Source of the DNA: Fluviicola sp. | Lineage (GTDB): Bacteria; Bacteroidota; Bacteroidia; Flavobacteriales_D; Crocinitomicaceae | Reading direction: 5' to 3' | Assembly (NCBI GenBank): GCA_017983675.1 | Contig: JAGOAZ010000005.1 | Span: forward strand, 124,001 to 188,000 | DNA: 64,000 bases | In this document: one piece after another, positions 1-64,000 of the stretch | Numbering within the stretch: the first letter of the stretch is position 1 | How the letters are laid out: the number at the start of each line of letters is the position of its first letter | Made by a program: the position numbers and the translations under genes | The notes under the pieces: model-generated | Told to the model about the DNA's origin: nothing | Databases searched by the model: none | What the model saw: only the letters and a program-made list of their open reading frames with translations

Positions 1-332
1 TCTATTTCATCAAAATCGGACAAGAGTAACTGTCCCCACGAAATAAATGCATCAAACGTAGTAATCTCATATTCGATTGGATTTTTTTGAAACACACGGT
101 ATAGTTCAAATAACGCCTCCGTTTTGTCAATCATAGGGGTATCAATCAACCCTTGCATCCACGTATCAATCGTAACAATTCTTGGGACTAAAATTGGCTT
201 TCCAACAGCTTCAAATAACGCACGCTGCATGTAAGCAGTCATCCTTTGTGAAGGCAACACAATTGTTAAATGTTCGAATGGTAATTCGTTGTCGATGATG
301 TATGTTGCGGTATTAGCTACAAAGGATTTCAT
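1..332 (-). CDS. AddB-like PD-(D/E)XK nuclease family protein, N-terminal part (runs off left edge)
   Basis: An open frame with no stop runs from an ATG at 332 down to the left edge, giving 110 N-terminal residues. The protein starts MKSFVANTATYIIDNE and continues with LTIVLPSQRMTAYMQRALFE, IVTIDTWMQGLI, TEALFELYRVF and FISWGQLLLSDFDEI. These blocks match the N-terminus of the large Bacteroidota exonuclease related to AddB (inactivated helicase-like domain followed by a C-terminal PD-(D/E)XK nuclease), where WGE-LLSDFDEID is very typical. The nuclease motif itself would lie outside the window, so activity cannot be judged. It is divergent from prpE, with about 150 bp between them. The expected role is double-strand break end processing in recombinational repair, inferred from the family. 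An AddA-like helicase partner is not in the window. Confidence 0.82.
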   Translation of the reverse strand, partial: MKSFVANTATYIIDNELPFEHLTIVLPSQRMTAYMQRALFEAVGKPILVPRIVTIDTWMQGLIDTPMIDKTEALFELYRVFQKNPIEYEITTFDAFISWGQLLLSDFDEI

Positions 333-485
333 TCGGTTTTGATTTGGAAAGGTGAAGTTAAGCAATTGTTTTCTTTTTCTTGTGATCAATTTACAAATAT
401 TAGCTATAGTATTTTAGCAAAGTATTGGTGTTTATTTGGCGACAAACAAAAGGACATGTGTAACTTTAGCGGACAATTGTTTGCC

Positions 486-2363
486 ATGGAAAACTATCGT
501 CGTTCGTACACAGAAAGTATTGAAAACCCCACTACATTTTGGGGAAAAGAAGCAGAAAAAGTAAACTGGTTCAAAAAGCCAACTCAAATTTATCAACCAA
601 AAGAAAACGGAACGGTTAGCTGGTTTCCAGATGGAGAGATGAACACTGCTTATTTGTGTTTAGATGTGCATGTTGCGAATGGATTGGGCGATCAAACCGC
701 GTTGATTTATGATTCTCCTGTAACGAATACAATCAGAAAATATTCGTACAGCGAGTTATTATCCATGGTTTCAAAATTTGCAGGCGCATTACGAGCAAAA
801 GGACTAGCAAAAGGAGACCGTGTAATTATTTACATGCCGATGGTTCCGGAAGCTACCATTGCCATGTTGGCGTGTGCGCGCTTGGGATTGATTCACTCAG
901 TGGTTTTTGGTGGTTTTGCCGCACATGAATTGGCATTGCGCATCGATGATGCTGGTGCAAAAGCAGTGATTACAGCTAATTTCGGAATTGAAATTCAGCG
1001 CATTATTCCGTATCATTCGATTATTGAACATGCCTTAACATTAGCGACCAATCAACCTAAAATTGTCATTTCTTTCAACAGAAATCACGACGCTGTTGAA
1101 ACGAATAAAAGTTTTGATGATTTTCATGAACTATTGCAAGAAGGAGAGGCCGTTGCTGCTGTTCCATTAAAATCAACCGATCCATTATATATTTTATACA
1201 CTTCGGGGACAACGGGCAAACCAAAAGGAATTGTTCGCGATAATGGAGGACATGCGGTTGCGCTTCGTTTTTCGATGGAGAAAATTTATGGAATCAAACA
1301 AGGTGAAGTGTTTTGGGCCGCATCCGATATTGGTTGGGTTGTTGGACATTCCTACATTGTTTACGCACCGTTAATAGCTGGTGCAACAACAATAGTTTTT
1401 GAAGGTAAACCAATTAAAACACCCGATGCTGGAACGTTTTGGCGTGTTATTCACGAACATAATGTAGCAGTGTTTTTTACAGCGCCTACTGCAATTCGTG
1501 CTATCCGAAAAGAAGATCCACACAATGAATATTACAATCCTGAGCACACTAAAAATCTCCGCACATTGTTTCTAGCGGGCGAACGCTGTGATGTCGCAAC
1601 ACTTGAATACGCACAAACGTTGTTACAAAAACCAGTAATCGATCATTGGTGGCAAACAGAAAGCGGTTGGCCCATGATTGCTAACATGCAAGGATTTGAA
1701 GCTGCACCAGTAAAACCAGGCTCTTCTTCCTTTCCTGTATGCGGATATAACATCCAAATACTCAAAGAAGACGGAAGTGTAGCAAATGCGATGGAACAAG
1801 GATTTGTCACGATTAAATTGCCACTTCCCCCAGGTTGTTTGCCAACGCTTTGGCAAAACAACGAACGTTTTGAAGCGGGATATTTGAGTCAATATCCAGG
1901 TTATTATTTTACCGGAGATGGCGGTTATATTGACGAAGACGGTTATATTTTTATCACAGGTCGTGTAGATGACGTTATCAACGTTGCGGGTCACCGATTA
2001 TCGACGGCAGAAATGGAAGAAATAACAGCTGGTTTAGCTTGTACTGCCGAATGTGCTGTCATTGGTGCAAATGATGAATTGAAAGGTGAAGTTCCGATTG
2101 CTTTTGTTGTATTGAAAGATACAGAAACACGTGATCTTGTAACAATATCAGCTGAAATTAAAGGAAAAATTCGCTCTGAAATTGGTGCTGTTGCATCCTT
2201 GAAAACGGTTTATTTCGTTCCACGTTTGCCAAAAACACGTAGCGGAAAAATTCTACGGACTATTTTGCGAAGTTTAGCAAATAAGACGGCATTTACCATT
2301 CCGGGAACAATTGAAGACGCAAGTGTTATAGACGAAGTAAAAGCGCTGTTGAATAACGATTAA
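486..2363 (+). CDS. prpE: Propionyl-CoA synthetase (AMP-forming)
   Basis: ANL-superfamily acyl-CoA synthetase of 625 residues from the ATG at 486. It adenylates propionate and transfers it to CoA. Motifs in order: an N-terminal ACS-type segment with WFPDGEMNTAYLCLDVHV, VIIYMPMVPEA, SVVFGGFAAHEL, the P-loop YTSGTTGKPKG near residue 238, VFWAASDIGWVVGHSYIVY, the DHWWQTESGWP region, the hinge TGRVDDVINVAGHR, and the C-terminal SGKILR with the acetylatable lysine near residue 587. IVRDNGGHAVAL after the P-loop separates PrpE (ACSS3-like) from acetyl-CoA synthetase. The open frame extends upstream to 339, but those 49 residues do not resemble the family and lie in the divergent promoter region. 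The start at 486 gives the usual family length. It is a stand-alone gene, 30-60 bp from the SNF2 gene. Confidence 0.93.
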   Translation: MENYRRSYTESIENPTTFWGKEAEKVNWFKKPTQIYQPKENGTVSWFPDGEMNTAYLCLDVHVANGLGDQTALIYDSPVTNTIRKYSYSELLSMVSKFAGALRAKGLAKGDRVIIYMPMVPEATIAMLACARLGLIHSVVFGGFAAHELALRIDDAGAKAVITANFGIEIQRIIPYHSIIEHALTLATNQPKIVISFNRNHDAVETNKSFDDFHELLQEGEAVAAVPLKSTDPLYILYTSGTTGKPKGIVRDNGGHAVALRFSMEKIYGIKQGEVFWAASDIGWVVGHSYIVYAPLIAGATTIVFEGKPIKTPDAGTFWRVIHEHNVAVFFTAPTAIRAIRKEDPHNEYYNPEHTKNLRTLFLAGERCDVATLEYAQTLLQKPVIDHWWQTESGWPMIANMQGFEAAPVKPGSSSFPVCGYNIQILKEDGSVANAMEQGFVTIKLPLPPGCLPTLWQNNERFEAGYLSQYPGYYFTGDGGYIDEDGYIFITGRVDDVINVAGHRLSTAEMEEITAGLACTAECAVIGANDELKGEVPIAFVVLKDTETRDLVTISAEIKGKIRSEIGAVASLKTVYFVPRLPKTRSGKILRTILRSLANKTAFTIPGTIEDASVIDEVKALLNND

Positions 2364-2423
2364 CTTCCGGTTCAAAATTGCTACCTTCACCAAGTGAAAA
2401 AGGGAAGCAAAGAGAAGGAAGCA

Positions 2424-5400
2424 ATGACGACGGGCGCGTTTATTTTAAAGGACACGTCGTTCAACGATATCACCTTTGGCACATTATTGAAAGTTGCAGA
2501 CGCGACAGTTATTCAAAATGCTCCAGGAAATGCTTCAGCCGTGCAAGCAGATTCAATGGAAATTGATGCCTGTACTTTTTTGTGTAATTACGGTTACCGT
2601 GAAGAACACAATGTCACGCTAATTCAAACTACTAACGATATTGTTTTATCGTGTACCTGTGGAGCTACACAAGACAAAATGTGTACTCACGAAGGATTTG
2701 TGTTGTATCATGTTTTGGAGAATAACCATTACCGACTTTTTTTTGATACGCCTGCACGCAATAAATTTCTTGCCAATCACGCACATTCCTATGGCATTAC
2801 TTCTTATGAATTAATCGAACGTTCTTTTCGCTTATTTTTTGAGAATAACGAAACAAAAATCCTGAATACGCAAAAAGCCCTCATTGGACTTTCAACGGAA
2901 AAGAAAGCGGAATTAACGGCCAAACTAAAGCCTGTTCCTTTCGATCCAGAGCGTTTGATTTCTACCAATAATTATTCGTTTTTAGTTTTTCACAGCAACA
3001 ATTACACGAAAGAATGTGTCATCAAATATGTGAAAAGTGAACAGACAAAAACAGGTGCAATTAAAGCGCCAATTGATGTTCAAAATGCCTTGGATGAAGT
3101 CATTAATCAAACAGAGATAATAGGTGTAAAAGCATTTGCTGCCTTGGGGATTTTACAACAAGAATACCGTCAAAAAAGCGCACACCCAAAAGACCAAGAA
3201 GAAGCTTATCGCCGCGAAATTAAATTAATATTAGCGGTTTTGCCACTTTTTTCTACTATTTCCGCATACGAAACCATTGATAAAACTATTGGTTTAAAAG
3301 CTGCGAATTTTAGACCAGTTACACTAGAAGTGAGTCCGGTTGAAATGGCATTACAGGTTACGCAAAAAGATGAGTTTTACGAAATAACAGGAGCTGTCGA
3401 AATTGACAATAAGCACATTGATTTTGACGCAATAAAAATTGCATACACGCATTTTATTCGTCGGGGAGATACCTTGTATTTGGTGAAAGATTGGACGCAC
3501 ATGCGCACCATCAATTATTTTTTATTGCACCATGCAAAGTTGATTATTCACCAATCTCAATTCGAAGAATTTCAGCAAGAATTTCTAGGTCCACTCGAAA
3601 ATAATGCACGAATTAATTATTCGTTTGTCAAAAAAGCTACCCGTGCGTTGATCAAACAAACGGAATTAGCAGTGGTCAAAGCGAAGCGCATTTATTTATC
3701 CAATAGTGATCATTTTATCACCATCACTCCCATCATTCAATATGGTTCAGTTGAAATTCCAATCTTGTCGAAACGCAAAATAATGACAATCGATCAAACA
3801 GGAACCTCTTTTGAAATTCCGCGCGATGACGATCAAGAAATTGATTTTTTAGGTCGCGTGTTACGGGAGCATTCCGATTTTGAAGCTCAAATAGGCGGCG
3901 ATTTTTTCTATTTGCACAAGCAACGTTTTTTAGAAAATGATTGGTTTTTGAATGCATTTGAACATTGGACTGGGTTAGGCATCGAATTGTTAGGTTTTCA
4001 GGAAATCACCAAACTGAAGTTGCAACCAACGAAGATGAAAATTTCTATTCAGTTGATTAGTGGCATAGATTGGTTTGAGACCAAAACACAAATTTCAGTA
4101 GGAAATACGACAGTGCGCCTGAAAGAAATCCAAAAAAGTGTTGTCAAACGTTCGCGTTATGTTGCTCTTGGTGATGGAACTTTTGGTTTGTTGCCTGAAC
4201 AATGGTTAAATCGTTTTGCACGCTTTTTCGATCAAGGTGAATTTGTCGAGGAGGAATTTAGAATACCAAAAACGGCTTATCAATTTATCGATGAATGGTT
4301 TGATGTAGCGGAACTAGACCAAACTGTTAGGGAACAGATTACGGAATTAAAAGCAAAGATTAATAATTTTGAAACGATACCTGTTGTTCCACTTCCGAAG
4401 CAGTTATCAGCTACCTTAAGAGATTATCAAAAAGACGGTTATTATTGGCTCCATTTCTTACGCGATTTTGGTTTTGGTGGAATTTTAGCTGACGATATGG
4501 GATTGGGGAAAACAGTTCAAGTGTTGGCGTTTTTATCCAAATTAGCAGAGAAAAATCCAGCTGGGACATATTTAATTGTTGTGCCTACTTCGTTGGTATT
4601 TAATTGGAAAAATGAAATCGAGAAATTCACGCCTCATTTAGAAGTCTTTGAAAACTATGGAAAAAATAGGGTGAAATCTGTTTCAGCTTTTGAAGGCAAG
4701 CAAATAATATTGACAACTTATGGCGCTTTAATGAGCGATATCAAGCATTTCAAAGAAGCAGATTTTTCGTGTGTCATTTTAGACGAAGGACAGGCGATTA
4801 AGAATCCCGATGCGAAACGCTACAAAATGGTACGTTTACTTCAAGCCCAACAACGAATTGTATTAACAGGAACTCCTATCGAAAACAACACCTTGGATAT
4901 ATTTTCGTTATTGACATTTTGTAATCCAGGGATTTTTGGCACATTGAAATCGTTCCGAGATCATTTTGCTTATCCGATAGATAAATTTCAAGACAGTCAA
5001 CGCGCTCGAGAGTTACAGCAAAAAATACAACCTTATTTGTTGCGGCGAACAAAGAAACAAGTTGCCAAAGAGTTACCGGAGAAAACTGAAATGGTCATTT
5101 ATTGTGAAATGGATCACGAGCAAAAACGAGTATACGATGTTTACAAGGAAGAATTGAGAAATTACTTGTTGAAAAAACGTGTTTTAGATGATGGTGAGAA
5201 TAGTTTACATGTTTTACAAGCATTAACGAAACTACGACAGATTTGTAATTCTCCCGCATTGTTAAATGACCGAGGTGTATCTTATGGGGAACAATCAGCT
5301 AAAATTGCTGTGTTATTGGAACAAATTGAAGAAAAAATCGGTGAACATAAAATATTGGTGTTCTCTCAATTTGTTTCCATGTTGGATTTGGTAAAAACAG

Positions 5401-5795
5401 CATTAACAGAACGCGGCATTACTTTCTCTTATTTGACAGGTCAAACGAAAAACCGACAAGAAGCTGTTGATGCGTTCCAAAATGACTCGAGTAAACGCGT
5501 GTTTTTAATTAGTTTAAAAGCTGGAGGAATGGGCTTGAATTTAACAGAAGCAGATTATGTGTATTTGATCGATCCATGGTGGAATCCAGCTGTTGAAAAT
5601 CAAGCAATTGATAGGGCTTACCGCATTGGTCAAACAAAGAATGTAGTTGCAATACGTTTGATTACTCCCAACACGATAGAAGAAAACATCCAATTATTAC
5701 AAGCGCGCAAGCACGATTTAGTAGCAGATTTGGTGCATACCGACACATCACTTTTGAAGAAATTGAGCAAAAAAGAATTAATGGATTTATTATAA
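2424..5795 (+). CDS. SNF2-family DEAD/DEAH helicase with SWIM zinc finger
   Basis: Large Swi2/Snf2 ATPase of about 1,123 residues. The N-terminal part carries a SWIM-type zinc motif (CTCG followed by MCTH, a C-x-C...C-x-H pattern), expected to bind DNA or protein. A long lineage-specific middle region follows. The SNF2_N domain starts at LRDYQKDGYYWL, with Walker A in ADDMGLGKT near residue 690, motif II as LDEGQAIKNP near 787 and motif III as LTGTPIEN. The helicase C domain ends with IDRAYRIGQ near 1066. The family remodels or translocates on nucleoprotein; the specific target is unknown. An alternative GTG start at 2394 would add ten lysine-rich residues. The ATG at 2424 is preferred because an AG-rich stretch precedes it. 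The gene follows prpE on the same strand with no visible terminator between, so readthrough is possible. Confidence 0.9.
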   Translation: MTTGAFILKDTSFNDITFGTLLKVADATVIQNAPGNASAVQADSMEIDACTFLCNYGYREEHNVTLIQTTNDIVLSCTCGATQDKMCTHEGFVLYHVLENNHYRLFFDTPARNKFLANHAHSYGITSYELIERSFRLFFENNETKILNTQKALIGLSTEKKAELTAKLKPVPFDPERLISTNNYSFLVFHSNNYTKECVIKYVKSEQTKTGAIKAPIDVQNALDEVINQTEIIGVKAFAALGILQQEYRQKSAHPKDQEEAYRREIKLILAVLPLFSTISAYETIDKTIGLKAANFRPVTLEVSPVEMALQVTQKDEFYEITGAVEIDNKHIDFDAIKIAYTHFIRRGDTLYLVKDWTHMRTINYFLLHHAKLIIHQSQFEEFQQEFLGPLENNARINYSFVKKATRALIKQTELAVVKAKRIYLSNSDHFITITPIIQYGSVEIPILSKRKIMTIDQTGTSFEIPRDDDQEIDFLGRVLREHSDFEAQIGGDFFYLHKQRFLENDWFLNAFEHWTGLGIELLGFQEITKLKLQPTKMKISIQLISGIDWFETKTQISVGNTTVRLKEIQKSVVKRSRYVALGDGTFGLLPEQWLNRFARFFDQGEFVEEEFRIPKTAYQFIDEWFDVAELDQTVREQITELKAKINNFETIPVVPLPKQLSATLRDYQKDGYYWLHFLRDFGFGGILADDMGLGKTVQVLAFLSKLAEKNPAGTYLIVVPTSLVFNWKNEIEKFTPHLEVFENYGKNRVKSVSAFEGKQIILTTYGALMSDIKHFKEADFSCVILDEGQAIKNPDAKRYKMVRLLQAQQRIVLTGTPIENNTLDIFSLLTFCNPGIFGTLKSFRDHFAYPIDKFQDSQRARELQQKIQPYLLRRTKKQVAKELPEKTEMVIYCEMDHEQKRVYDVYKEELRNYLLKKRVLDDGENSLHVLQALTKLRQICNSPALLNDRGVSYGEQSAKIAVLLEQIEEKIGEHKILVFSQFVSMLDLVKTALTERGITFSYLTGQTKNRQEAVDAFQNDSSKRVFLISLKAGGMGLNLTEADYVYLIDPWWNPAVENQAIDRAYRIGQTKNVVAIRLITPNTIEENIQLLQARKHDLVADLVHTDTSLLKKLSKKELMDLL

Positions 5796-5826
5796 TAAAT
5801 TCACTTTTTCTTGCCAAACTTATTTG

Positions 5827-5834
5827 TAATTTTG
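5827..5834 (+). promoter_or_regulatory. Bacteroidota -7 box (TAATTTTG)
   Basis: Exact match to TAnnTTTG ending only 4 nt before the ATG at 5839. A TTG occurs at 5811, closer than the usual -33 spacing. The transcript would be leaderless or nearly so. Confidence 0.5.
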
Positions 5835-5838
5835 ACAC

Positions 5839-6075
5839 ATGAAAAGAGTATTATTTTTACTTGTTGCCCTATTGCTTGTTGTTGATTTTAGTTATGGTCA
5901 AGGTTGTTCACAATGTAAATTGTTGGCCGAGCAAGGATCAGAACTGGATGAGAATTCATTTGGTTCATCAATCAATAGTGGGATACTTTATTTAATGGCT
6001 TTTCCGTATTTGATTCTCCTTTTTTTGTTCAGACATCGCATCATCCGATTCTTCAAAGGCAAAAAAGAAGCTTAA
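5839..6075 (+). CDS. Small membrane protein with signal peptide and CxxC (hypothetical)
   Basis: 78-residue protein. Residues 1-20 form a hydrophobic signal segment ending FSYGQ. The short exported part contains CSQC near residue 23, and a second hydrophobic helix (GILYLMAFPYLILLFLF) at about 49-66 is followed by a basic tail RHRIIRFFKGKK. The predicted topology is a periplasmic loop with the CxxC and a cytoplasmic basic end. Similar short CxxC plus one-helix proteins are common in Flavobacteriia, but I do not know a function. It ends 1 nt before the convergent nadD stop. A -7 box lies 4 nt upstream. Confidence 0.72.
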   Translation: MKRVLFLLVALLLVVDFSYGQGCSQCKLLAEQGSELDENSFGSSINSGILYLMAFPYLILLFLFRHRIIRFFKGKKEA

Positions 6076-6076
6076 T

Positions 6077-6691
6077 CTAGCGGTAAAAATTCATTTCATC
6101 AATGTATTTGTGAACTGGATCAGTTAACAAATAGCGTACATCTTTGCCGTTTTTTATTGCTGAGCGAATGAAACTAGATGATACTTTCATCACAGGGGCA
6201 TCTTCACAAATGATGATATTTTCATTCAAATGAAATAAGTTTTCAGTTTTACGACCAATTTCAATTACCTCTTCCTCTTCTTGTGTTGTTAAAACACGCG
6301 GGTAGACATAAAAGCGATAATTTTCCATTAAATGTTCGTGATTAAACCATTTGTGGAATGTGCGTAAATTATCTTCTCCCATTATCAAACTAAACGAATC
6401 ATTCGGGTATTTTTCTTTTAAGTAAGCAAGCGTTGTCGCTGTATAATTGGGTTGTGGCAAATTGAATTCAATGTCTGAAGCGCGCAACTTTGGATTATCT
6501 TCTACCGCAATTTTGACCAATGAAAGGCGGTGATAATCTGCGAGTAAGGAAGATTTTATTTTTAGTGGATTTTGAGGCGTAACAACCAACCAAATTTGGT
6601 CTAGGTCGGTGAATTCAGCCATGTAATTGGCAATCACCAAATGACCCACATGAATGGGGTTGAATGTCCCGAAATACAATCCAATATTCAT
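6077..6691 (-). CDS. nadD: Nicotinate-nucleotide adenylyltransferase
   Basis: 204-residue nucleotidyltransferase of the NadD family, joining nicotinate mononucleotide with ATP in NAD synthesis (cytosolic). The N-terminus shows the GxFNPxHxGH signature as GTFNPIHVGH at residues 8-17, followed by WLVVTPQNPLK. The C-terminal ISSTxIR-like motif appears as SSSFIRSAI, which contacts the phosphates. Length is normal for Bacteroidota NadD. It is the last gene of the yicC-gmk-nadD operon, with 3 nt between the gmk stop and this start. This order is widely conserved in the phylum. Confidence 0.95.
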   Translation of the reverse strand: MNIGLYFGTFNPIHVGHLVIANYMAEFTDLDQIWLVVTPQNPLKIKSSLLADYHRLSLVKIAVEDNPKLRASDIEFNLPQPNYTATTLAYLKEKYPNDSFSLIMGEDNLRTFHKWFNHEHLMENYRFYVYPRVLTTQEEEEVIEIGRKTENLFHLNENIIICEDAPVMKVSSSFIRSAIKNGKDVRYLLTDPVHKYIDEMNFYR

Positions 6692-6694
6692 CGC

Positions 6695-7276
6695 TTATTC
6701 GTTTATAAATTGTTCGATTAATTGTTTTGCTGCAGCACAAGCAATTGTTAAATCGTCGTTTACTAAAATAGTATCAAATTGATCCGCGTGACCAAGTTCT
6801 TCTTTCGCTTTTGCTAAACGCATTTGTATTTTTTCTTCCGTTTCCGTGCTTCGATAACGCAATCGTTCTTCCAATGCTTCGTAGTTTGGGGGTTGAACAA
6901 ATACGGCTAATGCATTATCGCCAAAATATTTTTTTATGTTAAGCCCACCAATGACATCAACATCAAAAATAACCGTTTTCCCTTCACTCCAAATGCGCGT
7001 TAGTTCTGACTTAAGCGTGCCATAGAAGTTATTAGCGTAGACTTCTTCCCATTCAACAAAGGCATCAGCTTTTATTTGATTTTGAAAACCTGCTAATCCT
7101 AAAAAGTAATAATCTTTTCCATCAACTTCATTTGTTCTTGGCTCACGGCTGCAAGCAGATACGGAAAATGCTAATTCAGGAAATTCGTTTAGTAAATAGT
7201 GAACGATTGTTGTTTTTCCTGCTCCAGATGGTGCTGAAAAAATGACACACTTTCCATTCGATTCAACGTGACTCAT
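6695..7276 (-). CDS. gmk: Guanylate kinase
   Basis: 193-residue P-loop kinase converting GMP to GDP. The P-loop is SAPSGAGKTT at residues 15-24. SCSREPRTNEVDGKDYYFL is the GMP-binding stretch, FVEWEEVYANNFYGT is the typical VEWAEVHGNYYGT-like block, and VIFDVDVIGG is the Walker B-like strand. The C-terminal lid contains RLRYRSTETEEKIQMRL. The start is 1 nt after the yicC stop and the end is 3 nt before nadD, so the three genes are almost certainly one mRNA. Confidence 0.96.
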   Translation of the reverse strand: MSHVESNGKCVIFSAPSGAGKTTIVHYLLNEFPELAFSVSACSREPRTNEVDGKDYYFLGLAGFQNQIKADAFVEWEEVYANNFYGTLKSELTRIWSEGKTVIFDVDVIGGLNIKKYFGDNALAVFVQPPNYEALEERLRYRSTETEEKIQMRLAKAKEELGHADQFDTILVNDDLTIACAAAKQLIEQFINE

Positions 7277-7277
7277 T

Positions 7278-8144
7278 TTATAAGGTATTCAGAACTTGTT
7301 CTTTGATTTTTTCTAAATGATCTTTCATCTCAACAACGATTTTTTGCATCTCAACATGATAAGATTTGCTTCCTAAGGTGTTGATTTCTCGTCCGATTTC
7401 TTGAGTAATGAAACCCAGTTTTTTCCCACAAAGTGGAATATCCATTGTGTTTACGAAATAATCCAAATGATTTCCTAAACGCATTTTTTCTTCCGAAATA
7501 TCCATTTTTTCGATGTAGAAAATGAGTTCTTGCTCGAATCGGTTTTCGTCAATTTTCATTGCTGTTAACTTTTCTAATCCTGCACGCATACGTTCTCGAA
7601 CGATGTCGATACGTTCGTTTTCGTAAACAGGAACTGCTGCAAGTAATTCAGCAATTCGATTGATATTGCTTTGAAAATCAGCGCGTAATTGATCGCCTTC
7701 TTGTTTGCGAAATGCAACTAAGTTCGTACAAGCTTCTTTCATTAATTCAAAAACGAAAGCCATTTCTTCCGGACTGACCGTTTCTTTTTCATTCGAAAAG
7801 ATTTCAGGTAGTCGCATGACAATCGGTAGAATATTTGTTGTAGATTCTCCTAGATCGTTTGCAATTGATTTTAAGTCATTGTAGTAGGTAGCAACAACAG
7901 CTTTGTTTATGGTAAAGTTTTTGGTTTCGGTTGTATTCTCTATTGTAATAGATGCTTCTACTTTACCACGATCTAAGTATTCTGCTATAATAGCACGTAT
8001 TTCGAGTTCTTTTTCACGATAACTACTTGTTAAACGTAAATTTAAATCTAAACTTTTGCTGTTTAATGAACGGATTTCAACAACAATTTTCTTTCCTTCG
8101 AAAGAAGCTGTTGCTTTACCGTAACCAGTCATTGATAATACCAT
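7278..8144 (-). CDS. YicC family endoribonuclease-like protein
   Basis: 288-residue YicC/YloC family protein. The N-terminus MVLSMTGYGKA is the family hallmark (usually MIxSMTGFG). The C-terminal DUF1732 part has the conserved block MDISEEKMRLGNHLDYF and FITQEIGREINTLGSKS. Family members have been reported as endoribonucleases acting on small RNAs; here that is inference by homology. A longer frame from a TTG at 8162 is rejected because the -7 box at 8160-8167 overlaps it. First gene of the operon with gmk and nadD. Confidence 0.93.
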   Translation of the reverse strand: MVLSMTGYGKATASFEGKKIVVEIRSLNSKSLDLNLRLTSSYREKELEIRAIIAEYLDRGKVEASITIENTTETKNFTINKAVVATYYNDLKSIANDLGESTTNILPIVMRLPEIFSNEKETVSPEEMAFVFELMKEACTNLVAFRKQEGDQLRADFQSNINRIAELLAAVPVYENERIDIVRERMRAGLEKLTAMKIDENRFEQELIFYIEKMDISEEKMRLGNHLDYFVNTMDIPLCGKKLGFITQEIGREINTLGSKSYHVEMQKIVVEMKDHLEKIKEQVLNTL

Positions 8145-8159
8145 GTCTACTACTTTGGG

Positions 8160-8167
8160 CAAAAGTA
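8160..8167 (-). promoter_or_regulatory. -7 box for yicC-gmk-nadD (TACTTTTG)
   Basis: Exact TAnnTTTG match on the minus strand, 15 nt before the yicC ATG at 8144. A TTG at 8180-8182 lies closer than the usual -33 spacing. Its position fixes the yicC start downstream of the TTG at 8162. Confidence 0.55.
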
Positions 8168-8291
8168 CGTAAAACTTGGCAATTCAGGTGATGTTGAATG
8201 CTGTAAGTTCGTGTTGCTTGTGTGCGCTTATCTTCCCAATTTAGTCCCACACTCATAGCGCGGGACCATTGGAAACGATATGCAGTGTGTC

Positions 8292-9317
8292 TTATTCAGC
8301 AAATACAGGTGTATTTGTTTTACTAAGAGCGTCTTTGATTTTAATTTCTAACTCATCCATTAATTCAGGATTGTCAGCAATCATATTTTTAACCGAATCA
8401 CGGCCTTGGCCTAATCGTGTTTCTCCATAAGAAAACCATGATCCAGATTTCTTCAATATATTTAATTCAACTCCTAAGTCAATGATTTCACCCACTTTAG
8501 AAATTCCTTCGCCGTACATGATATCAAATTCAGCTTTTCTAAATGGAGGCGCAACCTTGTTTTTTACCACTTTCACTTTGATGCGGTTACCAACTACTTC
8601 TTCTCCGTCTTTGATCTGACTTGCTCTACGAATATCAATTCGCATAGAAGCATAAAATTTCAAGGCATTTCCTCCAGTTGTTGTTTCTGGATTTCCAAAC
8701 ATCACACCAATTTTATCACGTAATTGATTGATGAATATACAACAGCATTTTGCTTTACTAATTGAACCAGTCAATTTACGCAATGCTTTAGACATCAAAC
8801 GCGCTTGTAATCCCATTTGAGAATCACCCATTTCACCTTCAATTTCAGCTTTTGGTGTCAATGCTGCTACTGAGTCAATAACTAATAAGTCGATCGCTCC
8901 TGAACGAATCAAGTTGTCTGCAATTTCTAATGCTTGTTCGCCATTATCCGGTTGTGAAATCAATAAATTCTCAATATCAACACCTAATTTTTGTGCGTAG
9001 AACTGATCAAATGCATGTTCCGCATCAATAATCGCTGCAATTCCACCTTGTTTTTGAACCTCAGCAATAGCATGTATAGCGAGTGTTGTTTTACCAGATG
9101 ACTCTGGACCGTATATTTCTACAATTCTTCCTTTTGGTAAACCATTTACACCTGTTGCTAAATCGAGTGTAATGGAACCAGTTGGAATTACTTCTACTTG
9201 TTCAACAGGACTATCGCCAAGTTTCATTACTGAACCTTTTCCAAATGCCTTGTCTAATTTTTCCATTGTAAGCTGTAACGCTTTTAATTTGTCTTGGTTA
9301 ACTTCTTTCGCTGCCAT
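8292..9317 (-). CDS. recA: Recombinase RecA
   Basis: 341-residue RecA. Walker A is GPESSGKT at residues 70-77; Walker B region is [22 protein letters not shown], directly followed by the L1-loop block [15 protein letters not shown]. The L2 region is [29 protein letters not shown]. The protein forms ATP-dependent filaments on ssDNA for strand exchange and triggers LexA-type autocleavage where such a repressor exists. The C-terminus is short and acidic ([16 protein letters not shown]) as in other Bacteroidota. No LexA-like operator was recognised upstream. It is monocistronic, with its own -7 box at 9340. Confidence 0.98.
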
Positions 9318-9339
9318 ATCGTTTTGTTTTTCGTTTCTG

Positions 9340-9347
9340 CAAATGTA
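9340..9347 (-). promoter_or_regulatory. -7 box for recA (TACATTTG)
   Basis: Exact TAnnTTTG on the minus strand, 22 nt before the recA ATG. No convincing TTTG is seen at -33. Confidence 0.5.
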
Positions 9348-9384
9348 TGTTGGGTAGATCGTAAACTACTTACGACCTTAAAAA

Positions 9385-9840
9385 TTATTTTTCAAGTAGT
9401 TCAATTCCGTGTTCTTTTACCTTAGGTTTTGCGATGATGTTTGTTATTTCCCCTGTTTCGTTTAGTAGAAATGTGGTACGATGAATACCATCATATACTT
9501 TGCCCATGAATTTCTTTTCACCCCAAACCCCAAACGCTTCTATCATTTTTCGATCAGCATCTACTATTAAAGGAAAAGGCAAATTGAATTTGTCTATAAA
9601 CTTTTGGTGTGCTACCGCACTGTCCATGCTTACACCTAATATTGAAATGCCCGCAGCTTGTAATTCACTATAACTATCACGTAAACTACATGCTTGTTGC
9701 GTACAGCCAGGTGTATTGTCTTTTGGGTAAAAATAGATCGCCAATTTTTTACCACTGTAATCAGCTAATGTGTGAATGTGACCAGCTTGATCCATTCCTT
9801 CAAAATTTGGTGCTTTATCACCGATTGTTAAATGTGTCAT
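9385..9840 (-). CDS. bcp: Thioredoxin-dependent thiol peroxidase (peroxiredoxin Q/Bcp)
   Basis: 151-residue AhpC/TSA-type peroxiredoxin that reduces hydroperoxides with thioredoxin. The active-site block is YPKDNTPGCTQQACSLRD: peroxidatic Cys46 and resolving Cys51, the five-residue spacing of the atypical 2-Cys Bcp class. GVSMDSAVAHQKFIDKFNLPFPL and VYDGIHRTTFLL complete the thioredoxin fold. An open frame reaches back to 9912, but the promoter at 9880-9909 lies inside it and the family begins at MTHLTIGDKAPNF, so the ATG at 9840 is chosen. It is monocistronic, upstream of recA on the same strand. Confidence 0.95.
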   Translation of the reverse strand: MTHLTIGDKAPNFEGMDQAGHIHTLADYSGKKLAIYFYPKDNTPGCTQQACSLRDSYSELQAAGISILGVSMDSAVAHQKFIDKFNLPFPLIVDADRKMIEAFGVWGEKKFMGKVYDGIHRTTFLLNETGEITNIIAKPKVKEHGIELLEK

Positions 9841-9879
9841 TTGATGAATTATTAAACAGTTATTTGACGAAATATTAAT

Positions 9880-9909
9880 CAAATATACAACTTGATTTTT
9901 ATTATGCAA
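9880..9909 (-). promoter_or_regulatory. Promoter of bcp: TTG - 19 nt - TATATTTG
   Basis: Minus-strand -33 TTG (complement of 9907-9909) and exact -7 box (complement of 9880-9887), 19 nt apart, the expected Bacteroidota spacing. The leader to the ATG at 9840 is about 35 nt. Confidence 0.7.
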
Positions 9910-10059
9910 CAATTAGTTGATTAAAAAGTTGACATTATTTCTATTTATTTATTTTTATTTTTTATAATTCAACATGTAAAATATTGAAAAACAGAGTTTT
10001 AATTAGATAATTTAACTTGCACTTATTGACGATAAATTCATCATTATTTTGACGAGATA

Positions 10060-11634
10060 TTAAGCTTCCGGAAAATAAATCGACTGTCCTGTTGCTTGTT
10101 CTACTAAATATTTTTCTTTGATTACTGCTTGAACTGTTCGTTTTTGCATTCTACTTTCTAACCAAGAAATAATGTCGAGGTATAAAAAGGGTCGTTTTTC
10201 ATAGGGCAATTGTGCCAATTTCACCAATTTCGCATGTAAATCATTGAATCCAAGTATTACTAACCGATCATTTTCAAACGGTAATTGCCTTAAAAATGCA
10301 AGAATTTCTCTTTGCACTCCTTGTAAATCACCCATATTACGTAAGAATCGGTAAACTGATTTTATTTGATAGTCCAATAAATCATCATTATCTAATTCAA
10401 AATGGGCGATTAAATTTAATATCCGTGCAAAACATTGAATGTCTTCCCGCAATGAAACATCTTTTAATTGGATAATTCTGTTCAAATATTGAATGGTTTT
10501 CTTGTAGTCTCCAGCTCCAAAAAACAAACACGCTACTTTATAATACAAAATCATGATACGGTGATTGTCTAATCTGTCTGTGTTGTTTTGAATGTACTTT
10601 TCTACTTTTGGAACGATTGAAAGACCTTCTGTAAATGCACCAGTCAAATAATATTCGTTCATCTTTCCGGTTAATGCATAGAGCTGTTGCAATAAGGTAA
10701 CATTTTCATTTTCCAAACTAGCTGTCGACCATTGTTCTATTTTCGTAACAGTTATTTGCAAGCGCTTGTAATTGCGCAAATTAAACACAGCGTTTTGATA
10801 GTGATTTAGACCTTTTAAGTACATTTCACTATATTGATACTTCACATTGGGATACAGATCAAATAAATCTACCCAAAGTTTAGCGTATTTGAAACACATT
10901 AAAAATTCTTGGGTGATGTAATAGTACCACATGTAGGCATTGTACAAATGCATTTTTTCGATGAATCCTAAATCTTGAATGCGGTAAACTGGTAGATTCG
11001 ACTTGAAAAAATCCCTTACATAGTGAAAATCTTTTTCGTCACGGACAAAACCACCTTTTACATACAATGCATACAATTGCAAGGATAGGTTTGAAAATGC
11101 AACTGATTGGTGAATGTGTTTTTCAACGTTTTTACTTTCGCTCGTTAATTCATCTGCTCGCGTAGATCGACTGCGGGTAATGTATTGTGTTTCAATTAAT
11201 TTCTCAAATTCAACTATTTCTAACTGAAGCATCGAACTTTGAAATTTCACTGCTAGTTGTTTTGATTTTTCCAGGGCTTTTAAAGCTTGTTTGTAAAATC
11301 CTTTGTGGTACAAAATAACAGCGTGATCGATGGATTCGCGAATGGTGATAGTCGGAATGTGATTGGCATGTTGCAACCGCAAACTGGTCAATAGTTGTTT
11401 GTATAAATGCGCTTTGATGTTCGATAGTTGCGCTTTTTTGATGTCTGTTAGTTTTTTTAATGCGTTTTTGTCCGAATAATCTGTTGTTTTTTCAATGAAA
11501 TCGAATAACTGTAAAAACTTCATTTCTGAAGCAGACGTGGCATTTCGTGTCGCATATAATTTAAAACTGCGCTTTTCAGCTTTCGAAAGCGAATGAATTA
11601 ATTGAATTAATTGATCTGAAATTCCAGTGGACAT
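10060..11634 (-). CDS. Large alpha-helical protein, TPR-like (unknown function)
   Basis: 524-residue cytosolic protein without signal peptide or membrane segment. I do not recognise a named family. The first 100 residues include SLSKAEKRSFKLYA and LSNIKAHLYKQLLTSLRLQ. The rest is a solenoid of helix pairs with TPR-like spacing, for example VILYHKGFYKQALKALEKSK near residue 110 and KVACLFFGAGDYKKTIQYLN near 370. Proteins of this type (a phospho-rich-looking start followed by helical repeats) are found in many Bacteroidota as conserved hypotheticals, so a scaffold role is plausible but unproven. It is flanked by AT-rich non-coding DNA on both sides (about 150 bp after the stop, 250 bp before the start) and is not in an operon. 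Confidence 0.85.
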   Translation of the reverse strand: MSTGISDQLIQLIHSLSKAEKRSFKLYATRNATSASEMKFLQLFDFIEKTTDYSDKNALKKLTDIKKAQLSNIKAHLYKQLLTSLRLQHANHIPTITIRESIDHAVILYHKGFYKQALKALEKSKQLAVKFQSSMLQLEIVEFEKLIETQYITRSRSTRADELTSESKNVEKHIHQSVAFSNLSLQLYALYVKGGFVRDEKDFHYVRDFFKSNLPVYRIQDLGFIEKMHLYNAYMWYYYITQEFLMCFKYAKLWVDLFDLYPNVKYQYSEMYLKGLNHYQNAVFNLRNYKRLQITVTKIEQWSTASLENENVTLLQQLYALTGKMNEYYLTGAFTEGLSIVPKVEKYIQNNTDRLDNHRIMILYYKVACLFFGAGDYKKTIQYLNRIIQLKDVSLREDIQCFARILNLIAHFELDNDDLLDYQIKSVYRFLRNMGDLQGVQREILAFLRQLPFENDRLVILGFNDLHAKLVKLAQLPYEKRPFLYLDIISWLESRMQKRTVQAVIKEKYLVEQATGQSIYFPEA

Positions 11635-11757
11635 TGTATTTTTATGTTATTATTTAATAATTAAAACATTGATAATCAATAATTAAATATTATTATTGCT
11701 GTTTTGGCCATCGTAATATTATTAAAAATTTTGTTTCGACACAACGATATCCGTACG

Positions 11758-11846
11758 TATTTTTGTACTGTTGATTTAAACAACGGTTTATACAACATTA
11801 AACATGTACTCAATGAGTAACAGGAGTAGGGGTGCTCTTGTTTTTT
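11758..11846 (+). ncRNA. Candidate small RNA in the gap between two minus-strand genes
   Basis: The 255-bp gap contains, on the plus strand, an exact -7 box TATTTTTG at 11758-11765. About 55 nt later a hairpin (AACAGGAG at 11819-11826 pairing with CTCTTGTT at 11835-11842, one G-U pair) is followed by a T-run. This would give an RNA of roughly 75 nt. No -33 box at ideal spacing is visible. An ATG at 11804 opens a 31-codon frame, but it reads through both hairpins and is unlikely to be coding. Confidence 0.28.
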
Positions 11847-11857
11847 CGATTAATAGC

Positions 11858-11890
11858 AAAAAACTCTTTGTTTCGGCAGAGAGTTTTTTT
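11858..11890. terminator. Bidirectional rho-independent terminator
   Basis: AAAAAACTCT at 11858-11867 pairs perfectly with AGAGTTTTTT at 11880-11889 around a 12-nt loop. T-runs occur on both strands. It directly abuts the stop codon of the minus-strand epimerase gene (11890) and could also stop plus-strand transcription from the gap. Confidence 0.75.
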
Positions 11891-12780
11891 TATGCGTAAA
11901 TTTTAGTGATTGCTTCTTTCAGATCGGAATCATTAAAAACGAATCCTTTCGATTGGATGAATGAGTTATCTGCTTTCAAACCATCTAACACCACTGAAGC
12001 CATTTTCCCCAAGGCAAGTTTTAAAAAGAACCCTGGAAGTTTGGGCAACCAAATACGTTTACCAAACACCTGAGCAATTGTTTTTGTCAATTGTTCGTTG
12101 GTCGTATTGCCTGCATTCGCATTGAAGGTTCCACTTAATTTGTTTTCAGTAACAAAAACAAACAGCGCAACTAAATCATTGATGCTTATCCACGGAATGG
12201 CTTGTTTACCACTCCCTAAAATCGTTGCAAATCCATATTTTATGGGTAAAGCAATCGGTTTCAATGCGCCACCTTCTTTTGCAAGTACCACACTGATTCT
12301 CATTTTTGTCACCGTACAAGTTGCCGCGAATGTATCCGCTGCTTCCTCCCAAAGTTGGGTGATGTGCGACAAGGTATCTGTTCCAAACGGAGCTGTTTCT
12401 TTGTAAGTAGCATGCTCATTTTCAAAACCATAACAAATGATACCGGAAGCTGAAATATAGTGTTTGAGCGTTGTGCAATTTTTGGTGAAATGTAACAAAG
12501 CTCTCGTTGTATCAACGCGCGAAGAAATGATTTCATCCATCCGTTGGTTGGTCCAACGTTTGTCTGCTATCCCCGCACCTGAAAGGTTGATCACAACCGT
12601 TGCATTTTCAAAAACCTGTTCATTACAAACCAAGTGGTACGGATCCCAATGATACAAACCTTTTTCTGCAAGGGTTTGATTTCTGGTCAGACAACGAACT
12701 TCGTGTCCTTTTGATTGAAGAGCGGCAATTAATTGTTTGCCAATCAACCCTGTTCCTCCTGCGATGATGATTGTTTCCAT
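11890..12780 (-). CDS. TIGR01777-family NAD(P)-binding epimerase-like protein (YfcH/SulA type)
   Basis: 296-residue extended SDR. The nucleotide-binding motif is GGTGLIGKQ at residues 8-16. Family-specific blocks follow: VVINLSGAGIADKRWTNQRM, SSRVDTTRALL, and the C-terminal DUF1731 segment LPKLPGFFLKLALGKMASVV. The physiological substrate of this family is not established. The catalytic YxxxK of classical SDRs is not obvious, as is usual for this group. It is monocistronic, divergent from the lipoprotein gene at 12891, and ends at a strong bidirectional terminator. Confidence 0.92.
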   Translation of the reverse strand: METIIIAGGTGLIGKQLIAALQSKGHEVRCLTRNQTLAEKGLYHWDPYHLVCNEQVFENATVVINLSGAGIADKRWTNQRMDEIISSRVDTTRALLHFTKNCTTLKHYISASGIICYGFENEHATYKETAPFGTDTLSHITQLWEEAADTFAATCTVTKMRISVVLAKEGGALKPIALPIKYGFATILGSGKQAIPWISINDLVALFVFVTENKLSGTFNANAGNTTNEQLTKTIAQVFGKRIWLPKLPGFFLKLALGKMASVVLDGLKADNSFIQSKGFVFNDSDLKEAITKIYA

Positions 12781-12890
12781 ACATGATAAACAAACAAAGG
12801 TGTTGTCTGTTCAATTAAAAGTAGGAAATTACCTGTTTTTTTGCCTTAATTTTTGAGAAAGCTGTTACTTTTACACTGCTTTCACATTAT

Positions 12891-13694
12891 ATGGTAAAAA
12901 ATATGCGCGCAACACTGTTTCTTATTCCCTTCTTTTTTCTTGCTTGCTCATCGAATGATTCGTTGAAAAATCCTGCTCCTGAACGTTCAGATGAAAAAGT
13001 AGTCGTTTCATTCAGTGGCGAAGTGGATATGATGAACCGCATGGTTGAAATTGACGCATTAGTTGAACAAGCTGGTAATGTTGCAACTTCATTGAATTAT
13101 ATGAAAAGCGATGGCGCTTTTGTCAAAGTTTTAGCGCACCTCAGCAAAGAAAACGTTATCATGAAAATAGAAGAACAATTTTCTGATGGCGCTGATCGAA
13201 CAAATGGGAAAGTAATTTATTACATGAATGATGGTAAACCGTTCTTAACCCAAGAATTATTAGACGAAGCTAACGGTACAAGTCACCGCTTTGTCGATCG
13301 TGTTTCGTTTTATAACAAAGCAGGGAAAGTTGTTAAAACAAAGGAACGTAGTGGATTATACCAAGAAGAAACAGAACAATTAGCTTACAGAGCAGTTCGT
13401 TTTCATGCTGTTTCGATCGATCGTGCTATGCGTGCATTGAATGCGAAGGGCGAATTTGAAACAACTTTCCAAGGATTTGTTAATGAAGGTCCATTACTCT
13501 ATTTGGTTGTTGGTGAAAACAAAGAAGATGGCTACACCAGTGCTTTGAAATGTGATTTCCAAGACCAACTCTTGAAACAATTGTCGAAAAACTCATTGCA
13601 ACAACTTGGAAAGAAAGTAAGCGTTTCGTTTGTGGTGGAAGAAGACCAAGGTTCCGTTTACCAGATTTATACTGGTGGCAATTGGGCAAAATAA
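12891..13694 (+). CDS. Putative lipoprotein (unknown function)
   Basis: 267-residue protein with a lipoprotein signal: hydrophobic ATLFLIPFFFL followed by the lipobox LACSS, so Cys19 would be acylated. Start at 12891 or at the internal Met (12903, MRATLFL); both keep the signal. The mature part is mixed alpha/beta with blocks such as VVSFSGEVDMMNRMVEIDALV and SVSFVVEEDQGSVYQIYTGG. I do not recognise a domain. A -7-like TACTTTTA sits at 12866. It is followed after 81 bp by another small lipoprotein gene on the same strand, possibly co-transcribed. Confidence 0.82.
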   Translation: MVKNMRATLFLIPFFFLACSSNDSLKNPAPERSDEKVVVSFSGEVDMMNRMVEIDALVEQAGNVATSLNYMKSDGAFVKVLAHLSKENVIMKIEEQFSDGADRTNGKVIYYMNDGKPFLTQELLDEANGTSHRFVDRVSFYNKAGKVVKTKERSGLYQEETEQLAYRAVRFHAVSIDRAMRALNAKGEFETTFQGFVNEGPLLYLVVGENKEDGYTSALKCDFQDQLLKQLSKNSLQQLGKKVSVSFVVEEDQGSVYQIYTGGNWAK

Positions 13695-13775
13695 AGGTTA
13701 ATTTAACACAACAGAAACGTTTACTTTGTAGTAAAAACATAATTTTGTCATTCATTAATTCAATACATTCGCGCT

Positions 13776-14237
13776 ATGAAATTTTCACTCGTTCTTTTAG
13801 TAATTCCTGTTATTTTGTTTGCAATCACAGCTTGTGATGATAAAAACACAAAATGTACAGAGTCAAATATTTCAGCGAATTTTGAAAATGAATCTCATAA
13901 CAACGGTCAAAATTGTGTGAGTTGCCACAAAAGTGGCGGAGAAGGAAAAGGTTGTTTCAATGTGTGCGGAAGCGTTTATGCAAGTGCCACTTCATCGAGT
14001 TCATTAGCAAATGTCACTGTACGATTTTACACCCAACCAAACGGACAAGGAACGTTGAAATATACAGTAAAAGGCGATGCGAAAGGTAATTTCTTCACAA
14101 CTGAAGACATGGCAGTTGCAGGTTTGTATCCAGCAATATCAGGTCCGACGGGCACAAAATATATGGGTAGTGCATTGACATCTGGATCTTGTAATTCGTG
14201 CCACGGAAACAGTACGGATAAACTATGGGCAGATTAA
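13776..14237 (+). CDS. Lipoprotein with two CxxCH heme-type motifs
   Basis: 153 residues. The signal peptide ends in a lipobox (ILFAITACDD), so Cys20 should be lipidated. Two CxxCH motifs are present: NCVSCHKSGG near residue 47 and SCNSCHGN near the C-terminus. In c-type cytochromes each binds a covalent heme. Between them lies a short beta-rich segment (VYASATSSSSLANVTVRFYTQ, then GTLKYTVKGDAKGNFFTTED) reminiscent of carboxypeptidase-regulatory-like beta sandwiches. An additional GCFNVCG may form a disulphide. It could be a small membrane-anchored di-heme electron carrier, but no usual distal Met ligand is evident and the motifs could bind metal instead. No oxidase or cytochrome maturation genes are nearby. 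Confidence 0.8.
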   Translation: MKFSLVLLVIPVILFAITACDDKNTKCTESNISANFENESHNNGQNCVSCHKSGGEGKGCFNVCGSVYASATSSSSLANVTVRFYTQPNGQGTLKYTVKGDAKGNFFTTEDMAVAGLYPAISGPTGTKYMGSALTSGSCNSCHGNSTDKLWAD

Positions 14238-14270
14238 CATACTTTGCTTTTTAACTTGTTGAAATAACAG

Positions 14271-14278
14271 TACCTTTG
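14271..14278 (+). promoter_or_regulatory. -7 box for the thioesterase gene (TACCTTTG)
   Basis: Exact TAnnTTTG, 15 nt before the ATG at 14294. A TTTG at 14243-14246 and a TTG at 14256 are possible upstream elements, neither at ideal spacing. Confidence 0.5.
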
Positions 14279-14293
14279 TCAAAATAATTCACC

Positions 14294-14815
14294 ATGTTAG
14301 CACGAAAAGCTTCTGAAACCTTAGCGATTACCACAAAGGTTGTTTTACCAAATGATACGAATACGCTTGGCAATTTGTTTGGCGGTCAATTATTAGCTTG
14401 GATGGACGTGATTGCAAGTGTTTCTGCACACAGACACAGCCGTCGCGTAGTGGTAACTGCCAATGTGAATAACGTAAGTTTTAACTCGCCAATTAATCAC
14501 GCATCCATTGTGACTTTAGAGGCAAAGGTTTCACGTGCATTTAATTCTTCGATGGAAGTATTTGTAGATGTTTTTGTGGAAGACAACGTAACAGGCAAAC
14601 GCAATAAATCAAACGAAGCAATCTATACCTTTGTTGCGGTGGATCAAAATGGCGGACCCATTCAAGTGCCTGAATTAATTCCTGAAACAGCAGAAGAAAC
14701 CGACCGTTACGAGGGCGCATTGCGCAGAAAACAATTGGCCTTGATTCTTGCTGGAAAAATGAAACCGAGCGAAGCAACGGAATTAAAAGCGTTGTTTATG
14801 AACGAGGAGAATTAA
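14294..14815 (+). CDS. Acyl-CoA thioesterase (hotdog fold, YciA/BACH type)
   Basis: 173-residue single hotdog domain. The active-site block NTLGNLFGGQLLAWMDVIAS is typical of the acyl-CoA hydrolase family that includes YciA and mammalian ACOT7. VVTANVNNVSFNSPINHASIV and NEAIYTFVAVD follow. It hydrolyses acyl-CoA to free acid and CoA in the cytosol; chain-length preference cannot be read from sequence. The C-terminus has an extra helical tail (RRKQLALILAGKMK). It ends in a 4-nt overlap with the convergent GT9 gene. Confidence 0.92.
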   Translation: MLARKASETLAITTKVVLPNDTNTLGNLFGGQLLAWMDVIASVSAHRHSRRVVVTANVNNVSFNSPINHASIVTLEAKVSRAFNSSMEVFVDVFVEDNVTGKRNKSNEAIYTFVAVDQNGGPIQVPELIPETAEETDRYEGALRRKQLALILAGKMKPSEATELKALFMNEEN

Positions 14816-15798
14816 TTCATTCTTTCAATCACATCTTTTCTTATCGCTGCAACATCTTGTAGCTCCATGCATTTAAAATGTTTTTTGGGACAGCTTTGGT
14901 AACCAATTTTGGAACACGGGCGACACGATAAATTGGGAACTTCGTGGATGCTGAACTGTTTTTGATTGCCTGGAAAATAAGGGTACATGCCAAAATCGGG
15001 AACGGTATTTCCCCAGACGCTCACAATTGGTGTGTTCATGGCGCTCGCTAAGTGCATTAAACCGGTATCGCCAGTTAATAAAACACTTGCTTTTGCAGTA
15101 ATGTCAGTCGATTGAAGCAAACTCAATTTTCCGGTTAAATCGACAATAGTTGCTGTTGGCAATGCTTGTACGACTGCTACTGCGCGTTCTGAATCCATTC
15201 CTCCACCCAACAACACAATCGGTTGGTTTATAGGTGCTAAACAATGCACCAATAAGTCGATAGGCAATTGTTTGGTTGCAAATTGTGCACCCATGGCAAC
15301 TGCAAGAAATTGCTTTTCTGTTAGTTGGTAATCCGCTAAATTGACCTGATCTTTTTCAGTGAGGACAATGTCGCAGCCCAATCCGTCGGATGTTACACCA
15401 AGGTGTTTGACAGCTTCAAAATAGCGATCAACCACATGTACTTTTGGCAATATATTGTACTTGAATTGCGTCAATAAAAACTTGCGGATATTTTCTTTTG
15501 GAAAAGCAAATGAACGGGTTTTCAACGCACGTTTTAAGCGCAAAGTCCGCACATTGTGGTGTAAATCGATGACGTAATCGTATGCTTCTGATTTGAGTTC
15601 TTCGAGGACTTCATCCACAGATTTTTCAATGGTGATGACGCGATCGATATATGGATTGTTAACTAAAACCGGTAAAAATGCTTTTTTGGTAATGTAATGA
15701 ATGGTCACATCAGGTAATTGTTGTTTGAGGCAACGGACAACGGGTGTTGTCAATACGACATCGCCAATTGAACTAAAACGAACAATTAATAGTTTCAT
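14812..15798 (-). CDS. Glycosyltransferase family 9 (heptosyltransferase-like)
   Basis: 328-residue GT-B enzyme related to LPS heptosyltransferases. It starts MKLLIVRFSSIGDVVLTTPV, the N-terminal hallmark, and continues TIHYITKKAF. The nucleotide-sugar part contains VLLTGDTGLMHLASAMNTPIVSVWG, the usual acceptor/donor signature. The tail carries a cysteine pattern (LSCRPCSKIGYQSCP, then HFKCM) common in Bacteroidota GT9 proteins. The likely role is adding a sugar to the LPS core on the cytoplasmic face of the inner membrane; the actual sugar is unknown. It is a single gene with 4-nt tail overlap with the thioesterase. Confidence 0.92.
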   Translation of the reverse strand: MKLLIVRFSSIGDVVLTTPVVRCLKQQLPDVTIHYITKKAFLPVLVNNPYIDRVITIEKSVDEVLEELKSEAYDYVIDLHHNVRTLRLKRALKTRSFAFPKENIRKFLLTQFKYNILPKVHVVDRYFEAVKHLGVTSDGLGCDIVLTEKDQVNLADYQLTEKQFLAVAMGAQFATKQLPIDLLVHCLAPINQPIVLLGGGMDSERAVAVVQALPTATIVDLTGKLSLLQSTDITAKASVLLTGDTGLMHLASAMNTPIVSVWGNTVPDFGMYPYFPGNQKQFSIHEVPNLSCRPCSKIGYQSCPKKHFKCMELQDVAAIRKDVIERMN

Positions 15799-15915
15799 GT
15801 GGTAAAGTTAAAAAAACCAATGAATCCGTTAAAAAAAGAAAGGAACGAAGGAACGATTTTTTATTCTCTGATGAAAAATAGCCAATTTCCGCTTGATTTG
15901 CATTAAATTTAACCC

Positions 15916-17031
15916 GTGCAATTTTCATACATACAAGGTCAGGAAGAATTAAAGCAACATTTATTGCAAGAAGTGAATGGTGGTAAAATCAGTCATGCGC
16001 AATTATTTGTTGGTCAAGCGGGTTATGGAACCTTGCCTTTGGCACATGCATTTGTTCAGTATCTTTTTTGTGAAAACAAGACTGCAACTGATAGTTGTGG
16101 GACATGTAATTCGTGTAAAAAAGTAAGTGCTGCACAACATCCAGATGTACATTATGTTTTTCCAACGGTGCAAGCCATTTCAAAAACATCAGATGGATTA
16201 ATAAAAGAATGGCGTCAACAATTAGCTGAACAGCCACTATTTGATTTACACGATTGGTTGCAACGCATTGATGACAAAGAACGCAAACCAATTATAAGTA
16301 CAGAGGAAAGTGCTGCAATTATCAAAAAATTATCGTTGAAATCATACGAAGGTGGCTACAAAGTTATGTTCATTTGGATGGCAGATGAAATGAATGCGAT
16401 TTGTTCCAATAAAATTTTGAAAATTTTAGAAGAGCCACCTGAAAAAACCTTATTTATATTAATTGCCTCATCGACTGACAAATTATTAGCAACGATTTTA
16501 TCGCGTGCGCAATTGATTCGTGTTCCTCGAATGACGTTGGATAACATGCAGATTTCGTTGCAACAATTAGGATTATCGAATCAACAAGCGGCTAGCGTTG
16601 CTGCACGTGCAGAAGGCGATTTATTAGCGGCAATGAAGTTGTTGGGTCATCAAGACGAAGTTGATTTAAACCGCGATTTATTCATTCAATTAATGCGTGT
16701 TTGTTTCAAGAAAGACGTTAACGCGATGCTTGATTGGACCGATGCAATTAGTGGATTAACCAAAGAGGCGCAAAAAATATTTACCTTGTATGCCTTGCAC
16801 ATGATTCGTCAAAGTGTGTTGACTAATTATACACAAGACATGTTGGCACGTGTATCTTCCGAAGAAGCTGAATTTTTAAAGAAATTTGCCCGATTTATTT
16901 CCAATAATAACATGATTGATTTCATGGAAATCTTCAATGATGCACACTATCATTTGGAGCGAAACGCCTTTCCAAAATTGTTATTCACACAGTTGTGTTT
17001 TCAAGTCATGCGTTTCATTCACAAAGCGTAA
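15916..17031 (+). CDS. holB: DNA polymerase III subunit delta'
   Basis: 371-residue clamp-loader subunit. The start codon is GTG at 15916 giving MQFSYIQGQEELKQHL, which matches the family N-terminus. A zinc module is formed by Cys52, Cys61, Cys64 and Cys67 (CGTCNSC). The P-loop position reads GQAGYGTLPL and lacks GKT/S, as expected for the non-ATPase delta' subunit. KVMFIWMADEMN and KILKILEEPPEKTLFILIA are the AAA+ core, and the arginine-finger SRC-like position reads SRAQ. It works with delta and the tau/gamma subunits to load the sliding clamp. It is flanked by minus-strand genes. Confidence 0.94.
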   Translation: MQFSYIQGQEELKQHLLQEVNGGKISHAQLFVGQAGYGTLPLAHAFVQYLFCENKTATDSCGTCNSCKKVSAAQHPDVHYVFPTVQAISKTSDGLIKEWRQQLAEQPLFDLHDWLQRIDDKERKPIISTEESAAIIKKLSLKSYEGGYKVMFIWMADEMNAICSNKILKILEEPPEKTLFILIASSTDKLLATILSRAQLIRVPRMTLDNMQISLQQLGLSNQQAASVAARAEGDLLAAMKLLGHQDEVDLNRDLFIQLMRVCFKKDVNAMLDWTDAISGLTKEAQKIFTLYALHMIRQSVLTNYTQDMLARVSSEEAEFLKKFARFISNNNMIDFMEIFNDAHYHLERNAFPKLLFTQLCFQVMRFIHKA

Positions 17032-17037
17032 AAAGCT

Positions 17038-17859
17038 TTATTTTTTACTAGAAATTCTTTCTGATATTTTGGTTAGGTATGATTCGTCTGCAAATCCATT
17101 TTTTCGTTCATCTAAAAACACAGCGCAATCATTACCGATGACATAGCGCAATTTTCGCGCAGTATCTAACGCAGCATCAAAGACAGCATTGGCAATAAAA
17201 TCCGGCGCTGAAAAAGAGGGAAACCAATTTGTTTGGTGAACTTGTTGCAGCAACTCCTTGTATTCTGGTTTTTCCGTTGCAGCAAATTCTACTTGTGCAG
17301 CTTGATCACCTTCTTTAATTCCGCCAGGCTCAATGAGTTTGACCCGAATTCCAAAAGGTTCTAACTCATACATCAAGGATTCAGAAAAACCTTCCAACGC
17401 CCATTTTGAAGCATGATACATCGATAACATTGGGAATGCGATTAACCCACAAAGCGACGACATATTAATGATGGTACTTTCTTTTTGTGTTTTCAAATGA
17501 GGCAATATTGCTTTGATTAAATGGACCGCACCAAAAAAATTCACATCCATTTGTCGTTTGATTTGTTTGTCAGACAAACACTCAAAAGGACCTGAAAGTA
17601 CAAATCCCGCATTGTTAATGAGTAAATCGATGTGTGTTTCTTTTTTAAGTATAGATTTGATCGTTTTGTGTATGGATCGTGTTTTTTCTAAATTCATTTC
17701 GTGATAGAAGAGGTTATCACCTTGCATCCTGTTTTTAGCTGATTTCGAACGAACGGTTGCATGTATTGTCCAGTTTTCCTCAGAAAATTTACGAATTAAT
17801 GCCTTTCCTACCATTGAATTGGCACCAGTTATTAGGACAACTTTTTTATTATTCACCAT
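17038..17859 (-). CDS. Short-chain dehydrogenase/reductase
   Basis: 273-residue classical SDR. Cofactor motif TGANSMVG at residues 11-18, NNAG at 82-85, catalytic Ser near 134-135, and YHASK giving Tyr148 and Lys152. IEPGGIKEG is the usual PG motif after the active site. The substrate cannot be predicted. Its start overlaps the end of the upstream PhyH-like gene by 11 nt on the same strand, so the two are translationally coupled and probably act on the same or successive substrates. The C-terminus ends 6 nt from the convergent holB stop. Confidence 0.92.
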   Translation of the reverse strand: MVNNKKVVLITGANSMVGKALIRKFSEENWTIHATVRSKSAKNRMQGDNLFYHEMNLEKTRSIHKTIKSILKKETHIDLLINNAGFVLSGPFECLSDKQIKRQMDVNFFGAVHLIKAILPHLKTQKESTIINMSSLCGLIAFPMLSMYHASKWALEGFSESLMYELEPFGIRVKLIEPGGIKEGDQAAQVEFAATEKPEYKELLQQVHQTNWFPSFSAPDFIANAVFDAALDTARKLRYVIGNDCAVFLDERKNGFADESYLTKISERISSKK

Positions 17860-18730
17860 ATAGCGTGCGTCTTCTGTTATCTCCGTTTGTTAACGCAGTT
17901 TTGAATTCCTCAACAGTTATTTTTTTATTATTATTCGAAACAAAACCAATTGATTGTTGCGAATCTGGACGGTTTTTAAATGTCAAATAGCTGTTTTTCA
18001 TAAAAAAGTCATCAGTTATTTCAAACACTTCAAATCCTAGTTCTGGCTGTTTTTCGTTGAAATAATAATAAACAGGTTTTTCTTCTTTTGGACCAATGAG
18101 TATTTGCAAGGCATAGCGTGGTGAATCGGAAAGATTTTTGTCCGAAAAATGAATAACGCCATCTTCAAAAATAACACAATCTCCCGCTTTACATGGAATT
18201 GGTTCCAAGTAATCGCTGAGTAATAACGGTTCAAAATCAGCAAAATAATAAGGAACGTCCATGGTTGCAATATCTGGTAATATTTTGTGACTTCCCTTTA
18301 CCAACATAATTGTTCCATTGGTAATTGTTGTATCTACTAATGGACACCAAATTGTAAAAGAGGTTGTGCTTTCTTCTTTCACATGTGTCCAATTTTGATG
18401 AATTTCAAACTTTCCTGCACCTGGAGGTTTTACATAGAAATTTGCATTCCAAACATGATAATCAACGAACAATTTTTCAATTAACGGATTAAATAGTTCT
18501 TTGAACAAACGATTTGTGGCTCTTTTATACGATTCATTGGTGTCTAAAAAGGTACAATGATAATTAGAAACACCTGGTCGATTTGGCGCATAATTATCGT
18601 CAGGTTTTAATGCCAACAATTGATTTAAAGTTGATTGCACTTCATCGCTGTTCAACAGATTTTCACAAACAAACCCTTTTTCAAGGTATGTTTTATTGTG
18701 CGCTTCTTTTTTAAAAATCGGTCGTTTCAT
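17849..18730 (-). CDS. Phytanoyl-CoA dioxygenase (PhyH) family protein
   Basis: 293-residue Fe(II)/2-oxoglutarate-type oxygenase fold. The cupin core spans about residues 95-215: FEIHQNWTHVKEE, IWCPLVDT, NGTIMLVKGSH, CKAGDCVIFEDGVIHFSDKN and SPRYALQI. Expected metal ligands are His111 and His194, with Arg205 for 2-oxoglutarate. The middle ligand of the HxD facial triad is Asn113 here (HQN instead of HQD). Related sequences can act as hydroxylases; a changed Asp may alter activity, as in halogenases, or the ligand may come from elsewhere. It forms a two-gene operon with the overlapping SDR. Confidence 0.88.
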   Translation of the reverse strand: MKRPIFKKEAHNKTYLEKGFVCENLLNSDEVQSTLNQLLALKPDDNYAPNRPGVSNYHCTFLDTNESYKRATNRLFKELFNPLIEKLFVDYHVWNANFYVKPPGAGKFEIHQNWTHVKEESTTSFTIWCPLVDTTITNGTIMLVKGSHKILPDIATMDVPYYFADFEPLLLSDYLEPIPCKAGDCVIFEDGVIHFSDKNLSDSPRYALQILIGPKEEKPVYYYFNEKQPELGFEVFEITDDFFMKNSYLTFKNRPDSQQSIGFVSNNNKKITVEEFKTALTNGDNRRRTLYGE

Positions 18731-18976
18731 GGTGTTTGTTTCAATTTTTGATCTGCTATTTTCGTTGTAATTTATAAAAATTCAAACGATCCAAAAATGT
18801 ATAAATAGTACTTGGTAAAATGACAATAAATACATTTAATCTACAAAGTTAAAATATTAATGATGAATACTTTTTTAAGTGATAATTCTTTTTCATTCAA
18901 CACTTTCATTTTACAGTGTAATAAATCATTTCCATGAAGTTTAATTTCGTATTTTTATACCCAAATTCAAGAAATT

Positions 18977-20335
18977 ATGGGATGTTCCTCGTGTAGTAGC
19001 GGTGGTGGTTCGCCACGTGGCTGTCAAAACAATGGAACCTGTAGTTCTGGTGGATGTAATAAATTAGGAGTTTTTGATTGGTTGGCGAATATGCAATTGC
19101 CTTCAGGTCAAGCTCCCTTTGATATACTAGAGATTCGTTTCAAAAATAGCCGTAAGGCGTTTTACAGAAACACAAAAAACTTGTCATTGCAAGTGGGAGA
19201 TGTGGTTGTGGTTGAAGCGAGTCCAGGATACGACGTAGGTGTTGTGTCTGTAGTAGGTGAATTAGCCAGAATTCAGGTGAAGAAAAAAGCGCCTTCATTA
19301 GCAGATAATGAAGTGCAAAAAATACATCGAATCGCAACGCAAGAAGATATCGATAAGTGGATGCGTGCGCGTACCTTAGAGTCGGAAGTTATGTTCCAAG
19401 CCCGCACACTTGCTGTGAATATCGGATTGGAAATGAAGATTTCGGATGTCGAGTACCAAGGTGATTTGTCAAAAGCAACGTTTTATTACACTGCTGAAGG
19501 GCGTGTCGATTTTCGTCAATTGATCAAAGACATGGCGGAGAAGTTTAAAATCCGTGTGGAAATGCGTCAAATTGGTTCCCGTCAAGAAGCACAACGCCTC
19601 GGCGGAATTGGTTCTTGTGGTCGTGAATTGTGTTGTTCAACCTGGTTAACCGATTTCCGTTCTGTATCAACTTCAGCAGCGCGTTACCAACAATTATCGT
19701 TGAATCCGCAAAAATTAGCGGGACAATGTGGCAAACTGAAATGTTGTTTGAATTACGAATTAGACATGTATTTGGAAGCGATTAAATCGTTTCCATCAAC
19801 AGAAGCTAAATTACAGACAGAAAAAGGAAGTGCGTACCACATCAAAACAGATGTTTTCAAACGTCAAATGTGGTTTGGATACGAAGGTTCTGCCGGTGTT
19901 GGAACAGGCTTAATTGCCTTGACTCCAGAACGCGTCAAAGAAATCATTCAATTGAATCAAGCAGGTAAAAAACCAGCTGATTTAAAAGCGTTTGAAGAGG
20001 AAATTGTGCGCAAAGAACCGGATTACGATAATGTCGTAGGACAAGATTCATTGAATCGTTTTGACAACAAGTTTTCGAATAAAAAACGCAAGAAAAAGAA
20101 ACCAAATGGACCGCGTCCAGAAGGAGCTGTTGTTGCGGAAGCGAAACCTGCAAATGCACCTCAACGTCCGCCGCAACGCCCTCAAGCACCTCGTCCTAAC
20201 AACACGGACAGACCAGCTGGTGAAAACACACCTGCTGAAGGAAATAAACCGGCGCAAGGCAATCACAAGCGCAACAATCAGCGTAGACGCCCACCACGCC
20301 CTAAAACTGGAGGAAATGAAAATAGCGGGGTTTAA
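18977..20335 (+). CDS. ricT: PSP1-domain protein, RicT/YaaT-like, Cys-rich
   Basis: 452 residues. The N-terminus is a cysteine-rich segment (MGCSSCSSGGG, then CQNNGTCSSGGCNK). The PSP1 domain follows at about residues 45-300, with IRFKNSRKAFYRN, VVEASPGYDVGVVS, RLGGIGSCGRELCC and QCGKLKCCLNYE. These CC/C motifs coordinate Fe-S clusters in the Bacillus RicA-RicF-RicT complex, which affects RNase Y-dependent RNA maturation. The last 110 residues are a low-complexity basic, Pro- and Asn-rich tail (KKRKKKKPNGPRPEG onward). It is the first gene of a seven-gene operon; gldH starts 20 nt before this stop. A -7-like TATTTTTA lies at 18950. PSP1 next to gldH is common in Flavobacteriia. Confidence 0.9.
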   Translation: MGCSSCSSGGGSPRGCQNNGTCSSGGCNKLGVFDWLANMQLPSGQAPFDILEIRFKNSRKAFYRNTKNLSLQVGDVVVVEASPGYDVGVVSVVGELARIQVKKKAPSLADNEVQKIHRIATQEDIDKWMRARTLESEVMFQARTLAVNIGLEMKISDVEYQGDLSKATFYYTAEGRVDFRQLIKDMAEKFKIRVEMRQIGSRQEAQRLGGIGSCGRELCCSTWLTDFRSVSTSAARYQQLSLNPQKLAGQCGKLKCCLNYELDMYLEAIKSFPSTEAKLQTEKGSAYHIKTDVFKRQMWFGYEGSAGVGTGLIALTPERVKEIIQLNQAGKKPADLKAFEEEIVRKEPDYDNVVGQDSLNRFDNKFSNKKRKKKKPNGPRPEGAVVAEAKPANAPQRPPQRPQAPRPNNTDRPAGENTPAEGNKPAQGNHKRNNQRRRPPRPKTGGNENSGV

Positions 20336-20795
20336 ATTTATTGTAGGAATAGCGCTTTTGTTATTGGTCACAGCTTGTGGAAACACACCGCTGTATACCA
20401 AATCATTTACATTCGCAAATAACGAATGGGAACAAGCTGTGAAACCTCAATTTGTGGTCGATATTCCGGATACAAAAAATTATTATTCTATCCACATTTC
20501 ATTGCGCACAACAACGGATTATCCGTTTAGTAACCTTTGGTTTTTCCTCCATTCAAAAACGCCAAAAGGGCAAACTGGAAGAGAACCGATAGAAATTCAA
20601 TTAGCGCGTCCTGATGGATCTTGGATTGGAGAAAAATCTGGGACAGTTGTTGAAACGGTTGTGCATTTCAAACACCGTAAATTCCCACAAAAAGGGAAAT
20701 ACGTTTTTACCTTTGAACAAGGGATTACCGAGAAAACAGCAACAGAAATTATGGACATTAGTTACACAGTAACCTTGGACGAAAATCAAGACTAA
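20316..20795 (+). CDS. gldH: Gliding motility lipoprotein GldH
   Basis: 159 residues from the ATG at 20316, preceded by a strong SD-like GGAGGAA. The signal peptide ends in lipobox LLVTACG (Cys21). Typical GldH blocks are [50 protein letters not shown] and YVFTFEQGI. GldH is required for gliding and for T9SS-dependent secretion in Flavobacterium, acting as an outer-membrane or periplasm-facing lipoprotein. The longer open frame back to 20061 is the ricT tail read in another frame and is rejected. It overlaps ricT by 20 nt and dut by 1 nt, indicating translational coupling. Confidence 0.9.
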
Positions 20796-21229
20796 TGGAA
20801 ATTAAAATAATCAATAAATCAACCTTCGAATTACCAAGCTACGCAACTCCAGGAGCTGCTGGTTTGGATATTCGTGCAAACATAAGCGAAGCAATCGCGT
20901 TGCAACCTTTGGAAAGAAAATTAATACCTACGGGGTTGTTTTTAGAAATCCCTTTGGGGTACGAAGTTCAAATTCGTCCCAGAAGCGGACTGGCATTCAA
21001 ACACGGAATTACTGTGTTGAATTCACCTGGAACAATTGATGCAGATTACCGCGGAGAAATAGGTGTTTTGTTGGTGAATTTGTCCAACGAAGCTTTTACG
21101 ATTGAGCCAGCAGAGCGCATTGCACAAATGGTTGTCGCAAAACACGAACAAGCAACATGGCTTCCAATCAACGAACTGAGTGATTCTGAAAGAGGAACAG
21201 GAGGTTTTGGAAGTACAGGAAAAAAATAA
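20795..21229 (+). CDS. dut: dUTP diphosphatase
   Basis: 144-residue trimeric dUTPase converting dUTP to dUMP, keeping uracil out of DNA and feeding dTMP synthesis. All five motifs are visible: [10 protein letters not shown] (I), [11 protein letters not shown] (II), [13 protein letters not shown] (III), ERIAQMVV (IV) and [10 protein letters not shown] (V). Its ATG shares the last base of the gldH stop codon. The downstream sugar nucleotidyltransferase starts 14 nt later, part of the ricT-envC operon. Confidence 0.97.
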
Positions 21230-21243
21230 TTACGAAATTGAGT

Positions 21244-22251
21244 ATGAAAGTTATCGTTCCAATGGCTGGAAGAGGCAGCCGCTTAAGACCACACACATTG
21301 ACCGTTCCCAAACCATTGGTTCCTGTTGGTGGAAAGCCAATTGTACACCGTTTGGTTGAAGATATTGCTGCGTTGTGTTCAGAGCCAATCGATGAAATCG
21401 GTTTTGTTATTGGTGATTTTGGTCCAGAGATCGAGGCTGAATTAATAAAAGTAGCTGAAAAATTAGGCGCAAAAGGAAGTATCTTTTACCAAGATAAACC
21501 ACTTGGAACTGCTCATGCAGTATTGTGTGCTGAAAAACTATTGGATGGCCCAGTGGTTGTAGCATTTGCAGACACACTTTTCCGTGCAAACTTTAAAATT
21601 GATCCGGAAGTAGATGGCATACTTTGGGTGAAACAAATCGAAGATCCAAGTGCGTTTGGCGTTATCAAAATGAACGAAGCACGCGAAATAATTGATTTTG
21701 TTGAAAAGCCGAAAGAATTTGTTTCCGACCTAGCAATGATTGGTGTTTACTACTTCAAAGAAGGGGAGAAACTTGCCAATGAATTGAATTACTTGGTTGC
21801 AAATGGCATCATTAAAAGTGGAGAATACCAATTGCCCGATGCTTTGCGTCGTTTGACAGAAAAAGGCATGCGTTTTATGCCAGGAGAAGTTGACGAGTGG
21901 TTGGATTGCGGCAACAAAGAAGTTACTGTCATCACCAATCAACGCGTTTTGGAATACGACAGCGAAAAAGGCATTGAATTAGTAGATGCTTCGGCTAAAT
22001 TGTTGAATTCGGTCATCATTCCTCCTTGTTATATTGGCAAGGATGTTGTGTTGGAAAATTCCGTAGTTGGTCCACACGTATCGTTAGGAAAAGGTTCAGT
22101 AGTAACCAATTCTATTATAAAAAACAGTATTTTGCAACATCATTCCATTATTATTGATGCAAATTTGAAAGATTCAATGCTAGGTTCTCATTCGAAATAC
22201 AAAGGTTTGGCACGTGATTTAAGTTTAAGTGATTATTCCATCATTAGTTAA
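21244..22251 (+). CDS. Sugar-phosphate nucleotidyltransferase (NTP_transferase plus left-handed beta-helix)
   Basis: 335 residues from the ATG at 21244; a TTG six bases earlier is disfavoured. The N-terminal domain begins MKVIVPMAGRGSRLRPHT, the GxGxRLxPxT signature, then VPKPLVPVGGKPI, FADTLFRANF, FGVIKMNE, FVEKPKEF and LDCGNKE. The C-terminal 90 residues form hexapeptide-like repeats (IIPPCYIGKDVVLENSVVGP). The family makes NDP-sugars such as dTDP- or UDP-glucose or GDP-mannose; the exact sugar cannot be fixed from sequence. It is inside the ricT-gldH-dut-TPR-DUF4292-envC operon, overlapping the TPR gene by 1 nt, which fits cell-envelope synthesis. Confidence 0.9.
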   Translation: MKVIVPMAGRGSRLRPHTLTVPKPLVPVGGKPIVHRLVEDIAALCSEPIDEIGFVIGDFGPEIEAELIKVAEKLGAKGSIFYQDKPLGTAHAVLCAEKLLDGPVVVAFADTLFRANFKIDPEVDGILWVKQIEDPSAFGVIKMNEAREIIDFVEKPKEFVSDLAMIGVYYFKEGEKLANELNYLVANGIIKSGEYQLPDALRRLTEKGMRFMPGEVDEWLDCGNKEVTVITNQRVLEYDSEKGIELVDASAKLLNSVIIPPCYIGKDVVLENSVVGPHVSLGKGSVVTNSIIKNSILQHHSIIIDANLKDSMLGSHSKYKGLARDLSLSDYSIIS

Positions 22252-23957
22252 TGAATAGTCGTTATTTCATCGGATTAATTGTTTTGTTGTTGGCGGCGTG
22301 TAAAACAACTCAGCCCCTGCAGCAAAAACAAGTGACAGCTCAAGAAACAGCTTATTTGCGCACGTTTCACAAAGGTGTTCGGTTAAAAATGATGGGACAA
22401 TTTCCAGAGGCAATCGCCGCATTTGATTCGTGTTATACTTTCCGACAAAACGACGACGCTGTTGCATTTGCATTGGCACAATGTTATTTGTATACAAATG
22501 ACCAAACAAAGGCGACAACGTTTACTGAAGCGGCTGCAAAATTAGATCCAACTAACATTTGGTACACACAAGAGTTGGCGTACATGTATTTCAATCAAAA
22601 CAAGTTTGCAGAAAGCGAAGTTTGTTTTCGAAAATTAGTTGCAAAAGAGCCCAAAAACACCGATTGGTTATTTGGTCATTCTGAAGTCTTGAAACGCTTG
22701 AATAAAGTAGAAGAAGCCATTGCTGTTTTGAATAAAATGGAAGACCAGTTAGGCATTATTCCAGATTTATCGCTACAAAAATACGATTTGTACAACAGCA
22801 TAAAAGCAAGCGATAAAGCATTGAATGAATTATTGAAAGCGCGCAAAGTTTATCCAGATGAACTTTCGTTGATTGGTACCTTGGTGGAGTATTATTTCCA
22901 AAAAAACGAAATAGGAAAAGCACAAGAAATGCTCGTAGAATTGGTCAGAAATGACCCAACAAATGCCCGTGCGAACATAGCTTTGGGTGATTTGTATTAC
23001 CGTCAATTCAAAAAGAAAGAAGCGTACACTTATTTCAAAGCAGCTTTTGAAGGAGTCGGTTTGGATATTGATACGAAGATGAAAGTGTTGTTACTTTTCT
23101 ATGAACAGCAAAATGTGATTGAACCAGAAGTTTTTGAATTAGCTGAAATACTTATTGCAACCAATCCTACAGATGCAAAAGCATATTCAGTTCATGGAGA
23201 TTTGTTGTTGCAAAACAACAAGAAACAAGCAGCGTTGCAAGCATATAAAAAAGCATTGACATTTGAATCGACCAAGTATCCTATATGGAATCAAGTTTTA
23301 TTACTCGAATACGAAAGCAGAAATTTTACTGATTTATACACCGATTCAAAAGCTTGTTTGGCGCTTTTTCCAGCAATAGTTACTGTGCATTTGATGCAGA
23401 CAATTGCGTGTGTTCAAACTGGAAAATACCAAGAGGCGCTTGATGCAGCAGAAATAGGGAGAAGTTTGATCAATGAAGATCCAATAACGGAAGCAGAGTT
23501 TTATGCGCAAATTGGGGAAGCATATTTTCGATTGAATAATGCAAAACTAGGGAAAGAAAATTATCAAAAAGCACTGCAATTCGATCAAACGAATTACTTA
23601 ACAAAAAATAATTTTGCATTGCGTTTAGCGCGAAGTGGTTCTGATCTGGATTTAGCAGAGAAGCTGATAGATGAGGTCATCAATACGACAGAGAAAACAG
23701 CCGCTTTTTACACAACCAAAGCAGTTGTGAAATTTGCAAAAGAATCATACAATGAAGCGCTTGCGATTGCTGAAATCGCTGTTCAATTGGATAATAATGA
23801 TGCAACTGCTCAAGAGGTACTTGGGAATTGTTACGCCAAACTTGGAAAAGTCGAAGATGCATTGAATTGTTGGCGCAAAGCACAAGCACTAGGTGCGAAA
23901 AACAACGAGTTAGATAAAAAAATTCAAACCAAACAATATGTTGCACCGGTTTATTAA
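22251..23957 (+). CDS. Tetratricopeptide-repeat lipoprotein
   Basis: 568-residue protein with lipobox LLLAACK (Cys17), so a lipidated periplasm-facing protein. The rest is almost entirely TPR helix pairs, with at least ten repeats. Clear examples are GQFPEAIAAFDSCYTFRQND near residue 50, PTNARANIALGDLYYRQFKK near 240, KQAALQAYKKALTFE near 330 and ATAQEVLGNCYAKLGKVEDA near 520. It is likely a scaffold. Conserved Bacteroidota gene order places it just before DUF4292 and EnvC-like genes, suggesting a cell-envelope complex. It overlaps its neighbours by 1 nt (upstream) and 20 nt (downstream). Confidence 0.9.
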   Translation: MNSRYFIGLIVLLLAACKTTQPLQQKQVTAQETAYLRTFHKGVRLKMMGQFPEAIAAFDSCYTFRQNDDAVAFALAQCYLYTNDQTKATTFTEAAAKLDPTNIWYTQELAYMYFNQNKFAESEVCFRKLVAKEPKNTDWLFGHSEVLKRLNKVEEAIAVLNKMEDQLGIIPDLSLQKYDLYNSIKASDKALNELLKARKVYPDELSLIGTLVEYYFQKNEIGKAQEMLVELVRNDPTNARANIALGDLYYRQFKKKEAYTYFKAAFEGVGLDIDTKMKVLLLFYEQQNVIEPEVFELAEILIATNPTDAKAYSVHGDLLLQNNKKQAALQAYKKALTFESTKYPIWNQVLLLEYESRNFTDLYTDSKACLALFPAIVTVHLMQTIACVQTGKYQEALDAAEIGRSLINEDPITEAEFYAQIGEAYFRLNNAKLGKENYQKALQFDQTNYLTKNNFALRLARSGSDLDLAEKLIDEVINTTEKTAAFYTTKAVVKFAKESYNEALAIAEIAVQLDNNDATAQEVLGNCYAKLGKVEDALNCWRKAQALGAKNNELDKKIQTKQYVAPVY

Positions 23958-24795
23958 AAGCCTTTTGGCTATTGGGATAGTTGTGCTAGCTGCATCATGT
24001 GCTCCGCGCGAATTGGCTGAAAAACCTGTTCGTTTGGAGAAAAAGAAAGAGAAAGAACTCATAGCTGCATTGGATAGTATTCATCAGTTGCGCCCCAACA
24101 CGCTCTTCACAAAAATCAAATCATCCTATTCGGATACAGCAAAAAGTATTAGTTTCAAAACAACGATCCGACTTGTAAAAGACAGTTTTGCTGATGTCAT
24201 CATTTCGAAGATGAATTTACCTGTTGCTTCAGCTCTGATAACAACTGATTCGATAAGCATTGCGAATAAATTGCAAAAGTGTCTCATTCAAAAAGATTTG
24301 TCCTATTTCAAAGAAATATTCCAAGTTGATTTTAATTACCAAAATTTAGAAGAATTATTGTTGGGGTTACCTATAGGTTTTGATACAACACAACGTTATT
24401 TTCAAATCAACGATCCTTTTCAATACCTCATTTCTTCTGTAAAGAAAAAAGAATTAAGAAGAGAGTTGCGCAATAGAAACGACCGCAATAGAAATAATCG
24501 TAGAAACGATGATAATAACGTTGTTTTTGTTTACCAGTTAGCATCCGATTTGAAGTCGATTAAACGCATGTCGTTAAATAGTCCAAATGACACCACTTCT
24601 ATTGAGATTAATTATTTATCGCGCGATTCGATTGATACTTATTTGTTACCAAACGAAGTTTCTGTCGTTATTAAAACGCCAAGAAATCGCATTGTGATTG
24701 ATTTGGATTATGGAAGTACTTCGGTGAATGAACTGCAAGAAATTTTATTTACAATACCAGAAGGATATGAAACGTGTGGCATTAAAGAAGATTAG
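23938..24795 (+). CDS. DUF4292 lipoprotein
   Basis: 285 residues with lipobox VLAASCAP (Cys21). The mature part includes TLFTKIKSSYSDTAKSISFK, VKDSFADVIISKMNLPVA, LGLPIGFDTTQRYF and a charged stretch rich in Arg and Asn (RELRNRNDRNRNN). This is the pattern of DUF4292, a Bacteroidota-specific family with a LolA/LolB-like beta-barrel-half fold by prediction. A role in lipid or lipoprotein handling is a guess. It sits between the TPR lipoprotein and the EnvC-like protein with overlaps of 20 and 29 nt, so the three are very tightly coupled. Confidence 0.88.
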   Translation: MLHRFIKSLLAIGIVVLAASCAPRELAEKPVRLEKKKEKELIAALDSIHQLRPNTLFTKIKSSYSDTAKSISFKTTIRLVKDSFADVIISKMNLPVASALITTDSISIANKLQKCLIQKDLSYFKEIFQVDFNYQNLEELLLGLPIGFDTTQRYFQINDPFQYLISSVKKKELRRELRNRNDRNRNNRRNDDNNVVFVYQLASDLKSIKRMSLNSPNDTTSIEINYLSRDSIDTYLLPNEVSVVIKTPRNRIVIDLDYGSTSVNELQEILFTIPEGYETCGIKED

Positions 24796-26086
24796 TTTAC
24801 TCCTAATTTGTTCTGTTTTTCTTTTTGGCAACGGATGGACGCAAAAGAAAAGTGATCAATTGCAAGCCGAACAAAATAAGTTGGAGAAAAAACTTTCGAC
24901 AACTAAATCCTTATTAGAAAAAGTGAAACGAGGAACTCAAAATTCGTTAAGCGAACTCAAGTTAATCGAAACACAAGTGCGCGACCGCGAAGAGTTGGTT
25001 CAGAATGTCGACAATCAAATTAGAGGTGCTGAGTTAACCATTTCATCGAAAGCGCAAGAAGTGAAATTGCTTCAAAAAAGGGTCTTTAGTTTGAAAGAAC
25101 AATACCGCCGCTTACTTATCTATGCGTACAAACACCGCAATAAATATGGAAAAATGATGTATATTTTTTCATCATCCAATTATTTTGAAGCGGTAAAACG
25201 AAACAATTATTTGCGCCGTGTTTCGGATATTCAACGCAAACAATTTAAACTAATCAAACAAAGTCAAACATTCATCAAGACAGAAATTAATTCCATCAAA
25301 ACAGAAAAAGAAAAAAAAGAGGAATTATTAGTCTTGAAAATTGAAGAAAAAAACAAAATGCTTTCAGATAAAGAGAAGAAGCAAAAAGCATTGGATAAAT
25401 TAAAAAAAGACGAAGTAAAATTGATGGCGGATTTAAAAACCGCAGAGCGCCAAAAAAATGAATTGAAACGCCGTATTAAACAAGCGATTGAAAAAGAAAT
25501 AGCTGAAGCAGAAGCAAAAGCGCGAAAAGAACAACAGCGACAAGAAGCGAAAGCAAACGCCAACACCAACAACACAAATGCAACAACAGCTGCAACGAGT
25601 TCAAGCAAACCTGCAGAGAAAAAATTGGTGATTACGGAAACAAAAGAAAGTGTTGCATTAAGCAAGAATTTTGAATCCAATCGCGGACGTTTGCCATGGC
25701 CAGTTTTAAAAGGTTCTATTACTGAAGGATATGGAAAAAATCCACATCCAACGATTCCAAATGTCTACACAAATAATAATGGTATCGATATTGGAGCGCC
25801 TCGAAATGCACAAGTGCGCGCTGTTTTCCAAGGTGAAGTTACCAGTGTTTTGAATATTCCAGGAGCTGGTAAAGTAATCATTATAAAACACGGAAATTAC
25901 CGTACTGTTTATAGTAACTTACAAGAGGTTTATGTTTCTGTTGGTTCAAGTGTTGGAACGAAACAATCAATCGGTTCTTTGTTAACAGAAAGTGATGGTG
26001 GGTTATCAACCGCTCATTTTGAAATACATCAAGTAATCAACGGAACGGTTCAACGCATCAATCCTACGCTTTGGTTAGCCCAATAA
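24767..26086 (+). CDS. EnvC-like murein hydrolase activator, degenerate LytM (M23) domain
   Basis: 439 residues from the ATG at 24767 (preceded by AAGG). A signal peptide covers about residues 1-25 (SLLLICSVFLFGNGWTQ). Residues 30-260 are a long coiled coil (for example QAEQNKLEKKLSTTKSLLEK). An Ala/Asn/Thr-rich linker comes next, then a LytM domain at about 320-439. The zinc site is degenerate: the HxxxD position reads NNGID and the HxH position reads TAHFE, so two of four ligands are missing. This matches EnvC/NlpD-type activators that switch on N-acetylmuramoyl-L-alanine amidases during septum splitting. No amidase gene is in the window. Last gene of the ricT-gldH operon. Confidence 0.9.
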   Translation: MKRVALKKISLLLICSVFLFGNGWTQKKSDQLQAEQNKLEKKLSTTKSLLEKVKRGTQNSLSELKLIETQVRDREELVQNVDNQIRGAELTISSKAQEVKLLQKRVFSLKEQYRRLLIYAYKHRNKYGKMMYIFSSSNYFEAVKRNNYLRRVSDIQRKQFKLIKQSQTFIKTEINSIKTEKEKKEELLVLKIEEKNKMLSDKEKKQKALDKLKKDEVKLMADLKTAERQKNELKRRIKQAIEKEIAEAEAKARKEQQRQEAKANANTNNTNATTAATSSSKPAEKKLVITETKESVALSKNFESNRGRLPWPVLKGSITEGYGKNPHPTIPNVYTNNNGIDIGAPRNAQVRAVFQGEVTSVLNIPGAGKVIIIKHGNYRTVYSNLQEVYVSVGSSVGTKQSIGSLLTESDGGLSTAHFEIHQVINGTVQRINPTLWLAQ

Positions 26087-26087
26087 A

Positions 26088-26711
26088 CTAAATGAGTGCT
26101 TGTAATGTTTCAATAAATGTGGCAACAGGTTGAGCACCTGAAATAGCGTATTTACGGTCGAAAACAAAAAATGGAACACCGCGGACACCTATTTGTTGCG
26201 CTTCTTGAATATCTCGGTTGATTGCTAATGTAAAACTATTTTCAGCAAGTGTTTCTGTGATGTCTAAGGGATTTAATCCCGCTTGTACACCAAGACGCAT
26301 CAAGGTGTTGTCGTCATTCAAATCTTCTCCTTCGCAAAAGTAAGCTGAGAAAAACACCTCTTCCATCGGATCTCCTAGCCCTTTTGTTTTTGCTAACTGA
26401 ATCAATTGGTGCGCACGCATCGAATTTGCAATAACAGCTGTTTCAAAATTATATGTCAAACCAACATCAGCAGCACGTTCGGCAACATGTTGGTGCATCG
26501 CTTTTGATTCGGATAGTAACATTCCTTTTCGTTCTGCGAGATAGGAAAACACATCTTTTCCTGGTTGAGGCGTAATCGATGGATCTAATTGAAAGCTTTT
26601 CCATTCAATTTGCACACTTAAATCAGGTAATTCAGCTAATGCCTGTTCCAAATGGCGTTTACCGATATAACAAAAAGGACACATGATGTCCGACCAAATT
26701 TCAATTTTCAT
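26088..26711 (-). CDS. DsbA-family oxidoreductase, FrnE-like
   Basis: 207 residues with a thioredoxin fold and large helical insert, no signal peptide. The N-terminus MKIEIWSDIMCPFCYIGKRH holds the CPFC redox pair at Cys11 and Cys14, and GVRGVPFFVFDRKYAISGAQP gives the cis-Pro loop. This is the DsbA/FrnE group, cytosolic disulphide oxidoreductases originally annotated in polyketide clusters. A stress role is plausible by homology (FrnE of Deinococcus). It is convergent with the EnvC-like gene (1 nt between stops). Confidence 0.92.
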   Translation of the reverse strand: MKIEIWSDIMCPFCYIGKRHLEQALAELPDLSVQIEWKSFQLDPSITPQPGKDVFSYLAERKGMLLSESKAMHQHVAERAADVGLTYNFETAVIANSMRAHQLIQLAKTKGLGDPMEEVFFSAYFCEGEDLNDDNTLMRLGVQAGLNPLDITETLAENSFTLAINRDIQEAQQIGVRGVPFFVFDRKYAISGAQPVATFIETLQALI

Positions 26712-26887
26712 GAGATAAAATTACGGTTTTAAAAGGAATCAATTAGTTAGCAGTCGTTATTTTAAAGGAAATAAAAAGCTAAAAAGGACCGTGTAAACAC
26801 ATACACATTAATGGGTGTAAGATTTTTAATTGGTTGATAGTTAGTTGTTTTTTCATATATTCGTAAAAGAACTACAATAATACTCTT

Positions 26888-28597
26888 ATGAAAAAAACCT
26901 TACTAACAGTAGCAATTTCTTGTGCATTTAGTGTTTTTGGTCAGATACCGAACTATGTTCCAACAAATGGACTACAAGCGTTTTGGCCTTTTACAGGAAA
27001 TGCAAATGATTTAACTGCAAACGCAAATCACTTGACGAATAATGGAGCGACCTTAATTGCAGATCGAAACGGTGTTGCAAATGCAGCATATTCTTTCAAC
27101 GGATCTGGTAATTATTTGGAAAAAACAACCCCATCATTTGTGTTTTCTCCAACGGGTACCTTTTCGGTTTCCTTTTGGATAAATCGTCCATCAACTACAG
27201 GAGGAGTTGCTATGATGAGTGGATCGGGGACGGCTAATAATTTTATTTGGTTGTTTTCTGGAAGTGCTGCTAATAATACTTTTGGAACCAACAAGCAACA
27301 ATCTGCTTGGATTTGGGCGAATTCACCTTATACGGTGAATCAATGGGAACATTATGTATGCATGTTCATCAATGGTGTAATGCGCATTTACCGAAATGGT
27401 GTTTTAGAAACTTCCGCTACGTATTCTCACACGGGAGCATTGTCGACTGTTTTGCCATTTTACATCGGAAAAGATATCGGTACAAGTTATTTCAATGGAA
27501 GTATCGATGATGTAGCAATATGGAACCGTTCGTTATCAAATTGCGAGATTCAAAAAATGTACACCTCTCAATTACCGAATATCGTTTCGAATGCTGGTGC
27601 AGATTTTACGGTTTGTAAAGGTGACACCATTGCTTTGTCAGGTTCTGGAACGGGGGGGAATACTTACAATTGGAATTTAGGAATTACCAACAACAATCCT
27701 TTTGTAATTAATACAACGACGACTTATACATACACTGCAGTGGGTCAATATGGCTGTACAGCCGCTGATCAAGTTGTGGTAACTGTAAATCAACCACAAG
27801 TGAATGGCGGGCCAAACCAAACAGTTTGTGCTGGAACAGCTGTTACATTAACAGGTACTGGGTCAACGGCTTTAACGTGGACAAATAATGTATTGAATGG
27901 AATTGCGTTTACACCCGATTCTACACAAACGTATACAGTAAGTGGAACAGATGCAAACGGCTGTTTTGGTAGCGACCAAGTTGTTGTTGCAGTGAATACA
28001 CCTTTAATTAATGCTGGTTCAGATGTCACTATTTGTGCAGGTGATTCATTGCAATTAGCCGCAACAGGAGTTCAAAGTCCAGTTTGGAATAATAACATCA
28101 TCGATAACCAATTATTTGCACCAACGACAACAACGACATACCAGGTTAATGGGACGGACGCGAATGGTTGCGCAGGAACAGACCAAGTAACAGTTGTTGT
28201 AAACCCAACAGCAACGACCGTTTTAAACGAAGTGACGCTTGGAAACTACACCTTGAATGGACAAACCTATTCGCAAAGCGGAACGTATACCCAAACATTG
28301 ACCAGTCAAAATGGATGTGACAGTATTATTACATTAAACTTATCGATCTCAGGTGTAGGTATAGGTGAAGATAATTTAGCATTTACCGTTTCGCCAAATC
28401 CTTCAACAGATTTCATCCAAGTAGCAGGCAATGAAACGGAACAGAACGTAATTGTAAAAGATGCTATTGGGCGAATAGTTTTGCAAACGGCAATTACGAA
28501 AATGGATTCCAAAATTTCAATCGAAAAACTACTTCCAGGCAATTATTTTATGGAGTTTTCAGCGAGCAAAGCACGAATTTCGTTTATTAAACGATAA
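26888..28597 (+). CDS. T9SS-exported protein with LamG domain and three PKD/Ig-like repeats
   Basis: 569 residues. Signal peptide at 1-18 (LLTVAISCAFSVFGQ). A LamG/concanavalin-like domain covers about residues 25-225 (GLQAFWPFTGNANDLTANAN, FSVSFWIN, FNGSIDDVAIWNRSLS). Three tandem Ig-like units of about 75 residues follow, each with a DxTVCxGD/GT...L start (for example NQTVCAGTAVTLTGTGSTAL) and DANGCxGxDQVxV end. The C-terminal 80 residues form a type A sorting domain (FTVSPNPSTDFIQVAG, LLPGNYFMEF, ISFIKR) for export by the type IX system. It is likely a cell-surface or secreted adhesin-like protein; no enzyme domain is seen. Its own transcription unit. Confidence 0.9.
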   Translation: MKKTLLTVAISCAFSVFGQIPNYVPTNGLQAFWPFTGNANDLTANANHLTNNGATLIADRNGVANAAYSFNGSGNYLEKTTPSFVFSPTGTFSVSFWINRPSTTGGVAMMSGSGTANNFIWLFSGSAANNTFGTNKQQSAWIWANSPYTVNQWEHYVCMFINGVMRIYRNGVLETSATYSHTGALSTVLPFYIGKDIGTSYFNGSIDDVAIWNRSLSNCEIQKMYTSQLPNIVSNAGADFTVCKGDTIALSGSGTGGNTYNWNLGITNNNPFVINTTTTYTYTAVGQYGCTAADQVVVTVNQPQVNGGPNQTVCAGTAVTLTGTGSTALTWTNNVLNGIAFTPDSTQTYTVSGTDANGCFGSDQVVVAVNTPLINAGSDVTICAGDSLQLAATGVQSPVWNNNIIDNQLFAPTTTTTYQVNGTDANGCAGTDQVTVVVNPTATTVLNEVTLGNYTLNGQTYSQSGTYTQTLTSQNGCDSIITLNLSISGVGIGEDNLAFTVSPNPSTDFIQVAGNETEQNVIVKDAIGRIVLQTAITKMDSKISIEKLLPGNYFMEFSASKARISFIKR

Positions 28598-28688
28598 ATC
28601 GCCAAAAAAAATAGTCGCTTAATTCGGTAAAATATTCATTCATAAATGGCTTACATTAAAGTGTTTGTCAATTAATTACTGATAAATT

Positions 28689-28717
28689 TTTGTTTTCAAG
28701 AAAAAAAACTAAATTTA
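28689..28717 (+). promoter_or_regulatory. Probable promoter: TTTG - 17 nt - TAAATTTA
   Basis: TTTG at 28689-28692 and a 7/8 match to the -7 box at 28710-28717, 26 nt before the ATG of the 1,577-residue surface protein gene. Confidence 0.5.
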
Positions 28718-28743
28718 CGATTCAATTTATTAATGTTTAAACT

Positions 28744-31700
28744 ATGAAAAATAACTACAACAAATGGAAAGGCATATCGCTGATCGTTGCGTTTGTTTTG
28801 ACTGCGATAAGTAGTCTCAACGCACAGGTGAGTGGGTATGGTTTCAACCAATCCGTTGGCACCTACACCGCAATTACGGGCGGTACAGTGTTAGGAACTA
28901 CATCCAATGATGATGATAACTTCACAAATCTTCCGATTGGTTTTACGTTCAATTACAACGGTACAAATTACACTTCTTTTAGTGCAAATGCTAATGGATT
29001 CATTGCAATGGGAGGATCTGTTACAAATTCTTACACAGGTCTAAGTGGATCAAACAATAATGTTGTTTCAGCATTAAGTGTTGATTTATTATCAAATGGA
29101 ACAACAGGAGAATTAAGTTACCAAACAATAGGTACTGCTCCAAACCGTGTATTTGTCATTCAATGGAAAAATTACGAAAAATATGCTACAACAGGAGACA
29201 ATTATAATTTTCAAATTCGTTTGAACGAAACAACAAATTATATTCAAATTGTTTATGGTTCAATGGCAAATGGTTCTTCAGCAGATGTAGTTCAAGTTGG
29301 TTTAAGAGGCGCTACTGCAACTGATTTTAACAACAGAACGACTAGTTGGGCAGCATCAACAGCTGGAACATCAAATACAGCTAATTTAGCTGTGTCATCA
29401 ACATCAACTCCAGCAACTGGAACAACGTATACTTGGATTGGTAATCCTGATGCACCAGCTGCATTGGTTCAAGCTTCAGGTACACCAACATGTGCAACTG
29501 GTACTGGCTTAACAACTACTTCAACTGCACCAACAGATGTTACATATTACTGGCAAACAACAGCTACTGGAACAAGTACTGCAACACCATACGCTGGAGC
29601 ATACACAGTTTACGCAAACGGAACATTTTATTTAAGAGCAAAAAACACAGTTGGTAACACTTGGTCACCTGCTGTATCTATCGTTGTAACAAATATGCCA
29701 GTTGCAACAGCGCCTCCAGCGCCTACAGCTGCTGCAAATCCTGCATGTGCACCTGGAACAACTGTTTCTGTTGCTGCTGCTCCTTCTGGTACAACTTATT
29801 ACTGGCAAACAGTTGCCAATGGATCAACGACTACAAATAATGCTGCAACGGCATTGCCTGTAACTGCTTCTGGTACGTATTACGTTTCTGCATTTGACGC
29901 AGCTACTTCTTGTTGGTCAAACACATCAAGTATTGCAGTTGTTGTTGATGCTTATATCCCGCCAACACCGTTAACTACAATTAATCCATTAAATGTATGT
30001 TCGGGTGCTACAACAGCACCATTAACGGTTACTCCAGCTGCGAGTTCTGGAACAGCAGTTGTAACTTTTGGATCTAACGTAAATGTTGCTGCAGGATTAA
30101 CAAGTAATTTATCAGGAACTTTAAGTATACCTGTTGGGTCTACAATTACAAGTGCTGTTTTATCTTTCAATGGTGTTACAACAACTTCAGGAACTTGGCC
30201 TTCAGATTTAGACATTCAATTGAGTGGAGCAGCTTCTGTTGCTTTGACAACATTGAATCCAGCTATTGGTAGTGTAACAAATGCAGGACCATACACACAC
30301 AACGCAACAAGTGTTTCAACTGGTACTGTGAATTTATCAATTATTCATGGATACTCATTTGGAGGTCCAGCTTCATTTTCAAGTGTAACGTTAACAGTTA
30401 ATTATACATTACCAGCTCCAACCTTAGAATGGTATACTGCATCAACAGGTGGTACTTTATTAGGAACAGGTGGTACTTTAGAAACAGTTGGAACATCTGT
30501 TTTAGCTAATACAAATACAGCTGGTGCTTATGATTTTTATGCACGTGCAGTTGTTGGCGGTTGTCAATCAGTGGCATTGCCAATCGTAGTTAATGTAACT
30601 CCAGTTTTAGCTACTATTGTTCCAGTTGATGCTTCATGTAACGGTCAAGCTAATGGATCTTTTACATTAGGTACTGTAACATGTGGAACAGGTCCATTTG
30701 CTTATGCGATCTCTGATGGAACGAATCCTTACTCTACTTTCGGTCCAATTCCAACTAACTTAGCAGCAGGTACATATTTTGTAAAAATTCAATCTGCATC
30801 AGCTCAAGTTTCTTCTCCAATTACTTTGGTAATCGGTCAACCAACTGCACCAACAGCTTTAACTGCAACAAATGTTTCATACTTTAATGCTACATTAGGA
30901 TGGACAGCGAGTGGTAACGAAACTTCTTGGGTAGTTGAATACGGTCCAACAGGGTTTACACCAGGTACAGGAACAATTGTTACAGCTAACCAAGATTCAT
31001 TAAACATTACTGGTTTGTTAGCTAATTCTTGTTACCAATTTTATGTAAAAGCAGGATGTGTTACTACATCAGCTGTTGCAGGTCCATTTGCGTTCTGTAC
31101 AGATCCAGGTTTCTTAGCTTGGGACAATGCTTGTCCTACAGGTGGATTTGTAGATATTTCAGGAACTGGAACTCAAATTACTGGTATTACAGATGATTCA
31201 GAATTTGGTTTAACATTACCATGGAACTGGAACATTGGTGGAACGCAAGTTTCTACAGTAACTATTGGTAATAATGGTGGTGTATTGTTCAATACATTAA
31301 CTGGTCAAGTTGGATATACTGCTACAGGAAATGGTTTATTCCCTTTTGCAGAAGATTTAGGAACAATTACAGCTGGAGGTATTTATTACCAATCAATTGG
31401 TACGGCTCCTAACCGTCAATTTATTATTGAGTGGTTTAATATTCCATATTATGGATCTCCTAACTCAGCAGAAGGTGCAACATTTGAAATTATTGTTGAT
31501 GAAGCTACGAGTGAAGTATATTATGTGTATACAGATGTAACTTTAGGAAGTACATTTGAAGACTACGGTGCTGATGCTGAAATCGCAATGATTACTGCAA
31601 ATGGTTCTGCTTTTGTTTCTTCAAATAACACGGCATATTTGACTTCAAACACATGTGCTCATTTCTACAATGCTTTATGTCCAAACATCACAACGTTCAT

Positions 31701-33477
31701 TTCTACAATATCTACAGACGATGCTATTTTAGACTGGAATCCAGGTTTATATGGTGAGACTTCTTGGACATTGATTTATGGTCCAGCTGGGTTTGATCCT
31801 GCTGCAACGCCAAGTCAAGCTATTGGTACTCCACAAACTTTATCTACTTCAGATGCGAGTTTTGGAAACAGTTTAACACAATTGACTGCATATGATGTTT
31901 ACATCTATTCAGAATGTACACAAGACAACTTAACTTCAGGTGGTTACTTATACAGTTTCACAACGTTACCAAACTGTTCATATCCTTCTAACATTGTTGC
32001 TACAACTGATGTTGATTCATTAGAAGTAACATGGAACTGGGCACAATCATCTGTAGGTACACAAATTTCTGATTTCAATGTTGCTTATGTAATGACTGGA
32101 AACAATGTTTACTCAGGAACAGAAGTTGCAACAGGAAGTACAAATACAAATGATACAATTTTTGATCAATCATTATTAGGTGGTGGAGTTTACCAAGTTT
32201 ATGTACAAGCAGTTTGTGCGAACGGTGATACATCTTCTTATGTTGGTCCAGTTAACGTTGTTATGCCGTTGACAAATGACTTAGTTTGTGGTGCTGATAC
32301 ATTAGCATTGAACACAAATTACACGTTCAATAATACAGGTGCAACAGTTTCATTGGATGAGATCAATATCGCTCCAGCTGTAACAGGTGCTCAAACAACA
32401 ACTGGTTGGATTAACAACACATTGAATGGAACAACATGGTTCAAATTCATTGCGCCAGCAAGTGGACAAGTTCGTATCGATTTCACAGCGACAAACTACA
32501 ATGGTCAAGCAGCTGTTTATGATGCTGCATCTTGTTCAGATTTCAACAATAACTTTGATATCTTAGCTGCAAATGATAATGCAATCGGTGGAACAAGTTT
32601 AGCGCCAAACTTCACAGTTTGTGGTTTAACTCCAGGTGATGCTTACTACATTATGCATGATGGTTTCACAGGAACTTCTGGTGTTTATGGAATCAGAATT
32701 ACTGAGGTTGTTGTAAATGCTGGAACAGCAAATGCTACTACAAATGTATGTTCAGGAAATGTATTGAACTTAGATGGAACAATTACAGGAAATGATTTAG
32801 GTGGAACTTGGACTGCTCCAGTAAATGCAGTAAATGCAAGTATCTTCGGATCTTCTTTCCAATCTGCAGGTATTGCATTCCAAACATTTAACTTCCAATA
32901 CCAAGTTGTTGATGGATGTGCTTCTGATACTGTAGTATCTAAAGTGAGAATTTTCGCTCCTTCAAGTGCTGGTATCGATGGTTCAATTACAGTATGTAAA
33001 AACGAACCATTAGATTTATTAGCTGGTTTGTCTGGAAATGTTGACTTAAACGGTACTTGGTATGATCCTGCAAACGTAACTCTTGCAAGTTCTAATATCA
33101 CTGCTAGTGCATTCCAAGGTAACTATAATTATGATTATATCGCAGGAAATGGTGTTTGTCCAGATGATACTGCAAACGTTGTAGTAACAGTTCTTGGAAC
33201 ATGTGATTTCTTAGATATTGATGAAGCAACATTCGCTGGAATTGAGGTTTATCCGAATCCAACAAATGGAATGGTATACGTAAGTGCATCGAACAACGCT
33301 GGTACATTTAATTACGAAGTAACTGACGCTAACGGTCGTGTAATTGCAACAGCAGTTAACGCTATCAATGGTGCAGCTACAACGTCAATTGACTTATCAA
33401 AAGTTGAAACAGGCGTTTACTTCATTCGTTTATCAAATACAACAGGTGATAAAGTTTATCGCGTTGTTGTTCAATAA
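28744..33477 (+). CDS. Giant T9SS-exported multidomain surface protein (FN3 and lectin-like modules)
   Basis: 1,577 residues. Signal peptide 1-28 ends SSLNAQ. Two copies of a beta-rich module are seen, at about 30-235 (LPIGFTFNYNGTNYTSF, RVFVIQWKNYEKY) and 800-980 (LPWNWNIGGTQVSTVTIG, RQFIIEWFN). The same module type begins the protein at 53166. Fibronectin III-like units occur near 700-780 (ATNVSYFNATLGWTASGNETS) and 985-1070 (STISTDDAILDWNPG). A PPC-like domain lies near 1190-1310. The last 80 residues are a type A sorting domain (GIEVYPNPTNGMVYVSAS, LSKVETGVYFIRLSN). Disulphide-capable Cys pairs recur. The role is probably adhesion or matrix; no catalytic domain was recognised. It is monocistronic, ending in a strong hairpin terminator. 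Confidence 0.92.
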   Translation: MKNNYNKWKGISLIVAFVLTAISSLNAQVSGYGFNQSVGTYTAITGGTVLGTTSNDDDNFTNLPIGFTFNYNGTNYTSFSANANGFIAMGGSVTNSYTGLSGSNNNVVSALSVDLLSNGTTGELSYQTIGTAPNRVFVIQWKNYEKYATTGDNYNFQIRLNETTNYIQIVYGSMANGSSADVVQVGLRGATATDFNNRTTSWAASTAGTSNTANLAVSSTSTPATGTTYTWIGNPDAPAALVQASGTPTCATGTGLTTTSTAPTDVTYYWQTTATGTSTATPYAGAYTVYANGTFYLRAKNTVGNTWSPAVSIVVTNMPVATAPPAPTAAANPACAPGTTVSVAAAPSGTTYYWQTVANGSTTTNNAATALPVTASGTYYVSAFDAATSCWSNTSSIAVVVDAYIPPTPLTTINPLNVCSGATTAPLTVTPAASSGTAVVTFGSNVNVAAGLTSNLSGTLSIPVGSTITSAVLSFNGVTTTSGTWPSDLDIQLSGAASVALTTLNPAIGSVTNAGPYTHNATSVSTGTVNLSIIHGYSFGGPASFSSVTLTVNYTLPAPTLEWYTASTGGTLLGTGGTLETVGTSVLANTNTAGAYDFYARAVVGGCQSVALPIVVNVTPVLATIVPVDASCNGQANGSFTLGTVTCGTGPFAYAISDGTNPYSTFGPIPTNLAAGTYFVKIQSASAQVSSPITLVIGQPTAPTALTATNVSYFNATLGWTASGNETSWVVEYGPTGFTPGTGTIVTANQDSLNITGLLANSCYQFYVKAGCVTTSAVAGPFAFCTDPGFLAWDNACPTGGFVDISGTGTQITGITDDSEFGLTLPWNWNIGGTQVSTVTIGNNGGVLFNTLTGQVGYTATGNGLFPFAEDLGTITAGGIYYQSIGTAPNRQFIIEWFNIPYYGSPNSAEGATFEIIVDEATSEVYYVYTDVTLGSTFEDYGADAEIAMITANGSAFVSSNNTAYLTSNTCAHFYNALCPNITTFISTISTDDAILDWNPGLYGETSWTLIYGPAGFDPAATPSQAIGTPQTLSTSDASFGNSLTQLTAYDVYIYSECTQDNLTSGGYLYSFTTLPNCSYPSNIVATTDVDSLEVTWNWAQSSVGTQISDFNVAYVMTGNNVYSGTEVATGSTNTNDTIFDQSLLGGGVYQVYVQAVCANGDTSSYVGPVNVVMPLTNDLVCGADTLALNTNYTFNNTGATVSLDEINIAPAVTGAQTTTGWINNTLNGTTWFKFIAPASGQVRIDFTATNYNGQAAVYDAASCSDFNNNFDILAANDNAIGGTSLAPNFTVCGLTPGDAYYIMHDGFTGTSGVYGIRITEVVVNAGTANATTNVCSGNVLNLDGTITGNDLGGTWTAPVNAVNASIFGSSFQSAGIAFQTFNFQYQVVDGCASDTVVSKVRIFAPSSAGIDGSITVCKNEPLDLLAGLSGNVDLNGTWYDPANVTLASSNITASAFQGNYNYDYIAGNGVCPDDTANVVVTVLGTCDFLDIDEATFAGIEVYPNPTNGMVYVSASNNAGTFNYEVTDANGRVIATAVNAINGAATTSIDLSKVETGVYFIRLSNTTGDKVYRVVVQ

Positions 33478-33496
33478 ATAAACAGTTTAAACATGG

Positions 33497-33530
33497 AAAG
33501 CGGCTGCCTGAAAAGGTAGCCGCTTTTTTT
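33497..33530 (+). terminator. Rho-independent terminator
   Basis: AAAGCGGCT at 33497-33505 pairs with AGCCGCTTT at 33518-33526, extended inward by three more pairs (one G-U), loop TGAAAA, then a run of T. It ends the giant surface protein gene. Confidence 0.9.
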
Positions 33531-33564
33531 GTAGCTGTATATTCTGAGTTTGTCATTCATTTTT

Positions 33565-33686
33565 GTGGTCAGTCTGCAGCTTGACCACAACTTACCAGGG
33601 TAACTATTTTCCCACATGCAGCAAACACAAATATTCTTGCTGTGGTCAAGCTATAGCTTTACCACTAAATACCCGGGTAAATAAAT
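33565..33686. repeat. Two tandem degenerate copies of a 45-nt palindromic unit
   Basis: In the 406-bp gap before lepA, 33565-33609 and 33642-33686 align over 45 nt without gaps. Each opens with a 24-bp imperfect palindrome with arms GTGGTCA and TGACCAC (first copy) or GTGGT and ACCAC around AAGCTATAGCTT (second copy). A matching TACC(A/C)GGGTAA core follows. They look like protein-binding sites or decayed copies of a short mobile repeat. The rest of the gap is AT-rich with no gene. Confidence 0.5.
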
Positions 33687-33833
33687 ACCATCTAAAAACG
33701 GATTATTCTCGATATAAAACACCAATCCTACTTTTATCACCGCTATATTATTAGGCGATTTTATGAAGTTTAAACGGATTTAAATTGTTTGAGAAACATA
33801 GTTTACTACCTTATCATCAAAATGCTTTAAAAC

Positions 33834-33864
33834 AAAAAAAGACTGCTCTTTCGGAACAGTCTTT
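33834..33864 (-). terminator. Terminator of lepA
   Basis: On the minus strand AAAGACTG (33857-33864) pairs with CAGTCTTT (33838-33845), followed by a T-run. It lies 20 bp after the lepA stop. Confidence 0.85.
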
Positions 33865-33884
33865 GAATATGAATCAGGTTGTGA

Positions 33885-35681
33885 TTAATCGTTTAGTTTT
33901 AACACAGCCATGAATGCTTCTTGCGGGATTTCTACACGACCAACTTGGCGCATGCGTTTCTTTCCTTCTTTTTGTTTTTCTAACAATTTTCGTTTACGAG
34001 AAATATCTCCTCCATAACATTTTGCAGTAACGTCTTTACGCAATGCTTTGATTGTTTCACGTGCAATTACTTTTGCTCCAATAGCAGCTTGGATAGGAAT
34101 TTCGAATTGTTGGCGTGGAATCAATTCTTTTAATTTCACACAGATTTTTTTCCCTAAGTCGTATGCATTACTTCTGTGAACAAGTGCTGACAATGCATCT
34201 AATTGTTCGCCATTCAATAACATGTCCATGCGAATCAAATCGGACGTTTTGTAGCCAATCGGATGATAATCAAACGAAGCATAACCCCTTGAAACCGATT
34301 TTAAACGGTCGTAAAAATCAAAAACGATCTCAGCTAGTGGCATTTCAAACGTTAACTCAACACGATCTTGTGTCAAATACACTTGGTTGTGCAACTCACC
34401 GCGTTTTTCGATACATAAGGTCATAATTTGACCGATGTACTCCGATTTTGTAATGACTTGTGCTTTGATATATGGCTCCTCAATATGATCGATTGTTGAT
34501 GGATCTGGCAATTCAGAAGGATTGTTTACAATCATCGATTTTGATGGATCTTTCGTCGTATAACAGAAATAAGAAACGTTGGGAACTGTCGTAATCACAG
34601 TCATGTTAAACTCACGTTCCAAGCGCTCTTGGATGATTTCCATGTGCAACATTCCCAAGAAACCACAACGGAATCCGAAACCTAAAGCCGCAGACGATTC
34701 TGGTTCAAATACCAATGATGAATCGTTCAATTGCAGTTTTTCCATTGAATAACGCAACTCTTCGTATTCGTCTGTTTCTACCGGATAAATACCAGCAAAC
34801 ACCATCGGTTTTACGTCTTCGAAACCTTTAATTGGCTCGTCACAAGGATTGCTCGTTAAGGTAATTGTATCTCCAACTTTTACTTCATTCGCTTGTTTGA
34901 TACCTGAAATAATATAGCCAACATCGCCGGCACGTACTTCTTTTCTCGGACTTAAATCCATTTTAAGAATTCCTACTTCATCTGCGTTGTAATCACGTCC
35001 CGTATTAAAGAAACGAACACGGTCACCTTTTTTAAGGACACCATTTCGAACTCGGTAATAAGCAATAATACCACGGAATGGATTGAAAACTGAATCAAAA
35101 ATCATCGCTTCTAAGGGCGCGTTTTCATCACCTTTTGGTGAAGGAATACGATTAATGATTGCTGATAAAATAGCATCAACACCTAAGCCAGTCTTTCCAG
35201 AAGCAGGAATTACATCACTTGGATCACAGCCAATTAATTCAACAATTTGATCGGTAACTTCCTCAGGCATAGCACCAGGCAAGTCCATTTTATTTAGAAT
35301 TGGAATGATTTCTAAATCGTGTTCCAATGCAAGATATAAATTTGAAATCGTTTGCGCTTCAATTCCTTGAGAAGCATCAACGATTAATAAAGCGCCCTCA
35401 CAAGCGGCAATCGAACGAGAAACTTCGTAGGAAAAATCAACGTGTCCAGGTGTGTCAATCAGATTAAGCACGTATTCTTGCCCTTCAAATTTGTAATTCA
35501 TTTGAATGGCGTGTGATTTAATCGTAATACCACGTTCACGTTCTAAGTCCATGTCATCCAAGGCTTGTGCTTGCATCTCACGATCTGAAATAGTTCCTGT
35601 TGTTTGCAACAATCGATCTGCCAATGTACTTTTACCATGGTCGATGTGCGCGATAATACAAAAATTACGAATATGCTTCAT
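33885..35681 (-). CDS. lepA: Elongation factor 4 (LepA)
   Basis: 598-residue translational GTPase. G1 is AHIDHGKST at residues 11-19, G2/switch [10 protein letters not shown]3 DTPGHVDF, G4 NKMDLPGA. The LepA-specific C-terminal domain is present: [20 protein letters not shown], then [20 protein letters not shown] and [13 protein letters not shown]. It back-translocates or remodels stalled ribosomes at the membrane or in the cytosol. Length equals the family norm. It is monocistronic with its own terminator; the -7 box ends 4 nt before the ATG. Confidence 0.98.
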
Positions 35682-35685
35682 GTTG

Positions 35686-35693
35686 CAAAGGTA
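35686..35693 (-). promoter_or_regulatory. -7 box for lepA (TACCTTTG), nearly leaderless
   Basis: Exact TAnnTTTG on the minus strand with only 4 nt between it and the ATG at 35681. No clear -33 TTG. Confidence 0.5.
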
Positions 35694-35831
35694 ATGAAGA
35701 AAGCAGAAAAAGCCTTGTTTTCGTTCCTTCTTGATGCACTTTTTTGTAAATCAAGTAAGTAAAATGAAGATTCGTTGAATTTTGGCTTAGCTTTTCAGGA
35801 AAGTATTCCTGCGAAAATTTCAGAAAAGCAC

Positions 35832-36272
35832 TTAATTTCTAATAAATTTCAACCGAATTCGTAACAGCACCCAATGAATAAAGCGGCTTAGTTTTCCTAA
35901 ATTAAGCGCGGTGAATTTCCAAAATGCTAACCGATCAATCGTTTTCATTTCTTTGTTTTTACGTTGAAAAGCGGTTATTTTTCCTAAATAATTCGTTGCG
36001 TTTATGGGTTCGTCAGCGCGTAAACAAGCATCACCTTGAGATTTGTTTGGTGCAATATATCGGTGTACAATGAGTTGTTCCTTGCGTTGAAAAACGATCA
36101 CATCACCTTTTTTTAAATCTGCAAAAGGTGTTGGGTGAATTTTCACAATGTCAGCAGGGAGCAAGCAGGGATACATACTCCAACCATTTGCAGCGATGGT
36201 AATTTCCTGTCCGTTGTGCAACGCAGTTTGCACCATTTCAATCAAATGTTTATTTGTATTGCTTTCTTTCAT
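35832..36272 (-). CDS. S24/S26-type peptidase-like protein (signal peptidase fold)
   Basis: 146 residues. The core of the S26/S24 fold is visible: GWSMYPCLLPADIVKI with the candidate nucleophile Ser32, KGDVIVFQRKEQLIVHRYI with His70, and QGDACLRADEPI. His in place of the usual general-base Lys is the arrangement seen in SipW/ER-type signal peptidases. There is no N-terminal membrane anchor, but the C-terminal 30 residues are hydrophobic and basic (FIHWVLLRIRLKFIRN). Proteins like this often occur with PqqD, HprK-like kinase and nucleotidyltransferase genes in polysaccharide loci; such a trio lies at 50.4-52.8 kb. Substrate unknown. Single gene between lepA and a small membrane protein. Confidence 0.8.
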   Translation of the reverse strand: MKESNTNKHLIEMVQTALHNGQEITIAANGWSMYPCLLPADIVKIHPTPFADLKKGDVIVFQRKEQLIVHRYIAPNKSQGDACLRADEPINATNYLGKITAFQRKNKEMKTIDRLAFWKFTALNLGKLSRFIHWVLLRIRLKFIRN

Positions 36273-36405
36273 GCTTTTAATTCCCTGTTGAAATTAAGCA
36301 AATCGACCGATAATTCAGCAAATTTGTCGTGAAACTCATTTTTTTTACTGTTTTAAAAGTCAGCAATTAATAAAATACTTACTTTTATACCAAAATTATA
36401 AGATC

Positions 36406-36594
36406 ATGAGTTCAACAACAGTTTTTCAATCGATTGCAGACTTCTTACAATGGACATTCCAATTCTACGATAACGTAGGAGATATTTTAAATTGGAGTTT
36501 CATTGCATTGGGATTTTTTGGATTTGGATATTGGATGCGTTGGCAAAAGAAATTCAATGATCGTGCAGAACAAGATCCAAATCAAATTAAATAA
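36406..36594 (+). CDS. Small single-helix membrane protein (hypothetical)
   Basis: 62 residues: an amphipathic start (TTVFQSIADFLQWTFQFYDN), one membrane helix (ILNWSFIALGFFGFGYWM, about residues 27-44) and a charged tail RWQKKFNDRAEQDPN. Short NW...YWM proteins of this type are widespread in Flavobacteriia (DUF6341-like, uncertain), with no known function. A 7/8 -7 box lies upstream, and a strong terminator directly follows at 36616, showing that it is a genuine single-gene transcript. Confidence 0.75.
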   Translation: MSSTTVFQSIADFLQWTFQFYDNVGDILNWSFIALGFFGFGYWMRWQKKFNDRAEQDPNQIK

Positions 36595-36615
36595 TTCAAC
36601 TAAAATAGTTTGTTG

Positions 36616-36644
36616 AAAGGTCTTCTTATTGAAGGCCTTTTTTT
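36616..36644 (+). terminator. Rho-independent terminator
   Basis: AAAGGTCTTC at 36616-36625 pairs with GAAGGCCTTT at 36631-36640 (one G-U), loop TTATT, then a T-run. It ends the 62-residue membrane protein gene and shows that ispD cannot start upstream of it. Confidence 0.88.
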
Positions 36645-36654
36645 ATATTCGAAC

Positions 36655-37323
36655 ATGCGTTATTCATTTATCATTACAGCTGGAGGAATTGGAAAAAGGA
36701 TGGGTTCTACTCAACCAAAACAGTTTTTATGTATTGGCGGTCAACCGATTTTAATGCAAACGATTGCGCGTTTAGCAGCTTATGATGCAACGGCGCAATT
36801 AATCGTAACATTACCTGACACACATATAGCTGAATGGAAATCCTTGTGTGCGCAACACTCCTTTGCAATTCAGCATAAAATTATAGCTGGAGGTGTAGAA
36901 CGTTATCACTCAATAAAAAATGCATTAGCTATTTGCACAGGAAATGTTATTGGTGTTCATGATGGTGTCCGACCATTTGTTAGCAACGATTTATTAGACC
37001 GATTAACGCAAGCCGTAGAACAATACAAAGCAGTCATTCCTGTTATTTCTGTCAATGAATCACTTCGAAAAGTAGCAAATGACCAATCGAATAGTGCGGT
37101 TGAACGTTCGGACTTCCGAGTTGTTCAGACGCCACAGCTGTTTGAAGCATCTGTTCTTCGAGCTGCATACGAAATACCTTTTTCTCCTTCATTTACAGAT
37201 GACGCATCATTGGTGGAACAAATGGGCCATCCGATTCATTTGGTTGAAGGTACACAAGAAAACATTAAAATCACTCGTTCAGTTGATTTGGTGATAGCCG
37301 ATTATTATTTACAACAAAAATAA
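36655..37323 (+). CDS. ispD: 2-C-methyl-D-erythritol 4-phosphate cytidylyltransferase
   Basis: 222 residues from the ATG at 36655. A longer frame from 36610 begins inside a terminator hairpin and is rejected. Motifs: ITAGGIGKRMGSTQPKQFL (CTP-binding GxGxR...PKQ), GGVERYHSIKNAL, VIGVHDGVRPFV, RSDFRVVQTPQLF and DDASLVEQMG. It makes CDP-methylerythritol in the MEP isoprenoid pathway in the cytosol. It is 36 nt upstream of the DUF433/DUF5615 pair, which has its own promoter. Confidence 0.95.
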   Translation: MRYSFIITAGGIGKRMGSTQPKQFLCIGGQPILMQTIARLAAYDATAQLIVTLPDTHIAEWKSLCAQHSFAIQHKIIAGGVERYHSIKNALAICTGNVIGVHDGVRPFVSNDLLDRLTQAVEQYKAVIPVISVNESLRKVANDQSNSAVERSDFRVVQTPQLFEASVLRAAYEIPFSPSFTDDASLVEQMGHPIHLVEGTQENIKITRSVDLVIADYYLQQK

Positions 37324-37354
37324 TTTGTAGAATTAAAAAAACAACTTACTTTTG
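37324..37354 (+). promoter_or_regulatory. Promoter of the DUF433/DUF5615 pair: TTTG - 19 nt - TACTTTTG
   Basis: TTTG at 37324-37327 and an exact -7 box at 37347-37354 at canonical spacing. Only 5 nt separate the box from the ATG at 37360, so the mRNA would be leaderless or nearly so. Confidence 0.72.
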
Positions 37355-37359
37355 AATGT

Positions 37360-37581
37360 ATGAATATCCAAGATTATATAGAAATCAACAATGAAAAACG
37401 ATTTGGCTGTCCGATCATCAAAGGAAGTCGAATTGCAGTCGTTGATGTCTTGAATTGGTTAGCTAATGGGATGACGTATGAGGAAATCATCACCGATTTT
37501 CCAGAATTAACGAAACAACATATTGTAGCTTGTTTATTTTTTGCTGCTTCTAAAGAGGGGCATTTGGCGATTGCTTCATGA
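37360..37581 (+). CDS. DUF433 antitoxin-like protein
   Basis: 73-residue DUF433 protein. MNIQDYIEINNEKRFGCPIIKGSRIAVVDVL is the family core (xxGxPxIxGTRIxV), and WLANGMTYEEIITDFPELT is the helix-turn-helix-like part that links DUF433 to VapB-type antitoxins. It is the first gene of a pair; the downstream PIN-like gene overlaps by 4 nt (ATGA). Likely role: antitoxin and autorepressor of its own promoter. That role is family knowledge and was not shown here. Confidence 0.9.
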   Translation: MNIQDYIEINNEKRFGCPIIKGSRIAVVDVLNWLANGMTYEEIITDFPELTKQHIVACLFFAASKEGHLAIAS

Positions 37582-37913
37582 AGTTTTTAGTTGATCAGAA
37601 CATTTCTTTTAGAATCATCAAAGCACTTCAAACAACATTTGAAATTGAGCACATCAATGATTTAACCTTAAAAAATAAATCAGACAAAGAGATTTGGGAG
37701 TTTGCAAAAACAAATGAGTATTGTATCGTTACTTTTGATGGTGATTTTTATGATTTTTCTTTGGTTTGGGGTCATCCACCTAAAATTGTTTGGATTAGAA
37801 CCTATAATCAAACAACTAAAAATGTTGTTGCATTAATAACGAATCATCAGCAAGCAATCTATGATTTTTCTTTAAATAAAGAATTAGCTTGTTTAGAAAT
37901 CATCGACAAGTAA
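37578..37913 (+). CDS. DUF5615 PIN-like toxin
   Basis: 111 residues. It begins MKFLVDQNISFRIIKAL, with the first acidic residue of a PIN-like site (LVDxNIS), then NKSDKEIWEFAKTNEYCIVTFDGDFYDF (second Asp cluster D-x-D-x-Y) and PPKIVWIRTYNQTT. This is DUF5615/Mut7-C-like, the usual partner of DUF433. The expected activity is Mg-dependent RNA cleavage as in VapC. ATGA overlap with the antitoxin implies coupled translation with the toxin second. Confidence 0.9.
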   Translation: MKFLVDQNISFRIIKALQTTFEIEHINDLTLKNKSDKEIWEFAKTNEYCIVTFDGDFYDFSLVWGHPPKIVWIRTYNQTTKNVVALITNHQQAIYDFSLNKELACLEIIDK

Positions 37914-37918
37914 GACAC

Positions 37919-37948
37919 AAAAAAAGCCCGAATTTCTTCGAGCTTTCT
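37919..37948. terminator. Terminator between convergent toxin and desaturase genes
   Basis: AAAGC-C-CGAA (37923-37932) pairs with TTCG-A-GCTTT (37937-37946), one mismatch. The minus strand has a seven-T run directly after the stem, so it best serves the desaturase gene; the plus-strand tail is weaker. Confidence 0.72.
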
Positions 37949-37966
37949 AATTAATTATCGTTTAAT

Positions 37967-39049
37967 TTATGCTTTTCCTAAACGGTTCAGCATGCGCAAG
38001 TGATTGATTATTGCACCTCCAAATGTTCTGTGGTAATTGTAACTAACTCCGTATTCTTTTGCTGTTTCTTTGATGATTTTAGCAATTTTCGGGTAGTGAA
38101 TATGTGAAATATCTGGAAATAAATGGTGTTCAATTTGGTGGTTCAATCCACCAACAAACCAAGTAAACAAAGGATTCCAATTTGAAAAATTAGCTGTTGT
38201 CATCATTTGATGTCTTGCCCAACTTTCTTCTTCATTTTTGTTTTGGTAATTGTTTTTGGTCATGAATTCTGTTTCAGGCATTACATGAGCAGATTGAAAC
38301 ACAAACGCCAAGATAGTTCCACTAACAAAGTGCATAATAAAGAAACCAAGTAACCATTGCCAGATTGAAATATCCATTACTAATAATGGAATAACTCCGA
38401 TATACACGTAGTAAACCAATTTTGTGAATATTAGCTTAGAAATTTCTTTAGAAAACGTCGTGTTTTGTGATTTCAATAATCCGTTTTTACTAAAACGACG
38501 CAATTGATTGAAATCTTTGTTTGTCATCCACGAAAAGGTCATTAAACCATAGAAAAACCAGGCGTAAAATAGTTGAAAACGATGAATGGGTTTGCGTGGT
38601 GCATCTGGCGTAAAACGAAGTACTCCAATTGGATCAATATCCTCGTCCATGTCATGTACATTGGTAAATGAATGGTGTAAAACATTGTGTTGAATACGCC
38701 AGTTGGTGTTACAACCGCCCAAAACTTCTAATGAAAAACTCATGATTTGATTCAACCAATTGTATTTTGAAAAAGCTCCGTGATTGGCGTCATGCATGAT
38801 AGATAATCCAATTCCAGCCATTCCAACTCCCATGAAAATGGTCATTAATAACAACATTAAGTTGGAGTCAACTACTCCTAAAACCATTAAAAAATAAGGA
38901 ATAAAAAAGATAGAAAACATCACCGGTACTTTCAGTAAAATACGCCAGTTACCTGATTTGCGTATCTTATTTTGCTTGAAGTATTCTTCTACTCGTTGGG
39001 TAAGTTTTTTAGTGAATTCATCACTTCGTGTTAATCGAATATATTGCAT
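37967..39049 (-). CDS. Membrane fatty acid desaturase (acyl-lipid/acyl-CoA type)
   Basis: 360-residue integral membrane di-iron desaturase. Histidine boxes: HDANHG at residues 86-91, HNVLHH at 121-126, and HQIEHH near 302. The Gln in QxxHH of the third box is the mark of front-end and DesA-like enzymes. Membrane segments lie near 42-60, 65-85, 205-225 and 230-255. It introduces a double bond into fatty acyl chains using O2 and an electron donor (usually ferredoxin or cytochrome b5-like, none adjacent). Likely role: membrane fluidity control. It is a single gene with a terminator. Confidence 0.93.
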   Translation of the reverse strand: MQYIRLTRSDEFTKKLTQRVEEYFKQNKIRKSGNWRILLKVPVMFSIFFIPYFLMVLGVVDSNLMLLLMTIFMGVGMAGIGLSIMHDANHGAFSKYNWLNQIMSFSLEVLGGCNTNWRIQHNVLHHSFTNVHDMDEDIDPIGVLRFTPDAPRKPIHRFQLFYAWFFYGLMTFSWMTNKDFNQLRRFSKNGLLKSQNTTFSKEISKLIFTKLVYYVYIGVIPLLVMDISIWQWLLGFFIMHFVSGTILAFVFQSAHVMPETEFMTKNNYQNKNEEESWARHQMMTTANFSNWNPLFTWFVGGLNHQIEHHLFPDISHIHYPKIAKIIKETAKEYGVSYNYHRTFGGAIINHLRMLNRLGKA

Positions 39050-39179
39050 AGTGTCATTTGAACAATTAGTTGTTGAATTGCTCGCTGGTAAAGATACTTA
39101 ATTGTTTATAAATGATTCGTTAATACGCGCGAAATCTTTTGTATAAATTCAAGTTATAGTTAACAGTCAATTGTTTACA

Positions 39180-39743
39180 TTATTTTCCGTTCCAATTGGT
39201 CATCGTTAACTGTAAGCCAATTGTCGCAAAACTTTTTAGAAATTCTGTTGCTACAACAATGCGTTCATTCAGCGTTTCACGTTCTTCGGTCGACCATTCA
39301 CCTAATACATAATCGACTTGTTGCCCTTTGTGAAAATCATTTCCAACGCCAAAACGCAAACGGCAATATTCGGTCGAATTGATGGTTGCTTGAATGTCTT
39401 TTAAACCATTATGACCGCCATCAGATCCTTTTCCTTTCATGCGCAATTTTCCAAATGGCAAGGCCAAGTCGTCTGTCACAACCACCATGTTTTCTTTTAA
39501 AATCTTTTGTTGTTGCAAGTAATAGTTGACTGCTTTACCGGAAAGGTTCATGTAGGTTGTGGGTTTGACCAAAATCAAGGTGCGGCCTTTGAATTTTACT
39601 TCCGCTACATCTGCCACTTTTTGGGAAAGAAATGTTCCACCTAATTCACGCGCCAATTCTTCAAGGACTTTGAATCCGATATTGTGACGGGTTGCTTCGT
39701 ACTTTGCACCTGGGTTTCCTAATCCTACAAACAAGTATTTCAT
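39180..39743 (-). CDS. pth: Peptidyl-tRNA hydrolase
   Basis: 187 residues from the ATG at 39743. An upstream extension to 39791 crosses the -7 box and does not match the family. Motifs: MKYLFVGLGNPGAKYEATRHNIGF with catalytic His20, VKPTTYMNLSG, VVTDDLALPFGKLRMKGKGSDGGHNGLK and YCRLRFGVGNDFHKGQQVDYVLG. It recycles tRNA from dropped-off peptidyl-tRNA. It is divergent from kdsB with only 104 bp between starts. Confidence 0.96.
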   Translation of the reverse strand: MKYLFVGLGNPGAKYEATRHNIGFKVLEELARELGGTFLSQKVADVAEVKFKGRTLILVKPTTYMNLSGKAVNYYLQQQKILKENMVVVTDDLALPFGKLRMKGKGSDGGHNGLKDIQATINSTEYCRLRFGVGNDFHKGQQVDYVLGEWSTEERETLNERIVVATEFLKSFATIGLQLTMTNWNGK

Positions 39744-39747
39744 GCAA

Positions 39748-39755
39748 CAAAGATA
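39748..39755 (-). promoter_or_regulatory. -7 box for pth (TATCTTTG), nearly leaderless
   Basis: Exact TAnnTTTG on the minus strand, ending 4 nt before the ATG at 39743. No good -33 element. Confidence 0.5.
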
Positions 39756-39827
39756 AACCAATCGCAAAAATGCGCTACGAGTTTGGCGCAAAAATTCGAA
39801 TCACTTCTCAACAAGCAAATTTCGACT

Positions 39828-39835
39828 TATCTTTG
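39828..39835 (+). promoter_or_regulatory. -7 box for kdsB (TATCTTTG)
   Basis: Exact TAnnTTTG, 12 nt before the kdsB ATG at 39848, within the 104-bp divergent region shared with pth. Confidence 0.5.
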
Positions 39836-39847
39836 TTCAAAAAGATT

Positions 39848-40588
39848 ATGCGCATACTTGGTGTCATCCCTGCTCGTTTTGGTTCTTCCCGTTTTCCGGG
39901 GAAACCCTTGATTGATTTGAAAGGAAAAACGATGATTCAACGTGTGGTTGAAGGTGTAGCTCAATCCAGTTTGTTAACCGATTTTGTTGTTGCGACGGAT
40001 GATACGCGTATTTTTGATCACGTTTCTTCGCTTGGTGCACAGGTGATGATGACAGCCGAAACACATGAAACCGGTACAGACCGTTGTGCAGAAGTTGTTG
40101 CTAAGTTAGCAGATAAATTTGATGTCATTATCAATATTCAAGGTGACGAACCGTTGGTAGATGCACGCCAATTGGACCAATTATTAGCTGCGTTTACGGA
40201 TCCGAATGTTCAAATAGCAACACTTGCTTCACGTGCAATTACGATGGAAGAGATTCTGAATCCAAACCGGATCAAAGTGGTGGTCAATGCGCAACGTGAC
40301 GCACTTTATTTTTCGCGTAGTCCATTGCCCAATTTTACTAATGCGAAAGGAGACCCACAAGTGAATTACCCATTTTTAAGACACATTGGCCTGTATGCTT
40401 ATCGTTCGGAAACATTAGAAGCGATTAGTCAATTAGCACCAACAAACTTAGAAAAGATTGAATCGTTGGAACAATTGCGTTGGTTGTATAATGGCTATGC
40501 TATTCGCGTTATTGAAACAACGATAGAAACACCAAATATCGACACACCTGAAGACGTTGTGGCGGTATTGCAGCAGCTAAAAGATTAA
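39848..40588 (+). CDS. kdsB: 3-deoxy-manno-octulosonate cytidylyltransferase
   Basis: 246 residues from the ATG at 39848; the frame is open much further upstream, but that part covers the pth start and promoter. MRILGVIPARFGSSRFPGKPL is the signature N-terminus. VVATDDTRI, INIQGDEPLVD and HIGLYAYRSETL follow, as do EQLRWLYNGY and VDTPEDV-like IDTPEDVV. It activates Kdo as CMP-Kdo for the LPS inner core. The stop overlaps the convergent lspA stop by 4 nt. Confidence 0.95.
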   Translation: MRILGVIPARFGSSRFPGKPLIDLKGKTMIQRVVEGVAQSSLLTDFVVATDDTRIFDHVSSLGAQVMMTAETHETGTDRCAEVVAKLADKFDVIINIQGDEPLVDARQLDQLLAAFTDPNVQIATLASRAITMEEILNPNRIKVVVNAQRDALYFSRSPLPNFTNAKGDPQVNYPFLRHIGLYAYRSETLEAISQLAPTNLEKIESLEQLRWLYNGYAIRVIETTIETPNIDTPEDVVAVLQQLKD

Positions 40589-41316
40589 TTACTATCGGTA
40601 TTCGATTCGGGAGTTGTTTCTGCTGGTTCAATTATTTTGTCTTCTTTCTTTTTTTCTTTTGGAAAATAAGCACGTTGGCGTAAAATAATCAAGATAACGC
40701 CGCTACTAATTGCTGCATCTGCAATATTCCAAATTGCTGGGAAAATTTGATTATCGCTTGGGTGCATTGGGTTGTGGTTGTACCAAGGAACCCAGCTTGG
40801 CCATTCAGTAGTGAATTGGAACATATCCACAACATTTCCAAATAAGAACCCAGTATGTCGTGTTTCGATTTGTGTTTTTATGCCAAATAATTCACAATCA
40901 GCAAATTTACCTGAGCCGGGCAAATGATTAAACGCGTTGCACGGATCATACGGAAAAACGAAATCATAAAACATCGAGTCGATCAGATTTCCTGTTGCAC
41001 CAGCAAAGATCAACCCAATAGCGATTAATAATTCTGTTCGCACTCCTTTTTTCAGTAAGCGGAAGAAATAAATTCCGATACCAACAATCGCTACAACTCG
41101 AAAAACGCTAAGGCCTAATTTCGCCCAACTACTGGCGCCAAAAGTTGTTCCAAAAGCCATTCCTTGGTTTTCGATATAGTACAAACGAAACCATTCGCCG
41201 AAAACAGCTTTGCTTTCATCGGGCATGAAGGACGTTTTGATCCAAATTTTAATTCCTTGGTCGAGCAATAATACGCAAGCTACAAGTATACTTACGAGGA
41301 GTAGTTGTTTTTTCAA
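40585..41316 (-). CDS. lspA: Lipoprotein signal peptidase
   Basis: 243-residue inner-membrane aspartyl protease that removes prolipoprotein signal peptides. Motifs: VLLLDQGIKIWIK in helix 1, YIENQGMAFG, GATGNLIDSMFYDFV, and catalytic Asp164 (GNVVDMF) and Asp200 (NIADAAIS). The loop between GNLID and the catalytic Asp is enlarged (about residues 118-160, containing two Cys), and another 25-residue loop precedes the second Asp. The enzyme is therefore longer than the 160-170 residues of proteobacterial LspA, as in many Bacteroidota. It lies 6 nt downstream of the DksA-like gene, a conserved pair. It serves the many lipoproteins in this window. Confidence 0.95.
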   Translation of the reverse strand: MKKQLLLVSILVACVLLLDQGIKIWIKTSFMPDESKAVFGEWFRLYYIENQGMAFGTTFGASSWAKLGLSVFRVVAIVGIGIYFFRLLKKGVRTELLIAIGLIFAGATGNLIDSMFYDFVFPYDPCNAFNHLPGSGKFADCELFGIKTQIETRHTGFLFGNVVDMFQFTTEWPSWVPWYNHNPMHPSDNQIFPAIWNIADAAISSGVILIILRQRAYFPKEKKKEDKIIEPAETTPESNTDSN

Positions 41317-41322
41317 ATGCTA

Positions 41323-41700
41323 TTATTTTTGAAGGTTTTTCGCTTCAATGCTTAATGTTGCGTGAGGAACTAATTTCAAACGTTCTTTTTGAATTAATTT
41401 TCCTGTTACTCGGCAAATACCGTATGTTTTATTTTCAATGCGTTTCAATGCATTTTTCAAATTCTCGATAAATGATTCTTGACGTGCAGCTAATTGTGCA
41501 ACTTCTTCACGCGATAATGTTTCTGAACCGTCTTCCATCATGTTAAATGTACGGCCCGTATCGTCTGTACCATGATTATCATTCGATAACGATGCTTTCA
41601 ACATGTCGTAATCTTCGTGAGCTTCTTTCAATTTATTGTTGATCAATACTCTGAATTCTTCCAATTCTGCGTCTGAGTATCTTGTTTTATCTTGCGCCAT
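41323..41700 (-). CDS. TraR/DksA-family protein with degenerate zinc finger
   Basis: 125 residues. A long coiled-coil hairpin (residues 10-90, including EEVAQLAARQESFIENLKNALKRIENKTYG) and the DksA-like C-terminal block ICRVTGKLIQKERLKLVPHATL are visible. Only Cys96 of the four zinc-binding cysteines is kept; the other positions read Thr99, Leu116 and Glu119. The family binds the RNA polymerase secondary channel and modulates initiation, often with ppGpp. The loss of zinc ligands is common in Bacteroidota homologs. It is the first gene of an operon with lspA; -7 box at 41722. Confidence 0.9.
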   Translation of the reverse strand: MAQDKTRYSDAELEEFRVLINNKLKEAHEDYDMLKASLSNDNHGTDDTGRTFNMMEDGSETLSREEVAQLAARQESFIENLKNALKRIENKTYGICRVTGKLIQKERLKLVPHATLSIEAKNLQK

Positions 41701-41721
41701 ATTTACTAATTTGGTTCGTCA

Positions 41722-41729
41722 CAAAAATA
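41722..41729 (-). promoter_or_regulatory. -7 box for the dksA-like/lspA operon (TATTTTTG)
   Basis: Exact TAnnTTTG on the minus strand, 21 nt before the ATG at 41700. Confidence 0.5.
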
Positions 41730-41814
41730 ATCGAAAATTCAGACGACAGTACCACATTTACAATTTGCTAACAAATACTTATTCACAGCCTTACATTTAT
41801 TGTGGAAAAGCGTC

Positions 41815-42603
41815 TTAAGATCGGTTTGGATTAACCGTGTCTATCCATTGAGTCAATGCTATAAACTCTTCAACACCTAAGCGCTCGGGACGTAATTGCA
41901 GCATTTCATTTTCTGGATAATTAGCTGGCAACAAAGCTTTTATGGAGTTACGAATTGTTTTTCTTCGTTGGTTAAAGCTCATTTTCACAATTTGCTTGAA
42001 CAACTTTTCGTCACACGGCAATTTTTCACGTTCGTTACGTGTGCAACGAATCACACCCGACTTCACTTTTGGTGGCGGATCAAACACGTGTTCGTCAACG
42101 GTGAAACAGTATTCGATATCGTAATAAGCTTGCAATAAAACACTTAAAATACCATAGGTTTTCGTACCTGGTTTTTCAGCAACACGTTGTGCAACTTCGC
42201 GTTGAAACATGCCCATAATTTCGGGAATGTGGTCTTTGTATTCGATGCAACGAAAGAGAATTTGCGAAGAAATGTTGTAAGGGAAATTTCCAACTACCGC
42301 AAAAGGTCGATTCCCCACTAATTGAAGTGGATCGATTTTTAAAAAGTCACCGTGAACAATGCGTTCGCCTAATTGCGGATAATGTTCTTTTAAGTAACCG
42401 ATTGATTCGTCGTCAACATCTAAGGTCCACCATTCCGTGTTTTCTTTTTCCATTAAAAATTCGGTTAGTGCACCCATTCCAGGACCAATTTCTATGGCAA
42501 CTTCGCAGCCTTTGTGACTTTTGTATTGGTCGGCAATTTTTTTACAAATTCCCTTGTCTTTCAAGAAATGTTGTCCGAGGTGTTTTTTTGCTTTAACCTT
42601 CAT
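41815..42603 (-). CDS. rsmA: 16S rRNA (adenine1518-N6/adenine1519-N6)-dimethyltransferase
   Basis: 262 residues from the Met at 42603; starting five codons earlier is possible. MKVKAKKHLGQHFLKDK is the family N-terminus, EIGPGMGALTE the SAM-binding motif, GNFPYNISSQI the catalytic NxPY-type motif IV, and FDPPPKVKSGVI a KsgA-specific block. It dimethylates two adenines in helix 45 late in 30S assembly. It overlaps the upstream DUF4286 gene by 11 nt on the same strand. Confidence 0.95.
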   Translation of the reverse strand: MKVKAKKHLGQHFLKDKGICKKIADQYKSHKGCEVAIEIGPGMGALTEFLMEKENTEWWTLDVDDESIGYLKEHYPQLGERIVHGDFLKIDPLQLVGNRPFAVVGNFPYNISSQILFRCIEYKDHIPEIMGMFQREVAQRVAEKPGTKTYGILSVLLQAYYDIEYCFTVDEHVFDPPPKVKSGVIRCTRNEREKLPCDEKLFKQIVKMSFNQRRKTIRNSIKALLPANYPENEMLQLRPERLGVEEFIALTQWIDTVNPNRS

Positions 42604-42916
42604 GGGTGAAATGTTCAATTACGGATAAAGTACTTCTAAACGCAGCAAATTTACCGTTGAATTTAGCGCTGTGGTCTTTTTGTAATTCAGGAGCATGTTT
42701 TTCTTGGTACTCAGAAAGATGGTCTTGACTGTAGGCAATGTATGTCATTGCATAGGTACAAGCGCCCGGTTCCTCGTTGTCGATTTTTGACATACGACCT
42801 TCCAAAAAACAGCCCGTTGCAATTACTTGCGGAACATGTGAAGCACGCATCCAATCAACCCATTCGTTTTCAATTGCTGGGTCGATGCTTACGGTAACGT
42901 TGTAAATTACTTGCAT
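42593..42916 (-). CDS. DUF4286 family protein
   Basis: 107 residues, cytosolic, ferredoxin-like alpha/beta. MQVIYNVTVSIDPAIENEWVDWM, IATGCFLEGRMSKI, YAMTYIAYSQDHLSEYQ and APELQKDHSAKF are typical DUF4286. The function is unknown. It regularly precedes rsmA in Bacteroidota, and here they overlap by 11 nt, suggesting a role near ribosome maturation or simply shared expression. Confidence 0.9.
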   Translation of the reverse strand: MQVIYNVTVSIDPAIENEWVDWMRASHVPQVIATGCFLEGRMSKIDNEEPGACTYAMTYIAYSQDHLSEYQEKHAPELQKDHSAKFNGKFAAFRSTLSVIEHFTHEG

Positions 42917-42935
42917 AGTTGTAAATATCTGGAGA

Positions 42936-42943
42936 CAAAGATA
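42936..42943 (-). promoter_or_regulatory. -7 box for the DUF4286-rsmA operon (TATCTTTG)
   Basis: Exact TAnnTTTG on the minus strand, 19 nt before the ATG at 42916. Confidence 0.5.
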
Positions 42944-42987
42944 CGTTAAATTTGGTGGTCAGTGAGCAGGGAACTCATCACGAGGAA

Positions 42988-43020
42988 TAAAAAAAGAGGC
43001 CATCTTTTCAGACAGCCTCT
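42988..43020 (-). terminator. Terminator of the MopE-repeat protein gene
   Basis: Minus-strand AGAGGC (43015-43020) pairs with GCCTCT (42995-43000). Four more inner pairs (GTCT/AGAT, one G-U) flank a GAAA loop, and a seven-T run follows. It lies 25 bp after the stop codon at 43045. Confidence 0.85.
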
Positions 43021-43044
43021 CAATTTATAGTTGCTTTTTTCGTA

Positions 43045-46000
43045 TTAATTCTTAATCCAACGGATTGTTTTCACGACAGTTCCATTTGATAATTGAATCA
43101 AATAAGTTCCTGTTGCAAAAGCAGCTGTATTGAACGTTAATGAAGTAGTTGTTTGTGTAACAATCATAGCAGGGATTGCTTTTCCATCTATTCCAATAAA
43201 TGAATAAGTCAACCCAGTTAAATCGCCATTAAACGTCAATGAAACTTCATTCGTTCCAGGATTTGGTGCAACTGAGACACTTGCAAAAATAGCGTCTTCA
43301 ATTCCTAAGTTGCCATCAACACCATCACAATTTTCATCGATACCATTTCCGGTATTGTCCGTCGCATTTGGATTGATCGCAGGATTAGTATCGTCACAAT
43401 CTTCGTTGTTTGCAACATAGCCACTTGGAGGTGTACACGTTGAAATAGCATCAAATGGATCTCCGTAAGTGTCGTTATCGACATCGGCATAGTACAATGT
43501 TTCACCAGCATTTGGATCAGCATCAGCATCATCACAGTCGTTATCGTTTCCAACATAACCAGAAGGCTGTAAACAGTTTTGAGCAGTTAACGCTGGATTA
43601 CCCAATCCGTCATTATCTGAATCCATGTACCATGTGAAAGTTGTTAAACCTTCGTCGTTGCTACCGTTACAGTTATTATCGAAACCATCACAAACTTCAA
43701 CAGCATTTGGATGAGTTGCAGGATTTGTATCGTCGCAATCGGTATTGTTTGCAACATAACCTGTTGGAGCAATACAAGCAATCATTGTAACCGTTGCATC
43801 ACCATAGGTATCGTTATCCGCATCAGCGTAGAATGTAGTATTTGCACCACCAACTAAGGCATTTGTGTCGTCACAATCGGTGTTGTTTGTAACGTAACCA
43901 ACTGGAGTAGAACATGCTGCTTGTGAGACTGCTGCATTTCCGTAGCCATCTGCGTCAGCATCTTGGTAATACGTGATAGCAGCGCCGATCGTAGCGTTTG
44001 CGTCATTACAATCAACAGGAGCTAACGAAGAAATATAACCGTTTGGTTGCGTACAACTTGTTACTGTTGAACCAGTAGCACCAAAACCATCGTTGTCATT
44101 ATCTAATACCCAAGTTGCTCCAGGGAATTCAGTTGAATCCGCATCGTTACAATCGGTGTTATTTGTAACATATCCAACAGGAGGCACACAGTTTACAATA
44201 GTTGTTGTTGCATTTCCAAAACCGTCACCATCTATATCAGCATAGTAAGTTGTTGTCCCTAACTGATTGATGAATCCTTTTACAGAAACATTGTCGTGGC
44301 GGTAAGTTGCTGTAGTTGCCCCCATTGACGTAACAAAGAATTTAAATGTTATTGGTGCGTAAACAGTTGCAAAAGCGGCAGGAAGATTAATTACTTCGTT
44401 AATAAATGTATTTGGAGTAGGTGCTGTGATTGTGTAGAAATTAGTTGCAAAACCGTCCAAGCTAGAACGCAAATGGATAACCGCACCAGCACCAGAAGAA
44501 CTGACTCGGTGTGTAAATAACAATTGCGTTAAATTCATTCCGTAACAGGTATCAGGAACAATACTGAATCCATAATATTGTGTGGTATCAATTGTTGTAC
44601 TTGTATTCCACCCAGAATTATTCACATTCTCGTTAGAAGTACAAACTAAAGTAGATCCAGCAACCATGTAATTTGAAAAAGTTGCGTTTGCAGGCTGTGC
44701 GTTTACATTCAAAACGGATGTAGTACAGTTATTTCCATTGAATTCATATAATCCTAATGTCGCTGCAACAATGATCGAATCACTTCCATTACAGTTTTCA
44801 TCGATTCCATTGTTTGGAATATCTGTTGCTCCTGGGTAAACACTAGCGATACTATCTTTACAGTCCGTGCTATTGGATACATAACCTGTTGGTTGCGTAC
44901 AAGCTACTTGTGTAATGAGTGCATTTCCAAAACCATCGTTATCAAAGTCACGGTAGAACGTTTGTGCTACACCAATTGCAGCATTTGCGTCGTTACAATC
45001 GTTGGCATTGGTTACATAACCTGTTGGTTGTGCACAAACTGCTTGCGAAACCGCAGGATTACCCAAACCATCACCATCACTATCTTGGTAATACGTTACT
45101 GAAGTTGCCATTGTTAAGTTGATCGTAATAATACTATCGCAATTAGCTACGTTTGTAATGGTATCCATTTTGATACCGCTTGTCGTAAAAGTCGCTCCAC
45201 TTGGCGCTGTGTATGTGCCACAAGCTGTTGCAGCAATACTTGCTGTTGTAGCATTTTTTACTGTCAATGTCAAGTTGATGATACTATCACAACCTGCAGC
45301 ATTTGCGTTTGTCAATGTTTGTGTGTACGAACCAGAAGTTGCATACGTTTGTGCATTCAAGGTGTACGGCCCACAGTTTGAAACCGTTAAGTTGTTTGTG
45401 CTTGTACAACCGCCACTTGGCGTAACAGATGCCCAAGTTGTTCCAACACGTATTTCGTCGATTTGAATGTTTCCAGTACCTGCGGTTGCATTTCCATTTT
45501 GACGTAAAAATATTGACCCAAATGTTGCAAAAGCACTTGTGCCAGCACTATTACTTACAGTTGCCGTGGTTGGTTGAGCAGCTCCAGGGACAGGATTGAT
45601 AAATAAACTTGCTTGAATTGGTGCTTGCACAGCATCAAGTTTTACAACAATAAAGTAAGTTGTACCAACAGTTAAATCAGCAGAATAATTTGGAGTTGGC
45701 GAAGGTGTTCCTCCAGTAGTATTTTGAATGCCTAATTGGAAGGTTCCAGCGACTGTTCCAGTTTTAATAAAAACTCTTGGTGCAAAAATAGTAACGTTTG
45801 TTGGCCCTGACGTTGCAGCAAAACCTGTAAAATATTCCCCAGAAGTAGTTAAACCTGTAGTATTAGGTAAATTCAGTAAAAAAGAATAATATCCAGTTCC
45901 TGTAATAGTACTTCCTAAAGATAGATTAACATCTTCTGACTCACCTGCTTTAAAATCGGCTTTATTTCCAACGCTTGCTGCTAAACCTGCATAACTCAAC

Positions 46001-46152
46001 GAACCTACAGATGTTTTAAATTGTTTGACTGCTCCACTGTGCTTAACCCAGTTGTGGTTTGTTAGCGAGTCTAAATAATTGAATTGTTCAACCACTTGCC
46101 CAAAGCTCGAACCAGCTAATAATAAAAGTGTGTAGAGTAAGATTTTTTTCAT
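43045..46152 (-). CDS. T9SS-exported protein with eight MopE-like calcium/metal-binding repeats
   Basis: 1,035 residues from the ATG at 46152; a longer frame to 46212 crosses the promoter. The signal peptide is MKKILLYTLLLLAGSSFGQ. Residues 20-250 form a beta-rich lectin-like domain, and two short NCGPYTLNAQTYATSG-type repeats follow. Eight copies of a roughly 45-residue unit come next: DxDxDGxG, a Cys, P-GYV-N, then DC(D/N)D. Two clusters are separated by a beta-sandwich domain near residues 490-640. The unit resembles the MopE-type putative metal-binding motif, with DxDxDG loops like thrombospondin type 3. The last 80 residues are a type A sorting domain (VSVAPNPGTNEVSLTFNG, FATGTYLIQLSNG). 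It is likely a cell-surface metal-binding adhesin. Confidence 0.92.
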   Translation of the reverse strand: MKKILLYTLLLLAGSSFGQVVEQFNYLDSLTNHNWVKHSGAVKQFKTSVGSLSYAGLAASVGNKADFKAGESEDVNLSLGSTITGTGYYSFLLNLPNTTGLTTSGEYFTGFAATSGPTNVTIFAPRVFIKTGTVAGTFQLGIQNTTGGTPSPTPNYSADLTVGTTYFIVVKLDAVQAPIQASLFINPVPGAAQPTTATVSNSAGTSAFATFGSIFLRQNGNATAGTGNIQIDEIRVGTTWASVTPSGGCTSTNNLTVSNCGPYTLNAQTYATSGSYTQTLTNANAAGCDSIINLTLTVKNATTASIAATACGTYTAPSGATFTTSGIKMDTITNVANCDSIITINLTMATSVTYYQDSDGDGLGNPAVSQAVCAQPTGYVTNANDCNDANAAIGVAQTFYRDFDNDGFGNALITQVACTQPTGYVSNSTDCKDSIASVYPGATDIPNNGIDENCNGSDSIIVAATLGLYEFNGNNCTTSVLNVNAQPANATFSNYMVAGSTLVCTSNENVNNSGWNTSTTIDTTQYYGFSIVPDTCYGMNLTQLLFTHRVSSSGAGAVIHLRSSLDGFATNFYTITAPTPNTFINEVINLPAAFATVYAPITFKFFVTSMGATTATYRHDNVSVKGFINQLGTTTYYADIDGDGFGNATTTIVNCVPPVGYVTNNTDCNDADSTEFPGATWVLDNDNDGFGATGSTVTSCTQPNGYISSLAPVDCNDANATIGAAITYYQDADADGYGNAAVSQAACSTPVGYVTNNTDCDDTNALVGGANTTFYADADNDTYGDATVTMIACIAPTGYVANNTDCDDTNPATHPNAVEVCDGFDNNCNGSNDEGLTTFTWYMDSDNDGLGNPALTAQNCLQPSGYVGNDNDCDDADADPNAGETLYYADVDNDTYGDPFDAISTCTPPSGYVANNEDCDDTNPAINPNATDNTGNGIDENCDGVDGNLGIEDAIFASVSVAPNPGTNEVSLTFNGDLTGLTYSFIGIDGKAIPAMIVTQTTTSLTFNTAAFATGTYLIQLSNGTVVKTIRWIKN

Positions 46153-46167
46153 AAAAAAAGTTTTGTA

Positions 46168-46175
46168 CAAAAATA
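46168..46175 (-). promoter_or_regulatory. -7 box for the MopE-repeat gene (TATTTTTG)
   Basis: Exact TAnnTTTG on the minus strand, 15 nt before the ATG at 46152; excludes starts further upstream. Confidence 0.5.
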
Positions 46176-46315
46176 GGGAAAGCACTTCAATTAATGTACA
46201 TAAAAAGTGCAATAGAAATCAACAAAAACAGTTGCTTGTTAATGTATAAGTTGTTGATAAGCAATTGTTTAATTACTTGCTAAATCGATTTACTAAAGGG
46301 AATATTATAAAACTG

Positions 46316-46903
46316 TTAAGCTTTTGGTTGTGCCATTAATCGGGCAACGTATTTACCAATGATGTCAAATTCCAAATTGATTTTTGTTCCCACTTGAAAG
46401 GTGTGGAAATTGGTGTGTTCGTATGTATACGGTATGATACAAACGGAAAGTAAACCAGTTTCAGAATCGACAACTGTCAAACTTACCCCATTGATAGTGA
46501 TGGATCCTTTTTCAACTGTTGGGTGCTCGGTTGCATAGCGGAATGTATATTTCCAGCTTCCTCCCAAATCTTCCACGCCCACACATTCACCAGTTGTATC
46601 AACGTGACCTTGTACGATATGTCCGTCCAAACGCGCGCCCAATTGCATGCAACGTTCGAGGTTCACTTTCGTTCCCACTTCCCAGCTACCCAAGTTGGTT
46701 TTGTCTAAGGTTTCTTGAATGGCCGTGACAACATATTCATCACCGTTTATTTTTACAACTGTCAAACAACAACCATTGTGTGCGACACTTTGATCGATTT
46801 TTAATTCAGGTGTAATCCCTGAACGAACAGTGAAGTGAATGTTGGATTGCTCTTTTTCAATTGCTGTTATTGCGCCAATGGTTTCGATAATTCCTGTAAA
46901 CAT
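46316..46903 (-). CDS. ribE: Riboflavin synthase, alpha subunit
   Basis: 195 residues with the two tandem lumazine-binding domains. Domain 1 starts MFTGIIETIGAI and has NGCCLTVV. Domain 2 contains LDGHIVQGHVDTTGE and GSITINGVSLTVVD. It dismutates two 6,7-dimethyl-8-ribityllumazine to riboflavin plus pyrimidinedione. It lies 27 nt downstream of the O-antigen ligase gene on the same strand, so it may be read from that operon. No FMN riboswitch was recognised upstream. Confidence 0.96.
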   Translation of the reverse strand: MFTGIIETIGAITAIEKEQSNIHFTVRSGITPELKIDQSVAHNGCCLTVVKINGDEYVVTAIQETLDKTNLGSWEVGTKVNLERCMQLGARLDGHIVQGHVDTTGECVGVEDLGGSWKYTFRYATEHPTVEKGSITINGVSLTVVDSETGLLSVCIIPYTYEHTNFHTFQVGTKINLEFDIIGKYVARLMAQPKA

Positions 46904-46930
46904 GCTTGTTTTATTTGTGGGTCTTATTTC

Positions 46931-48385
46931 TCAAACAGATTTCTTGTCTTTCTGTTCGCTCGCTTTCGATTTTAGTTGTGCACTGAATGCAATAAAGATG
47001 GCGCACATGGTCCAAATAGGAACAGAAGCTTTGTCTGTATCCAAATAGTTATTCAAAAACGCGTGAATAAAATAGGTAGAAAGCGCGACTATCATTCCCA
47101 TCAACAAGGTTTTTGTTTCACGGTCTTCTTCTGGCCAGCGTTGGTACAAAGTAATTCCTTGATAGAATATTGCCGAAACGAGCGCTAACATTGCTAACAA
47201 ACCAAACACACCCATTTCAGCCAACGGCCCTAGGTATTCGCTGTGCGCATTTCCCATGTCACCGAAGTTGGTCGAAATAATGGTTAAATTCTCTGGTTCT
47301 TGAAAACGGGCGTATTCAAAGGCGTATGTTCCAGGACCAAAACCCATGATTGGGCGTTCTTCAAACATAGCAAGTGCACACGACCAACGATTAATACGTT
47401 CCAAGTTGGAAGCATCGGTTGTCACATTTGTTGCGCTTTGCAAACGTTCGCCAAACTCTTCTGTTGTGTGTTCAAATTTATTGCGTTCCAAGTTTTGTTG
47501 AATGGCATCCCAAGAAATCCAGACAAAACCAATTGCTATTACTGCAACGGACACCAACAAAGAAAATTTCACTTTGAAGCGAATCAGTATCCAGATACCT
47601 GCGCCCAAAATGACACTCAACCAAGCTGCTCGGGTGTAACTAAAATAGAGTGCAATCAGGTTGATTCCCAAAAAGCAAAGCAAGATTAATTGAACGAGTG
47701 GTGTATGTTTTTTAGAAAAATACAAGGCGAAAATAAGTGGGAAAACAAGCGCGACAATGGCGCCGTAGATGGTATGGTCTTTGAAAAATGGCCACATGAC
47801 CCAGTGCGATTCTTTTTCGCCAAACGCATACAACGAGTGTGTGAAAACGGTATAAATCATAGCGATTACCATCGAAACGATGAACAACCAAAAAAACCAT
47901 TTTACTTTTTTCAGGTTGATGAAAATACCGCTTCCATAGAGTAAAACCGGAACGATGAACCACAATTTCGCCAATAAAAACTTGTACGATACCAATGGAT
48001 GTTCACTTGCGATGGAAGCAATGAATATCCACAGCAAATAAAATGAAACCGCCCAAATGATAGGAGATGATTTTAAGTAACTTGGAAATACAGGATATTT
48101 CAACGCTTGCAACAACAAGAGCAGGGTTGTCCCGAAAAGTAAGGGTTCTGTTGGCAAAAACAAACCAAAGCCATCTGTAAATTCCTCAATATTGACCGAA
48201 AGTGGCGTTGCTGCGATGATGAAGAAAAAAGTGTATTCGGTGTAAAAAATAGCGACATACAAAACGATGAGCGCATAAGGAACCAAGTATCCAATAAAGG
48301 AATCTTCCCAAATGGAATAACCCAACAATCCGACAAACAGTACGCCAAAAAGCAGTAACCAGCTATTTTCTTTCCAAAAAGACAC
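46931..48385 (-). CDS. O-antigen ligase family protein (Wzy_C)
   Basis: 484-residue polytopic membrane protein with about 11-12 hydrophobic helices. The Wzy_C signature region is YFSYTRAAWLSVILGAGIWI. A large periplasmic loop follows at about residues 285-385, with a typical CALAMFEERPIMGFGPGTYAFEYARF and NAHSEYLGPLAEMGVFG (conserved His of ligases and polymerases). It joins polysaccharide to lipid A-core or polymerises repeat units. It starts 1 nt after the Wzz gene end, which supports a surface-polysaccharide export unit. Confidence 0.92.
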   Translation of the reverse strand: MSFWKENSWLLLFGVLFVGLLGYSIWEDSFIGYLVPYALIVLYVAIFYTEYTFFFIIAATPLSVNIEEFTDGFGLFLPTEPLLFGTTLLLLLQALKYPVFPSYLKSSPIIWAVSFYLLWIFIASIASEHPLVSYKFLLAKLWFIVPVLLYGSGIFINLKKVKWFFWLFIVSMVIAMIYTVFTHSLYAFGEKESHWVMWPFFKDHTIYGAIVALVFPLIFALYFSKKHTPLVQLILLCFLGINLIALYFSYTRAAWLSVILGAGIWILIRFKVKFSLLVSVAVIAIGFVWISWDAIQQNLERNKFEHTTEEFGERLQSATNVTTDASNLERINRWSCALAMFEERPIMGFGPGTYAFEYARFQEPENLTIISTNFGDMGNAHSEYLGPLAEMGVFGLLAMLALVSAIFYQGITLYQRWPEEDRETKTLLMGMIVALSTYFIHAFLNNYLDTDKASVPIWTMCAIFIAFSAQLKSKASEQKDKKSV

Positions 48386-48386
48386 C

Positions 48387-49382
48387 TTATGAAATTTGGC
48401 GAAGTTCTTTTAATTTATCGATCAACAAAAGTCCAAAGACACCAAAGAAAAATGTTCCGATAGTCGCCAATAAGACAATAATCAAGCGTTTTGGTTTGTC
48501 TTTTTTATCGGCAACAACAGCACGTTCCACAATAAATTTGTGATTGAATTGCGTGTTTGCATCCGATTCTGCTTGTTCGTAGGAAATAGCGAATTCAGAT
48601 AATTTGATGATTTTTTCACTGCGTACTTCTTCCAATCCATCAAATACTGCTCCGTATTGCAAATTGATATCAATTCGTTGTTTGAAATCAGCTTTATCAG
48701 CTGGACTTTTTGCGTCAACGTATGCAGCAAAGAGGTTTGCACGACCTTCCAAAGGAACGACACCAAGTGAGGCTAACGAATCCAATTGAGCAGAGATTAA
48801 TTTTTTCTCGTTCTCCAATTGATCGCGCTTGCGCTTATTAATTTCAAATGCAGGAACCGTTCTTTCCATCACCATTTCATTTTTCACGGTGTCAATCAAA
48901 TCGACAATTTTGTTTGCAATATCCGCAGCCAAAACAGGATCGCGGTCTAAGACATCAATTTGAATGGATCCGTAGCGTGTACGTTCAAACAAAATGTGTT
49001 GGGTATAATCTTTTACTAATTTGAAATATTTATTTGGATCGCTTTCGTCGATGTCGTAGTGCTTCATCAAGTCAAAACGCGCAACAACTTTGTCGCGTAC
49101 TTTCGATGATTGCAAAATTTGAATCAATTGTTCTGCTTGGTCTTCTTCACCAAAGTCCATCGAAGAAGCTTTCGCATTGCGTTGTTCCGAGAACGAAACC
49201 GTACTTGTTGCGGCAGGGAAAACAATAGCAGTGGAGCGGTAAAGCGGTGTTAACAGCAACGAAACAATAAGAGAAACGACAAAACCAATACCCGTTAAAA
49301 TACCTAATACCTTGCGTTTTTTCCAAATACTGACTAAAAGATTAGCTCTTTCTTGTACTTGTTGCGATTTATTTTCTTCCAT
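48387..49382 (-). CDS. Wzz/chain-length determinant family protein
   Basis: 331 residues with the polysaccharide co-polymerase topology. A short cytosolic N-terminus and helix 1 near residues 25-47 (LTGIGFVVSLIVSLLLTPLY) come first, then a periplasmic coiled-coil-rich domain (YGSIQIDVLDRDPVLAADIANKIV is the typical Wzz block). Helix 2 lies near 303-322 (LIIVLLATIGTFFFGVFGLLL). There is no C-terminal tyrosine kinase domain. It regulates polymer length together with the downstream ligase/polymerase. Likely the first gene of the wzz-ligase-ribE unit. Confidence 0.92.
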   Translation of the reverse strand: MEENKSQQVQERANLLVSIWKKRKVLGILTGIGFVVSLIVSLLLTPLYRSTAIVFPAATSTVSFSEQRNAKASSMDFGEEDQAEQLIQILQSSKVRDKVVARFDLMKHYDIDESDPNKYFKLVKDYTQHILFERTRYGSIQIDVLDRDPVLAADIANKIVDLIDTVKNEMVMERTVPAFEINKRKRDQLENEKKLISAQLDSLASLGVVPLEGRANLFAAYVDAKSPADKADFKQRIDINLQYGAVFDGLEEVRSEKIIKLSEFAISYEQAESDANTQFNHKFIVERAVVADKKDKPKRLIIVLLATIGTFFFGVFGLLLIDKLKELRQIS

Positions 49383-49500
49383 GAATGATCTTTTTGCACC
49401 GCGAATTTACGGTTTGTGAACTAGAAACGAGAAAAATAGGAGAAAATTATACGGATGAATTGAAAAAAGCGAGAAAAGATTCACAATTCATTCAAAATTG

Positions 49501-49508
49501 TACCTTTG
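49501..49508 (+). promoter_or_regulatory. -7 box for the bestrophin gene (TACCTTTG)
   Basis: Exact TAnnTTTG, 18 nt before the ATG at 49527; rules out the TTG start at 49506, which lies inside the box. Confidence 0.5.
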
Positions 49509-49526
49509 AATTTCACAAATCACAAC

Positions 49527-50405
49527 ATGATAACATACAATCCGAAAAGCTGGGTCACACTTATTTTTCATTTGACGAAAAGCGATACTCTTGCAATTTT
49601 ATGGAAAGAATTACTGTTCATCTTTTCGTTTACCTTAGGCGTAGCGTTTTTGGAGATGCACTTTTTCCCCGATGCAAAAGTATTGGACAAGTTGTTTTCG
49701 GTGTATCAAATATTAGGCTTTGTCATTTCCTTGTTACTTGTTTTTCGCACGAATACTGCGTACGATCGTTGGTGGGAGGGAAGAAGAAAATGGGGTGAGT
49801 TGGTCAATGATTCCCGTAATTTTGCCGTAAAACTAGCTGCACTCGATTTGCCACCTGCTGAAAACGCTTTTTTTGCCCGACACATTGGAAATTATGCCTT
49901 GTGTATCAAAGAGCATTTGCGCGCAGGAACCAATTATGAATTATTAAACCTGACTGCTGAAGAACGTTCGTTTTTGGAACGGCTTGATCATGTTCCCTCT
50001 GGAATTGTTGAATTGATTTATCAACGCATGAACGAGTTAAAATTGCAAGGTTTACTCTCGGAAGAAGCAATTTTGCGCTTGGACCGCAATTTGAATGGGT
50101 TTTTAGATACGGTTGGCGCTTGTGAACGCATCAAAAACACACCGATTCCTTATTCGTATTCCTTGTTTTTCAAGAAGTTCATCTTTGTTTACGTAACCAC
50201 GCTACCGCTTGCTTTCGTGATACATTTTGGCTATTTATCAGCACTGATTGCTACGTTCATCTTTTACGTCATGGTGAGTATCGAAGTCTTGGCAGAAGAA
50301 ATCGAAGATCCTTTTGGTTTGGACGATAACGATTTACCGACCGATGAAATGGCGGCACGTATCGAGGGAATTGTGCATACTATTTTGATGAAAGAATCGG
50401 TTTAA
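49527..50405 (+). CDS. Bestrophin family ion channel-like membrane protein
   Basis: 292 residues. Bacterial bestrophin (UPF0187) features: LIFHLTKSDTLAILWKELLFIF at the start, RTNTAYDRWWEGRRKWGEL as signature, and the distal DPFGLDDNDLPTDEM block, in which acidic residues follow the last helix. Membrane helices lie near 22-40, 47-65, 210-230 and 235-255. Homologs form pentameric anion or cation channels in the inner membrane. It is a single gene lying between two minus-strand operons, ending 5 nt before the NTase stop. Confidence 0.93.
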   Translation: MITYNPKSWVTLIFHLTKSDTLAILWKELLFIFSFTLGVAFLEMHFFPDAKVLDKLFSVYQILGFVISLLLVFRTNTAYDRWWEGRRKWGELVNDSRNFAVKLAALDLPPAENAFFARHIGNYALCIKEHLRAGTNYELLNLTAEERSFLERLDHVPSGIVELIYQRMNELKLQGLLSEEAILRLDRNLNGFLDTVGACERIKNTPIPYSYSLFFKKFIFVYVTTLPLAFVIHFGYLSALIATFIFYVMVSIEVLAEEIEDPFGLDDNDLPTDEMAARIEGIVHTILMKESV

Positions 50406-50410
50406 AACCA

Positions 50411-51595
50411 CTATTTCTTTTTGATTCCTTTCAAGCGATAAAACAACCGCAAGTATCGATAAGACCAGTTTTTCCAATAGGAATAGGTTCCTTGTGCCCA
50501 GTCCAAATATGCTTTACTTGGGAATATATCGTACCAATTTAATTGGAGTTGCTTCCAACTAAAGCGTTCGGTATGTCGGTGAAATAAATTAATTCGTAAT
50601 TGATCGCTAAAACTAATTTTTGTTCCTTCAATGACATGAAACAACACGCGTTCTATAAAACCTTCCGTATCGCTTATTGGTAATGTTGCTAAGAAATCAT
50701 TCGGAGACTGCGGCATGATTGATCGCACGCAACCTAAGATGGTAAACACTTCTTTTTTTGCAGCATAGCTTGAACATCGCGCAGTTAATTCTTCGCTTGT
50801 TAATTGATCTGCATGCTGTTGCATAAGTAAATATATATCAACCAATGAGCTCACTTTTAATTCGCCAAAAAACAAATGTTTGTATGCGTGTAGTGCGGTG
50901 TAAATGATGAGGTCGATTGGATCTAATTCCAAAATAGTTGCCGTTCGAAACGAAACGGTTTGACAGCGTGCGATTACCTGTTCTATAGGCATGCGAAAGG
51001 AAAACAGCTCGGGCATTAACTTGTTGTGAATGTCCAAGGTTAATTTACCCTTGTATCCTTGGTATGGCGCGTGAAACGATTGGTATTTTTCGTGAAATCG
51101 CGATTTGTATTGGTGCGTTTTGATTGCCCAACCAAGTTCTTCAGCGGTGGATAAAAAGGCAGTTTTATCTTGTGGCGCGAACAACACGTCGATATCACTC
51201 AATTGGCGCACATTTGCATCAGGATAGATTTTTTCGGCTAAATAAATTCCTTTGAGTGGCGCAATGAACACCCCTTTTTCCGAACAGGCGTTTGCCAGTT
51301 GGTCAAATTCGTGATACAACTGCGCGTTCATTGCAATGATTTTAAATTGATAAGCTTTGAGCGCTAGTTTTGTTTTTTCAGGTAAAATGATTTCAGGAAT
51401 CGTGCGCAAACTACTTGCTGCAAAAGCGGCTAAATGTGTGCGTACAGCAAGTGCAACAAAACGTTTCCAATCGAAATTTGTGCTTGTTTTTTCAATTATT
51501 TTGGCGGTATCGGCCGCGTTCAATTCTGTTTGACAAAGTAAAAACAACACCTGTGCTTCAGACGATAGTTGCTGAAATAATGGAGCAGTCTTCAT
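50411..51595 (-). CDS. NTP_transf_5-type nucleotidyltransferase family protein
   Basis: 394 residues, cytosolic. The nucleotidyltransferase core is APLKGIYLAEKIYPDANVRQ followed by LSDIDVLFAPQDK, where the DxD of SDID should hold metal. DLIIYTALHAYKHLFFGELK gives the conserved helical part. This PF14907-like family appears in exopolysaccharide loci and as a tailoring enzyme in some lasso-peptide clusters. It is the last gene of a three-gene operon: its start abuts the HprK-like stop with no gap. Confidence 0.88.
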   Translation of the reverse strand: MKTAPLFQQLSSEAQVLFLLCQTELNAADTAKIIEKTSTNFDWKRFVALAVRTHLAAFAASSLRTIPEIILPEKTKLALKAYQFKIIAMNAQLYHEFDQLANACSEKGVFIAPLKGIYLAEKIYPDANVRQLSDIDVLFAPQDKTAFLSTAEELGWAIKTHQYKSRFHEKYQSFHAPYQGYKGKLTLDIHNKLMPELFSFRMPIEQVIARCQTVSFRTATILELDPIDLIIYTALHAYKHLFFGELKVSSLVDIYLLMQQHADQLTSEELTARCSSYAAKKEVFTILGCVRSIMPQSPNDFLATLPISDTEGFIERVLFHVIEGTKISFSDQLRINLFHRHTERFSWKQLQLNWYDIFPSKAYLDWAQGTYSYWKNWSYRYLRLFYRLKGIKKK

Positions 51596-52477
51596 TTATT
51601 CGTTTGCTTTGATGAAGTCAATAATTGCTGGAGTAGGAACAACACCCAAACGATAAACGCCGCAATGTTGCGTTAATTCCCCCATTAAATCGAGTAATTT
51701 TTGTGTGTTTGCAACGCTGTAACCATGTTGGATACAAAAAGCCATGACCGAAGCAATGGCACGCACACCCACTAATTTTTCTAGCGTGTTTTCGGGATGA
51801 TGAAACGGTAAAAACACTCCGTTTAAACGTGCTTTTTTGGGACGATCAATGTAATACATCGGCGTGTTGTACATCCAAAATTCGTTTCCAATTTTTCGGA
51901 TAATCATGCGGTCGTCGTTGATAACAGTACTGCCAGCATCCATCCAAATTTTCGCCATCGTACTTTTTCCAACACCTGAAAATCCAGAGAAAATCCTTCC
52001 TTTTTCGCCATCAAACACTCCGGATGCGTGTATCATGAGTCCGTCGTTTGCCAAGGCAATGTAATAGAGCAACAATGGCAACAAGGGATATTTCAAGGGT
52101 TCGATCACCGATTTTCCATCGTGTTCAAACGCTTCACTGTAAACAACAAGCGCTTTTTCAACTTCGTTGTAACGTGCAATTTGTTGCAGCTCACTCGTAT
52201 TTTCGGGATTGTTTACGGTTAATAAAATTCCGTTTGTGTCCGAGTAAATTTCCCACAAAACCGAGTCGTTCGTTTTAGCGGTATAAATGGGTGCTTCGTT
52301 GGGAATAAGCGTTCTGTCAAGTCCCTCAACACACGAAATGGTGCAATCGAGAGTAGTAGCAGCAGTTGTTTGAAACAAGTCAAAACCATCGTCTAGCACG
52401 ATTGAACGTTGTTGCTTGCTTGTTACATGAAATTGAAAATCGGCAACAGCGAAAAAATGTTCGTGAGCGACGGTCAT
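51596..52477 (-). CDS. HPr kinase-like P-loop protein (HprK-related)
   Basis: 293 residues. The C-terminal half has the HprK-type fold: GLMIHASGVF, GRIFSGFSGVGKSTMAKIW with Walker A near residues 164-172, STVINDDRMIIRK, and a conserved MYNTPMYYID segment. The N-terminal half is poorly conserved. HPr-serine sensing domains of real HprK are absent, so the substrate is not HPr. Relatives phosphorylate a Ser in lasso precursors or are unknown partners in polysaccharide loci (the HprK-rel/PqqD systems). The operon order PqqD-HprK-NTase, with ATGA overlap on the PqqD side, supports one shared pathway. Confidence 0.87.
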   Translation of the reverse strand: MTVAHEHFFAVADFQFHVTSKQQRSIVLDDGFDLFQTTAATTLDCTISCVEGLDRTLIPNEAPIYTAKTNDSVLWEIYSDTNGILLTVNNPENTSELQQIARYNEVEKALVVYSEAFEHDGKSVIEPLKYPLLPLLLYYIALANDGLMIHASGVFDGEKGRIFSGFSGVGKSTMAKIWMDAGSTVINDDRMIIRKIGNEFWMYNTPMYYIDRPKKARLNGVFLPFHHPENTLEKLVGVRAIASVMAFCIQHGYSVANTQKLLDLMGELTQHCGVYRLGVVPTPAIIDFIKANE

Positions 52478-52764
52478 GCTGTAGTAACGAAAGTTGCTAG
52501 TTTTTCCAAGAAATTGCGTACATCGGTTGCAATCACATTTTTTTCGACATCGTATTCCTCGTAAATATGATTTACCAGGTCATCGAAGGTACAAGATGGA
52601 TCAATCGCTTCCCAGATAAAAGCGCCCACTTCGTTCATGGTCAGAAACTGATTGAAGTCGACCACATCCCCTTTTAGCGGAACGAGTAACAATTCTTCGC
52701 CGGTGTTTTTGCAAACAAAATAAGGTTTTTGAGCTGCGATAGCTTGGATGAGCGCTGTTTCCAT
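52474..52764 (-). CDS. PqqD-like peptide-binding protein
   Basis: 96-residue PqqD/RRE-type small winged-helix protein. DFNQFLTMNEVGAFIWEAI is the family core (lNxtgaxiWexldg), followed by TFDDLVNHIYEEYDVEKNVIATDVRNFLEKL. PqqD domains bind leader peptides of ribosomal peptides for the modifying enzymes. In HprK-related systems their client is undefined. First gene of the operon with the HprK-like kinase and nucleotidyltransferase. The 400-bp region upstream separates it from the divergent T9SS gene. Confidence 0.88.
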   Translation of the reverse strand: METALIQAIAAQKPYFVCKNTGEELLLVPLKGDVVDFNQFLTMNEVGAFIWEAIDPSCTFDDLVNHIYEEYDVEKNVIATDVRNFLEKLATFVTTA

Positions 52765-53165
52765 AAGTTTCTATTGTGCAAGTGCTAAAATACAATTTGT
52801 TTTGAAAAGAGCTTGTTAGGGATAAGTTATTTTATTAAAATGGTTTTTTCTGATTATGGTATTAACGTTTAAAAAAGCAAAAGATAGCTGTGAAAGACTG
52901 CATTTTTTCGTCCTTTTCAGATAGATTCATTGGAAAATTACAGCACCAAGAAAGCATTTTTAAGCATTGAATTGTTAAATAAGACACGATATCTAGTTTG
53001 AAACTAACATTTTAACTAATTGAAAATCAATAATATAAATGAATGAAGTGATTTTGTAGTATGTAAACAGATTACTTTTTTACCAGAAAACTGTATTTTT
53101 CTGATTGAATGAAAATTCATACCAACAACTAATTGCATACGAACTAAAAACTTAACTATTATTTT
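52765..53165. other. 401-bp AT-rich divergent intergenic region, no gene seen
   Basis: It lies between the PqqD operon and the giant T9SS gene. Only very short frames occur (for example an ATG at 52839 giving 10 codons). A 7/8 -7 box TATTTTTC is at 53094-53101 facing the T9SS gene. No hairpin terminator or tRNA. Confidence 0.5.
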
Positions 53166-56100
53166 ATGAAAGCTAGTCTTGTTTCACCAAACAAACTACA
53201 CACACACGACATTACTACCAAAACAAAATTACTTACCTTATTAGCTGTTTTTTTAGCAGGTTTATCTTGGGCTCAAAATAGTGCAAATTATGCCTTAACC
53301 TCAGGAGTAAGCACGTTAAATTCAATGTCAGGCGCCACCAGTTTGGTTACTGGAAATCAAGATGATTGGGGTAGCGCAGTGTTTCCTATTGGATTTGACT
53401 TCATCTACATGGGAGCACGGTATTCTCATATTAGTGTAAACAGCAATGGACAAGCACGTTTGCATACAAATTCTGGTGCTACTGCAATTGTAGGGACGAA
53501 CGTTTCTACTTACGCATTTTCAACTGTGACACTCGCGCCCATGGCTGGCGATAATGAGGTCAATAATGGAATGTCATATGTGGTTTTAGGAAGCGCACCT
53601 AATAGAAAATTGGTAATAGAATGGAATCAGTTTTATATATATTATTCTGATAATACGTCATCAGGTAATATGCAATTAGTATTGAATGAAGGTTCAGGGG
53701 AATTTGAATATTTGTATGGAGGGATTATTAATTCGCAAACAGCAACGACTTCTCGAGCAATTTTTCATAGTGCGAGCTCTACTGCAAACACGTCATCATT
53801 TATAACCGTTGGTGCAACACCCACGCAAAATACAACAGCAACAACACCGACAACAAATACTTTTGCGGCAAGTGTTCAACTCGCAGATTTGGCAAACACG
53901 TATTTGAAATTCACACCACCGACACCCGTTACAGGGCCAACGAGTTTAGTGTTTTCTGCTATTACAACGACTTCAATAACCTTGAATTGGACCGCTGCTT
54001 CTCCTGCAACTGGCATAGTAAGGTATCATGTATTTAATTCAACAAATGGTGGATTAACATACAATTTTTTCAATACCGTTCCATTAGCAAGTAATACACT
54101 TGTCGCTTCAGGATTAGTTCATTCGACAACTTATGATTGGAAAGTTATTGCAGTCAGCGAGGGAGCTGAAGGATTAGCAACAACAGGAACACAAGCAACA
54201 GCTTTACCAAGTACATATTATTGGGTTGGAACTACAGGTGATAATTGGTCGACAACGACAAGCTGGAATACAGCGGCAGATAATACCGGAACTGCTCGAT
54301 CATCAGTTGCGCCAACAGACATACTAATTGTTGACGGTGATGGAACAACCACAGGAGGTTCAACTACGATTAATGTTGATTTAGCTAGTTTTACTATCGG
54401 GCAATTGAAAGTTGTCAGCAATACTAATTTAACGTTACAATCGAATTCATCTTCTACTCGAATAATAACAATTGCTGGGGCTTCGGGAGTTGATTTTCTT
54501 GTGGAAAACGGAAGTGCGTTGAATTTAAATCATGCATTAAATCCAATTGCACTTGCTTTTACTGGTTCAAACAATACCGGTTTAATTGCAGGGACTTTAA
54601 ATTTTGCAGGTTCAACATCAAACTCATTCACAACTTCTGGTGGTACAGGCACGTTAGTGACAGTTTCTTCTTCGGGAGTTGTGAACTTAGGAGCTCCTGC
54701 AAATTCGTTAGTTGGAACAGCTGCAACATTATCATTTGCAGCAGGCGCTAATTGTAATTCATCTGGTGCAACAACAGGGGCACCGCCAGTTCCTTTAGCT
54801 ACATGGGATACAAACGCAACGCTGACAATAACTGGCTTAACAAATTCCTCCACTTCCCCAACAAACAATGGTCAATCTTTCGGAAATATTGTCTTTAATT
54901 GTCCCTTATTAACAAGTACATTTAACTTTTTTGGTTCAAGTATCTCTCCAGTTGTGAAAGGAAATCTTACAATTAGCAACACCAATACAGGAACTTTCAG
55001 AGCTGTAACTACTTCAACTGTTATTGTTAATGGTGACCTCAGTCTCGTTTCAGGTAAATTGCAAGTTGGAACAACAGGTACACTTGCTGTTTTAGGTAAC
55101 ACTACGATTGCAGCAACTGGAACATTGGAATTAAATGGAGCAATTTTCTCACAACGTGGAAGTACATTTACAAATAATGGCGTCATTAGTGGAACTCCGA
55201 CAAGTAGTGTTTTTCAATTTCTAGATTTAGCTGGAAGTGCTGGACAAACATTGGCAGGCTCTGGAACAATATCACCAAATATTTCCACGTTGAGTGTGCA
55301 AAACACAGCGGGATTAACCATCACACATACCAACCCGGTCATTGTGGCTCGTGTAAACTTATTTCAAGGAACAATTACAAACAGTAATAAAATTACCATT
55401 GGTACAGGATTAGCAGTTAATTGTACAGTTCAAATTGGTTATAGCGGTTTATTATCAAGTGGTGGTAGTTTTGATGTTGCTCCTACTTGGAATTTAGGTA
55501 CTGGAACATATACGCTAATTTATTCTCAAGAAGGATCGAATAGAACAACTGGAAATGAAATACCTTCAACACGAACAGTTAATACAATTACATTATCTAA
55601 CTCGAATGGAATTACTATTGCAGGTGGTGCATTAGCAACAGGTTCACTTTCATTTAGCGCATCAGCTGGGAATATTACAACAACTAGCGCAAACTTGTTA
55701 ACGGTAACAGGAACAGCATCTAATAGTATTTTTAGAACGTCACTAACAGCATTTGTTAATGGACCATTAGCAATCACTTTACCCGCAAATTTAGGTGCTG
55801 GTTCAACATATTTTATTCCAGTTGGAAAATCAGTTATTAACGGTATTGAATTAGTGAACCCGACTACAAATACTGGTGGAACTGTTACAATTCTTGCTGA
55901 AGTTGTTGATGCAACTACGGGTGGAACTGCTGGAAATTTAATGGGATCCATTGCAACAAACCGTTATTGGTCAACAGCCATAACAAATGGAAGTGCAAAC
56001 TTCACCAATACATTGGTGCGTCTAAATGATGTTACAACAGGTTTTGATGCAATTGCAGGTTCAAACACATTAACAGGAGCGTATGACTTACAAGGTGGCG

Positions 56101-58781
56101 CAGCTACTACAGTGACCGCAAATACACTTAGTACCGTTGCTCCTAAATTGACAACCTTACCTGCATTTTTTGTTTTGGGAACCAAATCTTCACCTATTTT
56201 GTCAAATTTAGTTATGACACCTACTGGAACTCAATGTACCAATGTAGCACGTACGATAACAATTACTGCTACTCCAAATGGCGGAGCAATAACAGGTGTA
56301 ATTTTGAATTATAACGTAAATGGAGTTGTTCAAACACCTGTTTCAATGACAAATTCTTCCGGTAATAATTGGACAGCAACGATACCAACTGTTACGCCAA
56401 GTAATGCAACTGTAACATGGAGTATTACAGCCACTGACGCTTATACTTTTTCTACATCGCTTGCGGGAACGGCTTATTCTGATGAACCAACAATTGGATT
56501 AACTCCTGCTGTAACAGCTTCTTTAAGTACAGTATGCGCTAATTCAAGTTCGAGTTTGAACATGGAATTAAATAGTGGTTATGTTAATTTTTCTGAAGGA
56601 TTTGAAGGTGCTACTTTTCCTCCAACAAATTGGATAACGATCAACGCTGGATCAGGCAACAATTGGATTACAAGTTCCACAGCTAAAAATGGTACTAAAG
56701 CAACTCAGTACACATATAATTCTTCAAATGCAGCGAACGCATGGTTGTTCACTCCTGCTCAACAATTGTTAGCTGGAAAAACCTACACGATTTCTTTTTG
56801 GCAAAAAGTTGCAAATGCTGCTTATACTGAAAAATTAAAAGTGACTGTTGGTACAGGACAAACAACTGCTTCCCAAACAACTGAGATTTGGTCCAATATC
56901 AATTTAACGAATACTACGTATTCGCAAGTTACAGCAACGTTTACACCTACTACAACGGGGACGTATTATTTTGCATTTAACTGCTTTTCTATTTCAAACC
57001 AACATACGTTATACATTGATGATATTTCAATAACTGGAGGTGTCAATGTTGGAACACCAACTTACTCTTGGTCTGATGGTACAACTGTTGTTGGCACGAC
57101 AAATCCATTAGTAGTTAATCCAAGTGCAACTACAACGTACACAGCAACTGCAACCATTAACGGATGTCCGTTGTCGGCTTCTACTACTGTTACTACAAAT
57201 CCGTGTTTAGCTACTTGGACAGGTGCAACTTCAACTGATTGGAACACTGCCTCCAACTGGAATCCTGCAGCTGTTCCTACAACTACTGATAATGTGATTA
57301 TTCCAAGTTCAGGCATTACCAATTTCCCAGTAGCGTCAAGTTTAGCAATTGCTGTTGGTAAAACAACAATACTCAATGCAAATTCCCGCCTCACCGTGAA
57401 CGGAAACATTGTAAATGACGGAACACTTACTTTAGAAAGTGGTGCAACCTTGGTGCAAGGAACAGGAAATACGGCTTCTGGAACTGGAGTTTATAACGTT
57501 CAACAAGCGTTAACAGGAGCTGGAGGTGCAACACCAAGTGGTCGTTTCTGGTACATGGGTTCTCCATTGTCGGGAGCATCTTCAACAGCTTTCAATGCTG
57601 CTGGTGATAACCGTTTGTGGACGTATGCAGAAGCAACGCAATCGTACACGGAAATTACAACGAACGGTGTAGCCATGTCACCCATACAAGGTCACGTAGC
57701 TCGTTTGGGCGCTTCTTCTACCGTTAATTTTACGGGTGGCGCAATCAACTCAGGTAGTTTCACGAATAACTCCTTAACAAATACAGGAACTGGATCCACA
57801 CGTGGTTATACCTTGATCAGTAATCCGTATCCATCTTTCTTGGATTGGGATTTGATTTCAGCAGGAGCAACAGGAATTACATCATCGTTGTGGTTCCGTA
57901 CAAATGATGGATCGAGCATGGTGTATGATACGTACAACGCAACAGGTGGTGTTTCAACATTGAATTCTGGTGTGACAACAAATCCACGTTACATTCCACC
58001 AATGCAAGCATTCTGGGTGTACAATCCAACTGATGGAACTACTGGTTCATTGACAATAAGCAACAGCATGCGTAGTCACCAATCTAATGGTGGATTAAAA
58101 GATGCAACAGATTTCCCTGCATTTGTGCGCTTGAACTTAGAAAACGATGCGGCTATCGACCAAACTGTATTGTACTTCGACAACAATGCAGCAGCAGGTT
58201 ACGACAACTTCGATTCAGACAAAATGTTGGTGCCAAACACTGCGCAAGTGTACACGTTTGTTGGTAACAAGAAATTGGCAATCAACGGAATGAAAAGCGT
58301 GAAAGCGAACAAACAAGTTCCGTTAACAGTTGAATTTCCAACGGCAAAAGCTTACGCGTTCAACGCAACAGAAGTAGCCATGACAGACGGAATTGTGTTG
58401 TTAGAAGACCGTTTGAAAAAAGTATTCCAAGACTTGACAATGAATCCGGTATATGAATTCGTTGCAGATGCAGGAACAACATCAGATCGTTTTGTGGTAC
58501 ATTTTCAGCCAAATGGTGGCGTAGCAGGAATCGAATCAGCTGAGGAAAATGGCATTGCTATTGTTTCGAATGCAGCAGGTTTGGTAACAATTACCTTGAG
58601 CGAGGAGTTGCCAGCAACGGGAACAATTCACATCATTGATATCAATGGAAAAGTAATTGCAACGCAAGCAATCAACGAGCAAACAACAACGATGAACATC
58701 AACGCTGCGACAGGAGTTTACCACGTGTTGGTTGATTCAGCATCAAAAGTTGCGCGCAAGAAAATTGTTATCACTAAGTAA
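53166..58781 (+). CDS. Giant T9SS-exported surface protein, longer paralog
   Basis: 1,871 residues. It has a long basic signal peptide with hydrophobic TKLLTLLAVFLAGLSWAQ near 18-37. Modules: a beta-rich module at about 40-245 (FPIGFDFIYMGARYSHISVN), FN3 at about 262-345 (SITLNWTAASPATG), a WSTTTSWNTAAD module near 360-420, long Ser/Thr/Asn-rich beta repeats, and a MAM-like segment near 1140-1300 (SEGFEGATFPPTNWITINAG). The module from residue 1351 (TWTGATSTDWNTASNWNPAA) to the end is shared with the gene at 59349. The C-terminus is a type A sorting domain (IIDINGKVIATQAINEQ, GVYHVLVDSASKVARKKI). Likely adhesin; the 53-residue peptide gene follows 26 nt downstream. Confidence 0.93.
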   Translation: MKASLVSPNKLHTHDITTKTKLLTLLAVFLAGLSWAQNSANYALTSGVSTLNSMSGATSLVTGNQDDWGSAVFPIGFDFIYMGARYSHISVNSNGQARLHTNSGATAIVGTNVSTYAFSTVTLAPMAGDNEVNNGMSYVVLGSAPNRKLVIEWNQFYIYYSDNTSSGNMQLVLNEGSGEFEYLYGGIINSQTATTSRAIFHSASSTANTSSFITVGATPTQNTTATTPTTNTFAASVQLADLANTYLKFTPPTPVTGPTSLVFSAITTTSITLNWTAASPATGIVRYHVFNSTNGGLTYNFFNTVPLASNTLVASGLVHSTTYDWKVIAVSEGAEGLATTGTQATALPSTYYWVGTTGDNWSTTTSWNTAADNTGTARSSVAPTDILIVDGDGTTTGGSTTINVDLASFTIGQLKVVSNTNLTLQSNSSSTRIITIAGASGVDFLVENGSALNLNHALNPIALAFTGSNNTGLIAGTLNFAGSTSNSFTTSGGTGTLVTVSSSGVVNLGAPANSLVGTAATLSFAAGANCNSSGATTGAPPVPLATWDTNATLTITGLTNSSTSPTNNGQSFGNIVFNCPLLTSTFNFFGSSISPVVKGNLTISNTNTGTFRAVTTSTVIVNGDLSLVSGKLQVGTTGTLAVLGNTTIAATGTLELNGAIFSQRGSTFTNNGVISGTPTSSVFQFLDLAGSAGQTLAGSGTISPNISTLSVQNTAGLTITHTNPVIVARVNLFQGTITNSNKITIGTGLAVNCTVQIGYSGLLSSGGSFDVAPTWNLGTGTYTLIYSQEGSNRTTGNEIPSTRTVNTITLSNSNGITIAGGALATGSLSFSASAGNITTTSANLLTVTGTASNSIFRTSLTAFVNGPLAITLPANLGAGSTYFIPVGKSVINGIELVNPTTNTGGTVTILAEVVDATTGGTAGNLMGSIATNRYWSTAITNGSANFTNTLVRLNDVTTGFDAIAGSNTLTGAYDLQGGAATTVTANTLSTVAPKLTTLPAFFVLGTKSSPILSNLVMTPTGTQCTNVARTITITATPNGGAITGVILNYNVNGVVQTPVSMTNSSGNNWTATIPTVTPSNATVTWSITATDAYTFSTSLAGTAYSDEPTIGLTPAVTASLSTVCANSSSSLNMELNSGYVNFSEGFEGATFPPTNWITINAGSGNNWITSSTAKNGTKATQYTYNSSNAANAWLFTPAQQLLAGKTYTISFWQKVANAAYTEKLKVTVGTGQTTASQTTEIWSNINLTNTTYSQVTATFTPTTTGTYYFAFNCFSISNQHTLYIDDISITGGVNVGTPTYSWSDGTTVVGTTNPLVVNPSATTTYTATATINGCPLSASTTVTTNPCLATWTGATSTDWNTASNWNPAAVPTTTDNVIIPSSGITNFPVASSLAIAVGKTTILNANSRLTVNGNIVNDGTLTLESGATLVQGTGNTASGTGVYNVQQALTGAGGATPSGRFWYMGSPLSGASSTAFNAAGDNRLWTYAEATQSYTEITTNGVAMSPIQGHVARLGASSTVNFTGGAINSGSFTNNSLTNTGTGSTRGYTLISNPYPSFLDWDLISAGATGITSSLWFRTNDGSSMVYDTYNATGGVSTLNSGVTTNPRYIPPMQAFWVYNPTDGTTGSLTISNSMRSHQSNGGLKDATDFPAFVRLNLENDAAIDQTVLYFDNNAAAGYDNFDSDKMLVPNTAQVYTFVGNKKLAINGMKSVKANKQVPLTVEFPTAKAYAFNATEVAMTDGIVLLEDRLKKVFQDLTMNPVYEFVADAGTTSDRFVVHFQPNGGVAGIESAEENGIAIVSNAAGLVTITLSEELPATGTIHIIDINGKVIATQAINEQTTTMNINAATGVYHVLVDSASKVARKKIVITK

Positions 58782-59019
58782 GCAAAACATTAAAAAACGA
58801 AATTGAGATGAAAACTGAAAATACAGCTAACACAGCAACAACAACCACTACGAAACGCGTTTACGAAGCGCCGAAAGTAGAGACGATACAGATTGACAGT
58901 GAGATTTCTTTGGTGATGATGTCGCTTCCGGGCGATCCAATGGCACCATTATACAATCCATTGTCGTAAGTAACAGGAACATTGAAAAAAGGAAAGAGAG
59001 GCGAAAGTCTCTCTTTTTT
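57216..59019 (+). repeat. Direct repeat, copy 1 (about 1.8 kb)
   Basis: It matches 59877-61680 at a constant offset of 2,661 bp up to the peptide stop. The first 350 bp are visibly diverged. From about 57600 onward only scattered substitutions occur, and from about 57895 to the peptide stop (58969) I saw no differences by eye. It covers the T9SS 3' end, the 53-residue peptide gene and the terminator. Confidence 0.9.
58808..58969 (+). CDS. 53-residue peptide with YxxPxV motif (copy 1)
   Basis: Short gene: ATG at 58808, TAA ending 58969. Charge-poor Thr/Asn-rich start (MKTENTANTATTTTTKR), then VYEAPKVETIQIDSEISL, then a hydrophobic/Gly-Pro tail (VMMSLPGDPMAPLYNPLS). Coding status is supported by the AATTGAG spacer, its position between a T9SS gene and a strong terminator, and perfect conservation in the second copy. 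KxYxxPx(V/L) short proteins are widespread in Bacteroidota without known function. The motif also resembles the YxxPxLxxxG leader read by PqqD-like domains of lasso-peptide systems. No signal peptide and no Cys. Function unknown. Confidence 0.75.
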   Translation: MKTENTANTATTTTTKRVYEAPKVETIQIDSEISLVMMSLPGDPMAPLYNPLS

Positions 59020-59020
59020 T
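58993..59020 (+). terminator. Rho-independent terminator (copy 1)
   Basis: AAAGAGAGGC at 58993-59002 pairs with GTCTCTCTTT at 59007-59016 (one G-U) around a GAAA tetraloop, followed by T's. It ends the T9SS-peptide transcript. Confidence 0.92.
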
Positions 59021-59036
59021 GTGGGGTAGACATAGT

Positions 59037-59073
59037 GTAGACTTCGAGTCCCGATGTTTCGGGATCAGTCTAC
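59037..59073. repeat. REP-like 37-nt palindromic element, copy R1
   Basis: Starts GTAGACTTCGAGTCCCGA, loop TGT, then TCGGGATCAGTCTAC: an imperfect inverted repeat. An identical 37-mer sits at 61687-61723. Confidence 0.85.
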
Positions 59074-59113
59074 ACGAGAACCTCAGTCATCGGGAACGGT
59101 TATAAAAAATGGA

Positions 59114-59147
59114 GGCTGATTCCGACGATTCGGGACTCGAAGTCTAC
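59114..59147. repeat. REP-like element in inverse orientation, copy R2
   Basis: 59130-59147 is the exact reverse complement of GTAGACTTCGAGTCCCGA. The other arm (59114-59125) is a diverged GCTGATTCCGA. A further fragment, TCGAAGTCAACGGGATCAGTC-like, follows at about 59153-59174. The rest of the 379-bp gap to 59348 is AT-rich with no gene. Confidence 0.75.
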
Positions 59148-59283
59148 ATTTCCTCGAAGTCAACGGGATCAGTCAGCTGGATCGGTCTCCATTAATTCCT
59201 CATCCGAAAATCATTTGTTTTTTAACCCCTTAACTAAATCGATATAGTATACTTAAACACAATTTTTTATTAAATTCTTCACA

Positions 59284-59291
59284 TAATTTTG
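59284..59291 (+). promoter_or_regulatory. Possible -7 box (TAATTTTG) for the 697-residue T9SS gene
   Basis: Exact TAnnTTTG, 57 nt before the ATG at 59349. No -33 TTG at good spacing. Confidence 0.4.
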
Positions 59292-59348
59292 ATATTCATT
59301 CAATTGCTTTTCTATATCATTGTGCTGAAAAAAAATTAAAGCTGTACT

Positions 59349-61442
59349 ATGAAACAACTGAAACATTTCTACACACCAGTCATTACCACCTTATTTTTAT
59401 TGCTTTTTGGACACGGCGTTTGGGGGCAGGTTAATATTTTTTCAGAAACATTTTCATCAATTACATCTGGAAATAATACATCTACTTCTGGTTCAGGAGT
59501 TGCTTGGGCTGGAAATACAAATTTTCCAAATGTAGCACAGGCATACAGTGCTGGTGATGCTGTTAGAATAGGTTCAGGCTCTGTAATCGGTTCAATAACA
59601 AGTAAGATATTAGATTTAAGTGTAAATGGAGGTAACTTTACATTAAGTTTTGACGTGAAAGGATGGACCACAGTTGAGGGAGGGATAAAAATTACAATAA
59701 CTGGACAAACAGCTCAAACATTAATGTATTCAGCTGTAATTGCATCATCAAGTTTCGAAACTAAAACAATAAATTTTACTGGGGGAGTTGCAAATTCTAC
59801 ATTAAAAATTGAAACTACCGCTAAAAGAGCTTTTATTGATAACGTGATAATTAGTTATGTTTCACAACCAACCACCTGGACAGGCGCAACGTCAACCGAC
59901 TGGAACACTGCTTCTAACTGGAACCCTGCAGCTGTTCCTACATCAACAGATAATGTGATTATACCAAGTTCAGGCATTACCAATTTCCCTGTAGTTTCTG
60001 GTCTCACTATTGACGCTGGAAAAACAGTAACATTGAATAGTAATACCCGTCTTACAGTCAACGGAAACATTGTAAACAACGGAACGCTTACCTTACAAAG
60101 TGGTGCTACTTTGGTACAAGGAACAGGAAATACGGCTTCTGGAACAGGAGTTTATAACGTACAACAAGCCTTAACTGGTGGTGGTGGGTCAACACCAAAC
60201 GGTCGTTTTTGGTACATGGGTTCTCCTTTGTCGGGTGCATCTTCAACAGCATTCGATGCTGCGGGTGATAACCGTTTGTGGACGTATGCAGAAGCAACGC
60301 AATCGTACACGGAAATTACAACGAACGGTGTAGCCATGTCACCCATACAAGGTCACGTCGCTCGTTTGGGCGCTTCTTCTACCGTTAATTTTACGGGTGG
60401 CGCAATCAACTCAGGTAGTTTCACGAATAACTCCTTAACAAATACAGGAACGGGATCTACACGTGGTTATACCTTGATTAGCAATCCGTATCCATCTTTC
60501 TTGGATTGGGATTTGATTTCAGCAGGAGCAACAGGAATTGCAACATCGTTGTGGTTCCGTACAAATGATGGATCGAGCATGGTGTATGATACGTACAACG
60601 CAACAGGTGGTGTTTCAACATTGAATTCTGGTGTGACAACAAATCCACGTTACATTCCACCAATGCAAGCATTCTGGGTGTACAATCCAACTGATGGAAC
60701 TACTGGTTCATTGACAATAAGCAACAGCATGCGTAGTCACCAATCTAATGGTGGATTAAAAGATGCAACAGATTTCCCTGCATTTGTGCGCTTGAACTTA
60801 GAAAACGATGCGGCTATCGACCAAACTGTATTGTACTTCGACAACAATGCAGCAGCAGGTTACGACAACTTCGATTCAGACAAAATGTTGGTGCCAAACA
60901 CTGCGCAAGTGTACACGTTTGTTGGTAACAAGAAATTGGCAATCAACGGAATGAAAAGCGTGAAAGCGAACAAACAAGTTCCGTTAACAGTTGAATTTCC
61001 AACGGCAAAAGCTTACGCGTTCAACGCAACAGAAGTAGCCATGACAGACGGAATTGTGTTGTTAGAAGACCGTTTGAAAAAAGTATTCCAAGACTTGACA
61101 ATGAATCCGGTATATGAATTCGTTGCAGATGCAGGAACAACATCAGATCGTTTTGTGGTACATTTTCAGCCAAATGGTGGCGTAGCAGGAATCGAATCAG
61201 CTGAGGAAAATGGCATTGCTATTGTTTCGAATGCAGCAGGTTTGGTAACAATTACCTTGAGCGAGGAGTTGCCAGCAACGGGAACAATTCACATCATTGA
61301 TATCAATGGAAAAGTAATTGCAACGCAAGCAATCAACGAGCAAACAACAACGATGAACATCAACGCTGCGACAGGAGTTTACCACGTGTTGGTTGATTCA
61401 GCATCAAAAGTTGCGCGCAAGAAAATTGTTATCACTAAGTAA
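59349..61442 (+). CDS. T9SS-exported surface protein, shorter paralog
   Basis: 697 residues. Signal peptide near 1-27 (VITTLFLLLFGHGVWGQ). A unique beta-sandwich domain lies at about 30-170 (FSETFSSITSGNNTST, FTLSFDVKGWTTVEGGIKI, AFIDNVIISY), resembling carbohydrate-binding/choice-of-anchor modules. From residue 177 (TWTGATSTDWNTASNWNPAA) to the end it is homologous to the last 521 residues of the 1,871-residue protein at constant spacing, and identical over about the last 300. Type A sorting domain at the C-terminus. It is followed by a second copy of the 53-residue peptide and terminator. Confidence 0.93.
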   Translation: MKQLKHFYTPVITTLFLLLFGHGVWGQVNIFSETFSSITSGNNTSTSGSGVAWAGNTNFPNVAQAYSAGDAVRIGSGSVIGSITSKILDLSVNGGNFTLSFDVKGWTTVEGGIKITITGQTAQTLMYSAVIASSSFETKTINFTGGVANSTLKIETTAKRAFIDNVIISYVSQPTTWTGATSTDWNTASNWNPAAVPTSTDNVIIPSSGITNFPVVSGLTIDAGKTVTLNSNTRLTVNGNIVNNGTLTLQSGATLVQGTGNTASGTGVYNVQQALTGGGGSTPNGRFWYMGSPLSGASSTAFDAAGDNRLWTYAEATQSYTEITTNGVAMSPIQGHVARLGASSTVNFTGGAINSGSFTNNSLTNTGTGSTRGYTLISNPYPSFLDWDLISAGATGIATSLWFRTNDGSSMVYDTYNATGGVSTLNSGVTTNPRYIPPMQAFWVYNPTDGTTGSLTISNSMRSHQSNGGLKDATDFPAFVRLNLENDAAIDQTVLYFDNNAAAGYDNFDSDKMLVPNTAQVYTFVGNKKLAINGMKSVKANKQVPLTVEFPTAKAYAFNATEVAMTDGIVLLEDRLKKVFQDLTMNPVYEFVADAGTTSDRFVVHFQPNGGVAGIESAEENGIAIVSNAAGLVTITLSEELPATGTIHIIDINGKVIATQAINEQTTTMNINAATGVYHVLVDSASKVARKKIVITK

Positions 61443-61680
61443 GCAAAACATTAAAAAACGAAATTGAGATGAAAACTGAAAATACAGCTAACACAGCAAC
61501 AACAACCACTACGAAACGCGTTTACGAAGCGCCGAAAGTAGAGACGATACAGATTGACAGTGAGATTTCTTTGGTGATGATGTCGCTTCCGGGCGATCCA
61601 ATGGCACCATTATACAATCCATTGTCGTAAGCAACAGGAACATTGAAAAAGGAAAGAGAGGCGAAAGTCTCTCTTTTTTT
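59877..61680 (+). repeat. Direct repeat, copy 2 (about 1.8 kb)
   Basis: Partner of 57216-59019. One A is missing just after the peptide gene (offset becomes 2,660 at the terminator); otherwise no indels were seen. Confidence 0.9.
61469..61630 (+). CDS. 53-residue peptide with YxxPxV motif (copy 2)
   Basis: Nucleotide-identical by eye to the peptide gene at 58808-58969: same MKTENTANTATTTTTKR start, YEAPKVETI motif and MAPLYNPLS end. It stands 26 nt after the 697-residue T9SS gene and 22 nt before a terminator. Conservation of the complete unit (T9SS tail, peptide, terminator) in both copies argues that the peptide is expressed with the surface protein. Whether it is secreted, modified, or a small regulator is unknown. 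Confidence 0.75.
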   Translation: MKTENTANTATTTTTKRVYEAPKVETIQIDSEISLVMMSLPGDPMAPLYNPLS

Positions 61681-61681
61681 T
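61653..61681 (+). terminator. Rho-independent terminator (copy 2)
   Basis: Same hairpin as at 58993 (AAAGAGAGGC / GTCTCTCTTT, GAAA loop) with a longer T-run. Confidence 0.92.
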
Positions 61682-61686
61682 GTGGG

Positions 61687-61723
61687 GTAGACTTCGAGTC
61701 CCGATGTTTCGGGATCAGTCTAC
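61687..61723. repeat. REP-like 37-nt palindromic element, copy R3
   Basis: Identical to 59037-59073. It supplies the last codons and stop of the minus-strand toxin gene (stop at 61715-61717). Confidence 0.85.
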
Positions 61724-62032
61724 GTTAGAACTCAGTTTGCGTTTTCTAGGATGTTGTCGGTTTGAAAAGAAGGAAAGTATTTCAATTTGCTGATTATTTA
61801 CTTGATAATAAAGTGTGTTAAATTGAAGTATGACAACTCTTCTAACGTGGGGTAATCGGCGAGAAGATTGAAATAAAAAAGGATTAAGTGCAATTAGCGC
61901 GACAGTTTTTTCAATAGCAATTGCTAAATTTTTCAGTTCCTTTTCAGTCCAATTTTCTTCTAAGTAGGTAAGTGTTTCGGTTAATTCATGAATGGCGTGT
62001 CTTGTCCAAAAGATCTTATAGCCATTTTTTAT
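61715..62032 (-). CDS. RelE/ParE-family toxin, start codon abnormal
   Basis: About 100 residues in one open minus-strand frame: YKIFWTRHAIHELTETL, EENWTEKELKNLAIAIEK, ALNPFLFQSSRRLPHVRRVV, YYQVNNQQIEILSFFSNRQHPRK. This is the ParE/RelE fold (KIxWTxxAxxEL...RVLxxxxxxxYxV...IxILxxfxxRQ). No ATG, GTG or TTG is in frame before the conserved start. The only ATG (62023-62025) is one frame off, reading ATGGC|TATAAG, so a single-base deletion would destroy the start. Otherwise an ATA at 62030-62032 is used; the end coordinate assumes that. The last residues come from the REP-like element. It overlaps the antitoxin stop, as in parDE operons. Either a recently broken or a poorly translated toxin. Confidence 0.72.
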   Translation of the reverse strand: MKNGYKIFWTRHAIHELTETLTYLEENWTEKELKNLAIAIEKTVALIALNPFLFQSSRRLPHVRRVVILQFNTLYYQVNNQQIEILSFFSNRQHPRKRKLSSNVD

Positions 62033-62255
62033 ATGCTGCTCTTACTTTCTCATGAGCACTTATTTTACCCTCGGTTGCATCTTTTATTCCTTGATCTAGT
62101 GCAATTTTTTCTTCGGGTGAAATTAGATCAGCCCAATCGTTGTTCATGTTATCTTTCAGTTCCGTGATTTTTTCGATTAACGAAACATCCTCCAATGAAG
62201 AAAGCCATTGAATCAATTCTAACTTTTGCTGAATTAATGTGTTGTCACTTTTCAT
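62016..62255 (-). CDS. Antitoxin-like protein of the ParDE-type pair
   Basis: 79 residues, all helical and acidic: NTLIQQKLELIQWLSSLEDVS, EKITELKDNMNNDW, then IALDQGIKDATEGKISAHEKVRAAYKKWL. The end (EGKISAHEKVRxxYxKW) is a common antitoxin tail in Bacteroidota preceding RelE/ParE toxins. The toxin frame begins at the 3' end of this gene on the same strand. A strong promoter precedes it. Confidence 0.85.
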   Translation of the reverse strand: MKSDNTLIQQKLELIQWLSSLEDVSLIEKITELKDNMNNDWADLISPEEKIALDQGIKDATEGKISAHEKVRAAYKKWL

Positions 62256-62274
62256 ACTGCGAAGATTATTATTT

Positions 62275-62306
62275 CAAATATAAATAAAATCAGTTGTGTA
62301 AACAAA
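62275..62306 (-). promoter_or_regulatory. Promoter of the toxin-antitoxin pair: TTTG - 20 nt - TATATTTG
   Basis: Minus-strand TTTG (complement of 62303-62306) and exact -7 box (complement of 62275-62282), 19 nt before the ATG at 62255. Confidence 0.65.
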
Positions 62307-62322
62307 TCAACGTATTCATTGC

Positions 62323-63312
62323 CTACAACAACGTCAACCCCATCATGCGGACTTTTTTATAGCTACTTGTTCGAATACCTAAACTCGAATTGAAAACGAG
62401 GTAAAGAACTTGCACTATGCGTCTTCGAAGCGGATATATTTTGCCAATACGGTAAGTGATGTATGCATACTGAATTCCAGCTCTCGTTTTAAAAATTAAA
62501 TGGTTACCAGAATAGGTTGGTAAAACATCCAATACCGCATCCGGATTAGGCGAAATCCAACGTAATTGATTGTGGGGTTTTCTCCAATCGTGTTGTTCGT
62601 GCCGAATAATGCGTTCCACTTTGTGCCAGTTTTCTTGTTCAATAGCATGACAAAAACGACAATGCTCTTCGCACGGAGTAATCTTATTTTCTTTCGGATA
62701 AAACACACTATCCGATGCGATGGTTAATGATAGGTAATTGCTGTTTATTCCGCCAGCGGGCATTTCAATTTTGCTTTCTTCTTCCGAATATTCGATGGGA
62801 TTTTTGTCGAAATCAGTTGTTAATTGGAAAGCGTATTTTGCCAATTCTTCATCCCAAGGCAAGTACCAAGCCAAAACCTGATAGGTGCCAGGAGCTAGTT
62901 TTGGTAATCGGTAATTGGATTGAATATGTTTGGAATAATTGACGGAATCGTTCAGGAAAATAGGGAACTCGTAACTTTCTTTGGGATCCAAGCGTTTGAA
63001 ATAAACGGAACCTCTTTCTGAGGTATCCATTTGAATCGTTCGTATTTCCTCTGCTACTTTGGTGTAGAAATTATTCGTCACTTGGTAATATTCCAATTGA
63101 ATAAGTCGTTTCCCTTTGTTTTGTGCTCCAGGAATAAGGATCGATTGATTTTGTCCCGTTAAATTAGCCAGTCGAATAGTGATTTGAAAGCACTCGTTTG
63201 GAGAAACGACTTGCTTGTCACAACTGATTGTAATTGAAAATTGACTCGGACGTAAATCAGCAAATGACAAAAAGGGAACACCCAACAATAAAAGTAAAAA
63301 CAGTTGCTTCAT
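62323..63312 (-). CDS. Secreted protein with Cys motif (unknown function)
   Basis: 329 residues from the ATG at 63312. A 12-codon extension would precede the signal peptide MKQLFLLLLLGVPFLSFA and is rejected. Mature part: SQFSITISCDKQVVSPNECFQITIRLANLTG, an Ig-like beta sandwich similar to bacterial intracellular-proteinase-inhibitor or alpha-2-macroglobulin type modules, then KLAPGTYQVLAWYLPW, then a CEEHCRFCHA cysteine cluster (C-x3-C-x2-C), and a basic C-terminal tail. I do not recognise a family. It starts 1 nt after the end of the upstream T9SS gene, so the two are co-transcribed and may act together at the cell surface. Confidence 0.82.
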   Translation of the reverse strand: MKQLFLLLLLGVPFLSFADLRPSQFSITISCDKQVVSPNECFQITIRLANLTGQNQSILIPGAQNKGKRLIQLEYYQVTNNFYTKVAEEIRTIQMDTSERGSVYFKRLDPKESYEFPIFLNDSVNYSKHIQSNYRLPKLAPGTYQVLAWYLPWDEELAKYAFQLTTDFDKNPIEYSEEESKIEMPAGGINSNYLSLTIASDSVFYPKENKITPCEEHCRFCHAIEQENWHKVERIIRHEQHDWRKPHNQLRWISPNPDAVLDVLPTYSGNHLIFKTRAGIQYAYITYRIGKIYPLRRRIVQVLYLVFNSSLGIRTSSYKKVRMMGLTLL

Positions 63313-63313
63313 A

Positions 63314-64000
63314 TTAGTCAATAATAACAATAGGTTGCTGTGATACACGATTTTCTAAATCAGTAATGACGATGGTATAAAATCCTGCTACCGTTGGAGA
63401 AGTCGCTGTAAAAATTCCAAAAGATGAAGCTTGATTCAGATAACGTTTTCCAGTAATAGTGATATATTCTACGGATTTTACTGCTTTGTTGAATTGAATT
63501 TGTTCCCCTGATCGAACAGGATTCGGATACAAAGTGATGTGTTCATAGGCGTTTTCTGAAATTCCTAGTGCGCTAGTACCACCACAACTTCCAGCAGTTA
63601 ATTCGTTCAATTGGAAGTGGATACCTGCAGGAATTTTCCCTGAATTCATGGTGTTTTCTGGACCAATTTTCGCCCAATAAGCAAGAGGAACATAAGCAGG
63701 ACGTTGCGCATAGCAATAAGATACATCGGTTAAATTACTTGTTCCAGAAGGAGTAATCGTGTTTTTATTGTTGTTTCCGTGAGAAAAATGATTACTTCCG
63801 AGTAGGGTGTAATTTACTACACTGTATGGGAAAGCGGTATTTGGAATTTCATTCCCCACAAAATTTTGTCCGGGTGAAGTGGTATCGCTGAAGAAGATTC
63901 CCCACAAACTTGCTCTGTTTCTAAAAAAGGTATTGAGAGGTCCGTTTCCTCCGTGTGAATTGTCAATGACAATGTTTTGTCCGTCGTTTTGCTCGAACAA
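63314..64000 (-). CDS. T9SS-exported protein, C-terminal part (runs off right edge)
   Basis: 229 codons open to the right edge; the real start is outside the window. The visible part has GQNIVIDNSHGGNGPLNTFF and PNTAFPYSVVNYTLLGSNH, consistent with the end of a parallel beta-helix or other beta-rich repeat domain, then a Cys-containing turn (TAGSCGGTSALG). The last 80 residues are a sorting-domain-like C-terminus (ITLYPNPVRSGEQIQFN, TVAGFYTIVITDLENRV). It is co-transcribed with the secreted orphan that follows. Confidence 0.85.
   Translation of the reverse strand: MFEQNDGQNIVIDNSHGGNGPLNTFFRNRASLWGIFFSDTTSPGQNFVGNEIPNTAFPYSVVNYTLLGSNHFSHGNNNKNTITPSGTSNLTDVSYCYAQRPAYVPLAYWAKIGPENTMNSGKIPAGIHFQLNELTAGSCGGTSALGISENAYEHITLYPNPVRSGEQIQFNKAVKSVEYITITGKRYLNQASSFGIFTATSPTVAGFYTIVITDLENRVSQQPIVIID

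Follow-up and report, generated by a model that had tools for sequence, protein, structure and literature searches.

Linear Polyphosphorylated Peptides (LPP) are RiPPs that were reported in 2026 as confined to Bacillota, with no known role (PMC13381572). In these systems LppB binds a YxxP motif in the leader, LppK multiphosphorylates the core residue Ser3, and LppS together with LppB cleaves the leader two residues ahead of this Ser, while deletion of lppN caused no detectable change (PMC13381572). An HprK-like kinase, an NTP transferase and a PqqD-type B1 protein are also found in the lasso peptide systems of the paeninodin/pseudomycoidin type, and the pseudomycoidin nucleotidyltransferase attaches a hexose to a Ser phosphate (PMC8498205).

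We analysed a stretch of 64,000 nucleotides from a Fluviicola sp. contig (JAGOAZ010000005.1, positions 124,001 to 188,000), hereafter called the window. It is likely that this locus encodes a Bacteroidota variant of an LPP-kind RiPP system, the peptides of which would be phosphorylated at Ser39, cleaved, exported and act with surface adhesins. The relevant features are as follows.

35832-36272, minus strand: candidate leader peptidase of the LppS type, an archaeal-type signal-peptidase-like protein (E = 9e-14 against the peptidase encoded in a relative's cassette)
50411..51595, minus strand: NTP_transf_5 nucleotidyltransferase, LppN/PsmN-like (PF14907, E = 7e-46)
51596..52477, minus strand: HprK-like kinase, LppK-like (NCBIfam TIGR04355, E = 1.9e-10, under the curated cut-off)
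52474..52764, minus strand: PqqD-like RiPP recognition element (RRE), LppB-like (Pfam PF05402, E = 1.3e-15)
53166..58781, plus strand: T9SS adhesin paired with peptide copy 1 (TIGR04183 and PF18962)
58808..58969, plus strand: precursor peptide gene, copy 1, 53 residues (homologues in the order and phylum, under purifying selection in relatives)
58986..59020, plus strand: terminator-like hairpin and T-run directly 3' of peptide copy 1, repeated at 61646-61680 after copy 2
59349..61442, plus strand: T9SS adhesin paired with peptide copy 2 (TIGR04183, E = 2.5e-7)
61469..61630, plus strand: second copy of the precursor peptide gene, with the same sequence as copy 1

A sequence-only reading of this DNA had singled out the enzyme trio and the two identical 53-residue genes, all of which we confirmed at these positions. 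The trio genes overlap or abut and hence form a single operon (50411-52764, minus strand). Separate PqqD-type RRE, HprK-like kinase and NTP transferase proteins are likewise found in the lpp cluster of Paenibacillus alginolyticus (PMC13381572). The AlphaFold model of the kinase (pLDDT 94.7) yielded HprK and PEPCK as Foldseek matches, and the P-loop GFSGxGKxT and an NDDR motif are invariant across 18-22 relatives. In the nucleotidyltransferase, LKG, R130, D134 and D136 are invariant across 13 relatives. The PqqD protein was too weak a query as a single sequence to give a useful search result. The profile of its alignment (A7) matched TbiB1 (1.3e-11), PbaB1 (1.5e-9) and LppB (8.8e-7) in the PDB. 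Its residues N44, D81 and F85 align with N33, D70 and F74 of LppB (structure 9x8z), which were reported to hold the Tyr and Pro residues of the leader (PMC13381572). N44 and D81 are invariant in A7 and F85 nearly so; PbaB1, which binds Trp, carries Gly and Gln in place of N33 and D70. Judging from these alignments, the Tyr-selective YxxP pocket of LppB-type RREs is conserved in the window protein. The leader motif has a Tyr here, versus usually a Trp in paeninodin-like precursors.

The putative precursors have no family match in Pfam-A or NCBIfam, and a single-sequence search in 59 relatives returned, outside the genome of origin, only matches with E above 0.4, so that a profile was needed for peptide searches. 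The pN/pS values of the gene in relatives (0.04-0.28) indicate a real, translated open reading frame. A duplication in the window (57883-58970 and 60544-61631, 1088 bp without a difference) spans the 3' part of the adhesin gene and the whole peptide gene. An imperfect 39-bp inverted repeat (GTAGACTTCGAGTCCCGA...) was also observed beside each adhesin-peptide unit (59036-59148 and 61687-61726).

The precursor harbours a conserved block, YEAPKVETIQIDSEISLVMMS, at residues 19-39. Alignment of 26 peptides showed Y19, P22 and D30 to be invariant and position 39 to be occupied by Ser in 25 of them and by Thr in one; in all 26, this Ser/Thr follows the motif Tyr at a distance of 20 residues. The same spacing was found in five peptides from two genomes (G328 and G416) of a genus absent from profile training, and in a single peptide from Bacteroidales encoded close to a distant cassette. 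By contrast, the flanks vary, from 4 to 19 residues on the N-terminal side and from 1 to 36 in the C-terminal tail. This architecture, a constant block with flanks of changing length, is consistent with a part involved in leader binding and an invariable position for modification or cleavage. Four tandem peptide open reading frames of 26-38 residues, hardly more than the conserved block, were observed in one relative (L082:12977-13437).

LPP precursors are likewise of the YxxPxV type: their conserved N-terminal block ends in Ser, their C-terminal tail is variable, and no cyclase accompanies them. However, the host is a member of Bacteroidota rather than Bacillota, and the block of the window type, YxxPxVxxIxLDxEISLVMxS, has a Tyr-Ser distance of 20 residues versus 18 in Bacillota LPP. 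The LPP consensus YxxPxVLxHQxIxFETxxS is not matched: YxxPxV, an acidic residue and the terminal Ser are common to both, whereas the middle part and the spacing differ. As the published consensus and spacing are unmatched, we do not claim membership in LPP proper.

The likeness to the lasso systems raises the question of a cryptic lasso cluster, with a cyclase and a B2 protease encoded elsewhere. The RRE profile is indeed closer to the B1 proteins TbiB1 and PbaB1 than to LppB, and the RRE may have arisen independently from lasso-type RREs, the scenario put forward by the LPP authors for LPP (PMC13381572). Unlike in the paeninodin and pseudomycoidin systems, no macrolactam cyclase was found: none of the open reading frames around the trio, whether in the window or in the local neighbourhoods of any relative, harbours the SGGxDS motif of asparagine-synthetase-type cyclases, and the gene lists of the window and the relatives show no B2 protease near the trio. 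Moreover, the peptide tails are highly variable, down to a single residue past the conserved Ser in L082. We thus regard a lasso cluster as extremely improbable, in keeping with the sequence-only reading, which had noted that this is not a standard cluster of that type. A C-terminal Ser as the modification target, as in paeninodin, was also considered and dropped, since this residue is not conserved and only some of the peptides end in Ser.

The earlier description of the system as possibly minimal does not hold, because a candidate leader peptidase, which it had missed, belongs to it as well. The gene for this signal-peptidase-like protein is located approximately 14 kb from the trio operon in the window genome. 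G30, S32, M33, P35, H70 and R71 are invariant in the protein and D87 nearly so, and the 150-165-residue cassette proteins of relatives share GxSMxP, HR and GD motifs, with an Asp 25 residues past the His in most aligned sequences. As read from sequence, this Ser/His/Asp pattern matches the arrangement reported for LppS (S29, H68 and D93; PMC13381572), itself the archaeal-type signal peptidase I homologue of the LPP system. Structural comparison of the modelled window protein showed a resemblance to LexA and signal peptidases, albeit at weak E-values. Pfam matches in relatives were Peptidase_S24 and S26, in one case fused to ABC_membrane and ABC_tran domains. In our order sample the gene was detected in 12 genomes, all 12 of which also encode the peptide. 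With this gene added, the parts match the core of LPP RiPPs (PMC13381572).

LPP clusters include an MsbA-like exporter. In Bacteroidales relatives an ABC exporter is present or fused to the peptidase; in the window genome, our search for ABC exporters returned generic family matches only and no cassette-specific exporter. The fusion at L099:10830-13076 joins a signal-peptidase-like domain to an ABC exporter, a layout like that of peptidase-containing ABC transporters with another peptidase fold.

To collect further members, genome contigs were searched with the kinase alignment, which yielded relatives named Crocinitomicaceae, Flavobacteriales, Paludibacter and other Bacteroidales. A PqqD gene, the 150-165-residue peptidase-like protein, often NTP_transf_5, and YxxP peptides recur around the kinase genes. 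PqqD, HprK-like kinase and peptidase thus form a cassette that is found with or without NTP_transf_5, which is absent beside several Bacteroidales cassettes, and with or without an ABC exporter. A search of non-subscription literature for the LPP name returned PMC13381572 alone, in which the stem Bacteroid does not occur; the Bacteroidota members and their association with T9SS adhesins therefore appear to be undescribed in the literature searched.

Next, we determined the distribution of the kinase and the peptide. Among 299 genomes of the order, 13 have both, 4 the kinase only, 4 the peptide only and 278 neither, the kinase search and the peptide profile each detecting 17 genomes from one and the same set of three genera (Fisher p=2.9e-16, a value that ignores relatedness and involves a peptide profile built from peptides near the kinase). 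Two weak peptide matches (G115 and G162, E about 0.006) were left out of these counts as probable chance. The sequence is cut inside the kinase gene in one kinase-only genome (G074), and no peptide was detected by the profile in the three others (G120, G223 and G228), for which a query with the divergent G289 peptide brought nothing new. In another genome (G079), the contig starts within the adhesin gene, where the trio is expected by synteny with G276. A sample of 395 genomes of the phylum provided a more independent test, as the genus of G328 and G416 had served to build neither profile: the peptide profile matched the window genome (G000), G328 and G416, and the kinase profile matched exactly the same three at more than 200 bits.

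In most relatives, about 10 kb or less separates the peptide genes from the kinase gene, as the co-occurrence proposed in the sequence-only reading would have it. In G416 the two are separated by about 2.2 Mb, and the enzymes would therefore act in trans. Independent occurrence of trio and peptides, which would have spoken against a link between them, is not what the order and phylum samples show. The co-occurrence supports the proposed role in peptide tailoring, and the trio enzymes probably phosphorylate the short peptides.

A second feature that had escaped notice is the association of the peptide genes with those of T9SS adhesins. Each peptide gene of the window begins 26 bp past the stop codon of its adhesin gene. 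Wherever sufficient sequence was available upstream of a distinct peptide, we retrieved the long same-strand open reading frame ending just before the peptide gene and scanned the C-terminal end of its product; two L074 peptides, for which this frame is a peptidase or spurious, and one L077 peptide cut by the contig end had been set aside. The T9SS type A sorting domain (TIGR04183) was found in 31 of the 32 upstream proteins, the exception probably being that of L126, where the peptide is on a contig edge. Similar pairs were found for peptides encoded far from the trio or the kinase, another difference from LPP. Peptides that have no adjacent adhesin include the four minimal ones in tandem in L082 and one encoded between PqqD and the kinase in L101. 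Similarities between adhesin ends and between peptides are correlated (Mantel rho 0.59, reached by 0 of 2000 permutations), a result to which we give no weight in the argument because kinship is uncontrolled.

The adhesin and the peptide are probably co-transcribed. A peptide that stays in the cell and regulates the expression or secretion of the adhesin, its activity being controlled by the kinase through phosphorylation, might likewise show such strict one-to-one pairing within a probable single transcription unit, and no signal peptide is visible in the peptide sequence. However, a peptidase belongs to the cassette, and some relatives have it as a fusion with an ABC exporter, which points to cleavage and export; we consider such a regulator rather unlikely.

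The sequence-only reading had also weighed a partnership with polysaccharide export, in which the trio would modify or regulate Wzz, the ligase or glycan chains and the peptides would be unrelated. Genes for Wzz and an O-antigen ligase are indeed present at 46931-49382, distant Bacteroidales PqqD-HprK cassettes have neighbours that look by eye like glycosyltransferase and Wzz/kinase genes, and the Bacillota LPP clusters sit in capsule loci (PMC13381572). Nevertheless, this proximity is not conserved: close relatives of the trio have no adjacent Wzz or ligase genes but do have YxxP peptides and T9SS proteins, and the peptide and the kinase co-occur phylum-wide, making this explanation very unlikely.

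In the LPP-like system that we favour, the PqqD-like protein would bind the YxxPxV part of the peptide, and the HprK-like kinase would phosphorylate the Ser/Thr 20 residues past the motif Tyr. Phosphorylation of Ser residues had been proposed before for the tail of the peptide; this modification has an experimental precedent in LPP (PMC13381572), and its likely target is instead Ser39, the last residue of the conserved block. The signal-peptidase-like protein would then remove the leader shortly before Ser39. NTP_transf_5 may add a sugar or a nucleotide to the peptide phosphate, a step we put forward with little conviction given that deletion of lppN had no visible effect (PMC13381572). The modified tail would be exported, in some relatives possibly by the ABC exporter fused to the peptidase, and the pairing of the genes suggests that it might act together with its partner T9SS adhesin on the cell surface.

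More tentatively, we speculate that phosphorylated, possibly sugar-bearing peptides could be dedicated partners of individual T9SS adhesins across Bacteroidota, bound covalently or non-covalently, and tune attachment, anchoring or recognition. They would then represent a new kind of adhesin cofactor, which would explain the purpose of LPP-type peptides. The parts described here extend the LPP kind to Bacteroidota, and the adjacency of peptide and T9SS genes is a clue to function, so that the role could be tested in a T9SS bacterium by deleting genes.

At L162:242-2081, five short open reading frames with a WxxPxIxxLxRxxxEExxLxxCK motif, a related but different precursor type, are found beside a PqqD/HprK-like/signal-peptidase-like cassette from which T9SS proteins are absent. 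The Bacteroidales loci L160, L161 and L164 harbour signal-peptidase-like, PqqD, ABC and HprK-like genes and resemble polysaccharide loci, and a YIAP...MAAS peptide of L164 has the same Tyr-Ser spacing as the window peptides. Finally, two adjoining short genes at 37360-37913 of the window look by eye like a toxin-antitoxin pair.
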